This document shows, one piece after another, positions 1-48,869 of a DNA stretch of 48,869 nt. This DNA is from Aggregatibacter kilianii (lineage in GTDB: Bacteria > Pseudomonadota > Gammaproteobacteria > Enterobacterales > Pasteurellaceae). The translations under genes and the position numbers were made by a program. The notes beneath the pieces are model-generated. The model ran no database searches and was not told the DNA's origin. It saw only the letters and a list, made by a program, of their open reading frames with translations. The stretch is from assembly GCF_003129965.1 (NCBI RefSeq), contig NZ_NRCJ01000018.1:1-48869 (forward strand), in the 5' to 3' direction. Each line of letters opens with the position of its first letter. Within the stretch, counting starts at the first letter, position 1.

Positions 1-66
1 AGGTTTGAAACGGCTTACGCCGTTTGTGCCTTATATCTCCGCCCTGAAGGACGGAGTTTTACGGCA
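1..66. mobile_element. Probable IS200/IS605-type element end (fragment at window edge)
   Basis: Two hairpins are visible. The first has stem AAACGGC/GCCGTTT at 8-25 around TTAC. The second, CTCCG...CGGAG at 38-57, has the CGCCCTGAAGGACG core. The second strongly resembles the hairpin at the other edge of the window, which is attached to a clear TnpB C-terminus. Such subterminal hairpins are typical of IS200/IS605 right ends, which also form the 3' part of the TnpB guide RNA. The rest of the element would lie upstream of the window, so identity and orientation are inferred from the hairpin only. Confidence 0.45.
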
Positions 67-231
67 CGTTGGATAAATCGGCGTGCCGTTCAAAGCTAGT
101 TGCACGCTTGGATTGCGTTTGTTTTCCTGCTCCTGCTGTTGGCGCTCGCGCTCTTGCTGTTGTCGTTCAAGTTCCCGCCATGCCTGCATATCTTTTTCGA
201 ATTGTTTTTCCATTTGGCTTTTTTCAGTCAT
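31..231 (-). CDS. Last late ORF of the prophage, probably disrupted by the IS end
   Basis: A 66-codon ORF whose start overlaps the stop of the upstream gene by eight bases, so it is probably translationally coupled. The first 40 residues are highly charged and Gln/Glu/Arg-rich with heptad character, suggesting a helix or coiled coil. The last ten or so codons run into the hairpin sequence of the presumed insertion element, so the natural C-terminus may have been replaced. I do not recognise a family. Its place at the end of the late operon suggests a minor virion or assembly protein. Confidence 0.5.
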   Translation of the reverse strand: MTEKSQMEKQFEKDMQAWRELERQQQERERQQQEQENKRNPSVQLALNGTPIYPTCRKTPSFRAEI

Positions 232-982
232 TTAGCATCCCTTTTATTGCGCTCAGGTCGCTTCCGATGTACATCACGCAAGCCGTGAACACGTTTTGCG
301 CACTCGGCACGTTGATTTTTATTTTTGTTTCGGCGATCTCCAGTAGATCGCTTGCGGAAAACGCCTGCACCGTCACGACGGTTTTTAGCAATGTATCAAC
401 CAGTTTTTTATTTTCCGCTTCTCGCTCCGCTTTCATTTTTAAAAGATTTTTAATCACGGCGGACGGGTCGCCCGTTTTAATCGCATTGGCGCCCGCAATG
501 GCATTACGAAGCACCGATTGCATAATGCGCCCCGATCCCGGTGTAATGTCCGCGCCATTGCCAAAAGCGGGGCTTGCGATAGTCGGGGTTTTCGTCATCT
601 TGGTTTGTTGTAAGTCCTTACTTGATTTTGCGTAATCATAAGCCTGTTTAAAACACGGCTCGGGCAAAAGCACCCGCACTTTATCTAAATCCGCAATAAA
701 TTGTTCGATGCTCGGGCTTGTCACCATGATCGCGATCACGTCCTGCATTCCGCGCGGGCGGTTCGGGTCGCCGTAGTCGATCAGCTTTGCCGCTAACGCT
801 TTAACGGCGTTTTCCGGAGATAAATAGCGGTTTGATTTTTCTTCGATGCCGTGGGTCCAGTTATGCACCCCGATTTTTGTGCCGGAAACAGATAGCGAAA
901 AAGGGGAAATGATCCCCCTTTGTGCGTCATCAAGTGTTTTTTTGGCTTGCGGGGAGAGTTTTAATAATTGTTTTTTCCACAT
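224..982 (-). CDS. Conserved-looking prophage late protein of unknown function
   Basis: A 252-aa protein near the distal end of the late operon. The N-terminal half is mixed alpha/beta. The central part contains a Gly/Ala/Pro-rich segment (roughly residues 130-160). The C-terminal half is helical, with a Lys/Glu-rich stretch around residues 165-190. There is no signal peptide and no convincing transmembrane segment. HP1-type phages carry several uncharacterised genes between the tail fibre and the genome end, and this one fits that position. It lies 11 bases after the 89-aa gene and overlaps the next ORF by eight bases, so it belongs to the same operon. Function is not inferred. Confidence 0.7.
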   Translation of the reverse strand: MWKKQLLKLSPQAKKTLDDAQRGIISPFSLSVSGTKIGVHNWTHGIEEKSNRYLSPENAVKALAAKLIDYGDPNRPRGMQDVIAIMVTSPSIEQFIADLDKVRVLLPEPCFKQAYDYAKSSKDLQQTKMTKTPTIASPAFGNGADITPGSGRIMQSVLRNAIAGANAIKTGDPSAVIKNLLKMKAEREAENKKLVDTLLKTVVTVQAFSASDLLEIAETKIKINVPSAQNVFTACVMYIGSDLSAIKGMLND

Positions 983-993
983 AGCCGCCCCGA

Positions 994-1263
994 TTAAATT
1001 TGTGAAAATTCCTGCGGGTATTGTCTGCGCGTCACTTCGCTTTCGTATGCTTCTCGGCAGTGATTGCGATCAAAGAATAACCCGTTAATCAGCCGATATA
1101 ACACGCGCCAACGCTTGCGCGGGTGCGGGACTAACATTGCGCCGCGATATGTGCGGCTTGAAAGGGTTTCGTCCGCCGCACCGCCGATCAGTGCATTAAA
1201 AAGCTGGTCGATGGCAATCACCACATGATAGCCCCATGTTTTCAGTTTTGTTTTTTTAATCAT
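994..1263 (-). CDS. Small conserved phage-type protein (89 aa), unknown function
   Basis: The protein has a hydrophobic N-terminal third with an Ile-Asp-Gln-Leu-x-Asn-Ala-Leu-x-Gly-Gly core, a Glu-Thr-Leu-Ser-Ser-Arg-x-Tyr-Arg stretch, then a Trp/Arg-rich region and an Asp-Arg-x-His-Cys motif (about residues 69-73). I recall very similar small proteins scattered through tailed phages and prophages, but no established function. It overlaps the upstream gene by eight bases and lies just before the 252-aa gene. The motif set suggests a real, conserved protein rather than a chance ORF. Confidence 0.7.
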   Translation of the reverse strand: MIKKTKLKTWGYHVVIAIDQLFNALIGGAADETLSSRTYRGAMLVPHPRKRWRVLYRLINGLFFDRNHCREAYESEVTRRQYPQEFSQI

Positions 1264-1630
1264 TGCTTGATTCTCCGATGTAAATTGCTTCGTAATATAG
1301 CTCTTTCAAAAGTCCTTTATTCGCCACGTTTTTGACGTTCATACGGATTTTAAATCCTGTGCGCGTGAGGTCGTAAATATTAAACACAAATGATGTTTGC
1401 GTTAGTGCGTTAAAAATCGGGTGCAACCGCACCAGAATTTTTTCATTCGGGAAGTTGGTTTTGAATGGTATTTCTGCGCGGGTGAACGGGTAGCCGTTGG
1501 TAAAATCAATCAACGAAAACGGGACTGCGCCGATTTCCGATTGTTTTTTGTCATTGCTCGGCAGGGTTTCTTTTATTTTATGCACTTCCTGCGCCACTGC
1601 TTCGATTGCTTGTTGTATTGGGTGCGTCAT
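1256..1630 (-). CDS. Prophage late protein, unknown function (124 aa)
   Basis: A soluble 124-aa protein. Residues 1-30 are probably helical. The rest has alternating hydrophobic/polar strands, including a Phe-Pro-x-Glu-Lys-Ile-Leu-Val-Arg-Leu-His stretch, suggestive of a beta-rich domain. It overlaps its upstream neighbour by four bases and its downstream neighbour by eight, so it is embedded in the late operon after the tail-fibre genes. No family recognised; a structural or fibre-associated role is only a guess from position. Confidence 0.65.
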   Translation of the reverse strand: MTHPIQQAIEAVAQEVHKIKETLPSNDKKQSEIGAVPFSLIDFTNGYPFTRAEIPFKTNFPNEKILVRLHPIFNALTQTSFVFNIYDLTRTGFKIRMNVKNVANKGLLKELYYEAIYIGESSND

Positions 1631-2049
1631 TCTGCCGTTCCCGTGCTTAAAATTTTCGTAATGCGTTCCGGCAACGCGGAAAAATCCAATGCGTCAACGG
1701 CAGACTGCAAGCCTGCAAGTTTAGTTAAAATCGCTTGACTGGCTAAGTCGTCTTTTGAGAGTTCGGCGAGGATTTTTTTAATTTCTGCCGCGACTTCCTG
1801 CAATGAGTCGAGTTCTTCCGGTGCGCCGTTAATCCACGCTTTTAATTTTTCATCGATGATTTTGCCGACTTCATTTTTATCCACGCCCGCGCTTTGTGGT
1901 GCGGTCAGAATTTCATTCAGCGCGGCAACTAGGTTTGATTTTGTGCCTGTGTCTAATTGCGACAAGTCGCCGATCAGCTTGCGCGTTTCAAAAGCGTGTT
2001 GCGCTAGCTGTTCAAAGGCTTTTTCGATTAGTTCTTTCGATGTTTTCAT
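1627..2049 (-). CDS. Coiled-coil tail-fibre-associated protein
   Basis: A 140-aa, strongly helical protein. It contains a Thr-Gly-Thr-Lys-Ser-Asn-Leu-Val-Ala-Ala-Leu-Asn-Glu segment of the kind common in phage fibre and trimerisation regions, followed by long amphipathic helices. I chose the start at 2049 rather than the longer frame to 2073 because it forms a TAATG stop-start overlap with the 50-aa ORF upstream, and the extra eight codons are that ORF read out of frame. Its place behind the tail-fibre genes suggests a fibre accessory or virion component; this is inference. Confidence 0.65.
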   Translation of the reverse strand: MKTSKELIEKAFEQLAQHAFETRKLIGDLSQLDTGTKSNLVAALNEILTAPQSAGVDKNEVGKIIDEKLKAWINGAPEELDSLQEVAAEIKKILAELSKDDLASQAILTKLAGLQSAVDALDFSALPERITKILSTGTAE

Positions 2050-2201
2050 TATTTTGTTCCATTTTCGAGCCAAAACGCCACTAAATCGGGCAGGCTTTCT
2101 GCTATTTTTATTTCTTCGTTGATGATCAGCTGTCGCCCGATTTCGACGTCAACGATTATCTGGGCGTCTATGATAATATCTATATCAATACATTCGCTCA
2201 T
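2049..2201 (-). CDS. Small acidic protein (50 aa) in the late operon
   Basis: A 50-codon ORF that starts MSECID, is very rich in Ile/Asp/Glu and ends WLENGTK. It has a good Shine-Dalgarno (GAGGGGAG just upstream of the ATG). It starts eight bases after the stop of the 117-aa gene, and its TAA overlaps the ATG of the next gene (TAATG). The tight packing argues that it is real. It is too small to assign to a family. Confidence 0.6.
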   Translation of the reverse strand: MSECIDIDIIIDAQIIVDVEIGRQLIINEEIKIAESLPDLVAFWLENGTK

Positions 2202-2208
2202 ACTCCCC

Positions 2209-2562
2209 TCACTCTATGATTGGGTCAAACTCAATCGCGCCTTGCAATACCGTTTTAAATTTGTTGTCCGCCGTGATTAAGTGCAAATTGTATTCGGCAA
2301 CAATTTTCGGGATTTCCCGCGTCATTGCGCGGGTGATTGGTATTTTTGCTAAATTGCCGTCATAAATCATAATCCCGCCGTTTTCGGTGGTTAGTTTTAG
2401 CAACGGCTCCGCGTCGGATTGGTTGCGCTTGACGACAAATAGCAACTTGCACCCGGTTAAATCATACGGCGTACCGTTGCGGTATCTAACTCGCGCGGTT
2501 ACATCTACGTCATTCCCGCGCGGCATGACTAGATTTCTTATTCGTGGTATGATTTCGGTCAT
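2209..2562 (-). CDS. Prophage baseplate/fibre-region protein, beta-rich
   Basis: A 117-aa protein with alternating strands and the segment Gly-Thr-Pro-Tyr-Asp-Leu-Thr-Gly near residues 30-37. That motif is reminiscent of N-terminal domains of baseplate upper or receptor-binding accessory proteins of other phages, but the resemblance is short and I do not assign the family. The gene overlaps the DUF4376-like gene upstream by four bases, so it belongs to the tail-fibre cluster. Confidence 0.6.
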   Translation of the reverse strand: MTEIIPRIRNLVMPRGNDVDVTARVRYRNGTPYDLTGCKLLFVVKRNQSDAEPLLKLTTENGGIMIYDGNLAKIPITRAMTREIPKIVAEYNLHLITADNKFKTVLQGAIEFDPIIE

Positions 2563-3179
2563 TTTTCCGCGTCCTCGCTTATGGCTTCAGCGTATGTTTG
2601 CGCCCAACCGATTGACCAATCATAATTCATCGGGTCTTCCGCTTGCTCTAATAAGACTTTGTGCATATAGGCGTTTTCAAACATCTTTTCTTTTAATGTT
2701 TTCACCGCGTCCCACACCGCCTTAAATTCTTCAAAATTAATAGTTTTTGCGCTGTTGTCGGCACAAATTAGCGTGTAAGTGTTGTCTTTGCCGTTTAAGT
2801 CAAAATCCGCTTTGATTTCGACTAACGTCGCGCGCCCCTTTTCGTCGCTATCTACCCATTTGCCAATGGCGGCGACGTATGTTCCTCCGTTAACACATTG
2901 ATCACGCTTGGCGTTGATTTTGGCGCGGATGATGGCGCGTTGCTCGGCTAAAAGTGCGGTCTGGTTTTTCTTTAAAAGCGTCCAGCGTTGCCCGTTCCAC
3001 GTGTAAAACTCGTTTTCGGGTGCTTCAACAAGCGTCATCTTGCCGTTTTTCTCAACTAGCCGCTTAGTGTCTAAATCTACGTCGTCCGCAACGTCGATTT
3101 CATGATATGCGTCTTTATCTTCTGGTTCCGGATAAATTACATATTCGTTTGTGTTTTCTTTTTTAAAAAATACCTTCAT
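2559..3179 (-). CDS. Tail-fibre accessory protein, DUF4376-like
   Basis: A 206-aa protein immediately downstream of the tail fibre, in the slot usually held by fibre assembly chaperones. The N-terminal 75 residues include a Trp-Asn-Gly-Gln-Arg-Trp motif. Residues about 80-190 match my memory of DUF4376: Ala-Lys-Arg-Asp-x-x-x-Asn-Gly-Gly-Thr-Tyr, then a region with regularly spaced aromatic and acidic residues, then a helix ending in a Trp-rich tail. DUF4376 domains are frequent in genes next to phage tail fibres. A role in fibre maturation or tip assembly is inferred. Confidence 0.7.
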   Translation of the reverse strand: MKVFFKKENTNEYVIYPEPEDKDAYHEIDVADDVDLDTKRLVEKNGKMTLVEAPENEFYTWNGQRWTLLKKNQTALLAEQRAIIRAKINAKRDQCVNGGTYVAAIGKWVDSDEKGRATLVEIKADFDLNGKDNTYTLICADNSAKTINFEEFKAVWDAVKTLKEKMFENAYMHKVLLEQAEDPMNYDWSIGWAQTYAEAISEDAEK

Positions 3180-3181
3180 TT

Positions 3182-5185
3182 TTAACCTCCCAATAAAATC
3201 ACTTTGCGAATCTCAATACCCCGTTCAAATGTAATATGCGTCCCGTTGCGCGTAACGTACGATACGGCAGAATAGTCTTTGTCCGCGTTTTCGCCGCCAT
3301 ATTCAATCCCTCCTATAAATGAGCCGTTACAGTGGGCGATTGATATGGTGCTAGTTAAAAGTCTGCCGCGATACATATACATAACAACCATTATCCCGCT
3401 ATTCGTTCCCGCGTCTATTGTTAATCCGTTTTGTGCACCCATCCAAATTAATTTTTCATTGCGCACATCGTCTAAAAATGCAATTACGCCAGCTCTATCT
3501 TGCATCCAGATTTCGTATTTATCCTCGATCCAAAATTTCCATTGTTTGTTAAATAGTTCAAAGCGAGCTAATTTCCCGTCATTTCTGTTTATGTTTATCC
3601 CCGCTAAATTATTGTCTCCCTCTTTTACAAAAACGTAATCTTTCCCCCCGTGATGGAAGAAATCTCTTATCCAACCATACCCTTTAGTCCATATCTCGCC
3701 GCCATGCGTAAGTGTAAATGTGTGTTCTCTTCGATCTTGTGCGTATGTTGTACCCGGGGGGGTCGTCCAGATTCTTAGTTCGTCGGCATATCCTCCCACA
3801 TCAACCGCTTCAAGTGTTACTTGCGGGTGAGAACCGTCCCAATTAATAAAATCGACTGATGACGCGTGATATGATTTGCTTTTCACCGCTAAATTTGCAT
3901 GATTTCTTTCAGCTCTAAAGTGAGGCGCGACAAGATCGCCAGTCATCCAGTCGCCTGATTTTGATACTTTTCTGTTTGCGTTGTTATTTGCCTCTTCTGC
4001 GGTATTTTGCGCTTTATCAGCGGCGTTTTTTGCTTCGACGCCCTTGTCATACGCCGTCTTCACCGCCACACTGGTCGCTACGTCGTCCGCGCTGTTGCTG
4101 TCGATTGCGTTCGATTTTTTGCTGTTCGGAATGTAATTTGTCAGATTCCGCGTGATCGCGTCGATAAAGGCTTTCAGGGTTTTGATTGCCTTCGGCGTGG
4201 CGGCTAAGTCCTCGGAGTCAGAATCATAACCGGAATACAATTTAGCGATCCCGCGTTTAATCAGGCTCGCCAACGGCAAACGGTGCGTATGTCCGCGCTT
4301 GTCGGCTTTGTTCGGCGTGGTGTCGTCCAAGTCTAGCGGGTTGATGCCCAAAAACGGCGACAACAATCGGCGGTCGGTTACGACGCCGTTGCGGTCAATG
4401 TCCGCCAAAATTTGCACATAGTGCGGGCGGTTTGCGGTGTCCGTGTAGTCCGCTTTGCTGACTTTTAAAAATTTGAGTTCGGTTTCATACGCGCCCGTGA
4501 CGGTGCAATGATGCACCACGTCTAAATAAATTGAGCACGGCAAATTTGCGGCATTGATTGTTTCAAGTGCGGTCATATTGGCGCGCACACCCTCAACATA
4601 CGCCACACCCGGTTCAATGGTGTAATCATTGCCGCTTTTTCTTTTAACTAAAAAGCTGTCATCAAAAAACACCGCGCGCCCGTATAAATCACGGTTGGTT
4701 AAGCGGATCTTTTCGTCGATTCCGTGCAAACGCACGGTAAAATCAATCTGCCACGTTTGCGCGGTCACATTGATATTTGTCAAGGCTTTCGCGCCCGTAA
4801 ACTCCAGTAACACGTTGCGCGTGATGCTGTTGCCCTGCACGTTGTTTTTGTTGCGTGTTTTTTTGACTGGCGTCGTCTGGATTGCCACGGCAAGCATATT
4901 TTTCGACTTGTTCACCAAGCCAATAAAATTAAAATCAAAATCGCCGACTTCCGTTCCAATGGTGACGGAATACACCACGGCATTTTCATTAATGACGCCG
5001 CTTTGTGACACTGCCTGACGGTGCACAATGTGCGCCGCCTGCGGCATGGTTAAATGATTTTTTAAGTTATCGGCAGTCAAGCCGGGGATATTTGCAAAAA
5101 CAAATTCATCAAAAACGACCGTGCTTTTCGCGGCTGTTTGCTGTGCGATGTATTGTTCAAATTGCGGAGTGATTAAACTTGCCAT
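3182..5185 (-). CDS. Tail fibre protein (phage tail-collar fibre N-terminus)
   Basis: A 667-aa receptor-binding fibre. Residues 1-150 match the N-terminal baseplate-attachment domain of P2/HP1-type tail fibres (tail-collar fibre family): they start MASLITPQFE, followed by the typical Asn-Glu-Asn-Ala-Val-Val-Tyr region. A His-rich Lys-x-x-Lys-Arg-Gly-His-Thr-His segment, an Ala/Asn/Lys-rich coiled coil (about 370-410) and an unrelated C-terminal beta region follow. The C-terminus is expected to decide host range. The start has a clear AAGGTG ribosome site. A run of seven C on the coding strand (3756-3762) lies near codon 477. Confidence 0.88.
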   Translation of the reverse strand: MASLITPQFEQYIAQQTAAKSTVVFDEFVFANIPGLTADNLKNHLTMPQAAHIVHRQAVSQSGVINENAVVYSVTIGTEVGDFDFNFIGLVNKSKNMLAVAIQTTPVKKTRNKNNVQGNSITRNVLLEFTGAKALTNINVTAQTWQIDFTVRLHGIDEKIRLTNRDLYGRAVFFDDSFLVKRKSGNDYTIEPGVAYVEGVRANMTALETINAANLPCSIYLDVVHHCTVTGAYETELKFLKVSKADYTDTANRPHYVQILADIDRNGVVTDRRLLSPFLGINPLDLDDTTPNKADKRGHTHRLPLASLIKRGIAKLYSGYDSDSEDLAATPKAIKTLKAFIDAITRNLTNYIPNSKKSNAIDSNSADDVATSVAVKTAYDKGVEAKNAADKAQNTAEEANNNANRKVSKSGDWMTGDLVAPHFRAERNHANLAVKSKSYHASSVDFINWDGSHPQVTLEAVDVGGYADELRIWTTPPGTTYAQDRREHTFTLTHGGEIWTKGYGWIRDFFHHGGKDYVFVKEGDNNLAGININRNDGKLARFELFNKQWKFWIEDKYEIWMQDRAGVIAFLDDVRNEKLIWMGAQNGLTIDAGTNSGIMVVMYMYRGRLLTSTISIAHCNGSFIGGIEYGGENADKDYSAVSYVTRNGTHITFERGIEIRKVILLGG

Positions 5186-5206
5186 AAAACACCTTTTTAA
5201 TTGTCA

Positions 5207-5731
5207 TTATTGGTATTTGATATAAAAACTTTGATAGTCGTGCTCAAATTCGCCGTGGTGAATTGTCACTGTTTCCGCCGTGATCACGTCGAACGTATAG
5301 CGGCGACAAGTGCGCCCATATTTGCGGATAATTAAATTCAGTAAGTCGATATTTTTCGCCAGTTGCTTGTCGGTTAACCTGATTTTGATCACGTCCCAAT
5401 TTTCTAAATCGAAACGTTCTTCCAACTCCACATAGCCAATGCCTAAACGATCAAAAATACGAATAAACCCCGCTTTGCTTCCGGCGTCCTTGGCGTTGAT
5501 AAAGGCATATTTGACGCGCTTGCGGAAAAGCTCCAACGGCTCATTTTCGAACCGTTCGACGTCGCGCTGATACGCAATCAAATTCAAAATGCGCTCACTG
5601 CATTTTTCTTCGTCTAAAATTTCAAACGGAAATTTGACCGCACTTTGTACGTAGTCCCACCACTTGCCGAACAAGGCGGCGATTTTCGCAAGCTCGCCCT
5701 TATCCATCCAAAACGGTAATTTAATGATCAT
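5207..5731 (-). CDS. Baseplate protein, phage tail protein I (P2 gpI-like)
   Basis: A 174-aa protein of the phage tail protein I family. It has the early segment on Ala-Tyr-Gln-Arg-Asp-Val-Glu, the Arg-Val-Lys-Tyr-Ala-Phe-x-x-x-Lys-Asp-Ala-Gly stretch and a C-terminal Tyr-Gly-Arg-Thr-x-Arg motif, all common in gpI proteins. It overlaps the gpJ-like gene by four bases (ATGA), the conserved J-I order of P2-type phages. In P2, gpI joins gpJ at the baseplate periphery, next to the fibre attachment point. Confidence 0.88.
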
Positions 5732-6897
5732 CGTTGCACGCTCACGGTTAAGCGCGAAATGCGCGGAATAGAAAGATCACTTTGAATATCCGTCTGCCCC
5801 CAAACAATCGAATCAATCTCATTGAATCGGTCGTGGATTTCCTCGCCCAATTTCGACCAAGAGAAACGGCTGAACGGGTAGGTTTTCGTCACGCTGTAAT
5901 TATTGTTTTCGCGGAATGCACACCGAATCATATTTTCCACTGCCAGCACGATTTCCGCCTTGCGCGTGTCGCCGATGGCTTGCGACGGGCGGAAATACAC
6001 ACCGCACGTGATCACGTGTTGCGTTTCCGGCATCGCAAAGCAGATCAAATCATCGCCGTGCCCGTGGTTGCCCTCGGTTTGTACGTAATGATTCACTTTG
6101 TCGATAAAGGGCTGACTGGTCACGCCTGTGTCAAGTAATAAATACGCGTTGGCTGTGCCCGGTCCACGCGGGGCGTCATGTTTAAAATAAATGCGGTCAA
6201 CGGATAAGCCCGCCACTTTGGCGATCATCCCTTTGTAAACGCTGTCAATGTGATGTTGCCCAACACTGGAAAACTGGGTGCGATAGCGTTCGCGTAATTC
6301 TTCGTTGCTTTCTCGGTCGGAACCCGGGGCGGTCAGCCAGTCGTCTTTGTTTTCAACGGATCGCACGCCCGCGATGTTTTCCGGTAAAATGCGGTAATAG
6401 CCCGCCGCCAAGTTATAATCCGCGCCCGCATTTTCCGCAATCACGGGCACAGGGGCGGAAAGCGTGCCTTTCGGAATCGGCGTATCTTGCGTCACAATCA
6501 GTCGAAAAATCACGTCGTTAATGCGTTCAGTTTGCACCACGGTTCCCGCTTTGATCGTTAATTCGGTAAGTTCGCTTTCTTTCGTGAAGTGGATCACGCC
6601 TTCCGCTTTAGTGGCTTGTTTAAAATCGATGCCCACTGCCCACGCGTGAAGCTGTAACCACTTTTCTTTTGCGGTTTTTACAAACAGATTCGGCAAGATT
6701 TCGCCGATTAAATGATCCGTAAGCCATTTCACGGGTTTAACCGCAATCGCGGTGATCAGTCGCCAAAACGGCGACATTTTGGATGTATTGGTAACAAGGT
6801 TTTCTTGCGCGGTTAATTCCTCGAATTTTTGACGGATCTGCACTTCTTCCACAGGCAAGCCCGTTTCAGCCAGCATTTGTTTAAAATCTTCAGCCAT
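5728..6897 (-). CDS. Baseplate J-like protein (P2 gpJ-like)
   Basis: A 389-aa baseplate wedge protein. It has the typical Baseplate_J layout: a helical N-terminus, then a beta domain with a Gly-Thr-Val-Val-Gln-Thr strand and [14 protein letters not shown] near residues 190-203, a signature of this family. The C-terminus contains Ile-Asp-Ser-Ile-Val-Trp-Gly. Its start overlaps the upstream gp25-like gene by eight bases and its end overlaps gpI, matching the wedge operon of contractile tails. Confidence 0.9.
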
Positions 6898-7228
6898 TTA
6901 ATTGGATCCCCATGTTGTCAATTTTGCCGAAATCGTAAGTTTCGGCGGTCAAACGTAACCGCCCCTGACTTTCGTCATCAATAAAAATCGTGCCGGGAAT
7001 CAGTCGTTCGTCTTCTTCTACCAGTAACACGATTTGCAAAATAATATCGCGCCGTAAAATGCGGCTTCTTTCAGCGATCAACAACGTCGCCAAGCCGCTT
7101 TCTAAAATGGCGTGCTTGATGTCCTGCGCGATGGAAACGCGGTTATCACAGATCATCGGCTGATTGCCGCTATCCAGTGTTAAATCCTCGCCATTAATCC
7201 ACAGATCCAAATACCGTTTTTCAGCCAT
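6890..7228 (-). CDS. Baseplate wedge protein, DUF2590/gp25-like
   Basis: A 112-aa protein. It carries the pattern of small baseplate wedge proteins: Asp-Asn-Arg-Val-Ser-Ile-Ala-Gln-Asp-Ile-Lys-His-Ala-Ile, a Glu-Arg-Ser-Arg-Ile-Leu-Arg-Arg-Asp stretch, and Leu-Ile-Pro-Gly-Thr-Ile followed by Gly-Arg-Leu-x-Leu-Thr-Ala. I believe this is the HP1-type DUF2590 group, functionally equivalent to gpW/gp25. Its position just before gpJ supports a wedge role. The exact family name is from memory. Confidence 0.75.
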   Translation of the reverse strand: MAEKRYLDLWINGEDLTLDSGNQPMICDNRVSIAQDIKHAILESGLATLLIAERSRILRRDIILQIVLLVEEDERLIPGTIFIDDESQGRLRLTAETYDFGKIDNMGIQLNG

Positions 7229-7231
7229 TTA

Positions 7232-9367
7232 TCACCCCGCCGCCAGTTGTTGTTTATCGCGCAAATACTGTTCGAACTGTTGCGGATCGTTAGCGTTAAT
7301 CGTGATTCCACCGTAAATCTTCAGAGATTTATCGGTGGTTTGATTTTGCGAAACGGTTTTGCTTATTGTGCCGGGTTGCATTTGCGTTAGTTTTGGTTGT
7401 GCCGATTGCGGCAATTGTAAAATTTGCCCGCTTTGCGGTTGGGCGGTCGCGCCATTCGCCAGATTCGGCAATGACATCGCCGCGCCTGCAATGCCCGCGA
7501 CACCCTGCATTCCGCCTAGGCTTCCGCCTTGCGGTGTTTGCATGGTCGCGATAAGCGGGATCTCAATGCCGATTAAGCCGCTGATTTTGTTCGCTTGGGT
7601 AATTAACCAGTTGAGCATATCAATAAACATTTTTTTGATTCCGCCCGTCACAGTGTTAAAAATATCCAGTAAACCGCCGAACAGGGCGCCGAAAATCTGC
7701 ACGGGGTCGCCGTTTTGCCACCCTTGAACCACGCCTTGCCATGTGCTAATCAGAATATCCGCGACGCTAACAAAAATATCTGCCACATTGGCGATCTGTG
7801 TCGCGATTAACTCAATGACGCCGATAATTAAATTCATCGCCGTGGACACCGCCACGCCAAGATCAACGCCGAATTGTTGGAAACTATATGCGGAAGTTGA
7901 TGCGCCCGTGAATAACGCGATAATGCGCCCGATTGCCTCGCCCACTTTTTTGATCGCACCCCAAACAAGGTTAAATGCGTTAAATAGCGGATCGAACGAC
8001 ACGCCCACGGCTTTAAATCCCGCGATAAAGCCGCCGACGAAATCGGCAACCTGCGCGCGGAATTTGTAAATCAACACGCCAAGCCCCACAATTAACGCCA
8101 CCACGGCGCCGATAGGACCCAAGATCGCACTAAAGGCGATACCGATTGCGGCAATAACGCCGCTCATTAATGTGATCGCGGCAGTCAGCCCCGTAAAGCC
8201 AAGCAATGCGCCCACCACATAGCCGATCCATCTTGCAATGTTTTTATAAGTGCGAAGCCATTTCACGAACTCTTGCCCCATATCGGCGATCCGGTTCGTA
8301 ATCGGTTCAAGTTTTGCAAGAATCTGTGTGCCGATGGCGATTTTGATATTTTGGAAAATCGACTGGAAGCGCATCCAAGAATCCGTCACGGTTTTTGAAA
8401 TTGCCATGGCTTCATCAAGGGATTTCATTCCGTCTATTTCATCAATATCGGTTTTTAACGTATCTAGTTTAGGTAAAAGTGTAGAAATCATTTCTACCGC
8501 GTCTTTTGTACCGAAGGCATCTTGTAATTCTTTCAATGCTTTCGACTTGCCTTTTAAGTCGCCGTACTTGCCTTTTATTTTTTCCAGAATATTCACAACC
8601 GGAAGCATTTTCCCTTGTGAATCCAGGAATGAAAGCCCTAATTTATCTTGCGCTTTGACGGCTGTTTTTAGGAATGCGGCGTATTTTGTCCCCGCAAGTC
8701 CGCCCTCGAACACATTTTGCAAGTTGCCGATTACGGCTAATTGCTCGGCGGATTTAATCCCGTGTGCTGTTGCTGACGATCCCAAATTAGTGTAAGCCTG
8801 CATCAGGGATTCGCCCGATGATTTGAATTTATTCGCGGTGACGGTGGCTTGTGCGGCGATTTGTTCGACCCACTTTTCTTTCCCGATTTTCGCGGCTTCA
8901 TCGCCAAAAATGCCGTATAACTGGGAAATATACGAACCCATGGCTTTGACGTCGGAACCGGTGGCTTTGGCAAGAATATTCGAACTCTTAGAAAATGCGA
9001 TTAGCTCGCTGTCGGTCAGCCCGTCGATTGCGCGGGCGATCTCGTTTGTGGAATTGACGACATCTGTCGCGGCGCCGCCGTAAGTTGCGCTAAAATCTAG
9101 GGCGAAATCGGTGATTTTGTTTAGCCCCGCTTCTTCTCTGCCCGTGGCTTTGATTTCGTTTAAAGCGCGGTTAAAGTCAATGGCGGGATCTAATGCGGCT
9201 TTGAGTGACGCGCCGGCGGCAACGACACCCGCCGCGCCGAAAGTAATTTTGCGCATGGCTTTTTCGCCACGGTTGCCCAAGTCATCAATAGACTTCATGA
9301 CGCCCTTAAGGGGCGCGGAAATTTGATCCGTAAGGCTGATGATATACTCAAGTCCCTGAACTGCCAT
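7232..9367 (-). CDS. Tail tape-measure protein
   Basis: A 711-aa protein of the TP901/P2 gpT type. An N-terminal helical region (residues 1-340) contains the typical Thr-Gly-Arg-Glu-Glu-Ala-Gly and Gly-Gly-Ala-Ala-Thr-Asp-Val-Val-Asn segments. Hydrophobic membrane-like helices (about 385-440 and later) and a Gln/Pro-rich C-terminus follow. This protein sets tail length and probably contributes to DNA passage. No strong Shine-Dalgarno precedes the start; the frameshifted chaperone gene ends only about 24 bases upstream, so translational coupling to that product is plausible. Confidence 0.92.
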   Translation of the reverse strand: MAVQGLEYIISLTDQISAPLKGVMKSIDDLGNRGEKAMRKITFGAAGVVAAGASLKAALDPAIDFNRALNEIKATGREEAGLNKITDFALDFSATYGGAATDVVNSTNEIARAIDGLTDSELIAFSKSSNILAKATGSDVKAMGSYISQLYGIFGDEAAKIGKEKWVEQIAAQATVTANKFKSSGESLMQAYTNLGSSATAHGIKSAEQLAVIGNLQNVFEGGLAGTKYAAFLKTAVKAQDKLGLSFLDSQGKMLPVVNILEKIKGKYGDLKGKSKALKELQDAFGTKDAVEMISTLLPKLDTLKTDIDEIDGMKSLDEAMAISKTVTDSWMRFQSIFQNIKIAIGTQILAKLEPITNRIADMGQEFVKWLRTYKNIARWIGYVVGALLGFTGLTAAITLMSGVIAAIGIAFSAILGPIGAVVALIVGLGVLIYKFRAQVADFVGGFIAGFKAVGVSFDPLFNAFNLVWGAIKKVGEAIGRIIALFTGASTSAYSFQQFGVDLGVAVSTAMNLIIGVIELIATQIANVADIFVSVADILISTWQGVVQGWQNGDPVQIFGALFGGLLDIFNTVTGGIKKMFIDMLNWLITQANKISGLIGIEIPLIATMQTPQGGSLGGMQGVAGIAGAAMSLPNLANGATAQPQSGQILQLPQSAQPKLTQMQPGTISKTVSQNQTTDKSLKIYGGITINANDPQQFEQYLRDKQQLAAG

Positions 9368-9390
9368 GCGTAAAACTCAAAAAAGAAAGG

Positions 9391-9881
9391 TTAAAAACAT
9401 TTTGCGATGCCGCTTGCCACGGCGTCGGCTAAATTCTCAAAATACTGGTTATTTAACCAGATAGCGCGGGCAAGATTGATCTCGCTGTTGTCGTCGTGCG
9501 GTAAGTAGTGCATTCGAAGCGCAATAGCTTGTGATAAGCCGTTGCGCTTGATTGCTTCTACCCGCGACGTTAGTTTTTTACAGTGATTTCGATTTCCGGC
9601 ACCAACACTTTATTGACGGTTCCGGCAATTTTTAGCGCAAGCCCCGGAACGTTGATGATGCTTAATAATTCATCACGTTGGGCGCGCTCAACGATTGCCA
9701 ATAAATAATCTTTGATCGGCGTGATTTTGTTGCCTGATTCGATTTCGTTAATCATCGAATCGTATGCGGCGGCGTCTTTTGTGAATGTAAATTCAGCACC
9801 TTGAATTTCAATGGTGACGGTGCTTTTCGCGCCTGCGGTCAATTTTTCAAGTAATGATTGAGCGGTGTTTTTTTCGGTCAT
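9391..9881 (-). CDS. Tail assembly chaperone pair E and E+E' (programmed -1 frameshift)
   Basis: The zero-frame product (9570-9881) is a 103-aa soluble protein with a good AGGAAAC ribosome site. Its last codons contain the heptamer A-AAA-AAC (coding strand, 9573-9579), directly followed by the TAA stop. Slipping back one base there opens a frame that continues for 60 codons to a TAA at 9391-9393 (start LTSRVEAIK, end GIAKCF), giving a 163-aa fusion. Position just before the tape measure and the two-product layout match the P2 E/E+E' chaperones, which are made by a -1 frameshift. The slippery site is seen directly; the frameshift itself is inferred. Confidence 0.78.
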
Positions 9882-9902
9882 TTTGTAGTTTCCTTATTGT
9901 TT

Positions 9903-10157
9903 CTACTGGTTGTTAAAATCGGTAATGCATTTTTGCGTCGATTGCTGTGCGATTAAGCAAATATCAATCATATCCAACGCGTTATTTAAACTTTGTACTA
10001 ATTGCCCGTTAGTGCGTGTGCGGGTTTTGATTGCCTTGCATTCGGTTGTTTGCGGGCAAATTAACCGCACTTTTGCCGGGGGCGGCGTTGCGTTGTTCGA
10101 ACAGGCGATTAATGTCATCAGGCACGCGCTGACTAGTCCAAGTTTGATTTTGTTCAT
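9903..10157 (-). CDS. Rz1-like outer-membrane spanin lipoprotein
   Basis: An 84-aa lipoprotein with a signal peptide ending in a lipobox (Leu-Ile-Ala-Cys, Cys19) followed by a Pro-rich stretch, typical of o-spanins. It begins inside the i-spanin gene in a different frame and overlaps it by about 150 bases, the classic Rz/Rz1 nesting. It is longer than many Rz1 proteins and has several extra cysteines in the mature part. With the Rz-like protein it would fuse inner and outer membranes at the last step of lysis. Confidence 0.8.
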   Translation of the reverse strand: MNKIKLGLVSACLMTLIACSNNATPPPAKVRLICPQTTECKAIKTRTRTNGQLVQSLNNALDMIDICLIAQQSTQKCITDFNNQ

Positions 10158-10398
10158 GTGTTAAAACCTCGTCTAATTGTGCTTGACGACTTTGCGCCAA
10201 TTCGTTTAATTCGTTCAGTTGCGCCGATAATGCGGCGGCTTGTAACTGGTAATTCGCCAACATTGCCACATTTCGCGCGTTGGCTTGGCTGACACTGACT
10301 AACTCGGCGGATTTGGCTTGCAACTCGTTTTTGTAATGTTGCGAAAAGCCCATTACGACCCACAACAAGCCCAATAAAACGGCGATGATATAAGGCAT
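10009..10398 (-). CDS. Rz-like inner-membrane spanin
   Basis: A 129-aa protein with one N-terminal membrane anchor (about residues 3-19), then a long coiled coil rich in Ala, Gln, Glu and Leu (about 25-90) and a polar tail. This topology is the i-spanin pattern. It starts as the endolysin gene stops, and the Rz1-like gene lies inside its 3' third in another frame. In the lysis order holin, endolysin, Rz, Rz1 it is the third gene. Confidence 0.8.
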   Translation of the reverse strand: MPYIIAVLLGLLWVVMGFSQHYKNELQAKSAELVSVSQANARNVAMLANYQLQAAALSAQLNELNELAQSRQAQLDEVLTHEQNQTWTSQRVPDDINRLFEQRNAAPGKSAVNLPANNRMQGNQNPHTH

Positions 10399-10958
10399 TA
10401 TTTATCCTCCAAACCAAGGCATAAGCGGCGTTCTTGTTCGCGACGGACGACCAAGCCTTTTAATACCCTGCCGCCTGCGCGGTTAAAATCCCCGATGCGT
10501 AAACACATCAAGTTAAACTGTTCCGCTTGCGCTAACTTATAAAGCGTGGTCGGCACGCGTTTTCCTTTCGCTTGGCTGTAAAACGTGCGGGCGTTTTCGC
10601 ACCCGATGTTAAACACTAACGACGTCATTGCGTCGAACTGGTTTTGATTCAGCTTCGCGCCTTTAAAATACCTATTTACACAGGTTTCGGCGGTTTTCAG
10701 GTTACGCCGTAAATCAAGCACCACTTGTTCCATGGTGATTTTTTTATTTGGATCTACGCCGTGCGTATTGCCGACGCCGTTCGTCCATTTGTCCGCCGCG
10801 CATTTGTACGGGGTCAATGCACAATTTTCGGCGTTTGTGACCAATGCCACGCCCTTTTCACTGGTGCGGGTTTCTAAGCCCTCTGGGGCTTGCTGTGACA
10901 CATACAACGCAATCACCGCGCCCACGGCACAATAAATCATCTTTTTACGCAAGCTCAT
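10398..10958 (-). CDS. SAR endolysin (lysozyme, GH24) of HP1/P1 type
   Basis: A 186-aa muramidase. The N-terminal weakly hydrophobic segment (about residues 7-24, rich in Ala/Val/Gly) fits a signal-arrest-release anchor. The catalytic triad pattern Glu-x8-Cys-x5-Thr is present as Glu44, Cys53 and Thr59. A cysteine in the anchor (Cys10) and Cys46 two residues after the catalytic Glu reproduce the cysteine layout of phage P1 Lyz, in which disulfide exchange activates the enzyme after membrane release. It overlaps the holin gene by 14 bases. Confidence 0.9.
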   Translation of the reverse strand: MSLRKKMIYCAVGAVIALYVSQQAPEGLETRTSEKGVALVTNAENCALTPYKCAADKWTNGVGNTHGVDPNKKITMEQVVLDLRRNLKTAETCVNRYFKGAKLNQNQFDAMTSLVFNIGCENARTFYSQAKGKRVPTTLYKLAQAEQFNLMCLRIGDFNRAGGRVLKGLVVRREQERRLCLGLEDK

Positions 10959-11208
10959 TGACGGGCACTCCGTGTTTGACTGCGTCGATTTTTGCCATCA
11001 ACATTCGATAGCTTGCTTCGCGTTCTTTTGCGATAATTTCGCGCTCTTTCACTTCCATTTCTTTTTTATATTTTTTGTAGGTGATCACGACGGAGATCGC
11101 GCCGAATAAAATACCTGCAAGGCTTGCCCAATCGCTCAACGCCAACCCCGAAAAAAACGCGACCACAGAACCGATAAACGGCACGGATTCTTGCAATCTG
11201 TGAAACAT
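10945..11208 (-). CDS. Holin, HP1 type
   Basis: An 87-aa protein with two hydrophobic segments (about residues 8-22 and 25-43) and a highly charged, Lys/Glu-rich C-terminal half, the layout of class II holins. It starts the lysis cassette and overlaps the endolysin gene. HP1 carries a comparable holin at the same place between tail tube and endolysin. It would permit or trigger release of the SAR endolysin by depolarising the inner membrane. Confidence 0.85.
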   Translation of the reverse strand: MFHRLQESVPFIGSVVAFFSGLALSDWASLAGILFGAISVVITYKKYKKEMEVKEREIIAKEREASYRMLMAKIDAVKHGVPVNELA

Positions 11209-11286
11209 AATGATTCCTTGAAAAATAGTTAGAAAAACGACCGCACTTTATTATTATTGTTATCGGCGGTCGCTCCTCTAAAACCG

Positions 11287-11745
11287 CTAACCGATAAGAT
11301 CGCGGGTGTCGCTTGCGGACAAGTACGGCACGCCGTTAATCTTGACGAAATCCGGGGACGTTACGAAATATTTGATTTTTTTCGTGGCTTTCGCACCGCC
11401 TTTCGGATCGATGTTGATAATATCGGTCAAAATCAGTTTATTGCCGAAAGATTCCACTTTGTCGCGCACGCCGCCGCGTTGGGCAAAGTACACGAAATCC
11501 GTTTCCGGGATGTCGCGGTAACTGCCCGCCGATGCGGCGACTTCGGATAATTTCGCGAAGTTTTTGGAATCCAGTTCGATTTCACCTTCTGCCATCACGT
11601 CGCCAGATACCCAACCGTCAGGGATTCCGCGTGTTTGTGCCACGGCGGAATTGTCGGTAATGCTTAAACTGACGCTTTCCGCGTGGATCGGCTCGCCCAA
11701 CATATAAAAGTCGAACGACATTCCGCTGATTCTTTCTGTGCTCAT
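11287..11745 (-). CDS. Tail tube protein (HP1-type, DUF2597-like)
   Basis: A 152-aa beta-rich protein directly downstream of the tail sheath, the invariant position of the tube subunit. It has the segment Asp-Gly-Trp-Val-x-Gly-Asp-Val-Met-Ala-Glu-Gly-Glu-Ile-Glu-Leu-Asp, typical of tube proteins of HP1-like phages. The ribosome site is TTGGGAG. The DUF number is from memory; the tube assignment rests on gene order and composition. The 78-base gap to the holin carries an uptake signal at 11240-11248. Confidence 0.82.
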   Translation of the reverse strand: MSTERISGMSFDFYMLGEPIHAESVSLSITDNSAVAQTRGIPDGWVSGDVMAEGEIELDSKNFAKLSEVAASAGSYRDIPETDFVYFAQRGGVRDKVESFGNKLILTDIINIDPKGGAKATKKIKYFVTSPDFVKINGVPYLSASDTRDLIG

Positions 11746-11748
11746 TGA

Positions 11749-12882
11749 TTAATCTCCCAAGGTTTCCAAATCTAAGAAAATGTTCACGGTGATTTCTTTC
11801 GGGCAATCGTACGGGCGAACTTTGATGTAAATCGCCACTTTGGTTTTTGATTTCCAAACGATTTCAATATCGCCCTCTTTCGGCGGCATACATTCGCCCG
11901 GGAAAGTTTTGCCCGCGATGGTCGCCGATTTGCTCATTTCGCGTAAAACCGCCGTGAAATAAGTCTTGTGATATTCTGTGCTTGCGCTTGTTGAGTTAAA
12001 CGACCGATCGCCGATTTTTGCGATGGCTTGCAAGCGGATTCGGCGCGCGGCTTTGTCAACGATTCGCACATATTCGATCACTTGGTAATCACCGCCTTCG
12101 GCGTCTAATGTGCGACCGTCCGCCCAATAATAGCCGTCATAATCGGGATACCACATCGGAACGGAGTAACGCGCCATTTCTAACGCTTTCAAGTGCGCCA
12201 GTGTGATTTCCGCGCCGTCTTTGTCTTTCGGTTTTTCCGCACTGCCTAAATCCAACAATGCACCGGTTTGTACGCGGCACGGGGAATCCGCGATGGTGAC
12301 CGCACGATTCGCCAAGCGCCCCGCAATAACGCCCGCTTCGTTGCCGAACAATGACGGCACTAACATGACGTGTTCGGCGACTAGGGTTTGTTGTAACGTG
12401 GTTAATTTCGCCACGTACTGATCCCATGTTTCGCCGTCCGATTGGTCGGTGTTAATCGGTTCAATGGCTTGGATAAAAAATGTTCTGCGTCCCAACTTCG
12501 CCAAAAGTTCGGCGTAAGTTTGCTGTAATTTATTGATTTTTTCTTTGTCGATGCCTGTCGTATAGGTATTGACACAATATTCAAAAGACGCGGTGCGATT
12601 GGCTTCCAGAACGACTTTTGGAAAATCATAATCATCCTGGCTTGCGATGTACGCATAAGCGAACCAGTTTTGTCCGGCGTTTAACATTGCCGCTTTGACG
12701 TGTTTTTTTAGTGAGCTGTCGGCAGTGCCGAAAACTTTATCTAAATCGCTGTCCGGTGTAAGTGCGGTTAGTTTTCCGACGTTTTCCGTGCCTACGCCGA
12801 CGAATAACGCCAAGCGCTCGATTTCTTTCGTTTCGCCGCTCAAAAGATTGAGGGCGTTAATTTGGACTGATGGAAATGCCAT
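11749..12882 (-). CDS. Tail sheath protein (HP1-type)
   Basis: A 377-aa contractile sheath subunit of the HP1 group (DUF2586-like), shorter than the P2 gpFI type. Landmarks are the N-terminal Phe-Val-Gly-Val-Gly-Thr segment, an Asn-Arg-Ala-Val-Thr-Ile-Ala-Asp-Ser-Pro-Cys-Arg-Val-Gln-Thr-Gly block (about 192-208) and a Pro-Asp-Tyr-Asp-Gly-Tyr-Tyr-Trp-Ala-Asp-Gly-Arg motif (about 248-259). It is followed by the tube gene after three bases, as in all contractile phages. The ribosome site is GAGGATTT. Confidence 0.9.
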   Translation of the reverse strand: MAFPSVQINALNLLSGETKEIERLALFVGVGTENVGKLTALTPDSDLDKVFGTADSSLKKHVKAAMLNAGQNWFAYAYIASQDDYDFPKVVLEANRTASFEYCVNTYTTGIDKEKINKLQQTYAELLAKLGRRTFFIQAIEPINTDQSDGETWDQYVAKLTTLQQTLVAEHVMLVPSLFGNEAGVIAGRLANRAVTIADSPCRVQTGALLDLGSAEKPKDKDGAEITLAHLKALEMARYSVPMWYPDYDGYYWADGRTLDAEGGDYQVIEYVRIVDKAARRIRLQAIAKIGDRSFNSTSASTEYHKTYFTAVLREMSKSATIAGKTFPGECMPPKEGDIEIVWKSKTKVAIYIKVRPYDCPKEITVNIFLDLETLGD

Positions 12883-12905
12883 TGATAAATCCTCGTTTAT
12901 TTTTG

Positions 12906-13628
12906 TTATTGTTGACGGATTCCGTTTTCAAAGACTTTTAATAGTTCTTTGGTGACGATCTCGGCGTTGCGTTGTTCGCTTTCGTCCAAGAACGGACGCG
13001 CCGCCATTTTGTACGACTTCAACCCTCGGCGCGTGTTAATGCCTTGCTTTTTCTCAAGCATTCTGATGATTAATCCCGCTTGCCCCTGTGACATCGTGGA
13101 TCGAATGCTTTTGCTTGTGGCTCTTTTGCGCTTCAACCTGCCATTTTTACCGCGCTTTGCGGTGGCTTCGGTGTAGCCCAATTCTTTCAACCGCTTCGCC
13201 TGTTTGGCTGTTGCGGGCTGTTTGTTTTGTTCAAGTAGTTTTTTTAATGCGGCTTTTTCTTTTGCCGTTTGCCCGGTGGGCACGGTTAAGCCTTTTTGAT
13301 GCACTGCCCCGATTTCGCCGCCTGCGCGGTCGGCGTAGTGTAATCGCCCCGAATTGCCTTGATTCTCAACTTTTGAATTCAGGTATTTCGCGCGATATTT
13401 CAGCATTTTATTTTTTCGCGCGGATTTTTCTTGCCGCTTGCGTGGTTGCCACGCTTTGCCGTCCGGTGTGCGTTGGGCACTGACGTTCTTTTTCGCGCCG
13501 TCTTTCAGCCGCCATAAAACCTTTTGCATGACTTTTTGACGCTGTTGCGGACTTAACCGCAAATACATCAACGTGCGCTTAACGCGCGCCACGCTGTCAG
13601 ATTTGGGCTGAAATGCTATTTGGGTCAT
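12906..13628 (-). CDS. Tail completion protein, gpS/virion-morphogenesis-like
   Basis: A 240-aa basic protein rich in Lys/Arg. Its segment Gln-Arg-Thr-Pro-Asp-Gly-Lys-Ala-Trp-x-Pro-Arg-Lys (about residues 54-66) is a hallmark of phage virion morphogenesis (P2 gpS-like) proteins. Very basic linkers with Arg-Lys-Arg-Ala-Thr-Ser lie in the middle. It overlaps the gpR-like gene by about 30 bases. Together R and S complete the head-proximal end of the tail before head joining. Confidence 0.78.
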   Translation of the reverse strand: MTQIAFQPKSDSVARVKRTLMYLRLSPQQRQKVMQKVLWRLKDGAKKNVSAQRTPDGKAWQPRKRQEKSARKNKMLKYRAKYLNSKVENQGNSGRLHYADRAGGEIGAVHQKGLTVPTGQTAKEKAALKKLLEQNKQPATAKQAKRLKELGYTEATAKRGKNGRLKRKRATSKSIRSTMSQGQAGLIIRMLEKKQGINTRRGLKSYKMAARPFLDESEQRNAEIVTKELLKVFENGIRQQ

Positions 13629-14109
13629 TGATTACGTCCGTTTCGATCTCAATTTCCTGTGCGGTCAGAATTTCGATTTCGTCCAAGCGGTAGCTTGCGC
13701 CGTCGATTTCCAACCGTCCCGCCGAATCTTTGACGGCGGTGAGCGGCTCTTGAAACGCGATGGTAAACGTGAGATCCGCCAGTTCGTCGCTGATCATTTC
13801 AATGTCAAAATCTGTTTCATACTGATCCAATACGTCGCGCATTAGGTCGTTATCGTTAAGCCAGATTTGCACCCATGCCATTAAATAATCAGGGCGGATT
13901 TCCACAAACGGGAATTCGTTAAAAAACAGCACGGCGTCGTAACTGATATGCGCAATTTCTACGCCTTCGTCCGTGACCTGTTTTCCTTGATTAATCAATT
14001 TCCCGTTTTCAATCCAAGATTCGAAATTAGCTTGGTAGCGTTTCGGCAGTTTACCCAAGAGAAAATCAGTCAACTGTTGATAAAGCATTTTTCGCTTTAG
14101 ATTAGCCAT
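13597..14109 (-). CDS. Tail completion protein, P2 gpR-like
   Basis: A 170-aa acidic protein. The segment Val-Glu-Ile-Ala-His-Ile-Ser-Tyr-Asp-Ala, then Ile-Arg-Pro-Asp-Tyr-Leu-Met-Ala-Trp-Val-Gln-Ile-Trp-Leu, follows the pattern of P2 tail completion protein R. It sits between the gpL-like head completion gene and the gpS-like gene, matching the expected order. The start shown overlaps the upstream gene by 13 bases; an internal Met at codon 8 is an alternative start. Confidence 0.78.
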   Translation of the reverse strand: MANLKRKMLYQQLTDFLLGKLPKRYQANFESWIENGKLINQGKQVTDEGVEIAHISYDAVLFFNEFPFVEIRPDYLMAWVQIWLNDNDLMRDVLDQYETDFDIEMISDELADLTFTIAFQEPLTAVKDSAGRLEIDGASYRLDEIEILTAQEIEIETDVINDPNSISAQI

Positions 14110-14549
14110 ACCGATCCCCGTCGCTTGCCTTTTAGCGTGCGAATCGCGTGGGTTGCTTCCGCTAACAGGCTCTTTTGTTCGTCCGCATATTCGCGGTTAG
14201 TGTGAATTTCACGGCTCGAAAGCACGTTGAATTCCGGCAATAACTCGGCTTTGGCGCGCGCAAATACTGCTTTTTTATACAGTGTTTCCGCGTAATTTTC
14301 GCCGTTTATGCGGTCGGTGCTGATGTCCGCCGCGCGGTTAATGCCTTGTCCTTTGTAGTCTTGTTCTACGCCTTGCAAGTCGATATTCACGCCCTGCATG
14401 GCGGCGATTAATACCGATTTCAGCATTTCGTTCGGTATCTGCAACGGGATCGCCCGTTGCTTTTGAAACTCGGCGATCTCAATATCAGACCAAAAGCCGC
14501 TATTGCTGATCGTCGTGTCGTCATATTCTTGCGTTCTGCCGTTAAACAT
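14097..14549 (-). CDS. Head completion protein, P2 gpL-like
   Basis: A 150-aa protein that plugs the filled head at the portal before tail joining. The motif Ser-Gly-Phe-Trp-Ser-Asp-Ile-Glu-Ile-Ala-Glu-Phe-Gln corresponds to the conserved Trp-Pro-Asp-Ile-x-x-x-x-Phe region of GpL proteins. I chose the start at 14549 instead of 14609: it gives an eight-base ATG...TAA overlap with the terminase gene, follows a G-rich ribosome site and begins directly at the conserved part. The longer frame would overlap terminase by 68 bases. Confidence 0.8.
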   Translation of the reverse strand: MFNGRTQEYDDTTISNSGFWSDIEIAEFQKQRAIPLQIPNEMLKSVLIAAMQGVNIDLQGVEQDYKGQGINRAADISTDRINGENYAETLYKKAVFARAKAELLPEFNVLSSREIHTNREYADEQKSLLAEATHAIRTLKGKRRGSVWLI

Positions 14550-15396
14550 TCGCGCCCCCGTTCTTGCTTTCCGAATTTGCGGAAAGAGGGTCGGCACGAA
14601 GTTTTTCAACGACTAGCGAAAAATCAATTTCCTGCGTTTCCAAGCTAAGACCGACCTCTAGGGGGGAATCCGTTCCTGCGTCCTTGTATAATTTCGCAAG
14701 GCGCATTTGACACCGCTCAATGAGCGATTTAACACCCGCTTTCGGGTTAAGCTGGAATGCGCGGTTACACAATTTCACCGCTAATTCCAAGCGTTCGGGG
14801 TCGTCCATGCTCGCTGCATGGACTTTCCCTTGTTTGTTTCGTAACAGTAATGCGGCGGCTAATTTCAGCCATTTCGCCGTAACGGCTTCGTGAAGTTGCC
14901 ACTGGGTCGCCACGTTTTGCAAAGTTTGCGAAAAATAGGGTTCGACTGAATAGCCTGCACTTGCTGTTTTGTCCGTCCAATCATAAATTTGATTAGCGAC
15001 GAAAGTCGGTAACGTAGATTTAAAACGCTCCGGAAGCGATTGGTTCTGCTTGATAGCAAGATCAGCCAATCTAAGGGCAGTATCAAAATCACCGACATCG
15101 AAAGAATAAATAATGCAATAAGCCAAATAATCATTCTGATATACGATTCCTTTTGCCAGATAGTCATCAACAAACGGCAACCATTTCGGCAAAAATACGT
15201 TGCGTTTGTATTCCGCTTTTTGCTCAAAATTTGGGAACGCGCGCACTTTGTTGACGTCATTAGTCAATGCGATGCAAAGCACGTCGTAATCCGTGCCGTG
15301 CTGTTGCACGGTCGCGGATTGTGCCGCCGAATCGACCGCACTTTTTTCGATTTGCTGTAACGCCCGCATTTGCGCCTGAAATTCACGCATTCCCAT
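14542..15396 (-). CDS. Terminase small subunit (P2 gpM-like)
   Basis: A 284-aa protein of the P2 M family. The N-terminal helix has a Gln-Gln-Ile-Glu-Lys-Ser segment. The body contains the Leu-Pro-Phe-Val-Asp-Asp-Tyr-Leu-Ala-Lys-Gly motif (about residues 76-86), Phe-Asp-Val-Gly-Asp-Phe-Asp-Thr-Ala-Leu-x-Leu-Ala (about 110-122) and a C-terminal tetratricopeptide-like region on duplicated Leu-Cys-Asn-Arg-Ala repeats. In P2-type phages this subunit binds cos DNA and guides the large subunit. It follows the capsid gene after five bases. Confidence 0.88.
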   Translation of the reverse strand: MGMREFQAQMRALQQIEKSAVDSAAQSATVQQHGTDYDVLCIALTNDVNKVRAFPNFEQKAEYKRNVFLPKWLPFVDDYLAKGIVYQNDYLAYCIIYSFDVGDFDTALRLADLAIKQNQSLPERFKSTLPTFVANQIYDWTDKTASAGYSVEPYFSQTLQNVATQWQLHEAVTAKWLKLAAALLLRNKQGKVHAASMDDPERLELAVKLCNRAFQLNPKAGVKSLIERCQMRLAKLYKDAGTDSPLEVGLSLETQEIDFSLVVEKLRADPLSANSESKNGGANV

Positions 15397-15401
15397 TTTG
15401 A

Positions 15402-16409
15402 TTAAGCCTCTTTATCCAGCTTCACTTTGCTGTGATCGATTGCCGTCATCAATCCTAAATCTTCAATGACGTAGCCTTCTTGTCGATAGTAGGAATTGAC
15501 GATACCTTTTTTGTCTTCATCGTTTCGCAATGAGCGACGCACGCTTTTTGTTTGTGTATATACACTTAAATTTTTCAGCGTGGTGACAACTGCACCGCGT
15601 GCCGGGAAGTTCGGCGGGGTAATGGCGTTCATGCCGCCGAAAGATCCCATTAAGTTATGGGAACCTAACGCCGCTTTTTCGGTTGGGGTTAGTCCGTGTT
15701 GTTTTTGGATCAGCTTGGTTTCTTTGCTTACCAAGTCCGCACCCACTAAGAACACCAAATCATTTCGATCTCGGTGGCGTTGATGTAAGCCTTGTTTCAA
15801 GTCATACGCCAGATCGTCTAAGCTGGCATAGTCCGCACCATCGCCGAAAATTTTAATTTTGCCCGTGGTTGCGCCTTGGGTTAAAAAGTTTTCGGATTTT
15901 TGTTCGGCTAACAGTTTTAACCAACCTTTGTTTACGTCGGATAAGTCTGCTTTCACGGTGTCTTCCGCCACGGATTGACCGTGCCAGCCGATTTGCAAAA
16001 TATCTAGTGCAATTTGCGTTTGCACAAATTCTGCGTACAGGATTTCTAAGCCGTCTTTGTGGCGGGCAAAATTGTCAAACATTTCCCATGGGATCAAAAC
16101 GCCCGAATCGGTTTCGTTTAATTCATAGCCGAATTGGTCGTGGCTTAATGTTGCCAAATAACGACCTTGTTTTTTCCGTCCGGTAATGCCTTTTTCATTT
16201 GCACCAAGTAATTTTTTGCCTTTAATGTCGGTCACTTGGAACATATTAATTTGTTTCAGAAACTCTGAGCGTTGTTGGATGTTGTCGCCAAGTTCTGATG
16301 CTTGCGGCGGCTCAAGGCTAAAACTTTCACCGCGTAAAACAGATTCAACCGGAACTTTGTAATAACTAGCAACGGCAGCGGCGAATGCGTAATATTTCTG
16401 CATATCCAT
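15402..16409 (-). CDS. Major capsid protein (P2 gpN-like)
   Basis: A 335-aa capsid subunit of the P2 N family. The motif Thr-Gly-Arg-Lys (about residues 75-78), Phe-Asn-Phe-like helices, a Val-Phe-Leu-Val-Gly-Ala-Asp-Leu-Val block (about 215-223) and the [10 protein letters not shown] segment (about 257-267) are all family-typical. Length agrees with P2 gpN (about 357 aa) and HP1 capsid. It lies four bases downstream of the scaffold/protease gene. Maturation would be by cleavage of the N-terminus by that protease. Confidence 0.92.
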
Positions 16410-16413
16410 AGAA

Positions 16414-17298
16414 TTAAATACCTTTAGTTAATTTAAACTCATGCGAACCGTCGGCGGCGGGTAAACCGTTCGGAATCGAGGTCGCTTCTTTTGTTAATGC
16501 GCTGAATTGTTCTTTCAGTGCATTGAAATCAGCTTGTAATTGATTAAATTTTTCTGCCGTTACGGTTTCACCTTCTTTTGGCTCTTTCGGTTCTTCCGGC
16601 ACGCCTTCAGGTTTAGTTTGGGCGGAAAAATGGCTTTCAATTTTCGTACTCAAACTGTTGAATGCGCCGATCAGTTGTGAAAACTGCTCATTGGTCATTG
16701 TGGTTTCCTCTTTGTTATTGTTGTTATCGGATTTCGGGGTTTCTTCCGGCGCGGGTTTGCCCTCGGCGGAAAAAGAAAAGAATTGTTTAAACGCGGCGAA
16801 TAGTGTGTTTTTCGCTTTTTCTTCTGCGTTCTCGGTGTCGCTCAATGCAAAATCGAATTTGACAAATTCGCCTGCCTGTGCGGTTTTTGGTAGGTTGTTG
16901 CTAAATAGCTCTAGTTTGGTTGTGCCAACGCTTGCCGGGGTGTCGGTAATACCCAAGCCGAATAAATAGCATTTTCCGGTATTGCGGAAATTCGGCATAA
17001 TTTCGACGCTCGAAAATAGCCCCATGCCATAAGTATTCATATCAATTAAGCGGGCGTTAGGTGCGATGACAGCGTAAAGTTTCGTTTCGCCGCCTTCTTC
17101 TCTTGCTTCCAATTCCAACACTTCGCCCATGCTCATCCAACTACGATCATGATCGAACCATAACAACGCGGCATAGTATTCGCGATCGTAGGTATCCGCC
17201 ATTTCGTGCAATTCTTGCGGCGTGATCTGGCGACCGTCCACCGTGTGCCCCGAAGTGGCGATACAAATAAAATCTGTTCTGAGTTTGCTATTTTTCAT
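16414..17298 (-). CDS. Capsid scaffold and maturation protease (P2 gpO-like)
   Basis: A 294-aa protein. Residues 1-135 form the serine protease of the GpO family, with likely catalytic Asp21 (Thr-Val-Asp-Gly-Arg), His50 (Asp-His-Asp-Arg) and Ser97 (Phe-Ser-Ser-Val-Glu-Ile). Residues about 150-294 form a Lys/Glu/Pro-rich scaffold with coiled coil. It heads the leftward late operon and is divergent from the terminase. An internal ATG at 16698 with a strong ribosome site could also yield the scaffold part alone. Confidence 0.9.
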
Positions 17299-17493
17299 TG
17301 TTAAAAAATGCCTGTGGTTAATTAATTGCGGCTAGTTTTATGCAAAAAATCGCAAAAATCACGCACCTGAAATTGGATATATTCGGATATAGCGCGGAAA
17401 TCCTGTATATCCGTCCATATCTCTTTTTGTGTGGGTTAAATCGTTGTTTTTAACTGACAAAATACGCCAAAAACAACAACACATAAGGCAAAC
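17299..17493. promoter_or_regulatory. Divergent late promoter region with long dyad
   Basis: The 195-bp gap between the two divergent late operons holds a hyphenated palindrome: GATAT-N3-CGGATATA at 17376-17391, mirrored as TATATCCG-N3-ATATC at 17406-17421, thirteen paired positions per arm. The centre (17398.5) lies almost midway between the two start codons. In P2-type phages late promoters need the zinc-finger activator Ogr, and an Ogr homologue is encoded at 20439. The dyad is therefore the best candidate for its binding site, although it differs from the P2 consensus as I remember it (TGT-N12-ACA). Confidence 0.6.
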
Positions 17494-19308
17494 ATGACGG
17501 AATCAAAGCTAAGAATTAGAAAAACAAAACGCTATGACGACGAAGTGATCTATGCGGCAAAATTTTTGTATTTGAAACAGTACACGCCGAAAGAGATTGC
17601 GGCGGAATTGGGGCTGAACAGTGCACGCCCCGTTTATTATTGGGCGGAAAAATATCAATGGCGCAATTTGGTCAGCGAAAGCGGGATCGAAGAATTGATC
17701 ACGGTGCGCATTATTACGCTGACGGAACGGGAAAATAAAAGCGATCAGGAAATCAAGGAACTGGAAGCCCTGATCGATAAAGATCTGCAATATAAAAAGC
17801 AACGGGCGGCGACGGTTGCCAAGGCGAAAAGTGCGGTCGAAATGCGCGACGTTTCGGCTGGCGGTTCCGGCGGATTTGCCGACAGCGGCGACGGGCAGGA
17901 ACGCAAGCGTAAAGGCAACGTAAAAAATGACATTTCGCACATCACGCCCGAAATGTGTCAGCCGTTTATCGATAGTCTGTTCGGCTATCAAAAGCACTTG
18001 CGCAACAACAAGCACCACGACATCCGCAATCTTTTAAAATCGCGCCAGATCGGGGCAACCTATTATTTCAGCTTTGAAGCCTTGGAAGACGCGATTTTCA
18101 CGGGCGACAATCAGATCTTTTTGTCTGCGTCGAAACGCCAAGCGGAAATCTTTAAAACGTACATCATCAAAATGGCTCGGCAATACTTTAACGTTGAGTT
18201 AAAAGGCAATCCGATCATTTTGAGCAACGGCGCGGAACTGCATTTTTTATCGACCAACAAAAACACTTCGCAAGGTAATAGCGGGCACGTTTACGGCGAC
18301 GAATACGCATGGTTACGGGATTTTCAACGTTTCAATGATGTGGCGTCGGCGATGGCAACGCACGCGAAATGGCGGGAAACGTACTTTACTACGCCATCGT
18401 CTAAATTTCATGAATCTTATGCGTTCTGGTCGGGCGAAAGCTGGAAAGAAGGCGATCCGAAACGTAAAAACGTGATTTTCCCGACATTCGACGAAATGCG
18501 CGACGGCGGGCGGTTGTGCCCGGATGGGCAGTGGCGATACGTCGTGACAATCGAAGACGCACTAAAAGGCGGCGCGGATACCCTCTTTAATATCGAAAAA
18601 CTGAAACTGCGCTATAACAAATACGCGTTTAATCAGCTTTATATGTGTGTATGGATAGACGACGCGGATTCCATTTTCACTATCAAAGAACTGCTAAAAT
18701 GTAGCGTGGACGCTACAAAATGGAAAGATTTTGACCCCAAAGCCGATCGCCCGTTTGGCAATCGTGAAGTATGGGGCGGGTATGACCCGGCGCAAACAGG
18801 GGACGGCGCAAGTTTTGTTATCGTCGCTCCGCCCGCTATTGAAGGCGAAATTTATCGCGTGTTGGCGCGGTATCAGTGGAACGGCTTATCTTATCGTTAT
18901 CAAGCGAATCAAATTAAGCAACTGTTTGAAAAATACAATATGACTTACATCGGCATAGACGCGACAGGGGTCGGGCTTGCGGTGTATGAAAACATCAAAG
19001 AATTTGCGCGGCGTGCGGCGACGCCAATCGTCTATAACCCCGATAGTAAATCCGAAATGGTGCTAAAAGTGCATGATTTGGTTGAGCATAACCGCCTGCA
19101 ATGGGATCAAAATGAACTCGACATTGTGCCTAGTTTTTTGATGATTAAGCACCAATCCACAAAATCAGGCAATACGATGACATTTACCGCCGAACGCACC
19201 GTAAAAACGCAACACGCCGATGTATTTTTTGCAATCTGCAACGCGATTAATCGCAAATCTTTAACCGACAAACCACGCCGACAAGGGCGCGGATGGAGAA
19301 TAAACTAA
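17494..19308 (+). CDS. Terminase large subunit (P2 gpP-like)
   Basis: A 604-aa packaging motor. An N-terminal helix-turn-helix-like region (residues 10-60) carries Tyr-Thr-Pro-Lys-Glu-Ile-Ala-Ala-Glu-Leu. The ATPase has Walker A-like Lys-Ser-Arg-Gln-Ile-Gly-Ala-Thr at about 182-189 and Walker B-like Val-Tyr-Gly-Asp-Glu-Tyr with Asp269/Glu270. The RNase H-like nuclease has Gly-Tyr-Asp-Pro-Ala-Gln (Asp431) and Gly-Ile-Asp-Ala-Thr-Gly-Val-Gly (Asp489). It packages DNA into proheads with the M-like subunit. The portal gene follows immediately. An uptake signal lies inside the gene (17829-17837). Confidence 0.93.
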   Translation: MTESKLRIRKTKRYDDEVIYAAKFLYLKQYTPKEIAAELGLNSARPVYYWAEKYQWRNLVSESGIEELITVRIITLTERENKSDQEIKELEALIDKDLQYKKQRAATVAKAKSAVEMRDVSAGGSGGFADSGDGQERKRKGNVKNDISHITPEMCQPFIDSLFGYQKHLRNNKHHDIRNLLKSRQIGATYYFSFEALEDAIFTGDNQIFLSASKRQAEIFKTYIIKMARQYFNVELKGNPIILSNGAELHFLSTNKNTSQGNSGHVYGDEYAWLRDFQRFNDVASAMATHAKWRETYFTTPSSKFHESYAFWSGESWKEGDPKRKNVIFPTFDEMRDGGRLCPDGQWRYVVTIEDALKGGADTLFNIEKLKLRYNKYAFNQLYMCVWIDDADSIFTIKELLKCSVDATKWKDFDPKADRPFGNREVWGGYDPAQTGDGASFVIVAPPAIEGEIYRVLARYQWNGLSYRYQANQIKQLFEKYNMTYIGIDATGVGLAVYENIKEFARRAATPIVYNPDSKSEMVLKVHDLVEHNRLQWDQNELDIVPSFLMIKHQSTKSGNTMTFTAERTVKTQHADVFFAICNAINRKSLTDKPRRQGRGWRIN

Positions 19309-20343
19309 ATGAAAAAAGCAAGCCAAAAACCGAAAAATCCTGATGCCAAAAGTTTTTCCATCATTCCGATTCACGACCGCACTTTTTCCATTAGTCCCGC
19401 GCCTGCGCTGGACTATATGGGGGTCAGTTACGATACACAATATAACTGCTATATGCCGCCGATTAATCGCTATGCGCTCGCCCGTTTGCCGCATCAAAAC
19501 GCGCAACACGGCGGCATTTTGCATAGTCGTTCGAACATGGTTAGCGCGGGCTATTTGGGCGGAAAAGCCCTCTCCCGCATGGATATGCGCGCGCTATGCC
19601 TTAATCTGATTCAGTTCGGCGACGTGGGGCTGTTAAAAATCCGCAACGGCTTTGGGCAAGTGGTGCGCCTGCACGTGCTTTCGTCCCTTTATTTGCGCCG
19701 TAAACGCGACGGTGGTTATTCCTATTTGATGAAAAAAAGCCTGTACGATTCGGCGCAAGAAATCTACGAATACGCGGAAAAAGACATTATTTTTATTAAG
19801 TTATACGACCCGATGCAACAAATTTACGGCTCCCCCGACTACGTGGGCGGCATTCAATCGGCGTTACTCAATTCTGACGCCACCGTGTTTCGCCGTCGTT
19901 ATTTTAGCAACGGCGCGCACATGGGCTTTATTTTGTATTCGACCGACCCCGACTTGACGGAGGAAATGGAAGACGAGATCGCTAAAAAGATCGCTGATTC
20001 GAAGGGCGTCGGAAACTTTAAATCCATGTTTGTCAACATTGCGGGCGGACACCCGGACGGGTTGAAAGTGATCCCGATTGGCGACACTGGCACGAAAGAC
20101 GAATTTGCCAACATTAAAAACATTTCGGCGCAAGACGTGCTAACCGCCCACCGATTCCCGCCCGGCTTAGGCGGCATTATCCCGACCAACACGGGCGGAC
20201 TGGGCGACCCGCTGAAATATCGCGAAACGTATCAAAACGACGAAATTCAGCCATTACAAGAGATTATCGCCGAAACCATCAACAACGATCCGGAAATCGG
20301 CGCGGGGCTGAAAGTCAAGTTCAAAAGCGCGGAAAATGTTTAA
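19309..20343 (+). CDS. Portal protein (P2 gpQ-like)
   Basis: A 344-aa portal of the PBSX/P2 type. Landmarks are Tyr-Met-Pro-Pro-Ile-Asn-Arg near residues 46-52, the long central alpha/beta region with Asp-Pro-Met-Gln-Gln-Ile-Tyr-Gly-Ser-Pro-Asp-Tyr-Val-Gly-Gly (about 167-181), a Phe-Arg-Arg-Arg-Tyr-Phe-x-Asn-Gly-Ala-His-x-Gly block, and Ala-His-Arg-Phe-Pro-Pro-Gly-Leu near 281-288. It starts directly after the terminase stop. The portal is the dodecameric entry channel for packaging. Both genes lie on the + strand as in HP1. Confidence 0.93.
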   Translation: MKKASQKPKNPDAKSFSIIPIHDRTFSISPAPALDYMGVSYDTQYNCYMPPINRYALARLPHQNAQHGGILHSRSNMVSAGYLGGKALSRMDMRALCLNLIQFGDVGLLKIRNGFGQVVRLHVLSSLYLRRKRDGGYSYLMKKSLYDSAQEIYEYAEKDIIFIKLYDPMQQIYGSPDYVGGIQSALLNSDATVFRRRYFSNGAHMGFILYSTDPDLTEEMEDEIAKKIADSKGVGNFKSMFVNIAGGHPDGLKVIPIGDTGTKDEFANIKNISAQDVLTAHRFPPGLGGIIPTNTGGLGDPLKYRETYQNDEIQPLQEIIAETINNDPEIGAGLKVKFKSAENV

Positions 20344-20372
20344 AAAATGTTGCTTAAAAATTGGGTGGTGAT

Positions 20373-20388
20373 ATGTATTTATATACAG
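20373..20388. promoter_or_regulatory. LexA-like box upstream of the Ogr-like gene
   Basis: ATGTATTTATATACAG agrees with the enterobacterial/Haemophilus LexA operator CTGTATATATATACAG at 14 of 16 positions. It overlaps the region where a -10 element would sit relative to TTGCTT at 20351-20356, and it lies about 50 bp before the activator gene. A second, better match is at 27606-27621 in the early control region. Confidence 0.45.
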
Positions 20389-20438
20389 ATCTTTGATAAA
20401 ATTTATCCCACATAATAACAAGGGGAATCAATGACAAA

Positions 20439-20711
20439 ATGGCAAGAACAACAGATATTTATTGCAAAATCTGTAAACAAAAAGCAGTTATCAGACGTAC
20501 TGAACGGATCCACAGTGAATTTAGTCGGTTGTATTGCGATTGTCGAAATCCCGCTTGCCGTCATAAATTTGTCATGAATCTCGAATTTAGTCACTCTACA
20601 TCGTCCAGTTTAATGACAAAAGATCAGCTTTTAGCACTGACATTAAGCCAACTTTCGGAAGACGACAAAGACAAAATCAGGAAATTATTGAATGAAGAAA
20701 AAGCCGCGTAA
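20439..20711 (+). CDS. Ogr/Delta-type zinc-finger late transcription activator
   Basis: A 90-aa protein with the P2 Ogr signature: Cys-x2-Cys (about residues 9-12), then a Ser-Arg-Leu-Tyr-Cys-x-Cys-Arg-Asn-Pro-Ala-Cys region giving Cys-x4-Cys, and a conserved Phe-x-x-x-Leu-Glu-Phe-Ser-His segment. The C-terminal third is charged and helical. In P2-type phages the protein contacts the RNA polymerase alpha subunit and turns on late operons. The good AAGGGG ribosome site is only 5 bases from an out-of-frame ATG at 20431 but 13 from this ATG, so translation may be weak. Confidence 0.85.
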   Translation: MARTTDIYCKICKQKAVIRRTERIHSEFSRLYCDCRNPACRHKFVMNLEFSHSTSSSLMTKDQLLALTLSQLSEDDKDKIRKLLNEEKAA

Positions 20712-20725
20712 TAGCGGCTTTTTTT
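20702..20725 (+). terminator. Intrinsic terminator after the Ogr-like gene
   Basis: The stem AGCCGC/GCGGCT with a six-base loop is followed by seven T. The stop codon of the activator gene lies partly in the loop. It separates this gene from the convergent hicB. Confidence 0.85.
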
Positions 20726-21134
20726 ATGCGGTTAATAGTGCATTTGTAGCGGCTTTCGCCAAAAAGTTACTGCGGTTTTTATATTCCGGATGACTTGCCA
20801 CATAACGATCAATGCGGCTAATTAATAATTTAGGCAGTGTCACGTTGATTTTTTCCGCTTTGCCCATTAATTGCGTTAAATCTACATCGACAAGCGCAAA
20901 AGTAAAACCTGCATATTCTTCTTCATTTCCGACATAGCTTTCTAAATCGCTTGGCAGTGGCACTTCCTCACCGTCTTCAATTAATCCTTCGATGTGAAAT
21001 GCAATTGCTTCTTGTGCGTTTCTAAAGGCTTCCTCTAAGGTATCGCCCGCTGAAAAACAACCGGGTATATCTGGCACAATCACGCCGTAAGCGTGATCCT
21101 GATCGCCTTTTTCGATTCCGACTGGGTATAGCAT
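20724..21134 (-). CDS. hicB: HicB antitoxin
   Basis: A 136-aa antitoxin. The N-terminal HicB fold (degraded RNase H-like) carries Asp-Ile-Pro-Gly-Cys-Phe-Ser-Ala-Gly-Asp-Thr-Leu-Glu-Glu-Ala near residues 23-37. The C-terminal ribbon-helix-helix DNA-binding part has Asn-Val-Thr-Leu-Pro-x-x-Leu-Ile-Ser-Arg-Ile-Asp-Arg-Tyr-Val. It neutralises HicA and represses the pair. It follows hicA in the same direction with a spacer of about 60 bp, and sits between the late activator and the methylase genes of the prophage. Confidence 0.92.
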   Translation of the reverse strand: MLYPVGIEKGDQDHAYGVIVPDIPGCFSAGDTLEEAFRNAQEAIAFHIEGLIEDGEEVPLPSDLESYVGNEEEYAGFTFALVDVDLTQLMGKAEKINVTLPKLLISRIDRYVASHPEYKNRSNFLAKAATNALLTA

Positions 21135-21194
21135 TATATATCTCCGTTATAAATTAAAACTTTAATCTATTTTTATATCTTTAATCAAGGGGGC

Positions 21195-21377
21195 TTATTT
21201 AAGCCCCGCTTGTTTTAATATTGAATTTACTGTTTTTATCGGTAAATCCTTTCGCGGGTGCGGGACTGTAACCCGTCCCGCTTTGGTTTCATGTTTGAAC
21301 TGATGATGACTGCCTTTTGTTGCCACAAGAAACCAACCGTCTTTTTTGAGTTTTTTTATTACCGTTTCACTATCCAC
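21195..21377 (-). CDS. hicA: HicA mRNA interferase toxin
   Basis: A 60-aa toxin with the double-stranded-RNA-binding-like fold of HicA. It has Lys-Lys-Asp-Gly-Trp early in the chain, the catalytic-type His in Lys-Gly-Ser-His-His-Gln-Phe (His24/His25), then Val-Thr-Val-Pro-His-Pro and Lys-Thr-Val-Asn-Ser-Ile-Leu-Lys-Gln-Ala-Gly. HicA cleaves mRNA independently of ribosomes when free of HicB. It is intact in length. As part of a prophage it may stabilise the element or act against other phages. Confidence 0.93.
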   Translation of the reverse strand: MDSETVIKKLKKDGWFLVATKGSHHQFKHETKAGRVTVPHPRKDLPIKTVNSILKQAGLK

Positions 21378-21403
21378 CTTTTTTAACCTCTTTTGTTTTA
21401 GTT

Positions 21404-21437
21404 GGGGTTATTATAACTCCGAAAAATTAAATTGCAA
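21404..21437 (-). promoter_or_regulatory. hicA promoter with overlapping palindromic operator
   Basis: On the - strand a perfect -10 TATAAT (21410-21415) and a -35 TTGCAA (21432-21437) are spaced 16 bp apart. The -10 lies inside the 17-bp near-perfect palindrome GGGGTTATTATAACTCC (21404-21420), and a related GAGTTATTGGGGTTAT lies about 40 bp further upstream. This layout fits autorepression by the ribbon-helix-helix part of HicB. Confidence 0.65.
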
Positions 21438-21551
21438 GCATTTTAGAGTTATTGGGGTTATTTTTTTCATCTTTTTTATTTTTATCCGGCAACGGTGGCA
21501 AGTCATAACCTCCCTTGCGATAGGGCGGGATGTGTTTAAAGGGTTGGTAAA

Positions 21552-22088
21552 TCATGCCGCTTTTAACTCCATTTGTTGCACACCTTTTTCTTTCATCTCA
21601 TGCAATGACACATAAGAGGATTTCAAACACCCGTAAGGGGTTTTCGGCTCAAACAATACCAACATTTGCGGCTTGTTGTTTTGGTCGGTTTCTTTTCCGG
21701 TGTCGCTATTGATAAACGGGATCCGTCCGTTGGTGATATACACGATTTCTTTCGCGTTACGGATGCACATATCAAACCATTTTGTAGAGGTATCCACATT
21801 CAGCAACATAACCACGGTTTTATTGTGTAGCACGCTTTGTTGTATGGCGCGCAACACAAAGGGCAACGGGTTACTATATGGCGGATTCATCCAGCAATAT
21901 TTCCCGTTCCAGTCAGTTTTGAGGGTGTCTTGTTCCGGACTGATAAAGTTTTTCACTTTGGCATTATGCGGCAATGCGCAAGTGTCTAAATCAAAGCGGA
22001 TTTGCCAATAAAATTCGGCATAGTGAAATCCCCATAATGGCGTAGCCCATAAGTCTTTTATGTTTTTTGGTGTGTTGGATTTAATCAT
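21552..22088 (-). CDS. Phage DNA N6-adenine methyltransferase
   Basis: A 178-aa methyltransferase of the phage N-6-adenine (Dam-like) family, with catalytic Asn68-Pro-Pro-Tyr71 preceded by Trp-Met. The N-terminal Trp-Ala-Thr-Pro-Leu and Phe-Asp-Leu-Asp-Thr-Cys-Ala motifs are typical of the family and probably build the S-adenosylmethionine site. It overlaps the 97-aa gene by eight bases and follows the replication gene. It probably modifies phage DNA against host restriction, or adjusts GATC methylation around replication; the exact target is not visible. Confidence 0.88.
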   Translation of the reverse strand: MIKSNTPKNIKDLWATPLWGFHYAEFYWQIRFDLDTCALPHNAKVKNFISPEQDTLKTDWNGKYCWMNPPYSNPLPFVLRAIQQSVLHNKTVVMLLNVDTSTKWFDMCIRNAKEIVYITNGRIPFINSDTGKETDQNNKPQMLVLFEPKTPYGCLKSSYVSLHEMKEKGVQQMELKAA

Positions 22089-22374
22089 TTTCTGTTACCC
22101 ACTGATTCAATTTTTGAAAAGATATGAAGTAGTGCTGTTTATTATGTTGCGTATTGTTTTCACAAAATGCTAACCACGCCTTTAATTCACCTTTAATTTG
22201 TTTTTTTGTTGTGTTATCTAAACAATGCCAATATTTCTTAATTAAAACGACGCTTCTTCCCACTTGATAATTTTTTGATTTTAATCCCCGGCGAAACAAC
22301 GCTAATAAAAATTCGTTTAATTCTTTTCGCTCAATCAAAACAAATTGGGCTAATTCATCAATATAAAATTCCAT
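22081..22374 (-). CDS. Small prophage early protein (97 aa), unknown
   Basis: A helical, basic 97-aa protein. It has a GGGG ribosome site, starts seven bases after the replication gene ends and overlaps the methylase gene by eight bases, so it belongs to the same operon. It contains Leu-Lys-Ala-Trp-Leu-Ala-Phe-Cys and several aromatic residues. No family recognised. Confidence 0.65.
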   Translation of the reverse strand: MEFYIDELAQFVLIERKELNEFLLALFRRGLKSKNYQVGRSVVLIKKYWHCLDNTTKKQIKGELKAWLAFCENNTQHNKQHYFISFQKLNQWVTEND

Positions 22375-22381
22375 ATTTCCC

Positions 22382-24643
22382 CTAGCTTATGCTTAAATTT
22401 CTCAAATTCGACAAATGCGACGGTTCTCCGATTTGGTCTAAAATCAGGGGTTCGCGCTTGATTGTCATAATCGGTTCATCGTTGATGATTTCGATGCTTC
22501 TTATCCGGTCTAAAACTAACTTATTATTGTTTATTAAATAATCAATTTGTTCCGGTTGCGGTCTAAAATGCGTCGGCTCCAACAATGATTTTATTTTTTT
22601 TGTCAGTTCCGCCCGTTTTTCGGCGGTTACAGTTACTGACACAAGTCCAAGGCGGGCGATGCCCGCTTTTTTATTAGCCTCGCCCCGCTCGGTTGGGCGC
22701 TTTTTAATCGTCCATTTCTTGATCCGGCTAATGACTGATTTAAAACTGATTACATTTTTTACCCCCTTAATTTTCTTTTGCATTTCGCCGAAGCGATTTT
22801 CCTTTGTTTGTTCATAATCTAATTTGATGGCTTGATCTTTACGGCTTGCCAAGGCGCCGCCTTGGATTTGCAAATAGCTCGCAAAGCACGGCGTATCGGC
22901 ACAGATTCGCGCTTTTTCGATCAGCTCGTCGTCACATTGCCCGGCAACTAAACGGCGTAATTCACGCCAAACGGACACAGACGCGCCGCCGTAAAATTGG
23001 AATTGACGGATGCCCCACAGGCTCGCCCATGCGCGCACGCGTTTCGCGTTATCACGCAAGGAAAGATTCGGGTTTTCGTCGGATTTTTCATCTTTCAGCG
23101 CAAAGCCGTCGATGTTTTTCGAAATGTATTTCGCGATGTAAGCGGTGGCACTGCCTTTCGATTTGTCGCATTCTTCCACTTTACAACGGTGTTTTTTTGC
23201 GCCCTGTTCGTCGCCGTCGATTTCCAGCGCTTTAATTTTGAATAATCTGATGGCTTCCGCTTTGTGTTCGGATTTGACGTAAACCAATAAATGCCAGTGC
23301 GGCGTTGCGTCGTGATGCGGTTCAGCGACGCGCATTCCGTACATTTTGATGTCGCGTTTGGCTAATAACGCGCGGTATTGTTGCCAGACGGTGTTTAAGT
23401 AGGCTTGCGTTTCGCGCGGGCTGTTGCCCTGCCATTTTTTATTGTTCTCGCCGTGGCTGTGGGTAGCATGAAATGACGATGGTGCAGTAAGTGTTAAAAA
23501 TAGGGCTTCGTTGCCGTTTTCTTCCGCCCACTCTTCCAAACCGCGCAAGCGCAACATCATTTCTTGACGGCGCAAAGCGGGGTTAGACGATGATTTCAAA
23601 AACATATCAAATAGTTCGGCTTGTTCTTCCGGGTTATCCACGTTTTCGACGATCATCGCTTTTAGATAGTCGTAATTTTTCTTGATTTGGTTTTGCCAGT
23701 TGATGAAGCCTTGATATGACACATAACTATTTGCCTGTTTGCGCACTTCGCCGCACGCAATGGCGATATGCTCAATAATGCGCTTTTGCGTGGTTTTCAT
23801 CGTGTAAAACCAATATTTTTCATCGGCAACTTTGCATAGTGCGACGTCGATGCGCTCCATCTTGATTTTTTTATCTTCGCAATAGCGCGCCCAATGCGGG
23901 ATCTCAAACCCGATGGCTTCACAGGCTAGCCCGCATTGTTTATATAGCTTCATGATGATGCTATCGGATTGCACTTTGTCGTATTGCTTGCCGTCTTTTG
24001 CGTACACCTCGATAAAATCCTGTTGCTTAAGCTGAAATGCGTATGCCAACTCATACGCCATGCTTTTTAATTTCGCTTCGGTCAATAAATAAAACGGAAA
24101 ATTGGCGTCCTGCGCCTGTTTCTTGCCGTACTTGTCAAAAAGTGCGGTCGTTTTTTGGGTTAAATGATTGCCCGCGTGTTCGGCGCGGGTCGGCACGGTA
24201 ACAAAACGCTGTTGCTGTGCGATTTCGGTTTTTAAATCAAGCAACCAGTTCGGTGAGGATTTAAACGCATGAAGAAATGAAACGTTGATTTTGTAACGGC
24301 TGAAAACCTTTTTTAAACGAATATTTAGCGTTTCGCGTAGCCATAAGTTCGCGGCGCGTTGTTGCACGTTGCCCGCCTGAAACGCTATGGAGCCATCGTC
24401 TTTAATGCTGTGATATTGTTTTAAATAAAGTTTTCGGAAATGCTCGCGCTGACGCTCGCGCGGCAGTTGGGCTATGACTTTCTCAACATAGCTATAGCTA
24501 TTCGGCACGGTGTCGAATAGCTCAAGTTGTAATTCGGTTTTGCGATCAGAATCGGCAAAAGCGCGGTATTTTTTTACCGCACTTTGTGCAATCACCGGCG
24601 CCGCTTCCGGCGCGGATTCTTGTTTTAAGATTGCTTGATTCAT
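22382..24643 (-). CDS. Replication initiation endonuclease (phage GPA, HUH type)
   Basis: A 753-aa rolling-circle initiator of the P2 gpA/HP1 Rep family. The HUH motif is Pro-His-Trp-His-Leu-Leu at about 448-453 (His449/His451). The two-tyrosine motif Tyr-Ile-Ala-Lys-Tyr is at 502-506, giving the paired active tyrosines of this family. It nicks its own origin, usually inside or near its gene, and stays covalently bound to the 5' end. It is followed by the 97-aa and methylase genes. Two uptake signals occur in the N-terminal coding part (24140-24148 and 24576-24584). Confidence 0.92.
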   Translation of the reverse strand: MNQAILKQESAPEAAPVIAQSAVKKYRAFADSDRKTELQLELFDTVPNSYSYVEKVIAQLPRERQREHFRKLYLKQYHSIKDDGSIAFQAGNVQQRAANLWLRETLNIRLKKVFSRYKINVSFLHAFKSSPNWLLDLKTEIAQQQRFVTVPTRAEHAGNHLTQKTTALFDKYGKKQAQDANFPFYLLTEAKLKSMAYELAYAFQLKQQDFIEVYAKDGKQYDKVQSDSIIMKLYKQCGLACEAIGFEIPHWARYCEDKKIKMERIDVALCKVADEKYWFYTMKTTQKRIIEHIAIACGEVRKQANSYVSYQGFINWQNQIKKNYDYLKAMIVENVDNPEEQAELFDMFLKSSSNPALRRQEMMLRLRGLEEWAEENGNEALFLTLTAPSSFHATHSHGENNKKWQGNSPRETQAYLNTVWQQYRALLAKRDIKMYGMRVAEPHHDATPHWHLLVYVKSEHKAEAIRLFKIKALEIDGDEQGAKKHRCKVEECDKSKGSATAYIAKYISKNIDGFALKDEKSDENPNLSLRDNAKRVRAWASLWGIRQFQFYGGASVSVWRELRRLVAGQCDDELIEKARICADTPCFASYLQIQGGALASRKDQAIKLDYEQTKENRFGEMQKKIKGVKNVISFKSVISRIKKWTIKKRPTERGEANKKAGIARLGLVSVTVTAEKRAELTKKIKSLLEPTHFRPQPEQIDYLINNNKLVLDRIRSIEIINDEPIMTIKREPLILDQIGEPSHLSNLRNLSIS

Positions 24644-24660
24644 GATCTGCCCTAATGATT

Positions 24661-24684
24661 AGCCGCACTTTTTATCGTGCGGCG
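24661..24684. terminator. Uptake-signal-like hairpin between adhesin and rep
   Basis: The stem GCCGCAC/GTGCGGC surrounds the loop TTTTTATC. It shares the 20-base core CCGCACTTTTTATCGTGCGG with a second hairpin at 27403-27430. It lacks a clear T-run on either strand here, so termination is only possible, not certain. Confidence 0.45.
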
Positions 24685-24690
24685 TGCTGA

Positions 24691-25878
24691 TTAATATTGA
24701 TAAGTGATTCCCGCGCCTGCGCCCACTTCGTTTTGAGTGCCGAAAGACACAGACAAGCTACTAATCCATTTCGTGTTTTCGCTCATGTGTGAATAGCGGA
24801 TGGCGGCGGCGTGTTGCCCTGCGTATGTGCCTATACCTGCGCCAATAGCAGATCTCCCGCTATGGGTGGCGTGTGGGATATTTGCAACGGCAAGCGCGGA
24901 CGCCGTTCCGGCGGAAGCGCGTTTGCGGTTTTTCGCGACGTCTTTCGCCACGTTATCAATGCGCTGATTTGTGTTTGCTAAGCCTGCGTTTAAGCGCTCA
25001 TTTGTGCGGGCGATGGCTTGCGCGTTGCGTTCTGCTTTTGCACTGGTGGCACTGATGGCGCGCTGATTGGTGTTGATTTGGTTCGCGTTGGCGCGGATTT
25101 GGCTTTTATTGGCTTCGATGTTGTCGGCGTTGGTCGATACCTGCCCCGCAACGGCGAATAACTGGCTTCCGTTAATGCCGTCCGTGCTGTCGGCTGTGAT
25201 TCTGCCTGCGGCAAGGTTGGTTAATGTGCGTTTTGTGTCTGCGTTGCCGACGGATACCGTCGCGACGGGTTTCGCGCCTGCAAAGCCGCTATAACTAATA
25301 TTGCCCACGGTTGCGCCCGCTGTGCCGACGGCTTGGGCGGTTGCGCTATTACTGCCGATTGCCACGGCATACGCGTCGTTTGCGGTTGCACCGCGTCCGA
25401 TTGCGGTCGCCATGCGGGCGGTGGTGTTGGCTAATGTGCCGACGGACGTGCCGCTGTATGCGCTCACGCTTGCGCCGTCGCCGATTGCCGTGCCTGTGTC
25501 GGCGGTCACTTTACTTTGTACGCCAACCGCCGTCGCGTAGTTAGCCTGCGCTTTGGCACTGTTGCCGATCACGGTGTTTAAGTCGCCTTTTGATGTGCCT
25601 AAAATGCTAACTGTGGCATTGCCGTCCACTTGCGCGACAATGCCGACGGATGTCGAACCGTTGACGACCGTATGATCGCCAATAGCAACAGCACGATAAC
25701 CTTTTGATTTTGTATAGTTGCCAATTGCGACGGCTTGGCTTCCGTTTGCATTGGCATACGTGCCGATGGCGACGCTGTTTTCACCCGTTGCGCTTGCGCC
25801 TGTGTCTAGATTGATAGACGCGTGAGCGGTGTTAAGTGCGGCAAAAACGGCAACCGCGATTAATGTTAATTTTTTCAT
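24691..25878 (-). CDS. YadA-like trimeric autotransporter adhesin (lysogenic conversion gene)
   Basis: A 395-aa protein with a 20-residue signal peptide ending Ala-His-Ala. A left-handed beta-roll head of YadA-type 14-residue repeats (Ala-Ile-Gly-x-x-Ala-x-Ala-x-Gly-x-x-Ala-Val pattern, about residues 30-185) is followed by a neck with Asn-Leu-Ala-Ala-Gly. A short coiled-coil stalk (about 245-325) leads to a C-terminal YadA anchor (about 330-395) with Ala-Ile-Gly-Ala-Gly-Ile-Gly-Thr-Tyr and a terminal Tyr-Gln-Tyr. All parts for export are present, so it should be surface exposed as a trimer. It lies in the early region but has its own upstream spacer. Confidence 0.9.
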   Translation of the reverse strand: MKKLTLIAVAVFAALNTAHASINLDTGASATGENSVAIGTYANANGSQAVAIGNYTKSKGYRAVAIGDHTVVNGSTSVGIVAQVDGNATVSILGTSKGDLNTVIGNSAKAQANYATAVGVQSKVTADTGTAIGDGASVSAYSGTSVGTLANTTARMATAIGRGATANDAYAVAIGSNSATAQAVGTAGATVGNISYSGFAGAKPVATVSVGNADTKRTLTNLAAGRITADSTDGINGSQLFAVAGQVSTNADNIEANKSQIRANANQINTNQRAISATSAKAERNAQAIARTNERLNAGLANTNQRIDNVAKDVAKNRKRASAGTASALAVANIPHATHSGRSAIGAGIGTYAGQHAAAIRYSHMSENTKWISSLSVSFGTQNEVGAGAGITYQY

Positions 25879-25924
25879 TTGGATCCCCTCTGAATTAGTT
25901 TTGTTAATGATAAATTTACTTAAT

Positions 25925-25939
25925 ATGAATTAAATTCAT
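25925..25939. promoter_or_regulatory. 15-bp palindrome upstream of the adhesin gene
   Basis: ATGAATT-A-AATTCAT is a perfect palindrome 47 bp before the adhesin start, in an AT-rich 84-bp spacer that probably holds a separate promoter. It may be an operator; the binding protein is unknown. Confidence 0.4.
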
Positions 25940-25962
25940 GTTAGTGACTAAAAAAAGGATTT

Positions 25963-26364
25963 TTACTCATCTAACGCCTGGGCTTTTTGCTTTGCGCCCT
26001 GTACTTCGTCACAAATGGCTTTGTGTCGAATCAGCACATCTTCGATAGTTGCTACTCGCTCGTCCTGTAGTTCGATACTGCAAATAAAACTCAAGATTTC
26101 TTCGAAGCTTGTCGATTGTTTGATTTGATAACGCTCGGCTTCTTTTAGTCGGTACACCACAAAACAACCGTCGATAACGCCTAATTGATATTGCTGTGTG
26201 ATTTCGATTAAGTGCATTTCTTGCATTTTGATTTCCTCTTTTTCTGCTTTTAACACCCGTAGGGACTTGATAAATAACGCGCCGATAAGGCAACAACTTA
26301 GCGCTAAGCCGACGATAAACAACACGACGACAACGCCGAATAACAAAGTTAAGATTTCCCACAT
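25963..26364 (-). CDS. Small membrane protein in the prophage early region
   Basis: A 133-aa protein with one long hydrophobic N-terminal segment (about residues 5-35, containing a Cys-Cys pair) that could span the membrane once or as a hairpin. A mainly helical, charged cytoplasmic part with Glu/Gln-rich stretches follows. The ribosome site is GGCGG. It is the first gene of the early block next to the adhesin gene. Function unknown; a membrane role in exclusion or in host interaction would be a guess. Confidence 0.6.
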   Translation of the reverse strand: MWEILTLLFGVVVVLFIVGLALSCCLIGALFIKSLRVLKAEKEEIKMQEMHLIEITQQYQLGVIDGCFVVYRLKEAERYQIKQSTSFEEILSFICSIELQDERVATIEDVLIRHKAICDEVQGAKQKAQALDE

Positions 26365-26375
26365 ATCCGCCGCCT

Positions 26376-26594
26376 TTAATGAATCGCTTGTTTGGATTGT
26401 GCAATGCGGACTAAATCATTCAAACGGGCGATTTGCTCCCGCGCCTTGATGTCTTTTTTTACCCAAAAATCGCGGCGCATTGGGTCGCGGCGGGCAAAGG
26501 TTAAATAAACTTCGTGGCTGTCTTTCCAGTAAAAGATCGCCTGCTTGCAAACGTTGACGTTAATGCGGTCTTTTCTAATAAGTTGATTTTGCAT
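26376..26594 (-). CDS. Small prophage early protein (72 aa), unknown
   Basis: A basic 72-aa protein with Phe-Tyr-Trp-Lys-Asp-Ser, then Phe-Ala-Arg-Arg-Asp-Pro-Met-Arg-Arg-Asp-Phe-Trp-Val and a helical C-terminus. It has a GAGGTG ribosome site and overlaps the upstream gene by 20 bases. Such small basic early proteins are common in P2-type phages. No family recognised. Confidence 0.6.
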   Translation of the reverse strand: MQNQLIRKDRINVNVCKQAIFYWKDSHEVYLTFARRDPMRRDFWVKKDIKAREQIARLNDLVRIAQSKQAIH

Positions 26595-26988
26595 AATTCA
26601 CCTCTTTATCAATTTGTTTAAAATTGGCTTTTGTTAGCACAGGCGGAAATTCGTTTGCGATTTCACGAATTTTCTTTACCGCTTCGGCGATTTTGTCTTG
26701 TCCTTCCGGGGTGTAATCACCTAATTTTCGCCCCTTTGAATACGGGTCCAGTAAATCACTTGTGCGTATGTCCGCATAAGCTAAAATCACGTCTTTTTTC
26801 TCTTTTGCCATTTTGTTAAAAACGCGTTCCACTTCGTTTTTACTCTGATTCAATTTGTGCCAGATTTCCGCACAATGCTTTCTTGCAATTGCCGCCAGTA
26901 ACTCTTGATATTCTTCGCTCATTAAGTGAGCGATATATTCCGGCGCGTTTTTGTTGATTTTGGTTATTCGGTGATTGGCATATAACAT
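26575..26988 (-). CDS. Small prophage early protein (137 aa), unknown
   Basis: A helical, Lys/Glu-rich protein without membrane segments. I chose the ATG at 26988 because it lies nine bases after an AAGG ribosome site; an in-frame GTG three codons upstream would lie inside that site. It sits in the early operon between two other small genes. No family recognised. Confidence 0.6.
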   Translation of the reverse strand: MLYANHRITKINKNAPEYIAHLMSEEYQELLAAIARKHCAEIWHKLNQSKNEVERVFNKMAKEKKDVILAYADIRTSDLLDPYSKGRKLGDYTPEGQDKIAEAVKKIREIANEFPPVLTKANFKQIDKEVNYAKSTY

Positions 26989-26998
26989 AAGCGCCACC

Positions 26999-27370
26999 TT
27001 ACTTGCTTCTGCCGTATTTTCTGATGTATGCTAATCGGTAAATTTTTTCCCCGAATTCCACAAGGTCATCAAATGAGCGATCAGAATCAAAATAACCCAT
27101 TACCGCCTGAAGAATTTCTAAATCAGCTGGCTCTTCAAACGGCGTTACAAGATAGGCTATTGGGCTGTCTATGCCGTGTTGTTGCAAGATTTCCTGAATT
27201 GACTTCCCAACTTGAGAATGAACTTCTCGCGGAAGTTGACGATATTGCGAAAACACATCCCGAATCTGCTGACCTCGCGGAATCGTATTTTGCGAAGTTG
27301 CTTGCGCCGATTGGGCGCGAATGAATAGATTTAAGTTGTTGATGATGACGTTGATTTCTTGATTTCTCAT
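26999..27370 (-). CDS. Small prophage early protein (123 aa), unknown
   Basis: The N-terminal half is rich in Asn/Gln/Ile. The C-terminal half is acidic with Asp-Ser-Asp-Arg-Ser-Phe-Asp-Asp-Leu-Val-Glu and ends basic. I place the start at 27370, after AGGGGTGG, because the longer frame to 27451 would read through the hairpin at 27403-27430 and the end of the Cox-like gene. Function not recognised; position next to the switch suggests an early regulatory or replication helper. Confidence 0.6.
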   Translation of the reverse strand: MRNQEINVIINNLNLFIRAQSAQATSQNTIPRGQQIRDVFSQYRQLPREVHSQVGKSIQEILQQHGIDSPIAYLVTPFEEPADLEILQAVMGYFDSDRSFDDLVEFGEKIYRLAYIRKYGRSK

Positions 27371-27402
27371 TTTTCCACCCCTAGAAAAACACTTTTGAAA
27401 CT

Positions 27403-27430
27403 GACCGCACTTTTTATCGTGCGGTTTTTT
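27403..27430 (+). terminator. Uptake-signal hairpin terminator (reads out on the + strand)
   Basis: ACCGCAC/GTGCGGT with loop TTTTTATC is followed by six T on the + strand. It would stop rightward transcripts coming from the early region before they reach the switch. It has no T-run in the leftward direction, so the early operon can pass. It contains a complete uptake signal and is nearly identical to the hairpin at 24661-24684. Confidence 0.6.
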
Positions 27431-27641
27431 ATTGTTGCGCCGACGCTTCACGCGCCAAGGCGATCATGTTGATAAAAATCTTTTCTTTTTTACTTTCCCG
27501 TGGGCGGGTCGGTAAAACTCCTTTTTGCACCAAGTCGCGCACTGCTTTGACGGATATGCCATTACGGCGGGCGTATTCCTCGGCTGGCAGATACGGACTA
27601 TCTACCTGTATATATATACAAATTGAATTTTGAGTTTCCAT
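27429..27641 (-). CDS. Cox/Apl-type excisionase and early repressor
   Basis: A 70-aa DNA-binding protein. The region Leu-Pro-Ala-Glu-Glu-Tyr-Ala-Arg-Arg-Asn-Gly-Ile-Ser-Val-Lys-Ala-Val-Arg-Asp-Leu (about residues 18-37) is a winged-helix/AlpA-like recognition unit, followed by Gly-Val-Leu-Pro and an Ile-Asn-Met-Ile-Ala-Leu segment as in P2/HP1 Cox and 186 Apl. It is the first gene leftward of the CI/Cox switch. Cox proteins both direct excision and silence the repressor promoter. A near-perfect LexA box lies within its first codons. Confidence 0.8.
   Translation of the reverse strand: METQNSICIYIQVDSPYLPAEEYARRNGISVKAVRDLVQKGVLPTRPRESKKEKIFINMIALAREASAQQ
27606..27621. promoter_or_regulatory. 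LexA-like box within the start of the Cox-like gene
   Basis: CTGTATATATATACAA differs from the LexA consensus CTGTATATATATACAG at one position. It overlaps codons 7-12 of the Cox-like gene, just downstream of the presumed leftward lytic promoter. LexA bound there could block early transcription until SOS induction. A chance match in coding DNA remains possible. Confidence 0.5.
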
Positions 27642-27654
27642 CTTGTAACATTCC

Positions 27655-27684
27655 TATGAACGAATATGAACGAATATGAACAAT
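27655..27684. repeat. Three tandem 10-bp repeats, probable Cox-binding array
   Basis: TATGAACGAA occurs twice in tandem, followed by TATGAACAAT, all exactly ten bases apart, so the sites lie on one face of the helix. Read on the - strand they contain TATTCGTTCA twice. The same core recurs with 10-bp phasing beside the attachment site at 29924-29957. They lie between the Cox-like start and the CI operator. Confidence 0.65.
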
Positions 27685-27690
27685 CTGTCA

Positions 27691-27720
27691 TTTGACACAA
27701 ATATAATGCTTTGTGTTGAA
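27691..27720. promoter_or_regulatory. CI operator dyad overlapping the repressor promoter
   Basis: TTTGACACAAA (27691-27701) and TTTGTGTTGAA (27710-27720) form an inverted repeat with an 8-bp spacer. The spacer holds TATAAT (27702-27707), a perfect -10 for rightward transcription of the repressor gene. A third half-site, TTTTGACACAAAA, lies just inside the repressor gene at 27749-27761. This suggests that CI controls both directions of the switch. Confidence 0.65.
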
Positions 27721-27743
27721 TGAGTTGTCAATATGGTGATTTT

Positions 27744-28334
27744 ATGTCTTTTGACACAAAAATAGAATTTGAAGGCGGGAAAGAAGTTATTTCTCGGATC
27801 ATGAAAGCGTATGGATTTGCAAACCGTAAGCTACTTGCGGAACATTTAGGAATGCCGCATAGCACCTTTGGGACATGGGCTTCACGCAATTTCTTTCCCG
27901 CTGAACTTGTAATACGTTGCGTTAAAGAAACGGGCGCGCGACTGGATTATGTAGCATACGGAGAAGAACCGATTTTCGATAATTCGCTTGATATGAAATA
28001 TTTTCATGCAATCAAGCTAGAAAATGGCAAACCTTTCATAATGGAGAATAAACCCTTTATTCTCACATACTTACCAAATTTAGATAGCCGCGCGGCTTAC
28101 GACAAAATTTCTTGCGTGATTGAAGATAACCGCACTTATTTCATCAATAATGACTTTGGCGACCTGATCGACGGAGATTATTTCGTAATCGTGGAAAACT
28201 CCCATTTATTGCGTTACATCACTGTTCTACCCGGCGGGAAAGTGCGGTTAGACGGCGGGAAATTTTCGTTTGAGTGCGACGCGGGGGATATTGAGATCGT
28301 AGGCAAGGTTATTTTAAAAATGGAGAAGTGCTAA
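27744..28334 (+). CDS. CI-type prophage repressor
   Basis: A 196-aa repressor of the P2-186/HP1 group. The N-terminal helix-turn-helix domain (about residues 10-70) has Asn-Arg-Lys-Leu-Leu-Ala-Glu-His-Leu-Gly-Met-Pro-His-Ser-Thr-Phe-Gly-Thr-Trp. The C-terminal domain (about 85-196) resembles the CI C-terminal fold used for oligomerisation; I see no convincing Ser-Lys autocleavage pair. The start at 27744 has GGTGA at a good distance; an in-frame ATG at 27720 is the alternative. It is divergent from the Cox-like gene. Confidence 0.85.
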   Translation: MSFDTKIEFEGGKEVISRIMKAYGFANRKLLAEHLGMPHSTFGTWASRNFFPAELVIRCVKETGARLDYVAYGEEPIFDNSLDMKYFHAIKLENGKPFIMENKPFILTYLPNLDSRAAYDKISCVIEDNRTYFINNDFGDLIDGDYFVIVENSHLLRYITVLPGGKVRLDGGKFSFECDAGDIEIVGKVILKMEKC

Positions 28335-28336
28335 GA

Positions 28337-28831
28337 ATGAAAAAATTAATCAAATATGCTTGCATATGGTTCCTTCTTAATCTTTTCACTATCGGACCAA
28401 TATCAAGACTCATTAGCGCCAATCAAAGCGATAATGTGGGCGGTGCTATTATATTAATCAATACAATAGCCCTTTTTATAATTATTAAATTCAAGTCTAA
28501 ATTTACTGCGTTTTCCAAGATAAAAGAAAAGGTTCAAGATAACGAAATTGAACCCGCTGAAATTAAGCCCCCTCTAATCCCGAAAGGTGATACTGTAAAA
28601 TTTGAATATGAAACAGATACCAGTAGTGAAACTAAATTCTTTTCCGGGAAATTGATAGATATTGAATTTGATTCTGATCAAGAATGGGGAACGCACGCCA
28701 TTTTGATCGGCGAAACTGCCAAAGGCACTGTAAAGAAATTTAAAGATTATGATCTTTTGGGTGATGTCGTCTATAAAGGCAAAAAATACTCCAGTTTTGA
28801 AGATCTTTATTCCAAAATAAACAATGATTAA
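28337..28831 (+). CDS. Membrane protein between repressor and integrase (moron)
   Basis: A 164-aa protein with two hydrophobic segments (about residues 5-24 and 36-52), a Lys-rich linker and a C-terminal soluble domain of about 80 residues with alternating strands and Gly-Asp-Val-Val-Tyr-Lys-Gly-Lys-Lys-Tyr. The ATG at 28337, two bases after the repressor stop, follows GGAG; a GTG at 28328 would overlap the repressor. It is more AT-rich than its neighbours and would be expressed with the repressor in the lysogen. Superinfection exclusion or defence is plausible but not shown. Confidence 0.65.
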   Translation: MKKLIKYACIWFLLNLFTIGPISRLISANQSDNVGGAIILINTIALFIIIKFKSKFTAFSKIKEKVQDNEIEPAEIKPPLIPKGDTVKFEYETDTSSETKFFSGKLIDIEFDSDQEWGTHAILIGETAKGTVKKFKDYDLLGDVVYKGKKYSSFEDLYSKINND

Positions 28832-28839
28832 TTCTTAAA

Positions 28840-29871
28840 ATGGCAGTTCGGCGTGACAAAACAAAAGGCAATAAATGGCTTGCGGAGTTCTACAAAGACG
28901 GCAAGCGCGTTCGCAAGTGGTTTTTAACCAAGGGCGAAGCCCTGCGTTTCTTCAATCAGCATAAATATGCTTCCGTTCAATTTTCCGATTCCGAAACGGT
29001 TTCCGTGTCTCTTGATGCGGACAAAACCGCCGCCCCGCCGTTAAGTTTTTTCGTGCAAGAATGGTTCGATTTGCACGGGCAAACGCTCAACGATGGCGCC
29101 GCACGATTGGAAAAGCTAAAAAACCTGTGCGCCCACCTTGGCGACCCGCCCGCCGCCGAATTTCGCCGCGAAGATTTCGCCGATTACCGAAAATTACGCC
29201 TTGCCGGGAAATTTTCCAAAGATCCGAATCGCCCACCGAAAGAAGCCACAATCAACCGCGAACACGCCTATTTGCGGGCGGTTTTTAACGAATTGAAGCG
29301 GCTCGGCAAGTGGGAAAGCGAAAACCCGTTAGAGGGAATAAGTGAATTTCGGGAAAAGGAAATCGAACTGGCGTATTTAACCGCCGACGAAATCCGCCGA
29401 CTGCTTGCGGAGTGCGATAATTCGCGCAATCGTGATTTGGGGTTGATTACGCGAATCTGCTTGGCAACCGGTGCGCGGTGGAGCGAAGCGGAGCAGTTAA
29501 AACAATCTCAAGTTATCCCTTACAAAATCACCTACATTAACACCAAAAGCAACCGCAACCGCACGATCCCGATCAGTCGTGAACTCTATGATATGTTGCC
29601 CAAACGACGCGGGCGACTTTTCGGCGACGCTTACGAAGCCTTTGAAAATGCCGTGGATCGCGCTTGTATTGATTTACCAAAAGGACAACTTACCCACGTT
29701 CTGCGGCATACGTTCGCAAGTCATTTTATGATGAACGGGGGAAATATCTTAGTACTGAAAGAAATTTTAGGACACTCTACGATCGAAATGACAATGCGCT
29801 ATTCTCATTTTGCCCCTTCGCACTTAGAAAGTGCGGTCAGTTTAAATCCGTTGGCTGTTAAAAGGGATTAG
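28840..29871 (+). CDS. int: Tyrosine-recombinase integrase (HP1 type)
   Basis: A 343-aa integrase. An N-terminal arm-binding domain, with Thr-Lys-Gly-Asn-Lys-Trp-Leu-Ala-Glu-Phe and a Lys/Arg-rich strand (residues 1-60), and a core-binding domain (about 65-160) precede the catalytic domain. The active residues are Arg213 (Gly-Ala-Arg-Trp), His286-Val-Leu-Arg289-His, His312 (Leu-Gly-His) and nucleophile Tyr321. Length agrees with HP1 integrase (337 aa). The gene sits next to the tRNA-Leu attachment site, as expected. An uptake signal lies near its 3' end (29829-29837). Confidence 0.95.
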   Translation: MAVRRDKTKGNKWLAEFYKDGKRVRKWFLTKGEALRFFNQHKYASVQFSDSETVSVSLDADKTAAPPLSFFVQEWFDLHGQTLNDGAARLEKLKNLCAHLGDPPAAEFRREDFADYRKLRLAGKFSKDPNRPPKEATINREHAYLRAVFNELKRLGKWESENPLEGISEFREKEIELAYLTADEIRRLLAECDNSRNRDLGLITRICLATGARWSEAEQLKQSQVIPYKITYINTKSNRNRTIPISRELYDMLPKRRGRLFGDAYEAFENAVDRACIDLPKGQLTHVLRHTFASHFMMNGGNILVLKEILGHSTIEMTMRYSHFAPSHLESAVSLNPLAVKRD

Positions 29872-29923
29872 TTCACAAAATCCCTTGGCTTTTAGTGGCT
29901 TTCCCTGTGGCTGTTCCGCTTTA

Positions 29924-29957
29924 TATTCGGTTGTATTCGTTCTTATTCGTCTATTCA
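29924..29957. repeat. Phased TATTCG repeats in the attachment-site arm
   Basis: TATTCG at 29924, 29934 and 29944 and TATTCA at 29952 form a 10-bp-phased array between integrase and the tRNA-Leu remnant. The middle unit TATTCGTTC equals the core of the repeats at the CI/Cox switch. It is probably the Cox (excisionase) binding region of the phage attachment site. Confidence 0.6.
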
Positions 29958-30000
29958 TTTCCGCGTAAAATCATTAACTTATTGATTCTCAAAATATTAA

Positions 30001-30077
30001 AAAGGTATTTAAAATCCCTCGCCTTTCGAGGCGTGCCAGTTCAAGTCTGGCCTCGGGCACCATTTAATAATACCTTT
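30001..30077 (+). other. Prophage attachment site with tRNA-Leu 3' remnant
   Basis: Bases 30007-30062 are the anticodon loop to CCA end of a tRNA-Leu, probably UAA: TTTAAAA loop, a variable arm with CCTTTCGAGG, the T arm GTTCAAGTC and the acceptor strand with CCA. The 5' half is missing and is replaced by phage DNA, so this is one prophage junction; the restored whole gene should lie at the other end. HP1 recombines within the anticodon stem-loop of tRNA-Leu. The inverted repeat AAAGGTATT/AATACCTTT flanks the remnant (30001-30009 and 30069-30077). Confidence 0.88.
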
Positions 30078-30114
30078 CTTATTAAATAGTTACCCTCCAA
30101 AGACAAATGCACAC

Positions 30115-30190
30115 GGGTCGTTAGCTCAGTCGGTAGAGCAGCGGACTTTTAATCCGTTGGTCGAAGGTTCGAATCCTTCACGACCCACCA
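30115..30190 (+). tRNA. tRNA-Lys (anticodon UUU)
   Basis: The 76-base cloverleaf pairs the acceptor GGGTCGT with ACGACCC, followed by an encoded ACCA end. The D arm contains AGCTCAGTCGGTAGAGC, the anticodon loop is CTTTTAA (anticodon TTT), and the T arm is GGTTCGAATCC. It follows tRNA-Leu in the attachment region, as at the HP1 site of Haemophilus influenzae. Confidence 0.97.
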
Positions 30191-30785
30191 ACTTCCAAAT
30201 CAAATATCTAAAAACTTTTCACATACCCGCTAAGTAGCGATGCAGAGTAAAATAATCTCATTTTTGCATATAGCTTAGAATGTTTATTTCAAAAATATTC
30301 AACGTTATACGTTATACCTCTTGTGTAATCTAAGGCATGATAAGCAAAATAGTCTAGATAATTTGATCTAAAACAATAAAAACAGAAATAATACTTGACT
30401 CACTTGACAGCATTCTTTATTAGGCTTATTAGTATCCTACATAGAGGTAAGTCTATTCGACAATTAAAGCATCAATTAAACGGATTCAATAATTGATTAA
30501 ACTTTCGAAATGACTTACGCCATTCTTTATCTAAATATAAACCTTTAAGCAAAATATAAATCCACTTATCTAACTCAATCAAATATCAACGTTTTCTGAC
30601 TCACTTTGAAAAATGGAAGATTTCACCATAAAAAGGGAGAGAGATATGATAACAACATCAGCTTTATAGAATATTTGTGAATAATTACCCCACCTATTAT
30701 CTACACTTCAGAAGTCAGTAGCGTGGCAGTTTGTGTCTGCCAAAAGTGTAACTTATACAATAAAGATAAAGAATAGGAGCACAAA
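30191..30785 (+). promoter_or_regulatory. AT-rich 595-bp leader of the unknown island
   Basis: There is no credible gene of normal size. A strong sigma70 promoter is visible: TTGACA at 30404-30409, a 17-bp spacer and TATTAG at 30427-30432. A seven-codon ORF starts at 30647 (MITTSAL) after GGGAGAGAG. A hairpin TGGCAG/CTGCCA at 30724-30742 lies about 45 bases before the next gene. The stretch TGACT(T/C)AC...CATTCTTTAT occurs twice, near 30397 and 30511. If the promoter is used, the transcript has a leader of about 350 bases. Confidence 0.6.
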
Positions 30786-33700
30786 ATGAATCTTCAAGCG
30801 AATCAAACAACAAAACTGAATGCCTCAGAATTAGCGGCCTTGCATCGTAAAATGAATAATTGGCGAGGTCAGAAAAATAAGTTGATGGTATCAGATTTGA
30901 AACCCAAAGTTTTGGATAAAAAAATTAAAGATCCGGAACAAAAACTCTCCCGTAAAGAATTAAATCTACTTGTGGCCTATTTTGAAGCGATTGAAAAGGG
31001 CATCACAATTGATATTCCCGGCATAACGCCCACTGATCTTAAATTTGAGCAAATACTCTTTGATTCATATAGAACCGTGAATGCGCTTATCAAAGAATAT
31101 GACAAACAGATCACACCAAAATCTTCACTTATTCCAATAAAAGGAATCAGTAAAATATTGCAGGCTAAATTGCGTGAATTATATATTTACGACGTTGCCG
31201 CCCTGCTCTCGCGTGGGAGAACACAAAAAGATCGGGATAGCCTCGCCTCAAAATTAAAAGTTGATGTTAGTGAAGTGGAATCTTGGGTAAAACAAGCGGA
31301 TCTTTGGCGTGTTTCCGGAATGACCACCGATATTGCTTATTTACTTGTTATCAGCGGGGTGCGCTGTGTTGAAGATTTAGCGAGAGTTGATGCCAAGAAA
31401 ATTTTTCCGATTATTAAAGGAATTTCTGCGGTACAAACAGATTTTCAAGCCCCATCCTCTAAAGAAGAGATCCACCAGCTTATTAAAAATGCGCAAGATT
31501 TAGTCATCTATTCAGTTCGTAGTGAAAATTTAAGATTGCGCTCATTACCTGATTCTTTGGTAAATGCCATTAATACAATCAAAAATAGTGGTGATCCTAA
31601 CAACATGGATATGCAGGGTGTTGTTGAGTATATCCAAAACGATATGCTTTCTTCCTTAGCAGAATCTGACGGAAATAATTGGTATCAGGAGTTAGGCGAA
31701 GTACCATTACATCTGTTTAAAAATGATAAAAACATTTCTGAAATTGAGTTTATGACGACCGGTAAGGTCATTAAAAAAGGGCTTGATTTCCTTGATGATG
31801 TGCAATACTCCCTACCTTTACCAAACACACTAAGCGGAACCGTCTATATCAGAAGAAAAGACAGCACTGAGAAAAGAACGTTTGCCGGAGCAGAAGTTGA
31901 AATCAGCGGTATTGTCAGCCCAACCGAAGATCTAAAAGACTTAAATAAAAAATTATGTGCGGTAACGGATAGCCAAGGTAAATTTATTATCGCCTTGCCG
32001 GACAAATACAGCATTAAAGAAATTGTCACCATTTCTATTTCTCAAGGTCCGAAAAAGCAAGAGTTCGTTAAAAATGCGAGTGAAATTTTAGATTCCGTAA
32101 AAGAGCGTAAAAAATTAGATGACTTCTATCAACTAGATGCGCTAGGTGATGAAATTGATAAATTGACATTATTAATTGAACAAACGGAAAAAGAACAGCA
32201 GAAATTAATTGAACAAGCCGAAGGAAAACAAAAGAAATGGAATGACAAATCCTATAGTCAAAAATTGACTAGTTATCACCAAAAACTCGACGAATTGTCG
32301 AATAATTACGATAAGGCTGAAGCCAAACTGTTAAAAGAATGTGATGCCTTAACGGTTAAGATGGCGTTTGATAAGTTTCTCGCCTCCTGTAAATCGCTAA
32401 ATGCTAACTTAGAGGGAACAAATAACAATGCTCAAGAAGATGAAGGTTTTGTCATTATTGAAGAATTATTTAACGGTCAACGACTGGATTTAGAAACAGC
32501 TTTACCTAAAGTAAAACTGATGGGAAATGATGAGCATGTTATCCGTCTTGCAACGGATACTGCGCCGTCCAAAACCTATCGTTACAGTATGTTACAACGA
32601 CTTGTTGAGCCAAATATTTCTTCGTTAAATGGGCGGAAAAAATTAACCGCACCTGTTAGCATAATGAATTTCAAAGAGGCCTTATATACCACCCCGGATA
32701 GATATCCGCAGGCAACCTCATTGGGTATCGGTTATGTGCTGAATATGCACCAAGCATGGATACCGGATGGTTTTTCATTGGGTTCACTACTCTATTCGCT
32801 AGTTTTAGCTCCGGGTGAAGAACAGCGGCTGGTTGTTCGCGAGAATAAACAAAGCTATTCCATCATGAATGATTCGGAAAGTTCCGAGATGGGAAGAGAA
32901 AGCTACGAGCAAGGTCAATCTGATGACACTTTGGCTGCCTTTAATAATGCTATCGACCAAATGTCGAATGGATATTCCGATTATAACTACAATGCCTCAA
33001 GCGGGTCTTTTGGCGGCTCGCTTTTTGGCGGTATTTTTGGTACCGGTATGGGAATCGGATTGGGTTTATCAGGAGGGTATTCCCGAACCCAAGGGTATGG
33101 CTCATCCTCCGCCGGTCAACGTAATTCCCACAATGAAGTTTCAAATGCTGCACAAACTTTTCAACGCAATATTAAAAGTGCATCAAATCGAATTTCACAA
33201 GCGAAACGCATTAGCGTATCCATGGGAACAAGTGAAACCTCTAATTATGTTGCAACCAAAATTATCGCTAACCACAACCATTCACATACAATGACCGTGC
33301 AGTATTGGGAGGTGATGAGACGTTATAAATTGGAAAGCTGTATCGATAGTGTCGATTTAGTGCTCTTTGTACCGTTGCAATTGATTCACTTCTTACCTTC
33401 AGGAGAAAATTATCAATTAATGGAGGTGCATTCCTCGACCTTTAACAAAACTCGATTTAGCCAACGTTATGGTATGTTATTAAAATATGAACCGGCGCTA
33501 CGCTATGCCCTGCCATACCGTTATCGTAGAGGTTTGGAGCTGGTTAAGAAATATGCGGCATATCCACAATGGTCACTGGAAAATATCAATGATGATTCGC
33601 GCACCTTAGCCTTAACCTTTAGTGGCAATTTCCTCACATTTGATGATTTATCTGTCACACTGCGCCTAAAAAATGGTCGAGGTACTGTTGCCGGTGAAAT

Positions 33701-35090
33701 CGTTCACTATCCTCGAGCCAATATTCAGATTTTGGATATTTATGAAGGCAATAAAAGAAATTGCAGTACACGAAATGAAGTGCGACAAGCCATTCGAGAT
33801 GAACGCAATAAACAAGGTTCGGTTAAGGTCACCGTCTTATTTCACCTACCGTCTGATTTTGTTGATGATGATTTGGATTACATCCGCATTAAGCATTCTA
33901 TTGAGCCATTAAATTACACGCTGGAACATCATGGCGAATTAACGAAGGCAGAATCCAAAGCTTATGAGCTATACCTCGACCGAATTCTTGATTTGGCTAA
34001 AGATAATGATAATAGTCAACACGATAGAAGGGAGATCGCACACTACAAATCCTCTTTACCGGAAGCGTATGTTACGCCTCAGATTACCCTCTCTCCGGGA
34101 CATTTGAGAGCATTAGGCAATCCGACAATCCATAGCGTATCAGTTAATATGGAAAGCACCTCTAGAATTCAGGCAACACTGTCATATAGTGAGTTGAACT
34201 ATTCCACCTATATTAAACTCTCAACGGAAGAAAAAACGCTACGTTATTCAGAGTTCCAATTAATGGAAGAAACACTACAACATATAGCTTCAGAAACCTT
34301 GCGTTACTCACAAGCCGTATGGCAATCATTGAGTAGTGATGAACGTACTATGTTATTGGAGCAGTACACTATCGATATGAATTTTGACGAACTTCAAGAT
34401 TCAGACCAAAGTAAAAAGGAAAAAATAGATATACCTTTACTGAACTGCGTTAATGTTAAAAAACTTCTCGGTTTTTATGGTAACTGCATGCTATTGCCGT
34501 TTACGTATCCACAAAGCCTGGCTAAACGGTTGGGTAAAACAGCAGGGGAAATACAAGACGCTCTATATCGCTATCACACCAATAATTTCCGCGTTCCGAC
34601 CACGATCGTGTCTTTGCCAACCGACGGTATGATTGGAGAAGCGGTGTTGGGCGAAACCAATGTCAGCGAAGAAATTGATTTAACCCGTTTCTGGAACTGG
34701 CAAGACTCCCCAATTGATAAGATGGATATCAATAACCATTACTTAAACGACAAAGATTATTTATCGGAGAAAACAGTCAAAGATGATTTAACAGAGAAAA
34801 CCGTCAAAGATAAGAATGCATTAGGATTGCAAAGTGCACCGGAAGCGGCAACGCCTATGGAAACAAGTGTACTTTCATCCTTAATTAGCAGGCAATCTCC
34901 TGAATTCACTGATAGAGCAACGTTTGCAGAATTAAAAGAGTTATTGAATGCCAGTATGGAAAACGCCAAATCAGGGCGAGACAAGGTGATTGAAACCTCT
35001 GCAGAACTTGCTAAAGCAGCATTGGATTATGCCGGTAAAGTTAATGGAGGGGAGGGTGCAACCTCAAAAGAGAATAAATCTTCAAAGTAA
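30786..35090 (+). CDS. Giant protein of unknown function with helix-hairpin-helix and Ig-like regions
   Basis: A 1434-aa protein with TAGGAG ribosome site and no signal peptide. A helical N-terminus is followed by two helix-hairpin-helix-like units (about 116-211, DUF4332-like), an Ig/carboxypeptidase-regulatory-like beta domain (about 349-426) and a coiled coil (about 444-542). The most conserved-looking core includes Leu-Ala-Pro-Gly-Glu-Glu near 675, a Gly/Ser/Tyr-rich stretch (about 730-780) and Asn-His-Asn-His-Ser-His-x-Met-Thr-Val-Gln-Tyr-Trp-Glu near 829. A beta-rich region and a charged tail with a duplicated Glu-Lys-Thr-Val-Lys-Asp follow. I do not recognise the function; the 99-aa gene and possible large RNA downstream may act with it. 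Confidence 0.85.
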   Translation: MNLQANQTTKLNASELAALHRKMNNWRGQKNKLMVSDLKPKVLDKKIKDPEQKLSRKELNLLVAYFEAIEKGITIDIPGITPTDLKFEQILFDSYRTVNALIKEYDKQITPKSSLIPIKGISKILQAKLRELYIYDVAALLSRGRTQKDRDSLASKLKVDVSEVESWVKQADLWRVSGMTTDIAYLLVISGVRCVEDLARVDAKKIFPIIKGISAVQTDFQAPSSKEEIHQLIKNAQDLVIYSVRSENLRLRSLPDSLVNAINTIKNSGDPNNMDMQGVVEYIQNDMLSSLAESDGNNWYQELGEVPLHLFKNDKNISEIEFMTTGKVIKKGLDFLDDVQYSLPLPNTLSGTVYIRRKDSTEKRTFAGAEVEISGIVSPTEDLKDLNKKLCAVTDSQGKFIIALPDKYSIKEIVTISISQGPKKQEFVKNASEILDSVKERKKLDDFYQLDALGDEIDKLTLLIEQTEKEQQKLIEQAEGKQKKWNDKSYSQKLTSYHQKLDELSNNYDKAEAKLLKECDALTVKMAFDKFLASCKSLNANLEGTNNNAQEDEGFVIIEELFNGQRLDLETALPKVKLMGNDEHVIRLATDTAPSKTYRYSMLQRLVEPNISSLNGRKKLTAPVSIMNFKEALYTTPDRYPQATSLGIGYVLNMHQAWIPDGFSLGSLLYSLVLAPGEEQRLVVRENKQSYSIMNDSESSEMGRESYEQGQSDDTLAAFNNAIDQMSNGYSDYNYNASSGSFGGSLFGGIFGTGMGIGLGLSGGYSRTQGYGSSSAGQRNSHNEVSNAAQTFQRNIKSASNRISQAKRISVSMGTSETSNYVATKIIANHNHSHTMTVQYWEVMRRYKLESCIDSVDLVLFVPLQLIHFLPSGENYQLMEVHSSTFNKTRFSQRYGMLLKYEPALRYALPYRYRRGLELVKKYAAYPQWSLENINDDSRTLALTFSGNFLTFDDLSVTLRLKNGRGTVAGEIVHYPRANIQILDIYEGNKRNCSTRNEVRQAIRDERNKQGSVKVTVLFHLPSDFVDDDLDYIRIKHSIEPLNYTLEHHGELTKAESKAYELYLDRILDLAKDNDNSQHDRREIAHYKSSLPEAYVTPQITLSPGHLRALGNPTIHSVSVNMESTSRIQATLSYSELNYSTYIKLSTEEKTLRYSEFQLMEETLQHIASETLRYSQAVWQSLSSDERTMLLEQYTIDMNFDELQDSDQSKKEKIDIPLLNCVNVKKLLGFYGNCMLLPFTYPQSLAKRLGKTAGEIQDALYRYHTNNFRVPTTIVSLPTDGMIGEAVLGETNVSEEIDLTRFWNWQDSPIDKMDINNHYLNDKDYLSEKTVKDDLTEKTVKDKNALGLQSAPEAATPMETSVLSSLISRQSPEFTDRATFAELKELLNASMENAKSGRDKVIETSAELAKAALDYAGKVNGGEGATSKENKSSK

Positions 35091-35192
35091 AATGCTAGCT
35101 CATAACAGTGAAAATACGTTTAGCTATGATGTTTTTTGATGGTAGAAAATCTTATCAAGAACACCGAGCTATCCGAAATAAAGGAGTTTAAA

Positions 35193-35492
35193 ATGAATAT
35201 TGATAATGTGGTATTAAAAATCTTAGAGAGCGAGATATCGCCGGAGATGCAAGAACTTAAGAAATTAATTTTAAGAAGAATTGCGACCGAGGCGGACATT
35301 AAACCGTCGCGAATACCGGCGCCGTTAAATATCACCCAAATCGGGGGATATATTAACTTGATGATGAAATTAGATAAGCAACAACAAAAAAGAATTTTAG
35401 AGACGCAACAGCAAAAAACGGAGTATCAGTCTATGCTGGAGCAAACTCTAGCCTCTATTCTTGGTCTTCCAATGCAAACGTCGAAAGAGTAA
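35193..35492 (+). CDS. Small helical partner of the giant protein (99 aa)
   Basis: A 99-aa protein that is helical and rich in Gln/Lys/Leu, with a central Pro-Ser-Arg-Ile-Pro-Ala-Pro-Leu-Asn-Ile-Thr-Gln-Ile-Gly-Gly-Tyr-Ile segment. I chose the start at 35193 because AAGGAG lies seven bases before it; the longer frame from 35136 (TTG) has no ribosome site. It follows the giant gene after 102 bases in the same direction without an obvious terminator between, so the two are probably co-transcribed. No family recognised; a chaperone or subunit role is a guess from size and position. Confidence 0.7.
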   Translation: MNIDNVVLKILESEISPEMQELKKLILRRIATEADIKPSRIPAPLNITQIGGYINLMMKLDKQQQKRILETQQQKTEYQSMLEQTLASILGLPMQTSKE

Positions 35493-35509
35493 ATCGCTTT
35501 GGTATCGTG

Positions 35510-36203
35510 AACTTAAACGGCGGATAAACATTGTTCTTCTGCGAGCAATGAATATTTGTCGAATAAGTCACAAGGTATCCGTAGCCTTTAACGAGAGGTG
35601 CTTTTGGCATCGGTCTGCAATGGGTGAAAAATGTATCGTTAACACGAAAGAATCGGCAATGCGAAAGGTAATGGAACTCGGTCTCTGATCCAGATTAGGG
35701 CTCGAGGAAAACACTATCCTAGGATGGAAAGGCAAGTGAACGAGTAATCTACTCTAGCCAAGCCGGAATCAAGAAGGAAAACATTTGACCGCAAGTGATG
35801 AAGCTCGGTCGGTAAAGATCCCGCGATAGGGCGTCGACTGACACCTACCGGGAAGATAAACCCGACCTGAGGACAAAACAAACGGAAGGATGAATTTCTT
35901 GGAGAGGAAAGTAAGGCGACAGAAGGTGAAAGGGAACGCGTCAAGGCGGAATCTCAGGATTTAAGGAACGAAAGTTTCAGCTGCCGGAGAACGGTAGCAA
36001 TTACACGCATCACCGGATACGTCCCATTTGTGGCGTTCTGCTTTTAGCAAAAAGCAAGAATGAACGGAAAGGCTTAGGCAAGGTCAACTTGGCAATCAGG
36101 TCTGGCATTGTTGGATGGGCATTACTCCTAACGTATTGGAATACCATGAATTCACCTTCGGGTGAACCTGAACCGCGTCGAATTCGGCGCGGTTCTCTTT
36201 TTT
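35510..36203 (+). ncRNA. Candidate large structured noncoding RNA
   Basis: About 690 bases lack a plausible ORF on either strand yet are not AT-rich spacer. Visible hairpins include GACCG/CGGTC (35787-35810), GGAAC-GAAA-GTTTC with a GNRA loop (35965-35978), GCTGCCG-GAGAA-CGGTAGC (35980-35998), GTTC-N-GCTTTT/AAAAGC...GAAC (35035+1000 to 36065) and TTCACC-TTCG-GGTGAA with a UUCG loop (36151-36166). A strong terminator ends it. Purine-rich joining strands with AGGAAA, GGAAC and GAAAGG recall large ornate RNAs such as GOLLD or ROOL, which favour tRNA-linked and prophage sites, but I cannot match it to either. The 5' end is not determined; it may be processed from the operon transcript. Confidence 0.5.
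36170..36203 (+). terminator. Strong intrinsic terminator of the island
   Basis: A perfect eight-base stem GAACCGCG/CGCGGTTC (36170-36177 and 36188-36195) with a ten-base loop is followed by CTC and six T. It points rightward and ends any transcript of the giant gene, the small gene and the RNA-like region. Confidence 0.9.
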
Positions 36204-36321
36204 AGCAAGTGCACGATTTTCAGATTCTCAGCCTTTTCACAAGATCAAACATAGACTTTCTATCCACCTCTTTTTAATTACTAAAAGCAATTTCACCCAT
36301 TGTTTTTGCAAATTAACTTTA

Positions 36322-36363
36322 TTGATTTAAATCATATAGTTCCCGCTATTTTTCACCGATAAT
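36322..36363 (+). promoter_or_regulatory. FNR-dependent class II promoter of the peroxidase gene
   Basis: TTGATTTAAATCAT (36322-36335) matches the FNR site TTGAT-N4-ATCAA except for the last base. A -10 GATAAT lies at 36358-36363. With a start near 36370 the site would be centred at -41.5, the usual place for FNR activation. This fits induction at low oxygen. Confidence 0.7.
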
Positions 36364-36399
36364 CCACTCCCCTTTTATTTTTAGTGTTGGAGAATGATT

Positions 36400-37785
36400 A
36401 TGAAAAAATTTGTACTTAAAGCGGCGGTTGTCGCGATTGTCGGTTATTTAGGGGTTGTCGGGTATGTTCATCAGTATGATAAAGGGCAAATGGAGAAATT
36501 ACTTGCCGAAGGCAACTACTCCACCGAACAACAAAAAATCGCCAAAGTCTTTTTTAACAACGGCTGTCAATATTGCCATACGCCAAGTGCCGAATTACCG
36601 TTTTACGCCCATGTTCCGCTGGTGGATTCCATGCTGCAAAATGACATCAAAGAAGGCAACCGTGTATTCCTGTTAAATAAGTTGCTGGACGGATTAAAAG
36701 ATCCAAGCAAATTATCGGAAGTGGATTTGGCAAAACTTGAACGCGTCATCGAAAATGATGAAATGCCAATTGCAAAATTCCTGCATATTCACTGGGGAAG
36801 TCGCCCTGATGAAGATGAAAAAACCACCGTGTTAAACTGGATTCGTGAACAACGCAAAGCCTTTTTACCGGCAAATACCGAAGGCACGGACAATCACCGT
36901 CTGGTGCAACCGATTCCGGATGAAATTATGACGGATGCCGCGAAAGTTGCCCTCGGACATAAACTTTTTATGGACGGACGCTTATCCGGCGACGGCACAA
37001 TTCAATGCCACACCTGCCACCAATTAGACAAAGGCGGCGTTGACCGCTTAGATGTTTCCACCGGTATTGAAGGCAAAAAAGGCGGCATCAACGCGCCGAC
37101 CGTCTTCAATGCGGCATTTAACTTCGTCCAATTCTGGGACGGACGTGCCACAGATTTAGCCGACCAAGCCGGCGGACCACCGACTAACCCGGTTGAAATG
37201 GGCTCCCACTCTTGGGATGACATTGTGGCAAGATTTGAACTGGACGAAGACTTCAAACAAGAATTCTTAAAAATTTATCCGCAAATCAGCAAAGAAACCT
37301 TAACCAACGCTATCGGCGAATATGAAAAAACCTTAATCACCCCAAACAGCGATTTCGACCGCTACTTAAAAGGTGATAAAACCGCGCTAACGGCACAGCA
37401 AATCAAAGGTTACGAGCTGTTTAAACAATACAAATGCGACACCTGCCACACCGGCGTCAACATGGGCGGACAATCTTACGAATACCTAGGCATTTACGGA
37501 GATTACTTCAAAGATCGCGGCACACCACTCACTGATGCAGACCAAGGTCGCTTCGCACAAACGCAAGATCCGTATGATATGCACCGCTTTAAAGTGCCGT
37601 CATTGCGTAATATCGCCTTGACTGCGCCTTATATGCACGATGCCTCGGCAAAAGATTTGAAAGAAGCCGTTCGAATCATGTTGAAATATCAAAGCAATGC
37701 CAAACCGCAACAACAAGAAGTGGACGATATTACCTCATTCTTGGAAAGCCTCACGGGCGAGTTTGAAGGTAAGAAATTGCAATAA
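36400..37785 (+). CDS. ccp: Triheme cytochrome c/quinol peroxidase
   Basis: A 461-aa membrane-anchored periplasmic peroxidase with an N-terminal membrane helix (about residues 5-22). Three c-type heme sites are present: Cys-Gln-Tyr-Cys-His (about 56-60) in the extra N-terminal domain, and Cys-His-Thr-Cys-His and Cys-Asp-Thr-Cys-His in the two-heme peroxidase body. This three-heme layout is that of the Aggregatibacter actinomycetemcomitans quinol peroxidase and E. coli YhjA, which reduce hydrogen peroxide with electrons from quinol. I place the start at 36400, seven bases after GGAG, rather than at 36394, which is too close. Confidence 0.93.
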   Translation: MKKFVLKAAVVAIVGYLGVVGYVHQYDKGQMEKLLAEGNYSTEQQKIAKVFFNNGCQYCHTPSAELPFYAHVPLVDSMLQNDIKEGNRVFLLNKLLDGLKDPSKLSEVDLAKLERVIENDEMPIAKFLHIHWGSRPDEDEKTTVLNWIREQRKAFLPANTEGTDNHRLVQPIPDEIMTDAAKVALGHKLFMDGRLSGDGTIQCHTCHQLDKGGVDRLDVSTGIEGKKGGINAPTVFNAAFNFVQFWDGRATDLADQAGGPPTNPVEMGSHSWDDIVARFELDEDFKQEFLKIYPQISKETLTNAIGEYEKTLITPNSDFDRYLKGDKTALTAQQIKGYELFKQYKCDTCHTGVNMGGQSYEYLGIYGDYFKDRGTPLTDADQGRFAQTQDPYDMHRFKVPSLRNIALTAPYMHDASAKDLKEAVRIMLKYQSNAKPQQQEVDDITSFLESLTGEFEGKKLQ

Positions 37786-37796
37786 TCAAGGCTAAC

Positions 37797-37853
37797 AAAA
37801 AGTGCGGTCGTTTTTTGAAGCGTTTTAAAAACGCCGAAAAAACTCACCGCACT
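37797..37853. terminator. Uptake-signal dyad terminator between ccp and rnd
   Basis: AAGTGCGGT (inside 37797-37808) pairs with ACCGCACT (37846-37853), and an inner stem GCGTTTT/AAAACGC (37820-37834) extends it. T-runs and A-runs on both sides suit termination for both convergent genes. Confidence 0.75.
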
Positions 37854-37872
37854 CTTCACTTATCCGTAACCG

Positions 37873-39030
37873 CTATTCATCAAAGGTTTTCAACGCCGTA
37901 AATAACTTCTCCCCAAACGGCTTGCGCCAACCCGTCAGCAATTCCGGCTGTTCCTCTTCAACACCTTTTGACCAATACCACTTCATCAAACTTTCCAAGC
38001 TACGTTTAGAGGCAATCAGTTCTTTCGGCAAATTAGGCGGCGTGATTTGGACTAAATGCTGTTGCAGAGCTTTCAATGTCGTTTTATAACGCGGATCATC
38101 GGCAAGGCGTTGAATGGGCTGCGGGTAATCTTCAGGCGCAATACGCTTCACCTGATCAATAATTTGCAATAATTTTTTGCCGTGAATTCGCACTTCTGCG
38201 GTGCTTAAACCAAGCTCCAATAAAGTTGAGGTGTGCTTCGGATTGTTTTTTGCCACCAGCCATAAATTTTCCGCGCGCACCACAAAATTCAACGCGAGAT
38301 CACGCTTCATGGCTTCTTCCATACGCCATTTAGCCAACAGCTTTAAACGCATGAGTTCCTGCCGATTTAATTTCCACGCATTCGGAATGGCGAAATAAGC
38401 GCTGTCGGGCTCTTTCGTTGCCTGCGCCCGTTTGTTCAACAAAAATTCACATTCATTTTCCACCGCACTTTTCCACTCGGTTTGCGCAAGCTGTGCCTGC
38501 ATTTGTTCATATAAAGGCAGCAAATACCACACATCCGCAGCTGCATATTGCAACTGATTGTCCGATAACGGACGCGCCAGCCAATCGGTGCGGGACGCGC
38601 CTTTGTCGATTTCAAGCTGAAAATAATGTTGCACCAAGGCAGCAAAGCCAGAGGAGCCGGCAAAACCGAGAAAATGCGCCATCACTTGCGTATCGTACAT
38701 CGGACGCGGCAACTGTTGAAAATAATGCTGAAATACTTCCAGATCTTCACCGCAGGCATGGAGAATTTTGACGACATTGGCATCGGCAAGTAATGCGACA
38801 AAAGGCGAAAAATCCTGAATCGGCAAGGGATCGATTAAAGCGACCTGATCGCCGAAATAAAGCTGAATTAAACCCAGTTTCGGATACAGGGTACGGACCC
38901 GCACAAATTCGGTGTCTAAAGCGACCGCACTTTGCTCTCGTGCCGCTCGGCATACGCGCGCCAATTCGGCATCATCGGTCACCACATAAAAGTGCGGTGG
39001 ATTTTTAACTTCTTTTTTAAGTTGAGGCAT
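37873..39030 (-). CDS. rnd: Ribonuclease D
   Basis: A 385-aa 3'-5' exoribonuclease for tRNA 3' maturation. The DEDD exonuclease domain begins with Ala-Leu-Asp-Thr-Glu-Phe (Asp39/Glu41) and includes His-Ala-Cys-Gly-Glu-Asp-Leu and Tyr-Ala-Ala-Ala-Asp-Val-Trp-Tyr-Leu. The HRDC-type C-terminus follows. I use the start at 39030: the longer frame to 39060 begins inside a perfect terminator hairpin. It is the last gene of the leftward host cluster. Confidence 0.92.
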   Translation of the reverse strand: MPQLKKEVKNPPHFYVVTDDAELARVCRAAREQSAVALDTEFVRVRTLYPKLGLIQLYFGDQVALIDPLPIQDFSPFVALLADANVVKILHACGEDLEVFQHYFQQLPRPMYDTQVMAHFLGFAGSSGFAALVQHYFQLEIDKGASRTDWLARPLSDNQLQYAAADVWYLLPLYEQMQAQLAQTEWKSAVENECEFLLNKRAQATKEPDSAYFAIPNAWKLNRQELMRLKLLAKWRMEEAMKRDLALNFVVRAENLWLVAKNNPKHTSTLLELGLSTAEVRIHGKKLLQIIDQVKRIAPEDYPQPIQRLADDPRYKTTLKALQQHLVQITPPNLPKELIASKRSLESLMKWYWSKGVEEEQPELLTGWRKPFGEKLFTALKTFDE

Positions 39031-39042
39031 ATGAAATAATAA

Positions 39043-39068
39043 GAGAATGTCGCGGGACATTCTCTTTT
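39043..39068. terminator. Bidirectional hairpin between fadD and rnd
   Basis: Perfect nine-base stem GAGAATGTC/GACATTCTC around a four-base loop, with TTTT on the + side and TTATTATTT on the - side. It probably ends fadD transcripts, so rnd may rely on read-through or its own promoter. Confidence 0.7.
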
Positions 39069-39101
39069 CCTTATAAATAAAACAATTGTTTAAGTGATGA
39101 A

Positions 39102-40790
39102 TTAATTCGCCGGGCGTTTGGCAACTTCTTCGTCACGTAACACGCGACGCAAAATTTTACCCACATTGCTCTTTGGCAATTCCTCGCGAAACTCAATATC
39201 TTTCGGGATTTTATAGCCGGTTAAATGTGCGCGGCAATGTTTGCGCAACTCGTCACGGGTCAGACTTTCATCTTTTTTCACCACAAAAATTTTGATGGTT
39301 TCGCCGGAAACCTCATTTGGCACGCCGATGGCAACTACTTCGGAAACCTTGTTATTCAGCATCACCACATCTTCGATTTCATTCGGATAAACATTAAAAC
39401 CGGACACCAGAATCATGTCTTTTTTGCGATCCACAATGCGCAGGCTGTAACTTTCGTCCATGATGACAATATCGCCGGTTGCCATCCAGCCGTCTTTAAT
39501 CACTTCAGAAGTGGCTTCCGGGCGTTGCCAATAACCTTGCATGACCTGCTCGCCTTTCACCCACAACTCACCCGCTTCGCCGATTATCGCATCAGAACCG
39601 TCTTCTTTAATAATTTTAACATCCGTATTCGGCACCGGCACGCCGATACTGCCGTTATGTTTCACCACGTTGATCGGGCAAGCGGCAATTAACGGCGAAC
39701 ATTCCGTCATGCCATAGCCTTCAATAATGCTGCAACCGGTCAACTCATGCCAACGGGTCGCCACCGATTGTTGAATCGCCATCCCGCCGCCAACGGAAAG
39801 TTTCAGCGCGGAGAAATTCACCTCTTTGAAATTTTCGTTATTTAACAAGGCGTTAAATAAGGTATTCACGCCGGTAATTGCCACAAATCGATGTTTTCGC
39901 AGTTCTTTCACAAAACCGTTAATGTCGCGCGGATTGGTAATCAATACGGCGGTTACACCTAACTCAATGAATAATAAGCAGTTTACCGTGAGAGCAAAGA
40001 CATGATAAAGCGGCAACGCAAGGATCGCCAAACGTTCACGACCACGATCGCCCACAAAGGGATAGGCAATCCATTTGGCTTGGAATACGTTCACGATAAT
40101 ATTGCCGTGGGACAGCATCGCGCCTTTCGCCACGCCCGTGGTGCCGCCGGTGTATTGCAAAAACGCCAAATCGTCCCGTTCTATTTGCGGACGCACATAT
40201 TGACGATGTTTCCCTACGCTCAACACTTCACGGAACGTCACCGCATTCGGCAACTTATATTTCGGCACCAGCTTTTTCACATATTTCACCACGAAATTCA
40301 CCAAAGTGCGCTTACCGAAAGACAGCTGATCGCCCATACGGGTTAAAATCACATGCTTCACGGCAGTGTTGAACACCACTTTCTCTAAGGTGGAAGCAAA
40401 ATTCGATACCACCACAATGGCTTTCGCGCCGCTGTCTTGAAGCTGATGTTCCAGCTCACGCGGGGTGTAAAGCGGGTTCACGTTGACCACCACCAAACCG
40501 GCACGCAATATGCCGAACAACGCAATGGGATATTGCAATAAATTCGGCATCATTAACGCCACACGATCGCCGCGCTCCAGTTTCAATTCATTCTGCAAAT
40601 ACGCGGCGAAGGCGCGGCTGCGCTCTTCCAGTTTACGGAACGTCAATACCTTGCCCATATTGATATACGCCGCGCGATCAGGATGCTCACGCACCGCTTT
40701 TTCAAACATATCCAAAATCGAATCGTATTCCGAGGTGTCTAGCTGACGCTCCGCGCCTTCGGGATAATTTTTAAACCAAGGTTTTTCCAT
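39102..40790 (-). CDS. fadD: Long-chain fatty acid-CoA ligase
   Basis: A 562-aa AMP-forming acyl-CoA synthetase, full length for FadD. The AMP-binding loop [13 protein letters not shown] is near residues 212-224, Gly-Tyr-Gly-Met-Thr-Glu near 355-360, and Gly-Trp-Met-Ala-Thr-Gly-Asp plus Asp-Arg-Lys-Lys-Asp-Met-Ile near 430-460. It activates exogenous fatty acids at the inner membrane. The order slp-fadD-rnd is that of Haemophilus and relatives. Confidence 0.95.
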
Positions 40791-40820
40791 TGTCGTTCCT
40801 TAAAAATGTTTTTATTTGAA

Positions 40821-41378
40821 TTAGTATAAATTGTAACGCACACGCGGTTCCGCCCAGAAAAAGCGGGAAGAAAATCCCCAACCGTAAGGGTAAAACGGCG
40901 AGTAGTCATAAATATCGTCAGGGTCGTAATAATATTCTTTCACCAACTTCCAAATGCGATATTGTTCCGCTTTCACCACCGGATAACTGTACTCCGCCTG
41001 ATCAATCTTGCCCTGCTCTTTGCCGCTCAATATACCGCCGACGGTCACATACTGATCTTTCAGATTCTCCGGATCAACAAAACCGTTTAAATAGGCGATA
41101 AATCGTCCATCGGCATAGCCGTCCACAATAGGCTTGGCGGAAAAATAGGATACCGATTGATTCAGCACCTCAATTTTGGTTTTATCTTTCAACGCCTTGG
41201 CAGAAACCACTTTACCGCCCAAACGCACTTTCATGCAGTTGCAATCATAGTCCTGCGCCTGTACGTTTTTTAAATTTAACGCCTCAAACTGTTTGGCTTC
41301 CAGCCCTGGCGGCGCCGACACGCAGCCCGTTAAAACCAGAGAAAGTGCGGTCAATATTAGCAATGTTTTTTTGTTCAT
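40821..41378 (-). CDS. Slp-family outer-membrane lipoprotein
   Basis: A 185-aa lipoprotein with signal peptide and lipobox Leu-Thr-Gly-Cys (Cys19), followed by Val-Ser-Ala-Pro-Pro. The body is an OB-like beta domain with Val-Arg-Leu-Gly-Gly-Lys-Val-Val and Tyr-Val-Thr-Val-Gly-Gly, as in Slp/YeaY proteins. The tail is Tyr/Asp/Pro-rich. The close position between tsaB and fadD is shared with Haemophilus and with E. coli yeaY. The precise role is unknown. Confidence 0.87.
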   Translation of the reverse strand: MNKKTLLILTALSLVLTGCVSAPPGLEAKQFEALNLKNVQAQDYDCNCMKVRLGGKVVSAKALKDKTKIEVLNQSVSYFSAKPIVDGYADGRFIAYLNGFVDPENLKDQYVTVGGILSGKEQGKIDQAEYSYPVVKAEQYRIWKLVKEYYYDPDDIYDYSPFYPYGWGFSSRFFWAEPRVRYNLY

Positions 41379-41426
41379 TTTAATTCTCCTATGGAAAGAT
41401 CATTAAAATTGATAAAACAGAAGGGG

Positions 41427-41476
41427 CGACCTCCCCCCTCAGCCTTCGGCGGCTCCCCCCGTAAACGGGCGGGAGC
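41427..41476. repeat. Intergenic hairpin repeat
   Basis: GCTCCC...CCCGT-AA-ACGGG...GGGAGC forms a long GC-rich hairpin (41452-41476) preceded by a second C-rich/G-rich stretch. Related CCCG(T/C)..ACGGG hairpins flanked by GAGAGG recur at 45070-45235. It is probably a REP-like intergenic family that may also terminate transcription between tsaB and slp. Confidence 0.55.
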
Positions 41477-41486
41477 GAAGTTTTAT

Positions 41487-42209
41487 CTATTCCCGTCCCG
41501 GTAATTTTTTCCAGGTAACTTCGTTACGCAAATAAATGGGTTCGATTTCCAACGGGCTAATGGTTTTGCCGGAAAACCATTTAGGCAGTGCCAAATCCAA
41601 CATATAGAACGCAGAAGGCAACGTGATTTCCGTAGATTTGCCAAGATTCGCCTCGCTTAATTCGGGATATGCCGCCCAGCCTGTTCCCACCAACACGGCG
41701 TTATCATGCTGTTGTTGCGCCACCTGTTCCAACACCTCTGAGGGGCTACACACCTGTTCGGCAATGGTCGGCTGCCAATCTAAAAACGTGCCGAAATCCG
41801 ACCGCACTTTTTGCGCCTGCCATTGAGCGAAATACACTTCATTCATGCGCGCATCGATGGCGGCAAGCACGTTTTCCGCCTGATATTGAATATACGCCGC
41901 TTGTGCCATAGCGGCTAAATTGGACACCGGAATCACCGGTAAATCCGCGCCGAATGCCAAGCCTTGCGCAATGCCTGCACCGATTCGCACGCCAGTGAAG
42001 CTACCCGGACCGCGCCCGAACACTAAGCCGTCCACTTGGTGCAATTTAATGCCTGCCTGCGCCAGAATTTCATCCACCATAGGCAAAATATGTTTAGTGT
42101 GTTCGCGCTGGGCGAACTGTTCCAAATGCGTTTTTTCACCGCCGCGTAACAAAGCGACAGAACAAGCCTCTGTTGCCGTATCTAAAGCCAATAATGTGAC
42201 ATTTTTCAT
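41487..42209 (-). CDS. tsaB: tRNA threonylcarbamoyladenosine biosynthesis protein TsaB
   Basis: A 240-aa protein with the ASKHA-type start Leu-Ala-Leu-Asp-Thr-Ala-Thr-Glu-Ala-Cys-Ser and the family motif Gly-Pro-Gly-Ser-Phe-Thr-Gly-Val-Arg-Ile-Gly (about residues 69-79). TsaB is the non-catalytic partner of TsaD in making t6A37 on tRNAs that read ANN codons. It starts two bases after the yoaA stop, so the two are co-transcribed. Confidence 0.95.
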   Translation of the reverse strand: MKNVTLLALDTATEACSVALLRGGEKTHLEQFAQREHTKHILPMVDEILAQAGIKLHQVDGLVFGRGPGSFTGVRIGAGIAQGLAFGADLPVIPVSNLAAMAQAAYIQYQAENVLAAIDARMNEVYFAQWQAQKVRSDFGTFLDWQPTIAEQVCSPSEVLEQVAQQQHDNAVLVGTGWAAYPELSEANLGKSTEITLPSAFYMLDLALPKWFSGKTISPLEIEPIYLRNEVTWKKLPGRE

Positions 42210-42211
42210 GG

Positions 42212-44170
42212 TTATTTTAATGCTTCTTTCTTGTCTGAATTCATGGTTGTGAGGAATTGTACCACTTTGTGCAAATCCCGCGTACGTTTAAAATTCGGCA
42301 AACTGCGCAAAAAGGTTTCGCCATAAGGACGCATCACCAAACGATTATCGCAAATAATCACCGCGCCGCGATCGGTCACGTCCCGAATTAAACGCCCCAC
42401 GCCTTGTTTTAAGGTAATCACCGCCTCGGGAATTTGAATATCATTGAAAGGATCGCCACCCTGCAAGCGACAATCTTCAATGCGCGCTTTCAGCAACGGC
42501 TCATCCGGCGCGGTAAACGGCAGTTTATCGATAATCACCAAGGACAGCGCGTCGCCCCGCACATCCACGCCCTCCCAAAAGCTCGACGTCGCCACCAGCA
42601 CGCTATGCGACTGCGAAATAAATTGTTCCAGTAACGTGCCTTTCGCCGTTTCGCCCTGCAACAGAATGGTCAGTTCGCTGTTTTCACGAAAATATTCCGC
42701 CAAGCTTCGCATCATGGCGTAAGAGGTGCACAGCACAAAACACCGCCCTTGGTTGGCTTCAATAATCGGCAACAACATTTTGCCTAACTGACTGAAAGTG
42801 CTACTGTGATTGGTCGCCGGCAGATAACGGGGTACACAAAGCAGGGATTGTTCCGCATAATTAAACGGGCTCGGCAGAATTTTCTGCGCCGCATTCTGAA
42901 TGCCCAAACGCTGACAAAAATGCTCAAAGGTGCCACCCACTTCCAATGTAGCGGAAGTAAAAATCCAAGCGCATTTTTGCTTCGCCATTTGCTCGCCGAA
43001 TTTATCCGCCACGGTGAGCGGCGTAATATGCAACCCGAATTGACGACCGATACATTCAAACCAGTAACAATAGCCGGTAATTTCCGTTTCCGTCAGGCGT
43101 TTAAGCAAATTTTGTAACTGGGCGATCCGCTCGAAAATGCTGTCCAAAGTTTGCGAACGCCCTAAACCGAGCTTCACCACCTCGGCGGTGAAATTGAGCT
43201 TTTCCAATAAAAAATCAAAGGCTTTTTTGACCGCACTTTGTTGCAACATTTGTCGCCAGTTACCACGCAAATTGCCGTCGCCCAGCAATAAACGAAAATC
43301 CTGTACGATTTTTAACAGCTGATCCGATGCCACACCAAGCTGTTTCATGTCTTTTACTTCAGTGCGGTAAGTGATTTGAATATCTTTACACAAATCAAAC
43401 AGTTGGCGTGATGTGACCGATTGTCCGAAATATTGGCTGGCGATGTCGGGCAGTTGGTGCGCTTCGTCGAATACGATGACTTCCGCGTTGGGAATCAATT
43501 CGCCGAAGCCGTTTTCCTTCACCGCCATGTCGGCAAAAAACAAATGATGGTTGACCACCACTAAATCCGCATTAAGCGCTTTTTTACGCGCCAATGCCAC
43601 ATAACAATCGGCATAATTGGGGCAATCGCTGCCAAGACAACTTTCGGCGGTGCTGGTTAATTGCGGCAGGATCGGACTGTCTTCGGCAATTTCGATACAT
43701 TCGGACAAGTCCCCAGTTTTCGTCGCGTTACGCCATTTGCGTACTTTGGATAAATCATGCAACACGCTGCGATCGCCTAGCACACCTTGGGCAATCACCT
43801 GTTCCAGCCGTTCCAGACATAAATAATTGGCGCGCCCTTTTAACAAGGCGATTTTGCCGCTATAACCGAGGGCTTTTTGAATGGCGGGCAGATCGCGATT
43901 GAACAGCTGATCCTGCAAATTTTTGGAACCGGTAGAAATGATGGTTTTCTTTTTCGCCAATAACGCCGGCGCCAAATAAGCAAAGGTTTTACCCGTGCCT
44001 GTCCCCGCCTCCACCACTAACAGGCTGTGCTGTTCAATGGCTTTGCCCACCGCCGTCGCCATGTCAAGTTGTTCCGCACGAGGACGAAAGCCCTTGATGT
44101 GCGCGCTCAATACGCCATCCCGGGAAAATACCTTGCTAATTTGTTCCGAATACGCCATTATTTTTTTCAT
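42212..44170 (-). CDS. yoaA: DinG-family ATP-dependent DNA helicase YoaA
   Basis: A 652-aa XPD/DinG-type helicase. Walker A is Glu-Ala-Gly-Thr-Gly-Thr-Gly-Lys-Thr (about 53-61). Four cysteines for an iron-sulphur cluster include Cys-Leu-Gly-Ser-Asp-Cys-Pro-Asn-Tyr-Ala-Asp-Cys. The DEAH box is near 234-237. C-terminal motifs include Ser-Phe-Trp-Glu-Gly-Val-Asp and Gln-Gly-Val-Gly-Arg-Leu-Ile-Arg. In E. coli YoaA works with HolC in repairing stalled forks. An internal Met at codon 5 is an alternative start; no strong ribosome site distinguishes them. Confidence 0.93.
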   Translation of the reverse strand: MKKIMAYSEQISKVFSRDGVLSAHIKGFRPRAEQLDMATAVGKAIEQHSLLVVEAGTGTGKTFAYLAPALLAKKKTIISTGSKNLQDQLFNRDLPAIQKALGYSGKIALLKGRANYLCLERLEQVIAQGVLGDRSVLHDLSKVRKWRNATKTGDLSECIEIAEDSPILPQLTSTAESCLGSDCPNYADCYVALARKKALNADLVVVNHHLFFADMAVKENGFGELIPNAEVIVFDEAHQLPDIASQYFGQSVTSRQLFDLCKDIQITYRTEVKDMKQLGVASDQLLKIVQDFRLLLGDGNLRGNWRQMLQQSAVKKAFDFLLEKLNFTAEVVKLGLGRSQTLDSIFERIAQLQNLLKRLTETEITGYCYWFECIGRQFGLHITPLTVADKFGEQMAKQKCAWIFTSATLEVGGTFEHFCQRLGIQNAAQKILPSPFNYAEQSLLCVPRYLPATNHSSTFSQLGKMLLPIIEANQGRCFVLCTSYAMMRSLAEYFRENSELTILLQGETAKGTLLEQFISQSHSVLVATSSFWEGVDVRGDALSLVIIDKLPFTAPDEPLLKARIEDCRLQGGDPFNDIQIPEAVITLKQGVGRLIRDVTDRGAVIICDNRLVMRPYGETFLRSLPNFKRTRDLHKVVQFLTTMNSDKKEALK

Positions 44171-44230
44171 CTGTTAAAAAGTCGGCACAGTATAGCAGAT
44201 TTCCCTTCTTTCTGAATCAACAAGGACTAG

Positions 44231-45052
44231 ATGATGAACATTCAATTACAACAACAAATCACGCCCGAACTGAGCTTATATGCCTATAACGAGATTCCCG
44301 TTTTGCATTTACGACACGCCGTCGGCTCGGCAAAAATCGCCTTGCAGGGCGCGCATTTATTCAGCTGGCAACCGGCACACAGTAAACAGGACATACTGTG
44401 GCTAAGTGAAATCGAACCTTTTGAAACGGGCACGGCAATTCGCGGCGGCATTCCTATTTGCTATCCTTGGTTTAACAATGCCGGCACGCCCGCGCACGGT
44501 TTCGCCCGCATCAGCCTGTGGCAATTAAGCGACTATGCCATTCACGCCGATAAAGTGCGGTTAGTTTTTTCGCTGTTTTCCGCACAACATATCGTGCTGG
44601 CAAAAGTAGAAATGATCTTCGGCGAACACTGCGACTTGCGCTTTACCCATTACGGCGAAACCGGCATGGAAAAAGTGCAACTGGCATTACACAGTTATTT
44701 CAACATCGGCAACATCGCCAACACCGACATTGCCAATCTGCCTACGGAATGCTTCAACGCCCTCTCCCGTCAAACGGAAAGTGTCCCGTCAGCGCGTCGC
44801 ATCGCCGAAAACGTGGATTGCGTTTATACCGCCCCTCAACATCCAACGGAAATTCATGACCGCGACAATCAACGCACCATTTTTGTGGAACACCAAAATG
44901 CAAGTGACGTGGTGCTCTGGAATCCATGGCACAAAGCCACCGGCAACATGACGGAAAACGGCTATCAAACCATGGTGTGCGTGGAAACCGCGCGAATCAA
45001 CCGTTATCTTGAAGCGGGCGAAACGGTGGCGGTGAGATTGGGGGTGAAATAG
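44231..45052 (+). CDS. D-hexose-6-phosphate mutarotase (YeaD family)
   Basis: A 273-aa aldose-epimerase-fold enzyme. The motif Trp-Leu-Ser-Glu-Ile-Glu-Pro-Phe-Glu, then Ile-Arg-Gly-Gly-Ile-Pro-Ile-Cys-Tyr-Pro-Trp-Phe (about residues 71-82) and His-Gly-Phe-Ala-Arg (about 91-95) are signatures of the glucose-6-phosphate 1-epimerase group. It interconverts anomers of sugar phosphates. The ribosome site is AAGGA. It is divergent from yoaA and alone in its unit. Confidence 0.92.
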   Translation: MMNIQLQQQITPELSLYAYNEIPVLHLRHAVGSAKIALQGAHLFSWQPAHSKQDILWLSEIEPFETGTAIRGGIPICYPWFNNAGTPAHGFARISLWQLSDYAIHADKVRLVFSLFSAQHIVLAKVEMIFGEHCDLRFTHYGETGMEKVQLALHSYFNIGNIANTDIANLPTECFNALSRQTESVPSARRIAENVDCVYTAPQHPTEIHDRDNQRTIFVEHQNASDVVLWNPWHKATGNMTENGYQTMVCVETARINRYLEAGETVAVRLGVK

Positions 45053-45069
45053 TTTATTCTTTGTAATAA

Positions 45070-45306
45070 CTTCCCCTCGCCCGTGTACGGGAGAGGGTGG
45101 AGAAAATCCGAAGGATTTTCGGAGGGAGAGGGGAAAACGCGAGCAAAATCGACCGCACTTTTCCCCCTCTCTCTGACTACAAGTGCTAAACGCACTTTCC
45201 GTCGGTCTCTCTCCCGCAAGCGGGCGAGAGGAAAAATATAAAAAATTACTACCCGATAGCGCCAGCGTCCACGCTGGTGCTTATTTGATCCAAGCGTATA
45301 CGCTTG
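45070..45306. repeat. Cluster of intergenic hairpin repeats
   Basis: Several palindromes follow one another: a GAGAGG-flanked CCCG..CGGG hairpin near 45078, GAAAATCC-GAA-GGATTTTC (45102-45120), CTC-CCCGC-AA-GCGGG-GAG (around 45211-45232), CCAGCGT-CC-ACGCTGG (45262-45277) and CAAGCGT-AT-ACGCTTG (45291-45306). An uptake signal lies at about 45152. The 416-bp gap holds no gene. This appears to be a mosaic of small repeat families that also occur near 41430. Confidence 0.6.
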
Positions 45307-45363
45307 AACCATCAGAGGTTTCGAACAGGTATAGTTAGAAAACACAGCGTCATCAGAAGCCAT

Positions 45364-45432
45364 AAAAAGTGCGGTGCTTTTTCAGTGTGTTTTTTCATTT
45401 CAAAACGCCTGAAAAACCCACCGCACTTTTTT
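45364..45432. terminator. Uptake-signal dyad terminator
   Basis: AAAAAGTGCGGTG (45364-45376) and ACCGCACTTTTTT (45420-45432) form a long inverted repeat of two complete uptake signals with T-runs on both sides. It lies between the convergent mutarotase and LacI-family genes. Confidence 0.8.
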
Positions 45433-45468
45433 GTCCCCACTGTTAATTTTTACTGCAATGGACAACAA

Positions 45469-46488
45469 TTATACGCTGTTTCGTACGACCAAATGGGTCG
45501 GTAACTGAATGAATTTGGTATCTTTTCCCTCATCTTCGCTTTGCAATAATTCCACCAATTTCTTCCCTGCCGTTTCACCTAATTCACGATAAGGAATGTG
45601 AATTGTGGTTAAGCGCGGATAAGAAACCGCTCCGACCTCCAAATCGCCTAACCCCGCCACTGCAATATCTCTCGGGATAATCAAATGATGACGTAATGCC
45701 TCATAAATGGCTCCGCAAGCTAATTCATCGGAAAGAAAAACAAAAGCGTCTATCTTCCCCCAAGCAGATAATGCTTCGCTTAATAATTGCGTTCCCGTAG
45801 TAAAAGAGATCTCATCGGCACTATGCAACATCAAATGCGAACTTAGCCCCTGTGCCAATAATGCCGTATGCCAACTGTCCAGATACTGCTGAAAGATGGC
45901 GGAATTTTGTCGGGCGGACAATAGCGCTATTTCGCTATATCCTTTTTCCGCTAAAAAACCGATTAGTTGTTGCATGGCCAGTCGACAATCGACACCGATA
46001 TTTAAGCCGAGCGGTTTTTTTTGTTTAACTCCCACCTCAATACATAAAATTCCGCTATTTTGAATCCATTGCGCTTCTTCTTCAGGGCATTGAAAATTGA
46101 GCAATACTATCGCTTGCGGTGATTGTTTCATCAGTTCCCTTAACCAATATTTATCGTCCGACATTAATATCATCACCTGAACATCAAGAGTTCTAAGCTG
46201 CTTTTGTAAGGCGGACAGAATCAAAATATTTTCTTTTGACGAAATGGAAGAAGTGACAATAACCACATTACGCGAAGTTGCCGAAGCAAGATCGCGCGCG
46301 GCCGCATTAGGAATATATCCCAATTCCCGAATTGCTTCTTCAATTTTTAATCTGACTTTTTCCGACACGATTTCCGGGGTGCGCAATGCCCTTGAAACCG
46401 TCATTTTCCCTACACCGACCCTTTTTGCCACATCTTCTAAAGTGACTTTTCCTGTTGTGCGTCGGCTTCGAGCATTCGTAGAAACCAT
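45469..46488 (-). CDS. LacI-family transcriptional regulator of the PTS operon
   Basis: A 339-aa repressor. The helix-turn-helix has Thr-Leu-Glu-Asp-Val-Ala-Lys-Arg-Val-Gly-Val-Gly-Lys-Met-Thr-Val-Ser-Arg-Ala-Leu (about residues 16-35), followed by a hinge helix with Asn-Ala-Ala-Ala-Arg-Asp-Leu-Ala. The periplasmic-binding-like sensor domain (about 65-335) contains Asp-Glu-Leu-Ala-Cys-Gly-Ala-Ile-Tyr-Glu-Ala. It is of the GntR-like subgroup by its tail. It is divergent from the PTS genes, and two copies of a LacI-type operator lie between, so local control is likely. Confidence 0.9.
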   Translation of the reverse strand: MVSTNARSRRTTGKVTLEDVAKRVGVGKMTVSRALRTPEIVSEKVRLKIEEAIRELGYIPNAAARDLASATSRNVVIVTSSISSKENILILSALQKQLRTLDVQVMILMSDDKYWLRELMKQSPQAIVLLNFQCPEEEAQWIQNSGILCIEVGVKQKKPLGLNIGVDCRLAMQQLIGFLAEKGYSEIALLSARQNSAIFQQYLDSWHTALLAQGLSSHLMLHSADEISFTTGTQLLSEALSAWGKIDAFVFLSDELACGAIYEALRHHLIIPRDIAVAGLGDLEVGAVSYPRLTTIHIPYRELGETAGKKLVELLQSEDEGKDTKFIQLPTHLVVRNSV

Positions 46489-46566
46489 AATTTGTTTTCC
46501 TTAATTATTTTCTTTTTTACTTAATTTATCCTAAAAAAACACTTTTTTAAATTTTTTATAAAAAAA

Positions 46567-46614
46567 TGTGAGCGGTATCACAAAACATAAAAAAACCAAT
46601 TGATACCGCTAACA
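46567..46614. promoter_or_regulatory. Two LacI-type operators and a CRP-like site
   Basis: TGTGAGCGGTATCA (46567-46580, + strand) and TGTTAGCGGTATCA (complement of 46601-46614) are copies of one operator in opposite orientation, centres 34 bp apart. Both fit TG-N-(T/G)A-N-CG-N-TA-N-CA, close to GntR-type sites. The first extends to TGTGA-N6-TCACA (46567-46582), a complete CRP core, so catabolite activation and repression may compete. A TTGATA overlaps the second site and could be a -35. Confidence 0.7.
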
Positions 46615-46672
46615 TTTGAGGATAACGTTGATTCAGCAATAAACCAAAGCAATTTTAAAAAGGAGTGTTCCT

Positions 46673-47113
46673 ATGCTGAAAGATTATTTACCGACCGCAC
46701 ATATTCAACTTATCGAGCAGATTGAAGATTGGCAAAAAGCCGTTCAATTATGTGCAGAGCCTTTATTAAATGAAGGGTTGATCGAGACACGCTATATCGC
46801 CCGTATTTTTCAATTGCATCAGGAAATCGGACCTTATTTTGTGATAGCGCCCCAAATTGCCATGCCGCACGCCAGACCTGAAGACGGCGCTAATGCACAG
46901 GCACTTTCACTACTGGTTGTTAAGCAAGGAGTGGATTTTCAATCTGAAAATGACCCCGTCAATTTAATCATCTTACTGGCAGCCAAAAACAACGACTCGC
47001 ATATCGAAATGTTGTCCGCGGTTGCCGAATTACTGTCCGATGATAAAGCCGTGCAGTCGATGATTCGGGCTGACAATACCACACAAATCGAAAATATCAT
47101 TTCACATTACTAA
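46673..47113 (+). CDS. PTS EIIA component, ascorbate/UlaC type
   Basis: A 146-aa fructose/mannitol-fold EIIA. The phosphorylated His is His66 in Met-Pro-His-Ala-Arg-Pro-Glu-Asp-Gly-Ala. The segment Leu-Ala-Ala-Lys-Asn-Asn-Asp-Ser-His-Ile-Glu is also typical. It receives phosphate from HPr and passes it to the EIIB encoded next. AGGAG lies seven bases before the start. First gene of a three-gene operon. Confidence 0.92.
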   Translation: MLKDYLPTAHIQLIEQIEDWQKAVQLCAEPLLNEGLIETRYIARIFQLHQEIGPYFVIAPQIAMPHARPEDGANAQALSLLVVKQGVDFQSENDPVNLIILLAAKNNDSHIEMLSAVAELLSDDKAVQSMIRADNTTQIENIISHY

Positions 47114-47131
47114 CTCACAGGAGAATTCATT

Positions 47132-47407
47132 ATGAAAATTATGGCAGTATGCGGTTCAGGTTTAGGTAGCAGCTTTATGATGGAAATGAACGTCAAAAAA
47201 GCATTGAAGAAAATCGGCGTAGAAGCAGAAGTAAATCACACCGATTTAAGCTCGGTCACGGCTGATGATGCGGATCTGTTTGTGATGGCTAGTGATATTG
47301 CGGCAAGCAGCAGTATTCCCGCAGAACGAATCATCACTATTACCAATATGGTTAGCGTGGCAGAATTTGAAGAAAAATTAACGGGTTACTTTAACCGTAA
47401 GCAATAG
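47132..47407 (+). CDS. PTS EIIB component, ascorbate/UlaB type
   Basis: A 91-aa EIIB with active Cys7 in Val-Cys-Gly-Ser-Gly-Leu-Gly-Ser-Ser near the N-terminus, the hallmark of the L-ascorbate/galactitol type. It starts 18 bases after the EIIA stop with an AGGAG site. It transfers phosphate to the sugar during transport. Confidence 0.92.
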   Translation: MKIMAVCGSGLGSSFMMEMNVKKALKKIGVEAEVNHTDLSSVTADDADLFVMASDIAASSSIPAERIITITNMVSVAEFEEKLTGYFNRKQ

Positions 47408-47415
47408 GGGGAACT

Positions 47416-48774
47416 ATGGAATCCTTACTCTTCTTTATTCTCGATATTCTTAAAGTGCCGGCCGTGCTCGTCGGGATTATTGCCCTAATCGGCTTAATTG
47501 CACAGAAAAAATCACTGTCGGATACTGTTAAAGGTACGGTAAAAACCATTCTCGGCTTTTTGGTATTAAGCGGTGGCGCCACTGTGTTGCTCAGCTCACT
47601 CAGCCCATTAGGCGATATGTTTAAATACGCCTTTAATGTGCAGGGCATTATCCCCAATAATGAGGCTATTGTTTCCGTTGCATTGGAAAAATTCGGTACG
47701 GCGACTGCGCTGATTATGGCGTTCGGCATGGTCTCCAATATTGTGGTTGCCCGTTTTACCCGTTTAAAATTTATCTTTCTAACGGGACATCACACCTTTT
47801 ATATGGCTTGTATGATCGCCGTTATCTTAACCGTTGCGGGATTTGAGGGGGTGCAACTGGTATTTGTCGGGGCGTTAACCCTCGGTTTAATTATGGCATT
47901 TTTCCCTGCATTGGTTCATCGTTATATGAAAAAGGTAACGGACAGCGATAATGTCGCGTTGGGACATTTCGGCTCATTGGCTTACGCCCTCTCAGGGTTT
48001 GTCGGTGAAATCGCGGGGAAAAACTCTAAATCAACCGAAGAAATGGATCTACCGAAAAATTTGAGTTTCTTACGCGACAGTTCTATTTCGATCTCGCTGA
48101 CCATGATGGTTATTTACTTTGTACTGGCTATTTCATCCGGTGGCGAATATGTTAGCCAACACTTTAGCGGCGGGCAGCATTATTTGGTTTATGCCATTAT
48201 TCAATCCATCACCTTTGCGGCCGGCGTGTTTATTATCCTACAAGGCGTTCGATTGGTATTGGCGGAAATCGTACCGGCGTTTACGGGATTTTCTGAAAAA
48301 TTAGTTCCGAATGCACGCCCGGCATTGGATTGCCCTATCGTATTTCCTTATGCGCCCAATGCGGTATTAATCGGTTTTCTGTTTAGTTTTATAGGAGGGC
48401 TTGTCAGTCTTGCTATCTTGGGCGTACTTAACTGGACACTCATCCTGCCGGGTGTTGTTCCGCACTTTTTCTGCGGTGCAACCGCCGGGGTATTAGGCAA
48501 CGCCATGGGAGGCCGTCGCGGAGCTATGCTCGGTGCGTTCGCACACGGCATTTTGATTACCTTCCTTCCCGTATTCCTGTTACCGGTACTCGGTTCGTTA
48601 GGATTTGCCAATACGACATTCTCCGATGCGGATTTCGGCGGCGTAGGTATCTTACTGGGATATATGGCAAAACATTTTAGCCCGAATGTTATTACCGCCG
48701 TCATCGTATTAATCTTCGTTTCACTGGTTGCCTATAACTATCTGGCTAAAAAATCTAATAGCAATAAAGAGTAA
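47416..48774 (+). CDS. PTS EIIC permease, ascorbate/UlaA type
   Basis: A 452-aa integral membrane transporter with about ten or eleven hydrophobic segments. It carries UlaA/SgaT family signatures such as Ile-Leu-Gly-Phe-Leu-Val-Leu-Ser-Gly-Gly-Ala near residues 42-52, His-His-Thr-Phe-Tyr-Met-Ala (about 125-131) and Gly-Gly-Arg-Arg-Gly-Ala-Met-Leu-Gly-Ala-Phe-Ala-His-Gly (about 366-379). It starts eight bases after the EIIB stop with a GGGGGAA site. No ula-type catabolic enzymes follow inside the window, and the regulator is LacI- not DeoR-type, so the sugar may not be ascorbate. Confidence 0.92.
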   Translation: MESLLFFILDILKVPAVLVGIIALIGLIAQKKSLSDTVKGTVKTILGFLVLSGGATVLLSSLSPLGDMFKYAFNVQGIIPNNEAIVSVALEKFGTATALIMAFGMVSNIVVARFTRLKFIFLTGHHTFYMACMIAVILTVAGFEGVQLVFVGALTLGLIMAFFPALVHRYMKKVTDSDNVALGHFGSLAYALSGFVGEIAGKNSKSTEEMDLPKNLSFLRDSSISISLTMMVIYFVLAISSGGEYVSQHFSGGQHYLVYAIIQSITFAAGVFIILQGVRLVLAEIVPAFTGFSEKLVPNARPALDCPIVFPYAPNAVLIGFLFSFIGGLVSLAILGVLNWTLILPGVVPHFFCGATAGVLGNAMGGRRGAMLGAFAHGILITFLPVFLLPVLGSLGFANTTFSDADFGGVGILLGYMAKHFSPNVITAVIVLIFVSLVAYNYLAKKSNSNKE

Positions 48775-48790
48775 TACTGAATTGAAGCAA

Positions 48791-48869
48791 TATTGACATC
48801 CTCCCCGCCCTAAAGGACGGGGATTCCTACTAGCTCCCCCGCTTTGCGTGGGCTACTCTCGGTGGGTTC
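48791..48869 (-). mobile_element. IS200/IS605-type element, right end (runs out of the window)
   Basis: The CCCCG...CGGGG hairpin around CCCTAAAGGA (48803-48823) next to TATTGACATCCT is the right end typical of IS200/IS605 elements in Haemophilus and other Gram-negatives. It follows the PTS permease stop by 16 bases, so the element inserted directly behind this operon. In such elements the end also forms the 3' part of the TnpB guide RNA, with the guide read from flanking DNA, here the permease 3' end. Confidence 0.8.
48810..48869 (-). CDS. tnpB: TnpB (RNA-guided nuclease of IS200/IS605), C-terminal end only
   Basis: The last 19 codons (EPTESSPRKAGELVGIPVL) and a TAG stop that lies in the right-end hairpin. 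This C-terminal sequence is characteristic of OrfB/TnpB of the IS605/IS1341 group from memory. The rest of the gene lies beyond the window, so whether it is intact is unknown. Confidence 0.75.
   Translation of the reverse strand, partial: EPTESSPRKAGELVGIPVL

What the first reader, a model, noticed from the sequence alone, without database searches (positions are those of the whole stretch)
30191..36203. tRNA-linked island: giant gene, small partner and RNA-like region as one unit
Seen: a strong promoter (30404-30432), a long leader, a 1434-codon gene, a 99-codon gene, about 690 bp of noncoding structured-looking DNA and one strong terminator, all reading the same way, directly behind the tRNA-Leu/tRNA-Lys integration hotspot. 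Inference: this is an accessory protein-plus-RNA system carried as a single transcription unit. None of the three parts matches a system I know.
Basis: partly seen in the sequence, partly recalled or inferred. Interest (0 to 1): 0.82.

Follow-up and report, generated by a model that had tools for sequence, protein, structure and literature searches.

The report
Mobile giant-gene operon with noncoding tail
A rare gene block beside a tRNA gene holds a giant protein gene, a small partner gene that goes with it almost everywhere, and a long noncoding tail kept only in one branch of its relatives; no database we searched names this combination and its job is unknown, though it may carry wall-cutting enzymes used between microbes.

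Summary
The unit is real and is gained or lost as a block: one species of the genus has an empty site (tRNA-Lys 241 bp from the peroxidase gene), the window has 6.2 kb there, two species keep a decayed copy. The giant protein belongs to an unnamed family found in many bacterial phyla and some archaea; only a DUF4332 domain is recognised. The small gene is a true partner, present in 59 of 60 relatives with room for it. The noncoding 3' stretch is no accident: 11 of 23 close-class loci (2 more doubtful) have 358-899 nt of noncoding DNA between the small gene and a terminator, and its presence follows the giant's tree (3 changes over 21 rows). In two Porphyromonadaceae it is 67% identical while four-fold sites are 46%. 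But 8 of 23 lack it, tails of different clades share no sequence, several fold no better than shuffles, and pair changes do not exceed shuffles. So the protein pair is near-obligate and the noncoding part clade-specific. Amidases and other enzymes recur as extra genes, which suggests an effector-carrying role (inference). Transcription, RNA abundance and function are untested.

The parts
30115..30190 (+). tRNA-Lys, left neighbour of the insertion site
   Evidence: ARAGORN and Rfam
30202..36262 (+). block missing from relative G004, i.e. the extent of the accessory unit
   Evidence: blastn of the window against G004: matches stop at 30201 and resume at 36263
30202..30785 (+). A+T-rich leader (30% GC) with a promoter-like TTGACA-17-TATTAG at 30405-30433 that is not beyond chance
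   Evidence: sequence, scan, GC of 30191-30785
30786..35090 (+). giant gene, 1434 aa, unnamed family
   Evidence: ORF; relatives at 77 loci; no Pfam/NCBIfam family for the core in 60 members except one weak Pfam match in one member
31143..31499 (+). DUF4332 domain (residues 120-238)
   Evidence: Pfam PF14229, E 4.4e-18, 66.1 bits against a cut-off of 23.2
32502..35051 (+). core shared with distant relatives (residues 573-1422), with a glycine-rich stretch and motifs such as NHNH...TVQYWEV and RFWNWQDSP
   Evidence: tblastn to plasmid records, alignments A1 and A2
35193..35492 (+). small partner gene, 99 aa (motif PSRIPAPLNITQIGGYINL)
   Evidence: tblastn hit in 59 of 60 relatives with at least 1500 nt downstream; alignment A3
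35493..36169 (+). noncoding tail; in the predicted fold a 5' part (to about 35908) and a 3' part (from about 35909)
   Evidence: codon score; fold; 3' part kept in the relics of G002 and G006
36170..36203 (+). intrinsic terminator
   Evidence: 11-pair stem and T run, strongest site of the stretch

Best explanation
A horizontally moved, self-contained operon. SHOWN: a giant protein of an unnamed family is nearly always followed by a small partner gene; in one part of the family, which includes this copy, the pair is followed by a fast-changing noncoding element of about 360-900 nt that ends in a terminator and is constrained in the one species pair where this could be measured; the whole block is present or absent at a tRNA-linked site. 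INFERRED: the tail is transcribed with the genes, as a long 3' untranslated region or as an RNA cut from it. INFERRED, weaker: the giant protein is a non-secreted scaffold or shell, with the small protein as its assembly partner, that holds enzymes acting on cell walls or surfaces (amidase, NlpC/P60-like, transglutaminase-like, neprosin) encoded beside it or fused to it in relatives; it would be set free by lysis or an unknown route and used against other microbes in dense communities. In this clade the RNA would be a part or a regulator of that assembly. The window's own copy has no recognisable cargo gene.
For: Pairing 59 of 60. Block absence in G004 and relics in G002 and G006. Tails in 11 of 23 close-class loci, 2 more doubtful; codon scores noncoding; 3 changes on the tree. 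Tail 67% identical (627 columns) between L027 and L126 against 46% at 424 four-fold sites, 52% in the leader, 45% beyond the terminator and 44% for shuffled tail. Consensus folds on the sense strand below column shuffles: z -5.3 and -4.5 with terminators, -2.5 and -2.9 without. Enzyme genes beside the pair: Amidase_2 above Pfam's cut-off in L035 and L040, Transglut_core at the cut-off in L036, NLPC_P60 below the cut-off in L031, neprosin in 2 of 36 neighbours and beside L020, DUF2272 inside the L022 giant. No N-terminal hydrophobic stretch in 9 of 9 giants looked at.
Against: 8 of 23 close-class loci lack a tail. Tails of different clades share no sequence; the RNA model of this tail finds no kin among 20 sources beyond its own three rows. 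Single-sequence fold scores are unremarkable in several tails: L030 +3.3, L035 +0.5, L026 -0.3, L043 -1.1, L034 -1.5. Two-sided pair changes do not exceed shuffles. Coding segments of the same species pair reach z -1.8, and the antisense strand of the window's 5' part scores about as low as the sense strand (-2.2 and -2.6). Most neighbour genes in the survey are unrelated to each other. Two non-giant proteins do have a hydrophobic N-terminus. No expression, binding or particle data.
Confidence: 0.4

Rival explanations
1. A two-protein operon of unknown trade with a long 3' untranslated region that only controls its own mRNA (stability, decay, termination); the RNA has no partner role.
For: Tail always lies last before the terminator in the 11 clear loci; no shared sequence or proven structure between clades; the pair works without it in other clades.
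Against: Length of 358-899 nt is long for a 3' untranslated region (my judgement); constraint over most of the tail in the Porphyromonadaceae pair. No pairing with the leader beyond shuffles in the window.
Confidence: 0.35
2. The tail is the decayed C-terminal half of the long second gene (310-340 aa) of the broad class: 99 aa plus about 230 codons would give that length.
For: The lengths agree.
Against: A profile of that C-terminal region (28 rows) finds nothing in six frames of 13 tails (best E 0.4), while two true members score E below 1e-78; tail under constraint with indels that are not multiples of three.
Confidence: 0.03
3. The giant is a cell-surface or adhesion protein of the community-dwelling host, and the neighbouring enzymes remodel the host's own wall or surface.
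For: LRR_4 and Big_2 repeats in some giants, S-layer-homology proteins upstream of L029.
Against: No signal peptide or membrane stretch by hydropathy in 9 of 9 giants looked at (no dedicated predictor was available).
Confidence: 0.15
4. An anti-phage or RNA-guided defence system.
For: Sporadic accessory distribution next to a tRNA.
Against: No PADLOC match of either window protein; no nuclease, helicase or RT domain by Pfam.
Confidence: 0.07

Closest known systems
OLE RNA with OapA (Bacillota)
   Same: Large noncoding RNA of about 600 nt encoded immediately beside the gene of a protein of formerly unknown function (PMC11332333, passages).
   Different: No Rfam match to OLE; OapA is a small membrane protein, while this giant has no membrane stretch by hydropathy; OLE is well conserved in sequence, these tails are not alike between clades.
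ROOL and GOLLD RNAs
   Same: Size class, occurrence near tRNA genes (PMC12286853, passages), many hosts from rumen and gut.
   Different: No Rfam match; those are described from phages and prophages, whereas giant-gene relatives were not found in the phage and viral collections; here a protein pair accompanies the element.
Polymorphic toxin / effector-carrying systems (PMC3482391, search listing only)
   Same: A constant large carrier with changing enzyme domains or genes beside it, among them peptidoglycan amidases.
   Different: No secretion signal seen, no known trafficking domain; the small gene is a conserved partner rather than a variable immunity gene; no toxin module recognised in the window.
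Type III toxin-antitoxin (protein plus RNA; recalled, no call)
   Same: Protein gene and RNA element in one unit.
   Different: The RNA antitoxins are arrays of short tandem repeats as I recall; no tandem repeat in 35480-36230. The protein is 1434 aa with no endoribonuclease family match.

Membership tests
DUF4332 (Pfam PF14229), as a domain of the giant | profile match above Pfam's cut-off | tested here: met
   66.1 bits, cut-off 23.2; it covers 119 of 1434 residues only
OLE, ROOL, GOLLD and every other Rfam 15 family | covariance-model match of the tail | tested here: not met
   only tRNA matches at gathering level in the window and in 14 relatives' loci; permissive scans of the window, L127 and L032 tails gave only matches far below the cut-offs
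OLE ribonucleoprotein | OapA-type membrane protein partner | tested here: not met
   neither window protein has a Pfam match other than DUF4332 with E below 0.1; no hydrophobic stretch in the giant; the small protein was not run through the hydropathy script
Type III toxin-antitoxin | tandem repeats in the RNA | tested here: not met
   none found in 35480-36230 at score 30
PADLOC defence systems | profile match of a window protein | tested here: not met
   0 families for both proteins at E up to 1
Effector-carrying (polymorphic) systems | variable toxic enzyme genes or domains with a constant carrier | tested here: inconclusive
   enzymes recur in some relatives but no toxicity or delivery can be tested here, and the window copy has none
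Contractile injection systems / phage tails | sheath, tube and baseplate genes nearby | tested here: inconclusive
   none among the 25 families shown of 40 found in 36 adjacent genes; no structure comparison possible

The most novel reading that the evidence does not exclude
The tail is the structural RNA of a ribonucleoprotein device: giant and small protein assemble on or around their own operon's RNA into a particle that carries wall-cutting enzymes. The RNA part was gained or kept in one clade and co-evolves quickly with its own giant protein, which would explain constraint between near relatives and no sequence likeness between clades.
Probability: 0.12. Interest if true: 0.92.

Novelty: categorically new. 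Interest (0 to 1): 0.6.

Why it matters
A giant-plus-small protein pair that occurs from archaea to actinobacteria, alphaproteobacteria and gut anaerobes, with a core that has no Pfam or NCBIfam family in 60 members (one weak match in one member), is a sizeable blind spot. If the tail is a working RNA, it is a large bacterial RNA with an obvious candidate protein partner, so its role could be tested by a plain pull-down; for ROOL no protein partner is known (PMC12286853, passages). The pair L027/L126 and the tail-less sister clade give a ready comparative system.

Tried and rejected
Rejected or without result: (1) Tail as a known RNA: see membership test. (2) Tail as pseudogene of the long second gene. 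(3) Tail-leader base pairing: window -142.4 against a shuffle mean of -145.4 (sd 8.0), L027 -160.6 against -147.5 (sd 7.3). (4) tRNA-like element as a shared trait: L127's tail has a 68-nt cloverleaf-like fold, but T-arm-like motifs over 13 tails are not beyond shuffles (1 seen; 32 of 300 shuffle sets reach that), ARAGORN finds no gene, and the L032 candidate folds otherwise. (5) A common sequence profile for tails: none beyond the pairs L027/L126 and L031/L033. (6) RNA model R1 of the window's 3' part: among 20 sources only the three sequences it was built from (default filters); 2 of 295 genomes of the order, G000 and G006, G002 not being among those drawn as far as the list shows. (7) Tail DNA in plasmids, phages and E. 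coli genomes: no match; an 18-base pattern in viral contigs: none. (8) Solved structures by sequence: no convincing match. (9) Second-protein alignment against PHROGs: 4 of 32 rows match phrog_16236, which has no function name; not followed up. (10) Literature: 'DUF4332' occurs in one paper of the library, on heliorhodopsin (listing and start of abstract); some searches gave listings in which I saw nothing on this family. That is not proof that it is undescribed.

Rows set aside and judgement calls. 17 of 77 loci had under 1500 nt behind the giant and were left out of the pairing count; the one miss is L101. 7 of 66 candidate cores were left out of A2. Of 45 neighbour genes listed, 36 went into A4 and 5 had been scanned; one from L028, one from L054 and two from L091 were not scanned. 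Tails, 23 close-class loci looked at: 11 with tail (window, L026, L027, L126, L127, L030, L031, L033, L034, L035, L043), 2 doubtful (L032, L091), 8 without (L028, L036, L037, L038, L039, L040, L047, L077), 2 undecided (L041, L088). L025, L029, L042 and L053 end too soon. L032 was labelled 'tail' in the tree test, L091 was not in the tree. Tail ends: by script for ten of the 13; for L026, L027 and L126 I placed the end by eye, where the script gave other sites (997; 38 and 469; 779). The script also gave earlier, weaker sites in L031 (73) and L032 (107, 512) that I passed over. Codon scores: the tail's best window stays below the giant's fifth percentile in 11 of 13 loci, not in L032 and L033.
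Full report
WHAT IS THERE. The window is contig C9 of a 2.69-Mb genome. Between tRNA-Lys (30115-30190) and a peroxidase-type gene (ATG 36394; so named from its sequence, not from a family search) stand an A+T-rich leader, a 1434-aa gene, a 99-aa gene with an AGGAG in front of its ATG, about 680 nt without a credible ORF, and a strong terminator. Of the plus-strand terminator-like sites in the stretch, the one at 36170-36195 is the strongest; weaker ones lie inside both genes and at 35529 and 36019 in the tail. tRNA-Leu is represented only by its last 56 nt, behind a phage integrase gene; I read this as an attachment end of a prophage that is separate from the unit.

GAIN AND LOSS AS A BLOCK. 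All nine genomes held for the genus have the peroxidase gene. I looked at the site in the other eight. G004 is empty: tRNA-Lys and the gene are 241 bp apart, and window 30202-36262 has no counterpart. G003 has 558 bp and G005 2.7 kb of other DNA there. G007 and G008 show only 45- and 39-bp matches near the tRNA, and G001 none upstream of the gene. G002 and G006 hold relics: a 200-bp piece of the giant gene (72-74% identical) and the 3' 300 bp of the tail (82%). The relics show that the unit was in the genus earlier; they do not show that the RNA still works there. In the family, 2 of 139 other genomes have the tail (both are these relics; a third match, to G149, covers 26 bases), and no other intact giant was found. 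The giant is 39% GC, the rest of the window 46-47%.

THE PROTEINS. The giant's only named part is DUF4332. One scan of species genomes gave 158 relatives, of which 77 loci were returned. 21 of them are 40-55% identical in the core and nearest to the window, in Bacteroidia, Fibrobacter, Clostridia and an archaeal MAG; one Neisseriaceae locus is partial. Many come from rumen or other animal sources by their titles. The rest, near 30%, are actinobacteria, alphaproteobacteria, planctomycetes, Gemmatimonadota, archaea and others. 25 of 72,556 plasmid records carry a relative; the phage and viral collections gave none. Within groups the gene is rare: 3 of 38, 4 of 80 (one of them an N-terminal match only), 2 of 399 and 1 of 297 genomes, each count including the centre. 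Of 60 loci with at least 1500 nt behind the giant, 59 have the small gene within 4.5 kb. In the broad class the small gene's motif is part of a second protein of roughly 240-530 aa, most often 310-340. The pair is therefore real and old.

THE TAIL. Of 23 close-class loci, 11 (with the window) have 358-899 nt between the small gene and a terminator; 2 are doubtful, 8 have none, 2 are undecided. By codon use of the locus's own giant gene, the median score of each of 13 candidate tails is near that of shuffled sequence, and the best window stays below the giant's fifth percentile in 11 of 13. On a tree of 31 cores (quick method; 8 forks unsupported) tail state needs 3 changes over 21 labelled rows, and a clade of 8 rows with SH-aLRT 100 is tail-less in all 6 labelled rows. 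No label shuffle was run. The strongest evidence is P. canoris (L027) against another member of its family (L126): tail 67.0% identical over 627 columns, four-fold sites 46.0% (424), leader 52.1%, beyond the terminator 45.4%, shuffled tail 43.9%. Tail indels are not multiples of three. So in this pair the tail is constrained, and not as coding sequence. Other gaps between ORFs of 100 aa or more in 11 tail loci have a median of 60 nt; 15 of 117 reach 358 nt, so long gaps exist elsewhere too.

STRUCTURE OF THE TAIL. Evidence is mixed. For: window whole tail z -3.7; window 3' part with two relics z -5.3 sense, -2.0 antisense, or -2.5 and -0.3 before the 3' hairpins, with +0.9 for a coding control of the same genomes; the L027/L126 pair -4.5 sense, -2.1 antisense, or -2.9 and +0.9 without terminator; single sequences L127 -5.1, L126 -3.8, L027 -3.7, L031 -2.0. 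Against: L030 +3.3, L035 +0.5, L026 -0.3, L043 -1.1, L034 -1.5 (12 shuffles each); the window's 5' part is as low on the antisense strand (-2.2) as on the sense strand (-2.6); coding segments of the L027/L126 pair range from -1.8 to +1.2, the first 450 nt of the tail -2.8; two-sided pair changes are 20 against a shuffle mean of 16.9, and 1 against 2.0; tails of different clades cannot be aligned, and the RNA model finds no kin. A recurring, constrained noncoding element is shown; one RNA family is not.

HOW IT MAY WORK. In some relatives extra genes stand within or beside the unit: Amidase_2 in L035 (between the two genes) and L040 (behind the small gene), a transglutaminase-like domain at cut-off in L036, a sub-threshold NlpC/P60 match in L031, DUF2272 inside the archaeal L022 giant, neprosin in 2 of 36 neighbours and beside L020. 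By eye only, lysozyme-, C39- and pore-former-like stretches occur in L031, L041, L043, L037 and L077. By hydropathy 9 of 9 giants lack an N-terminal hydrophobic stretch; of 14 other proteins two (in L043 and L023) have one. A scaffold without signal peptide and with wall enzymes suggests something set free by lysis or by an unknown route. This remains inference: most neighbours are unrelated genes and the window copy has no cargo gene. Whether the RNA is a part, a regulator or a mere 3' untranslated region is open.

NOVELTY. No family tested fits: Rfam has no match for the tail, PADLOC none for the two window proteins, PHROGs only weak ones (E 0.13 or more), while 4 of 32 second proteins match an unnamed PHROG. 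The likeness to OLE and OapA (PMC11332333, passages) is one of layout. I rate the combination as categorically new because no known kind could be assigned; if the tail proves to be a plain 3' untranslated region, what remains is an undescribed protein family, and the rating should drop.

Noticed in passing
window 28840-30062: Phage integrase gene followed by the last 56 nt of tRNA-Leu, whose 5' part is not in the window: looks like an attachment end of a prophage that fills the left part of the window.
   Followed up: partly
L127, minus strand, about 80-150 nt into the tail: A 68-nt stretch folds as a cloverleaf with a 7-bp acceptor-like stem and a T-arm-like hairpin; ARAGORN does not call it.
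   Followed up: partly
L028 1-11728: An archaeal MAG contig has two giant genes in a row and one small gene.
   Followed up: no
L017 4401-10636: In another genome of the family (G025) a 349-aa protein resembling the DUF4332 part of the giant sits in a different gene row with a patatin-like protein and several paralogous small proteins (names by eye).
   Followed up: no
L031 8731-9023 and L033 12099-12331: Two blocks in the same order are 81% and 74% identical between the tails of a Bacillota MAG and a Bacteroidetes MAG, a further hint of constraint in the tail.
   Followed up: no
L013 and L014, tRNA-Lys to peroxidase gene: Between the two relic species the tRNA-side half is almost identical while the tail half and the stretch behind it differ much more, as if the tRNA side had been exchanged recently.
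   Followed up: no
L029 1050-6573: Two S-layer-homology proteins with LRR (one also with Ig-like Big_2) repeats lie upstream of a giant gene.
   Followed up: no
L091 6860-10681: The giant gene of this Bacteroidales contig is split over two ORFs, so it is probably broken.
   Followed up: no
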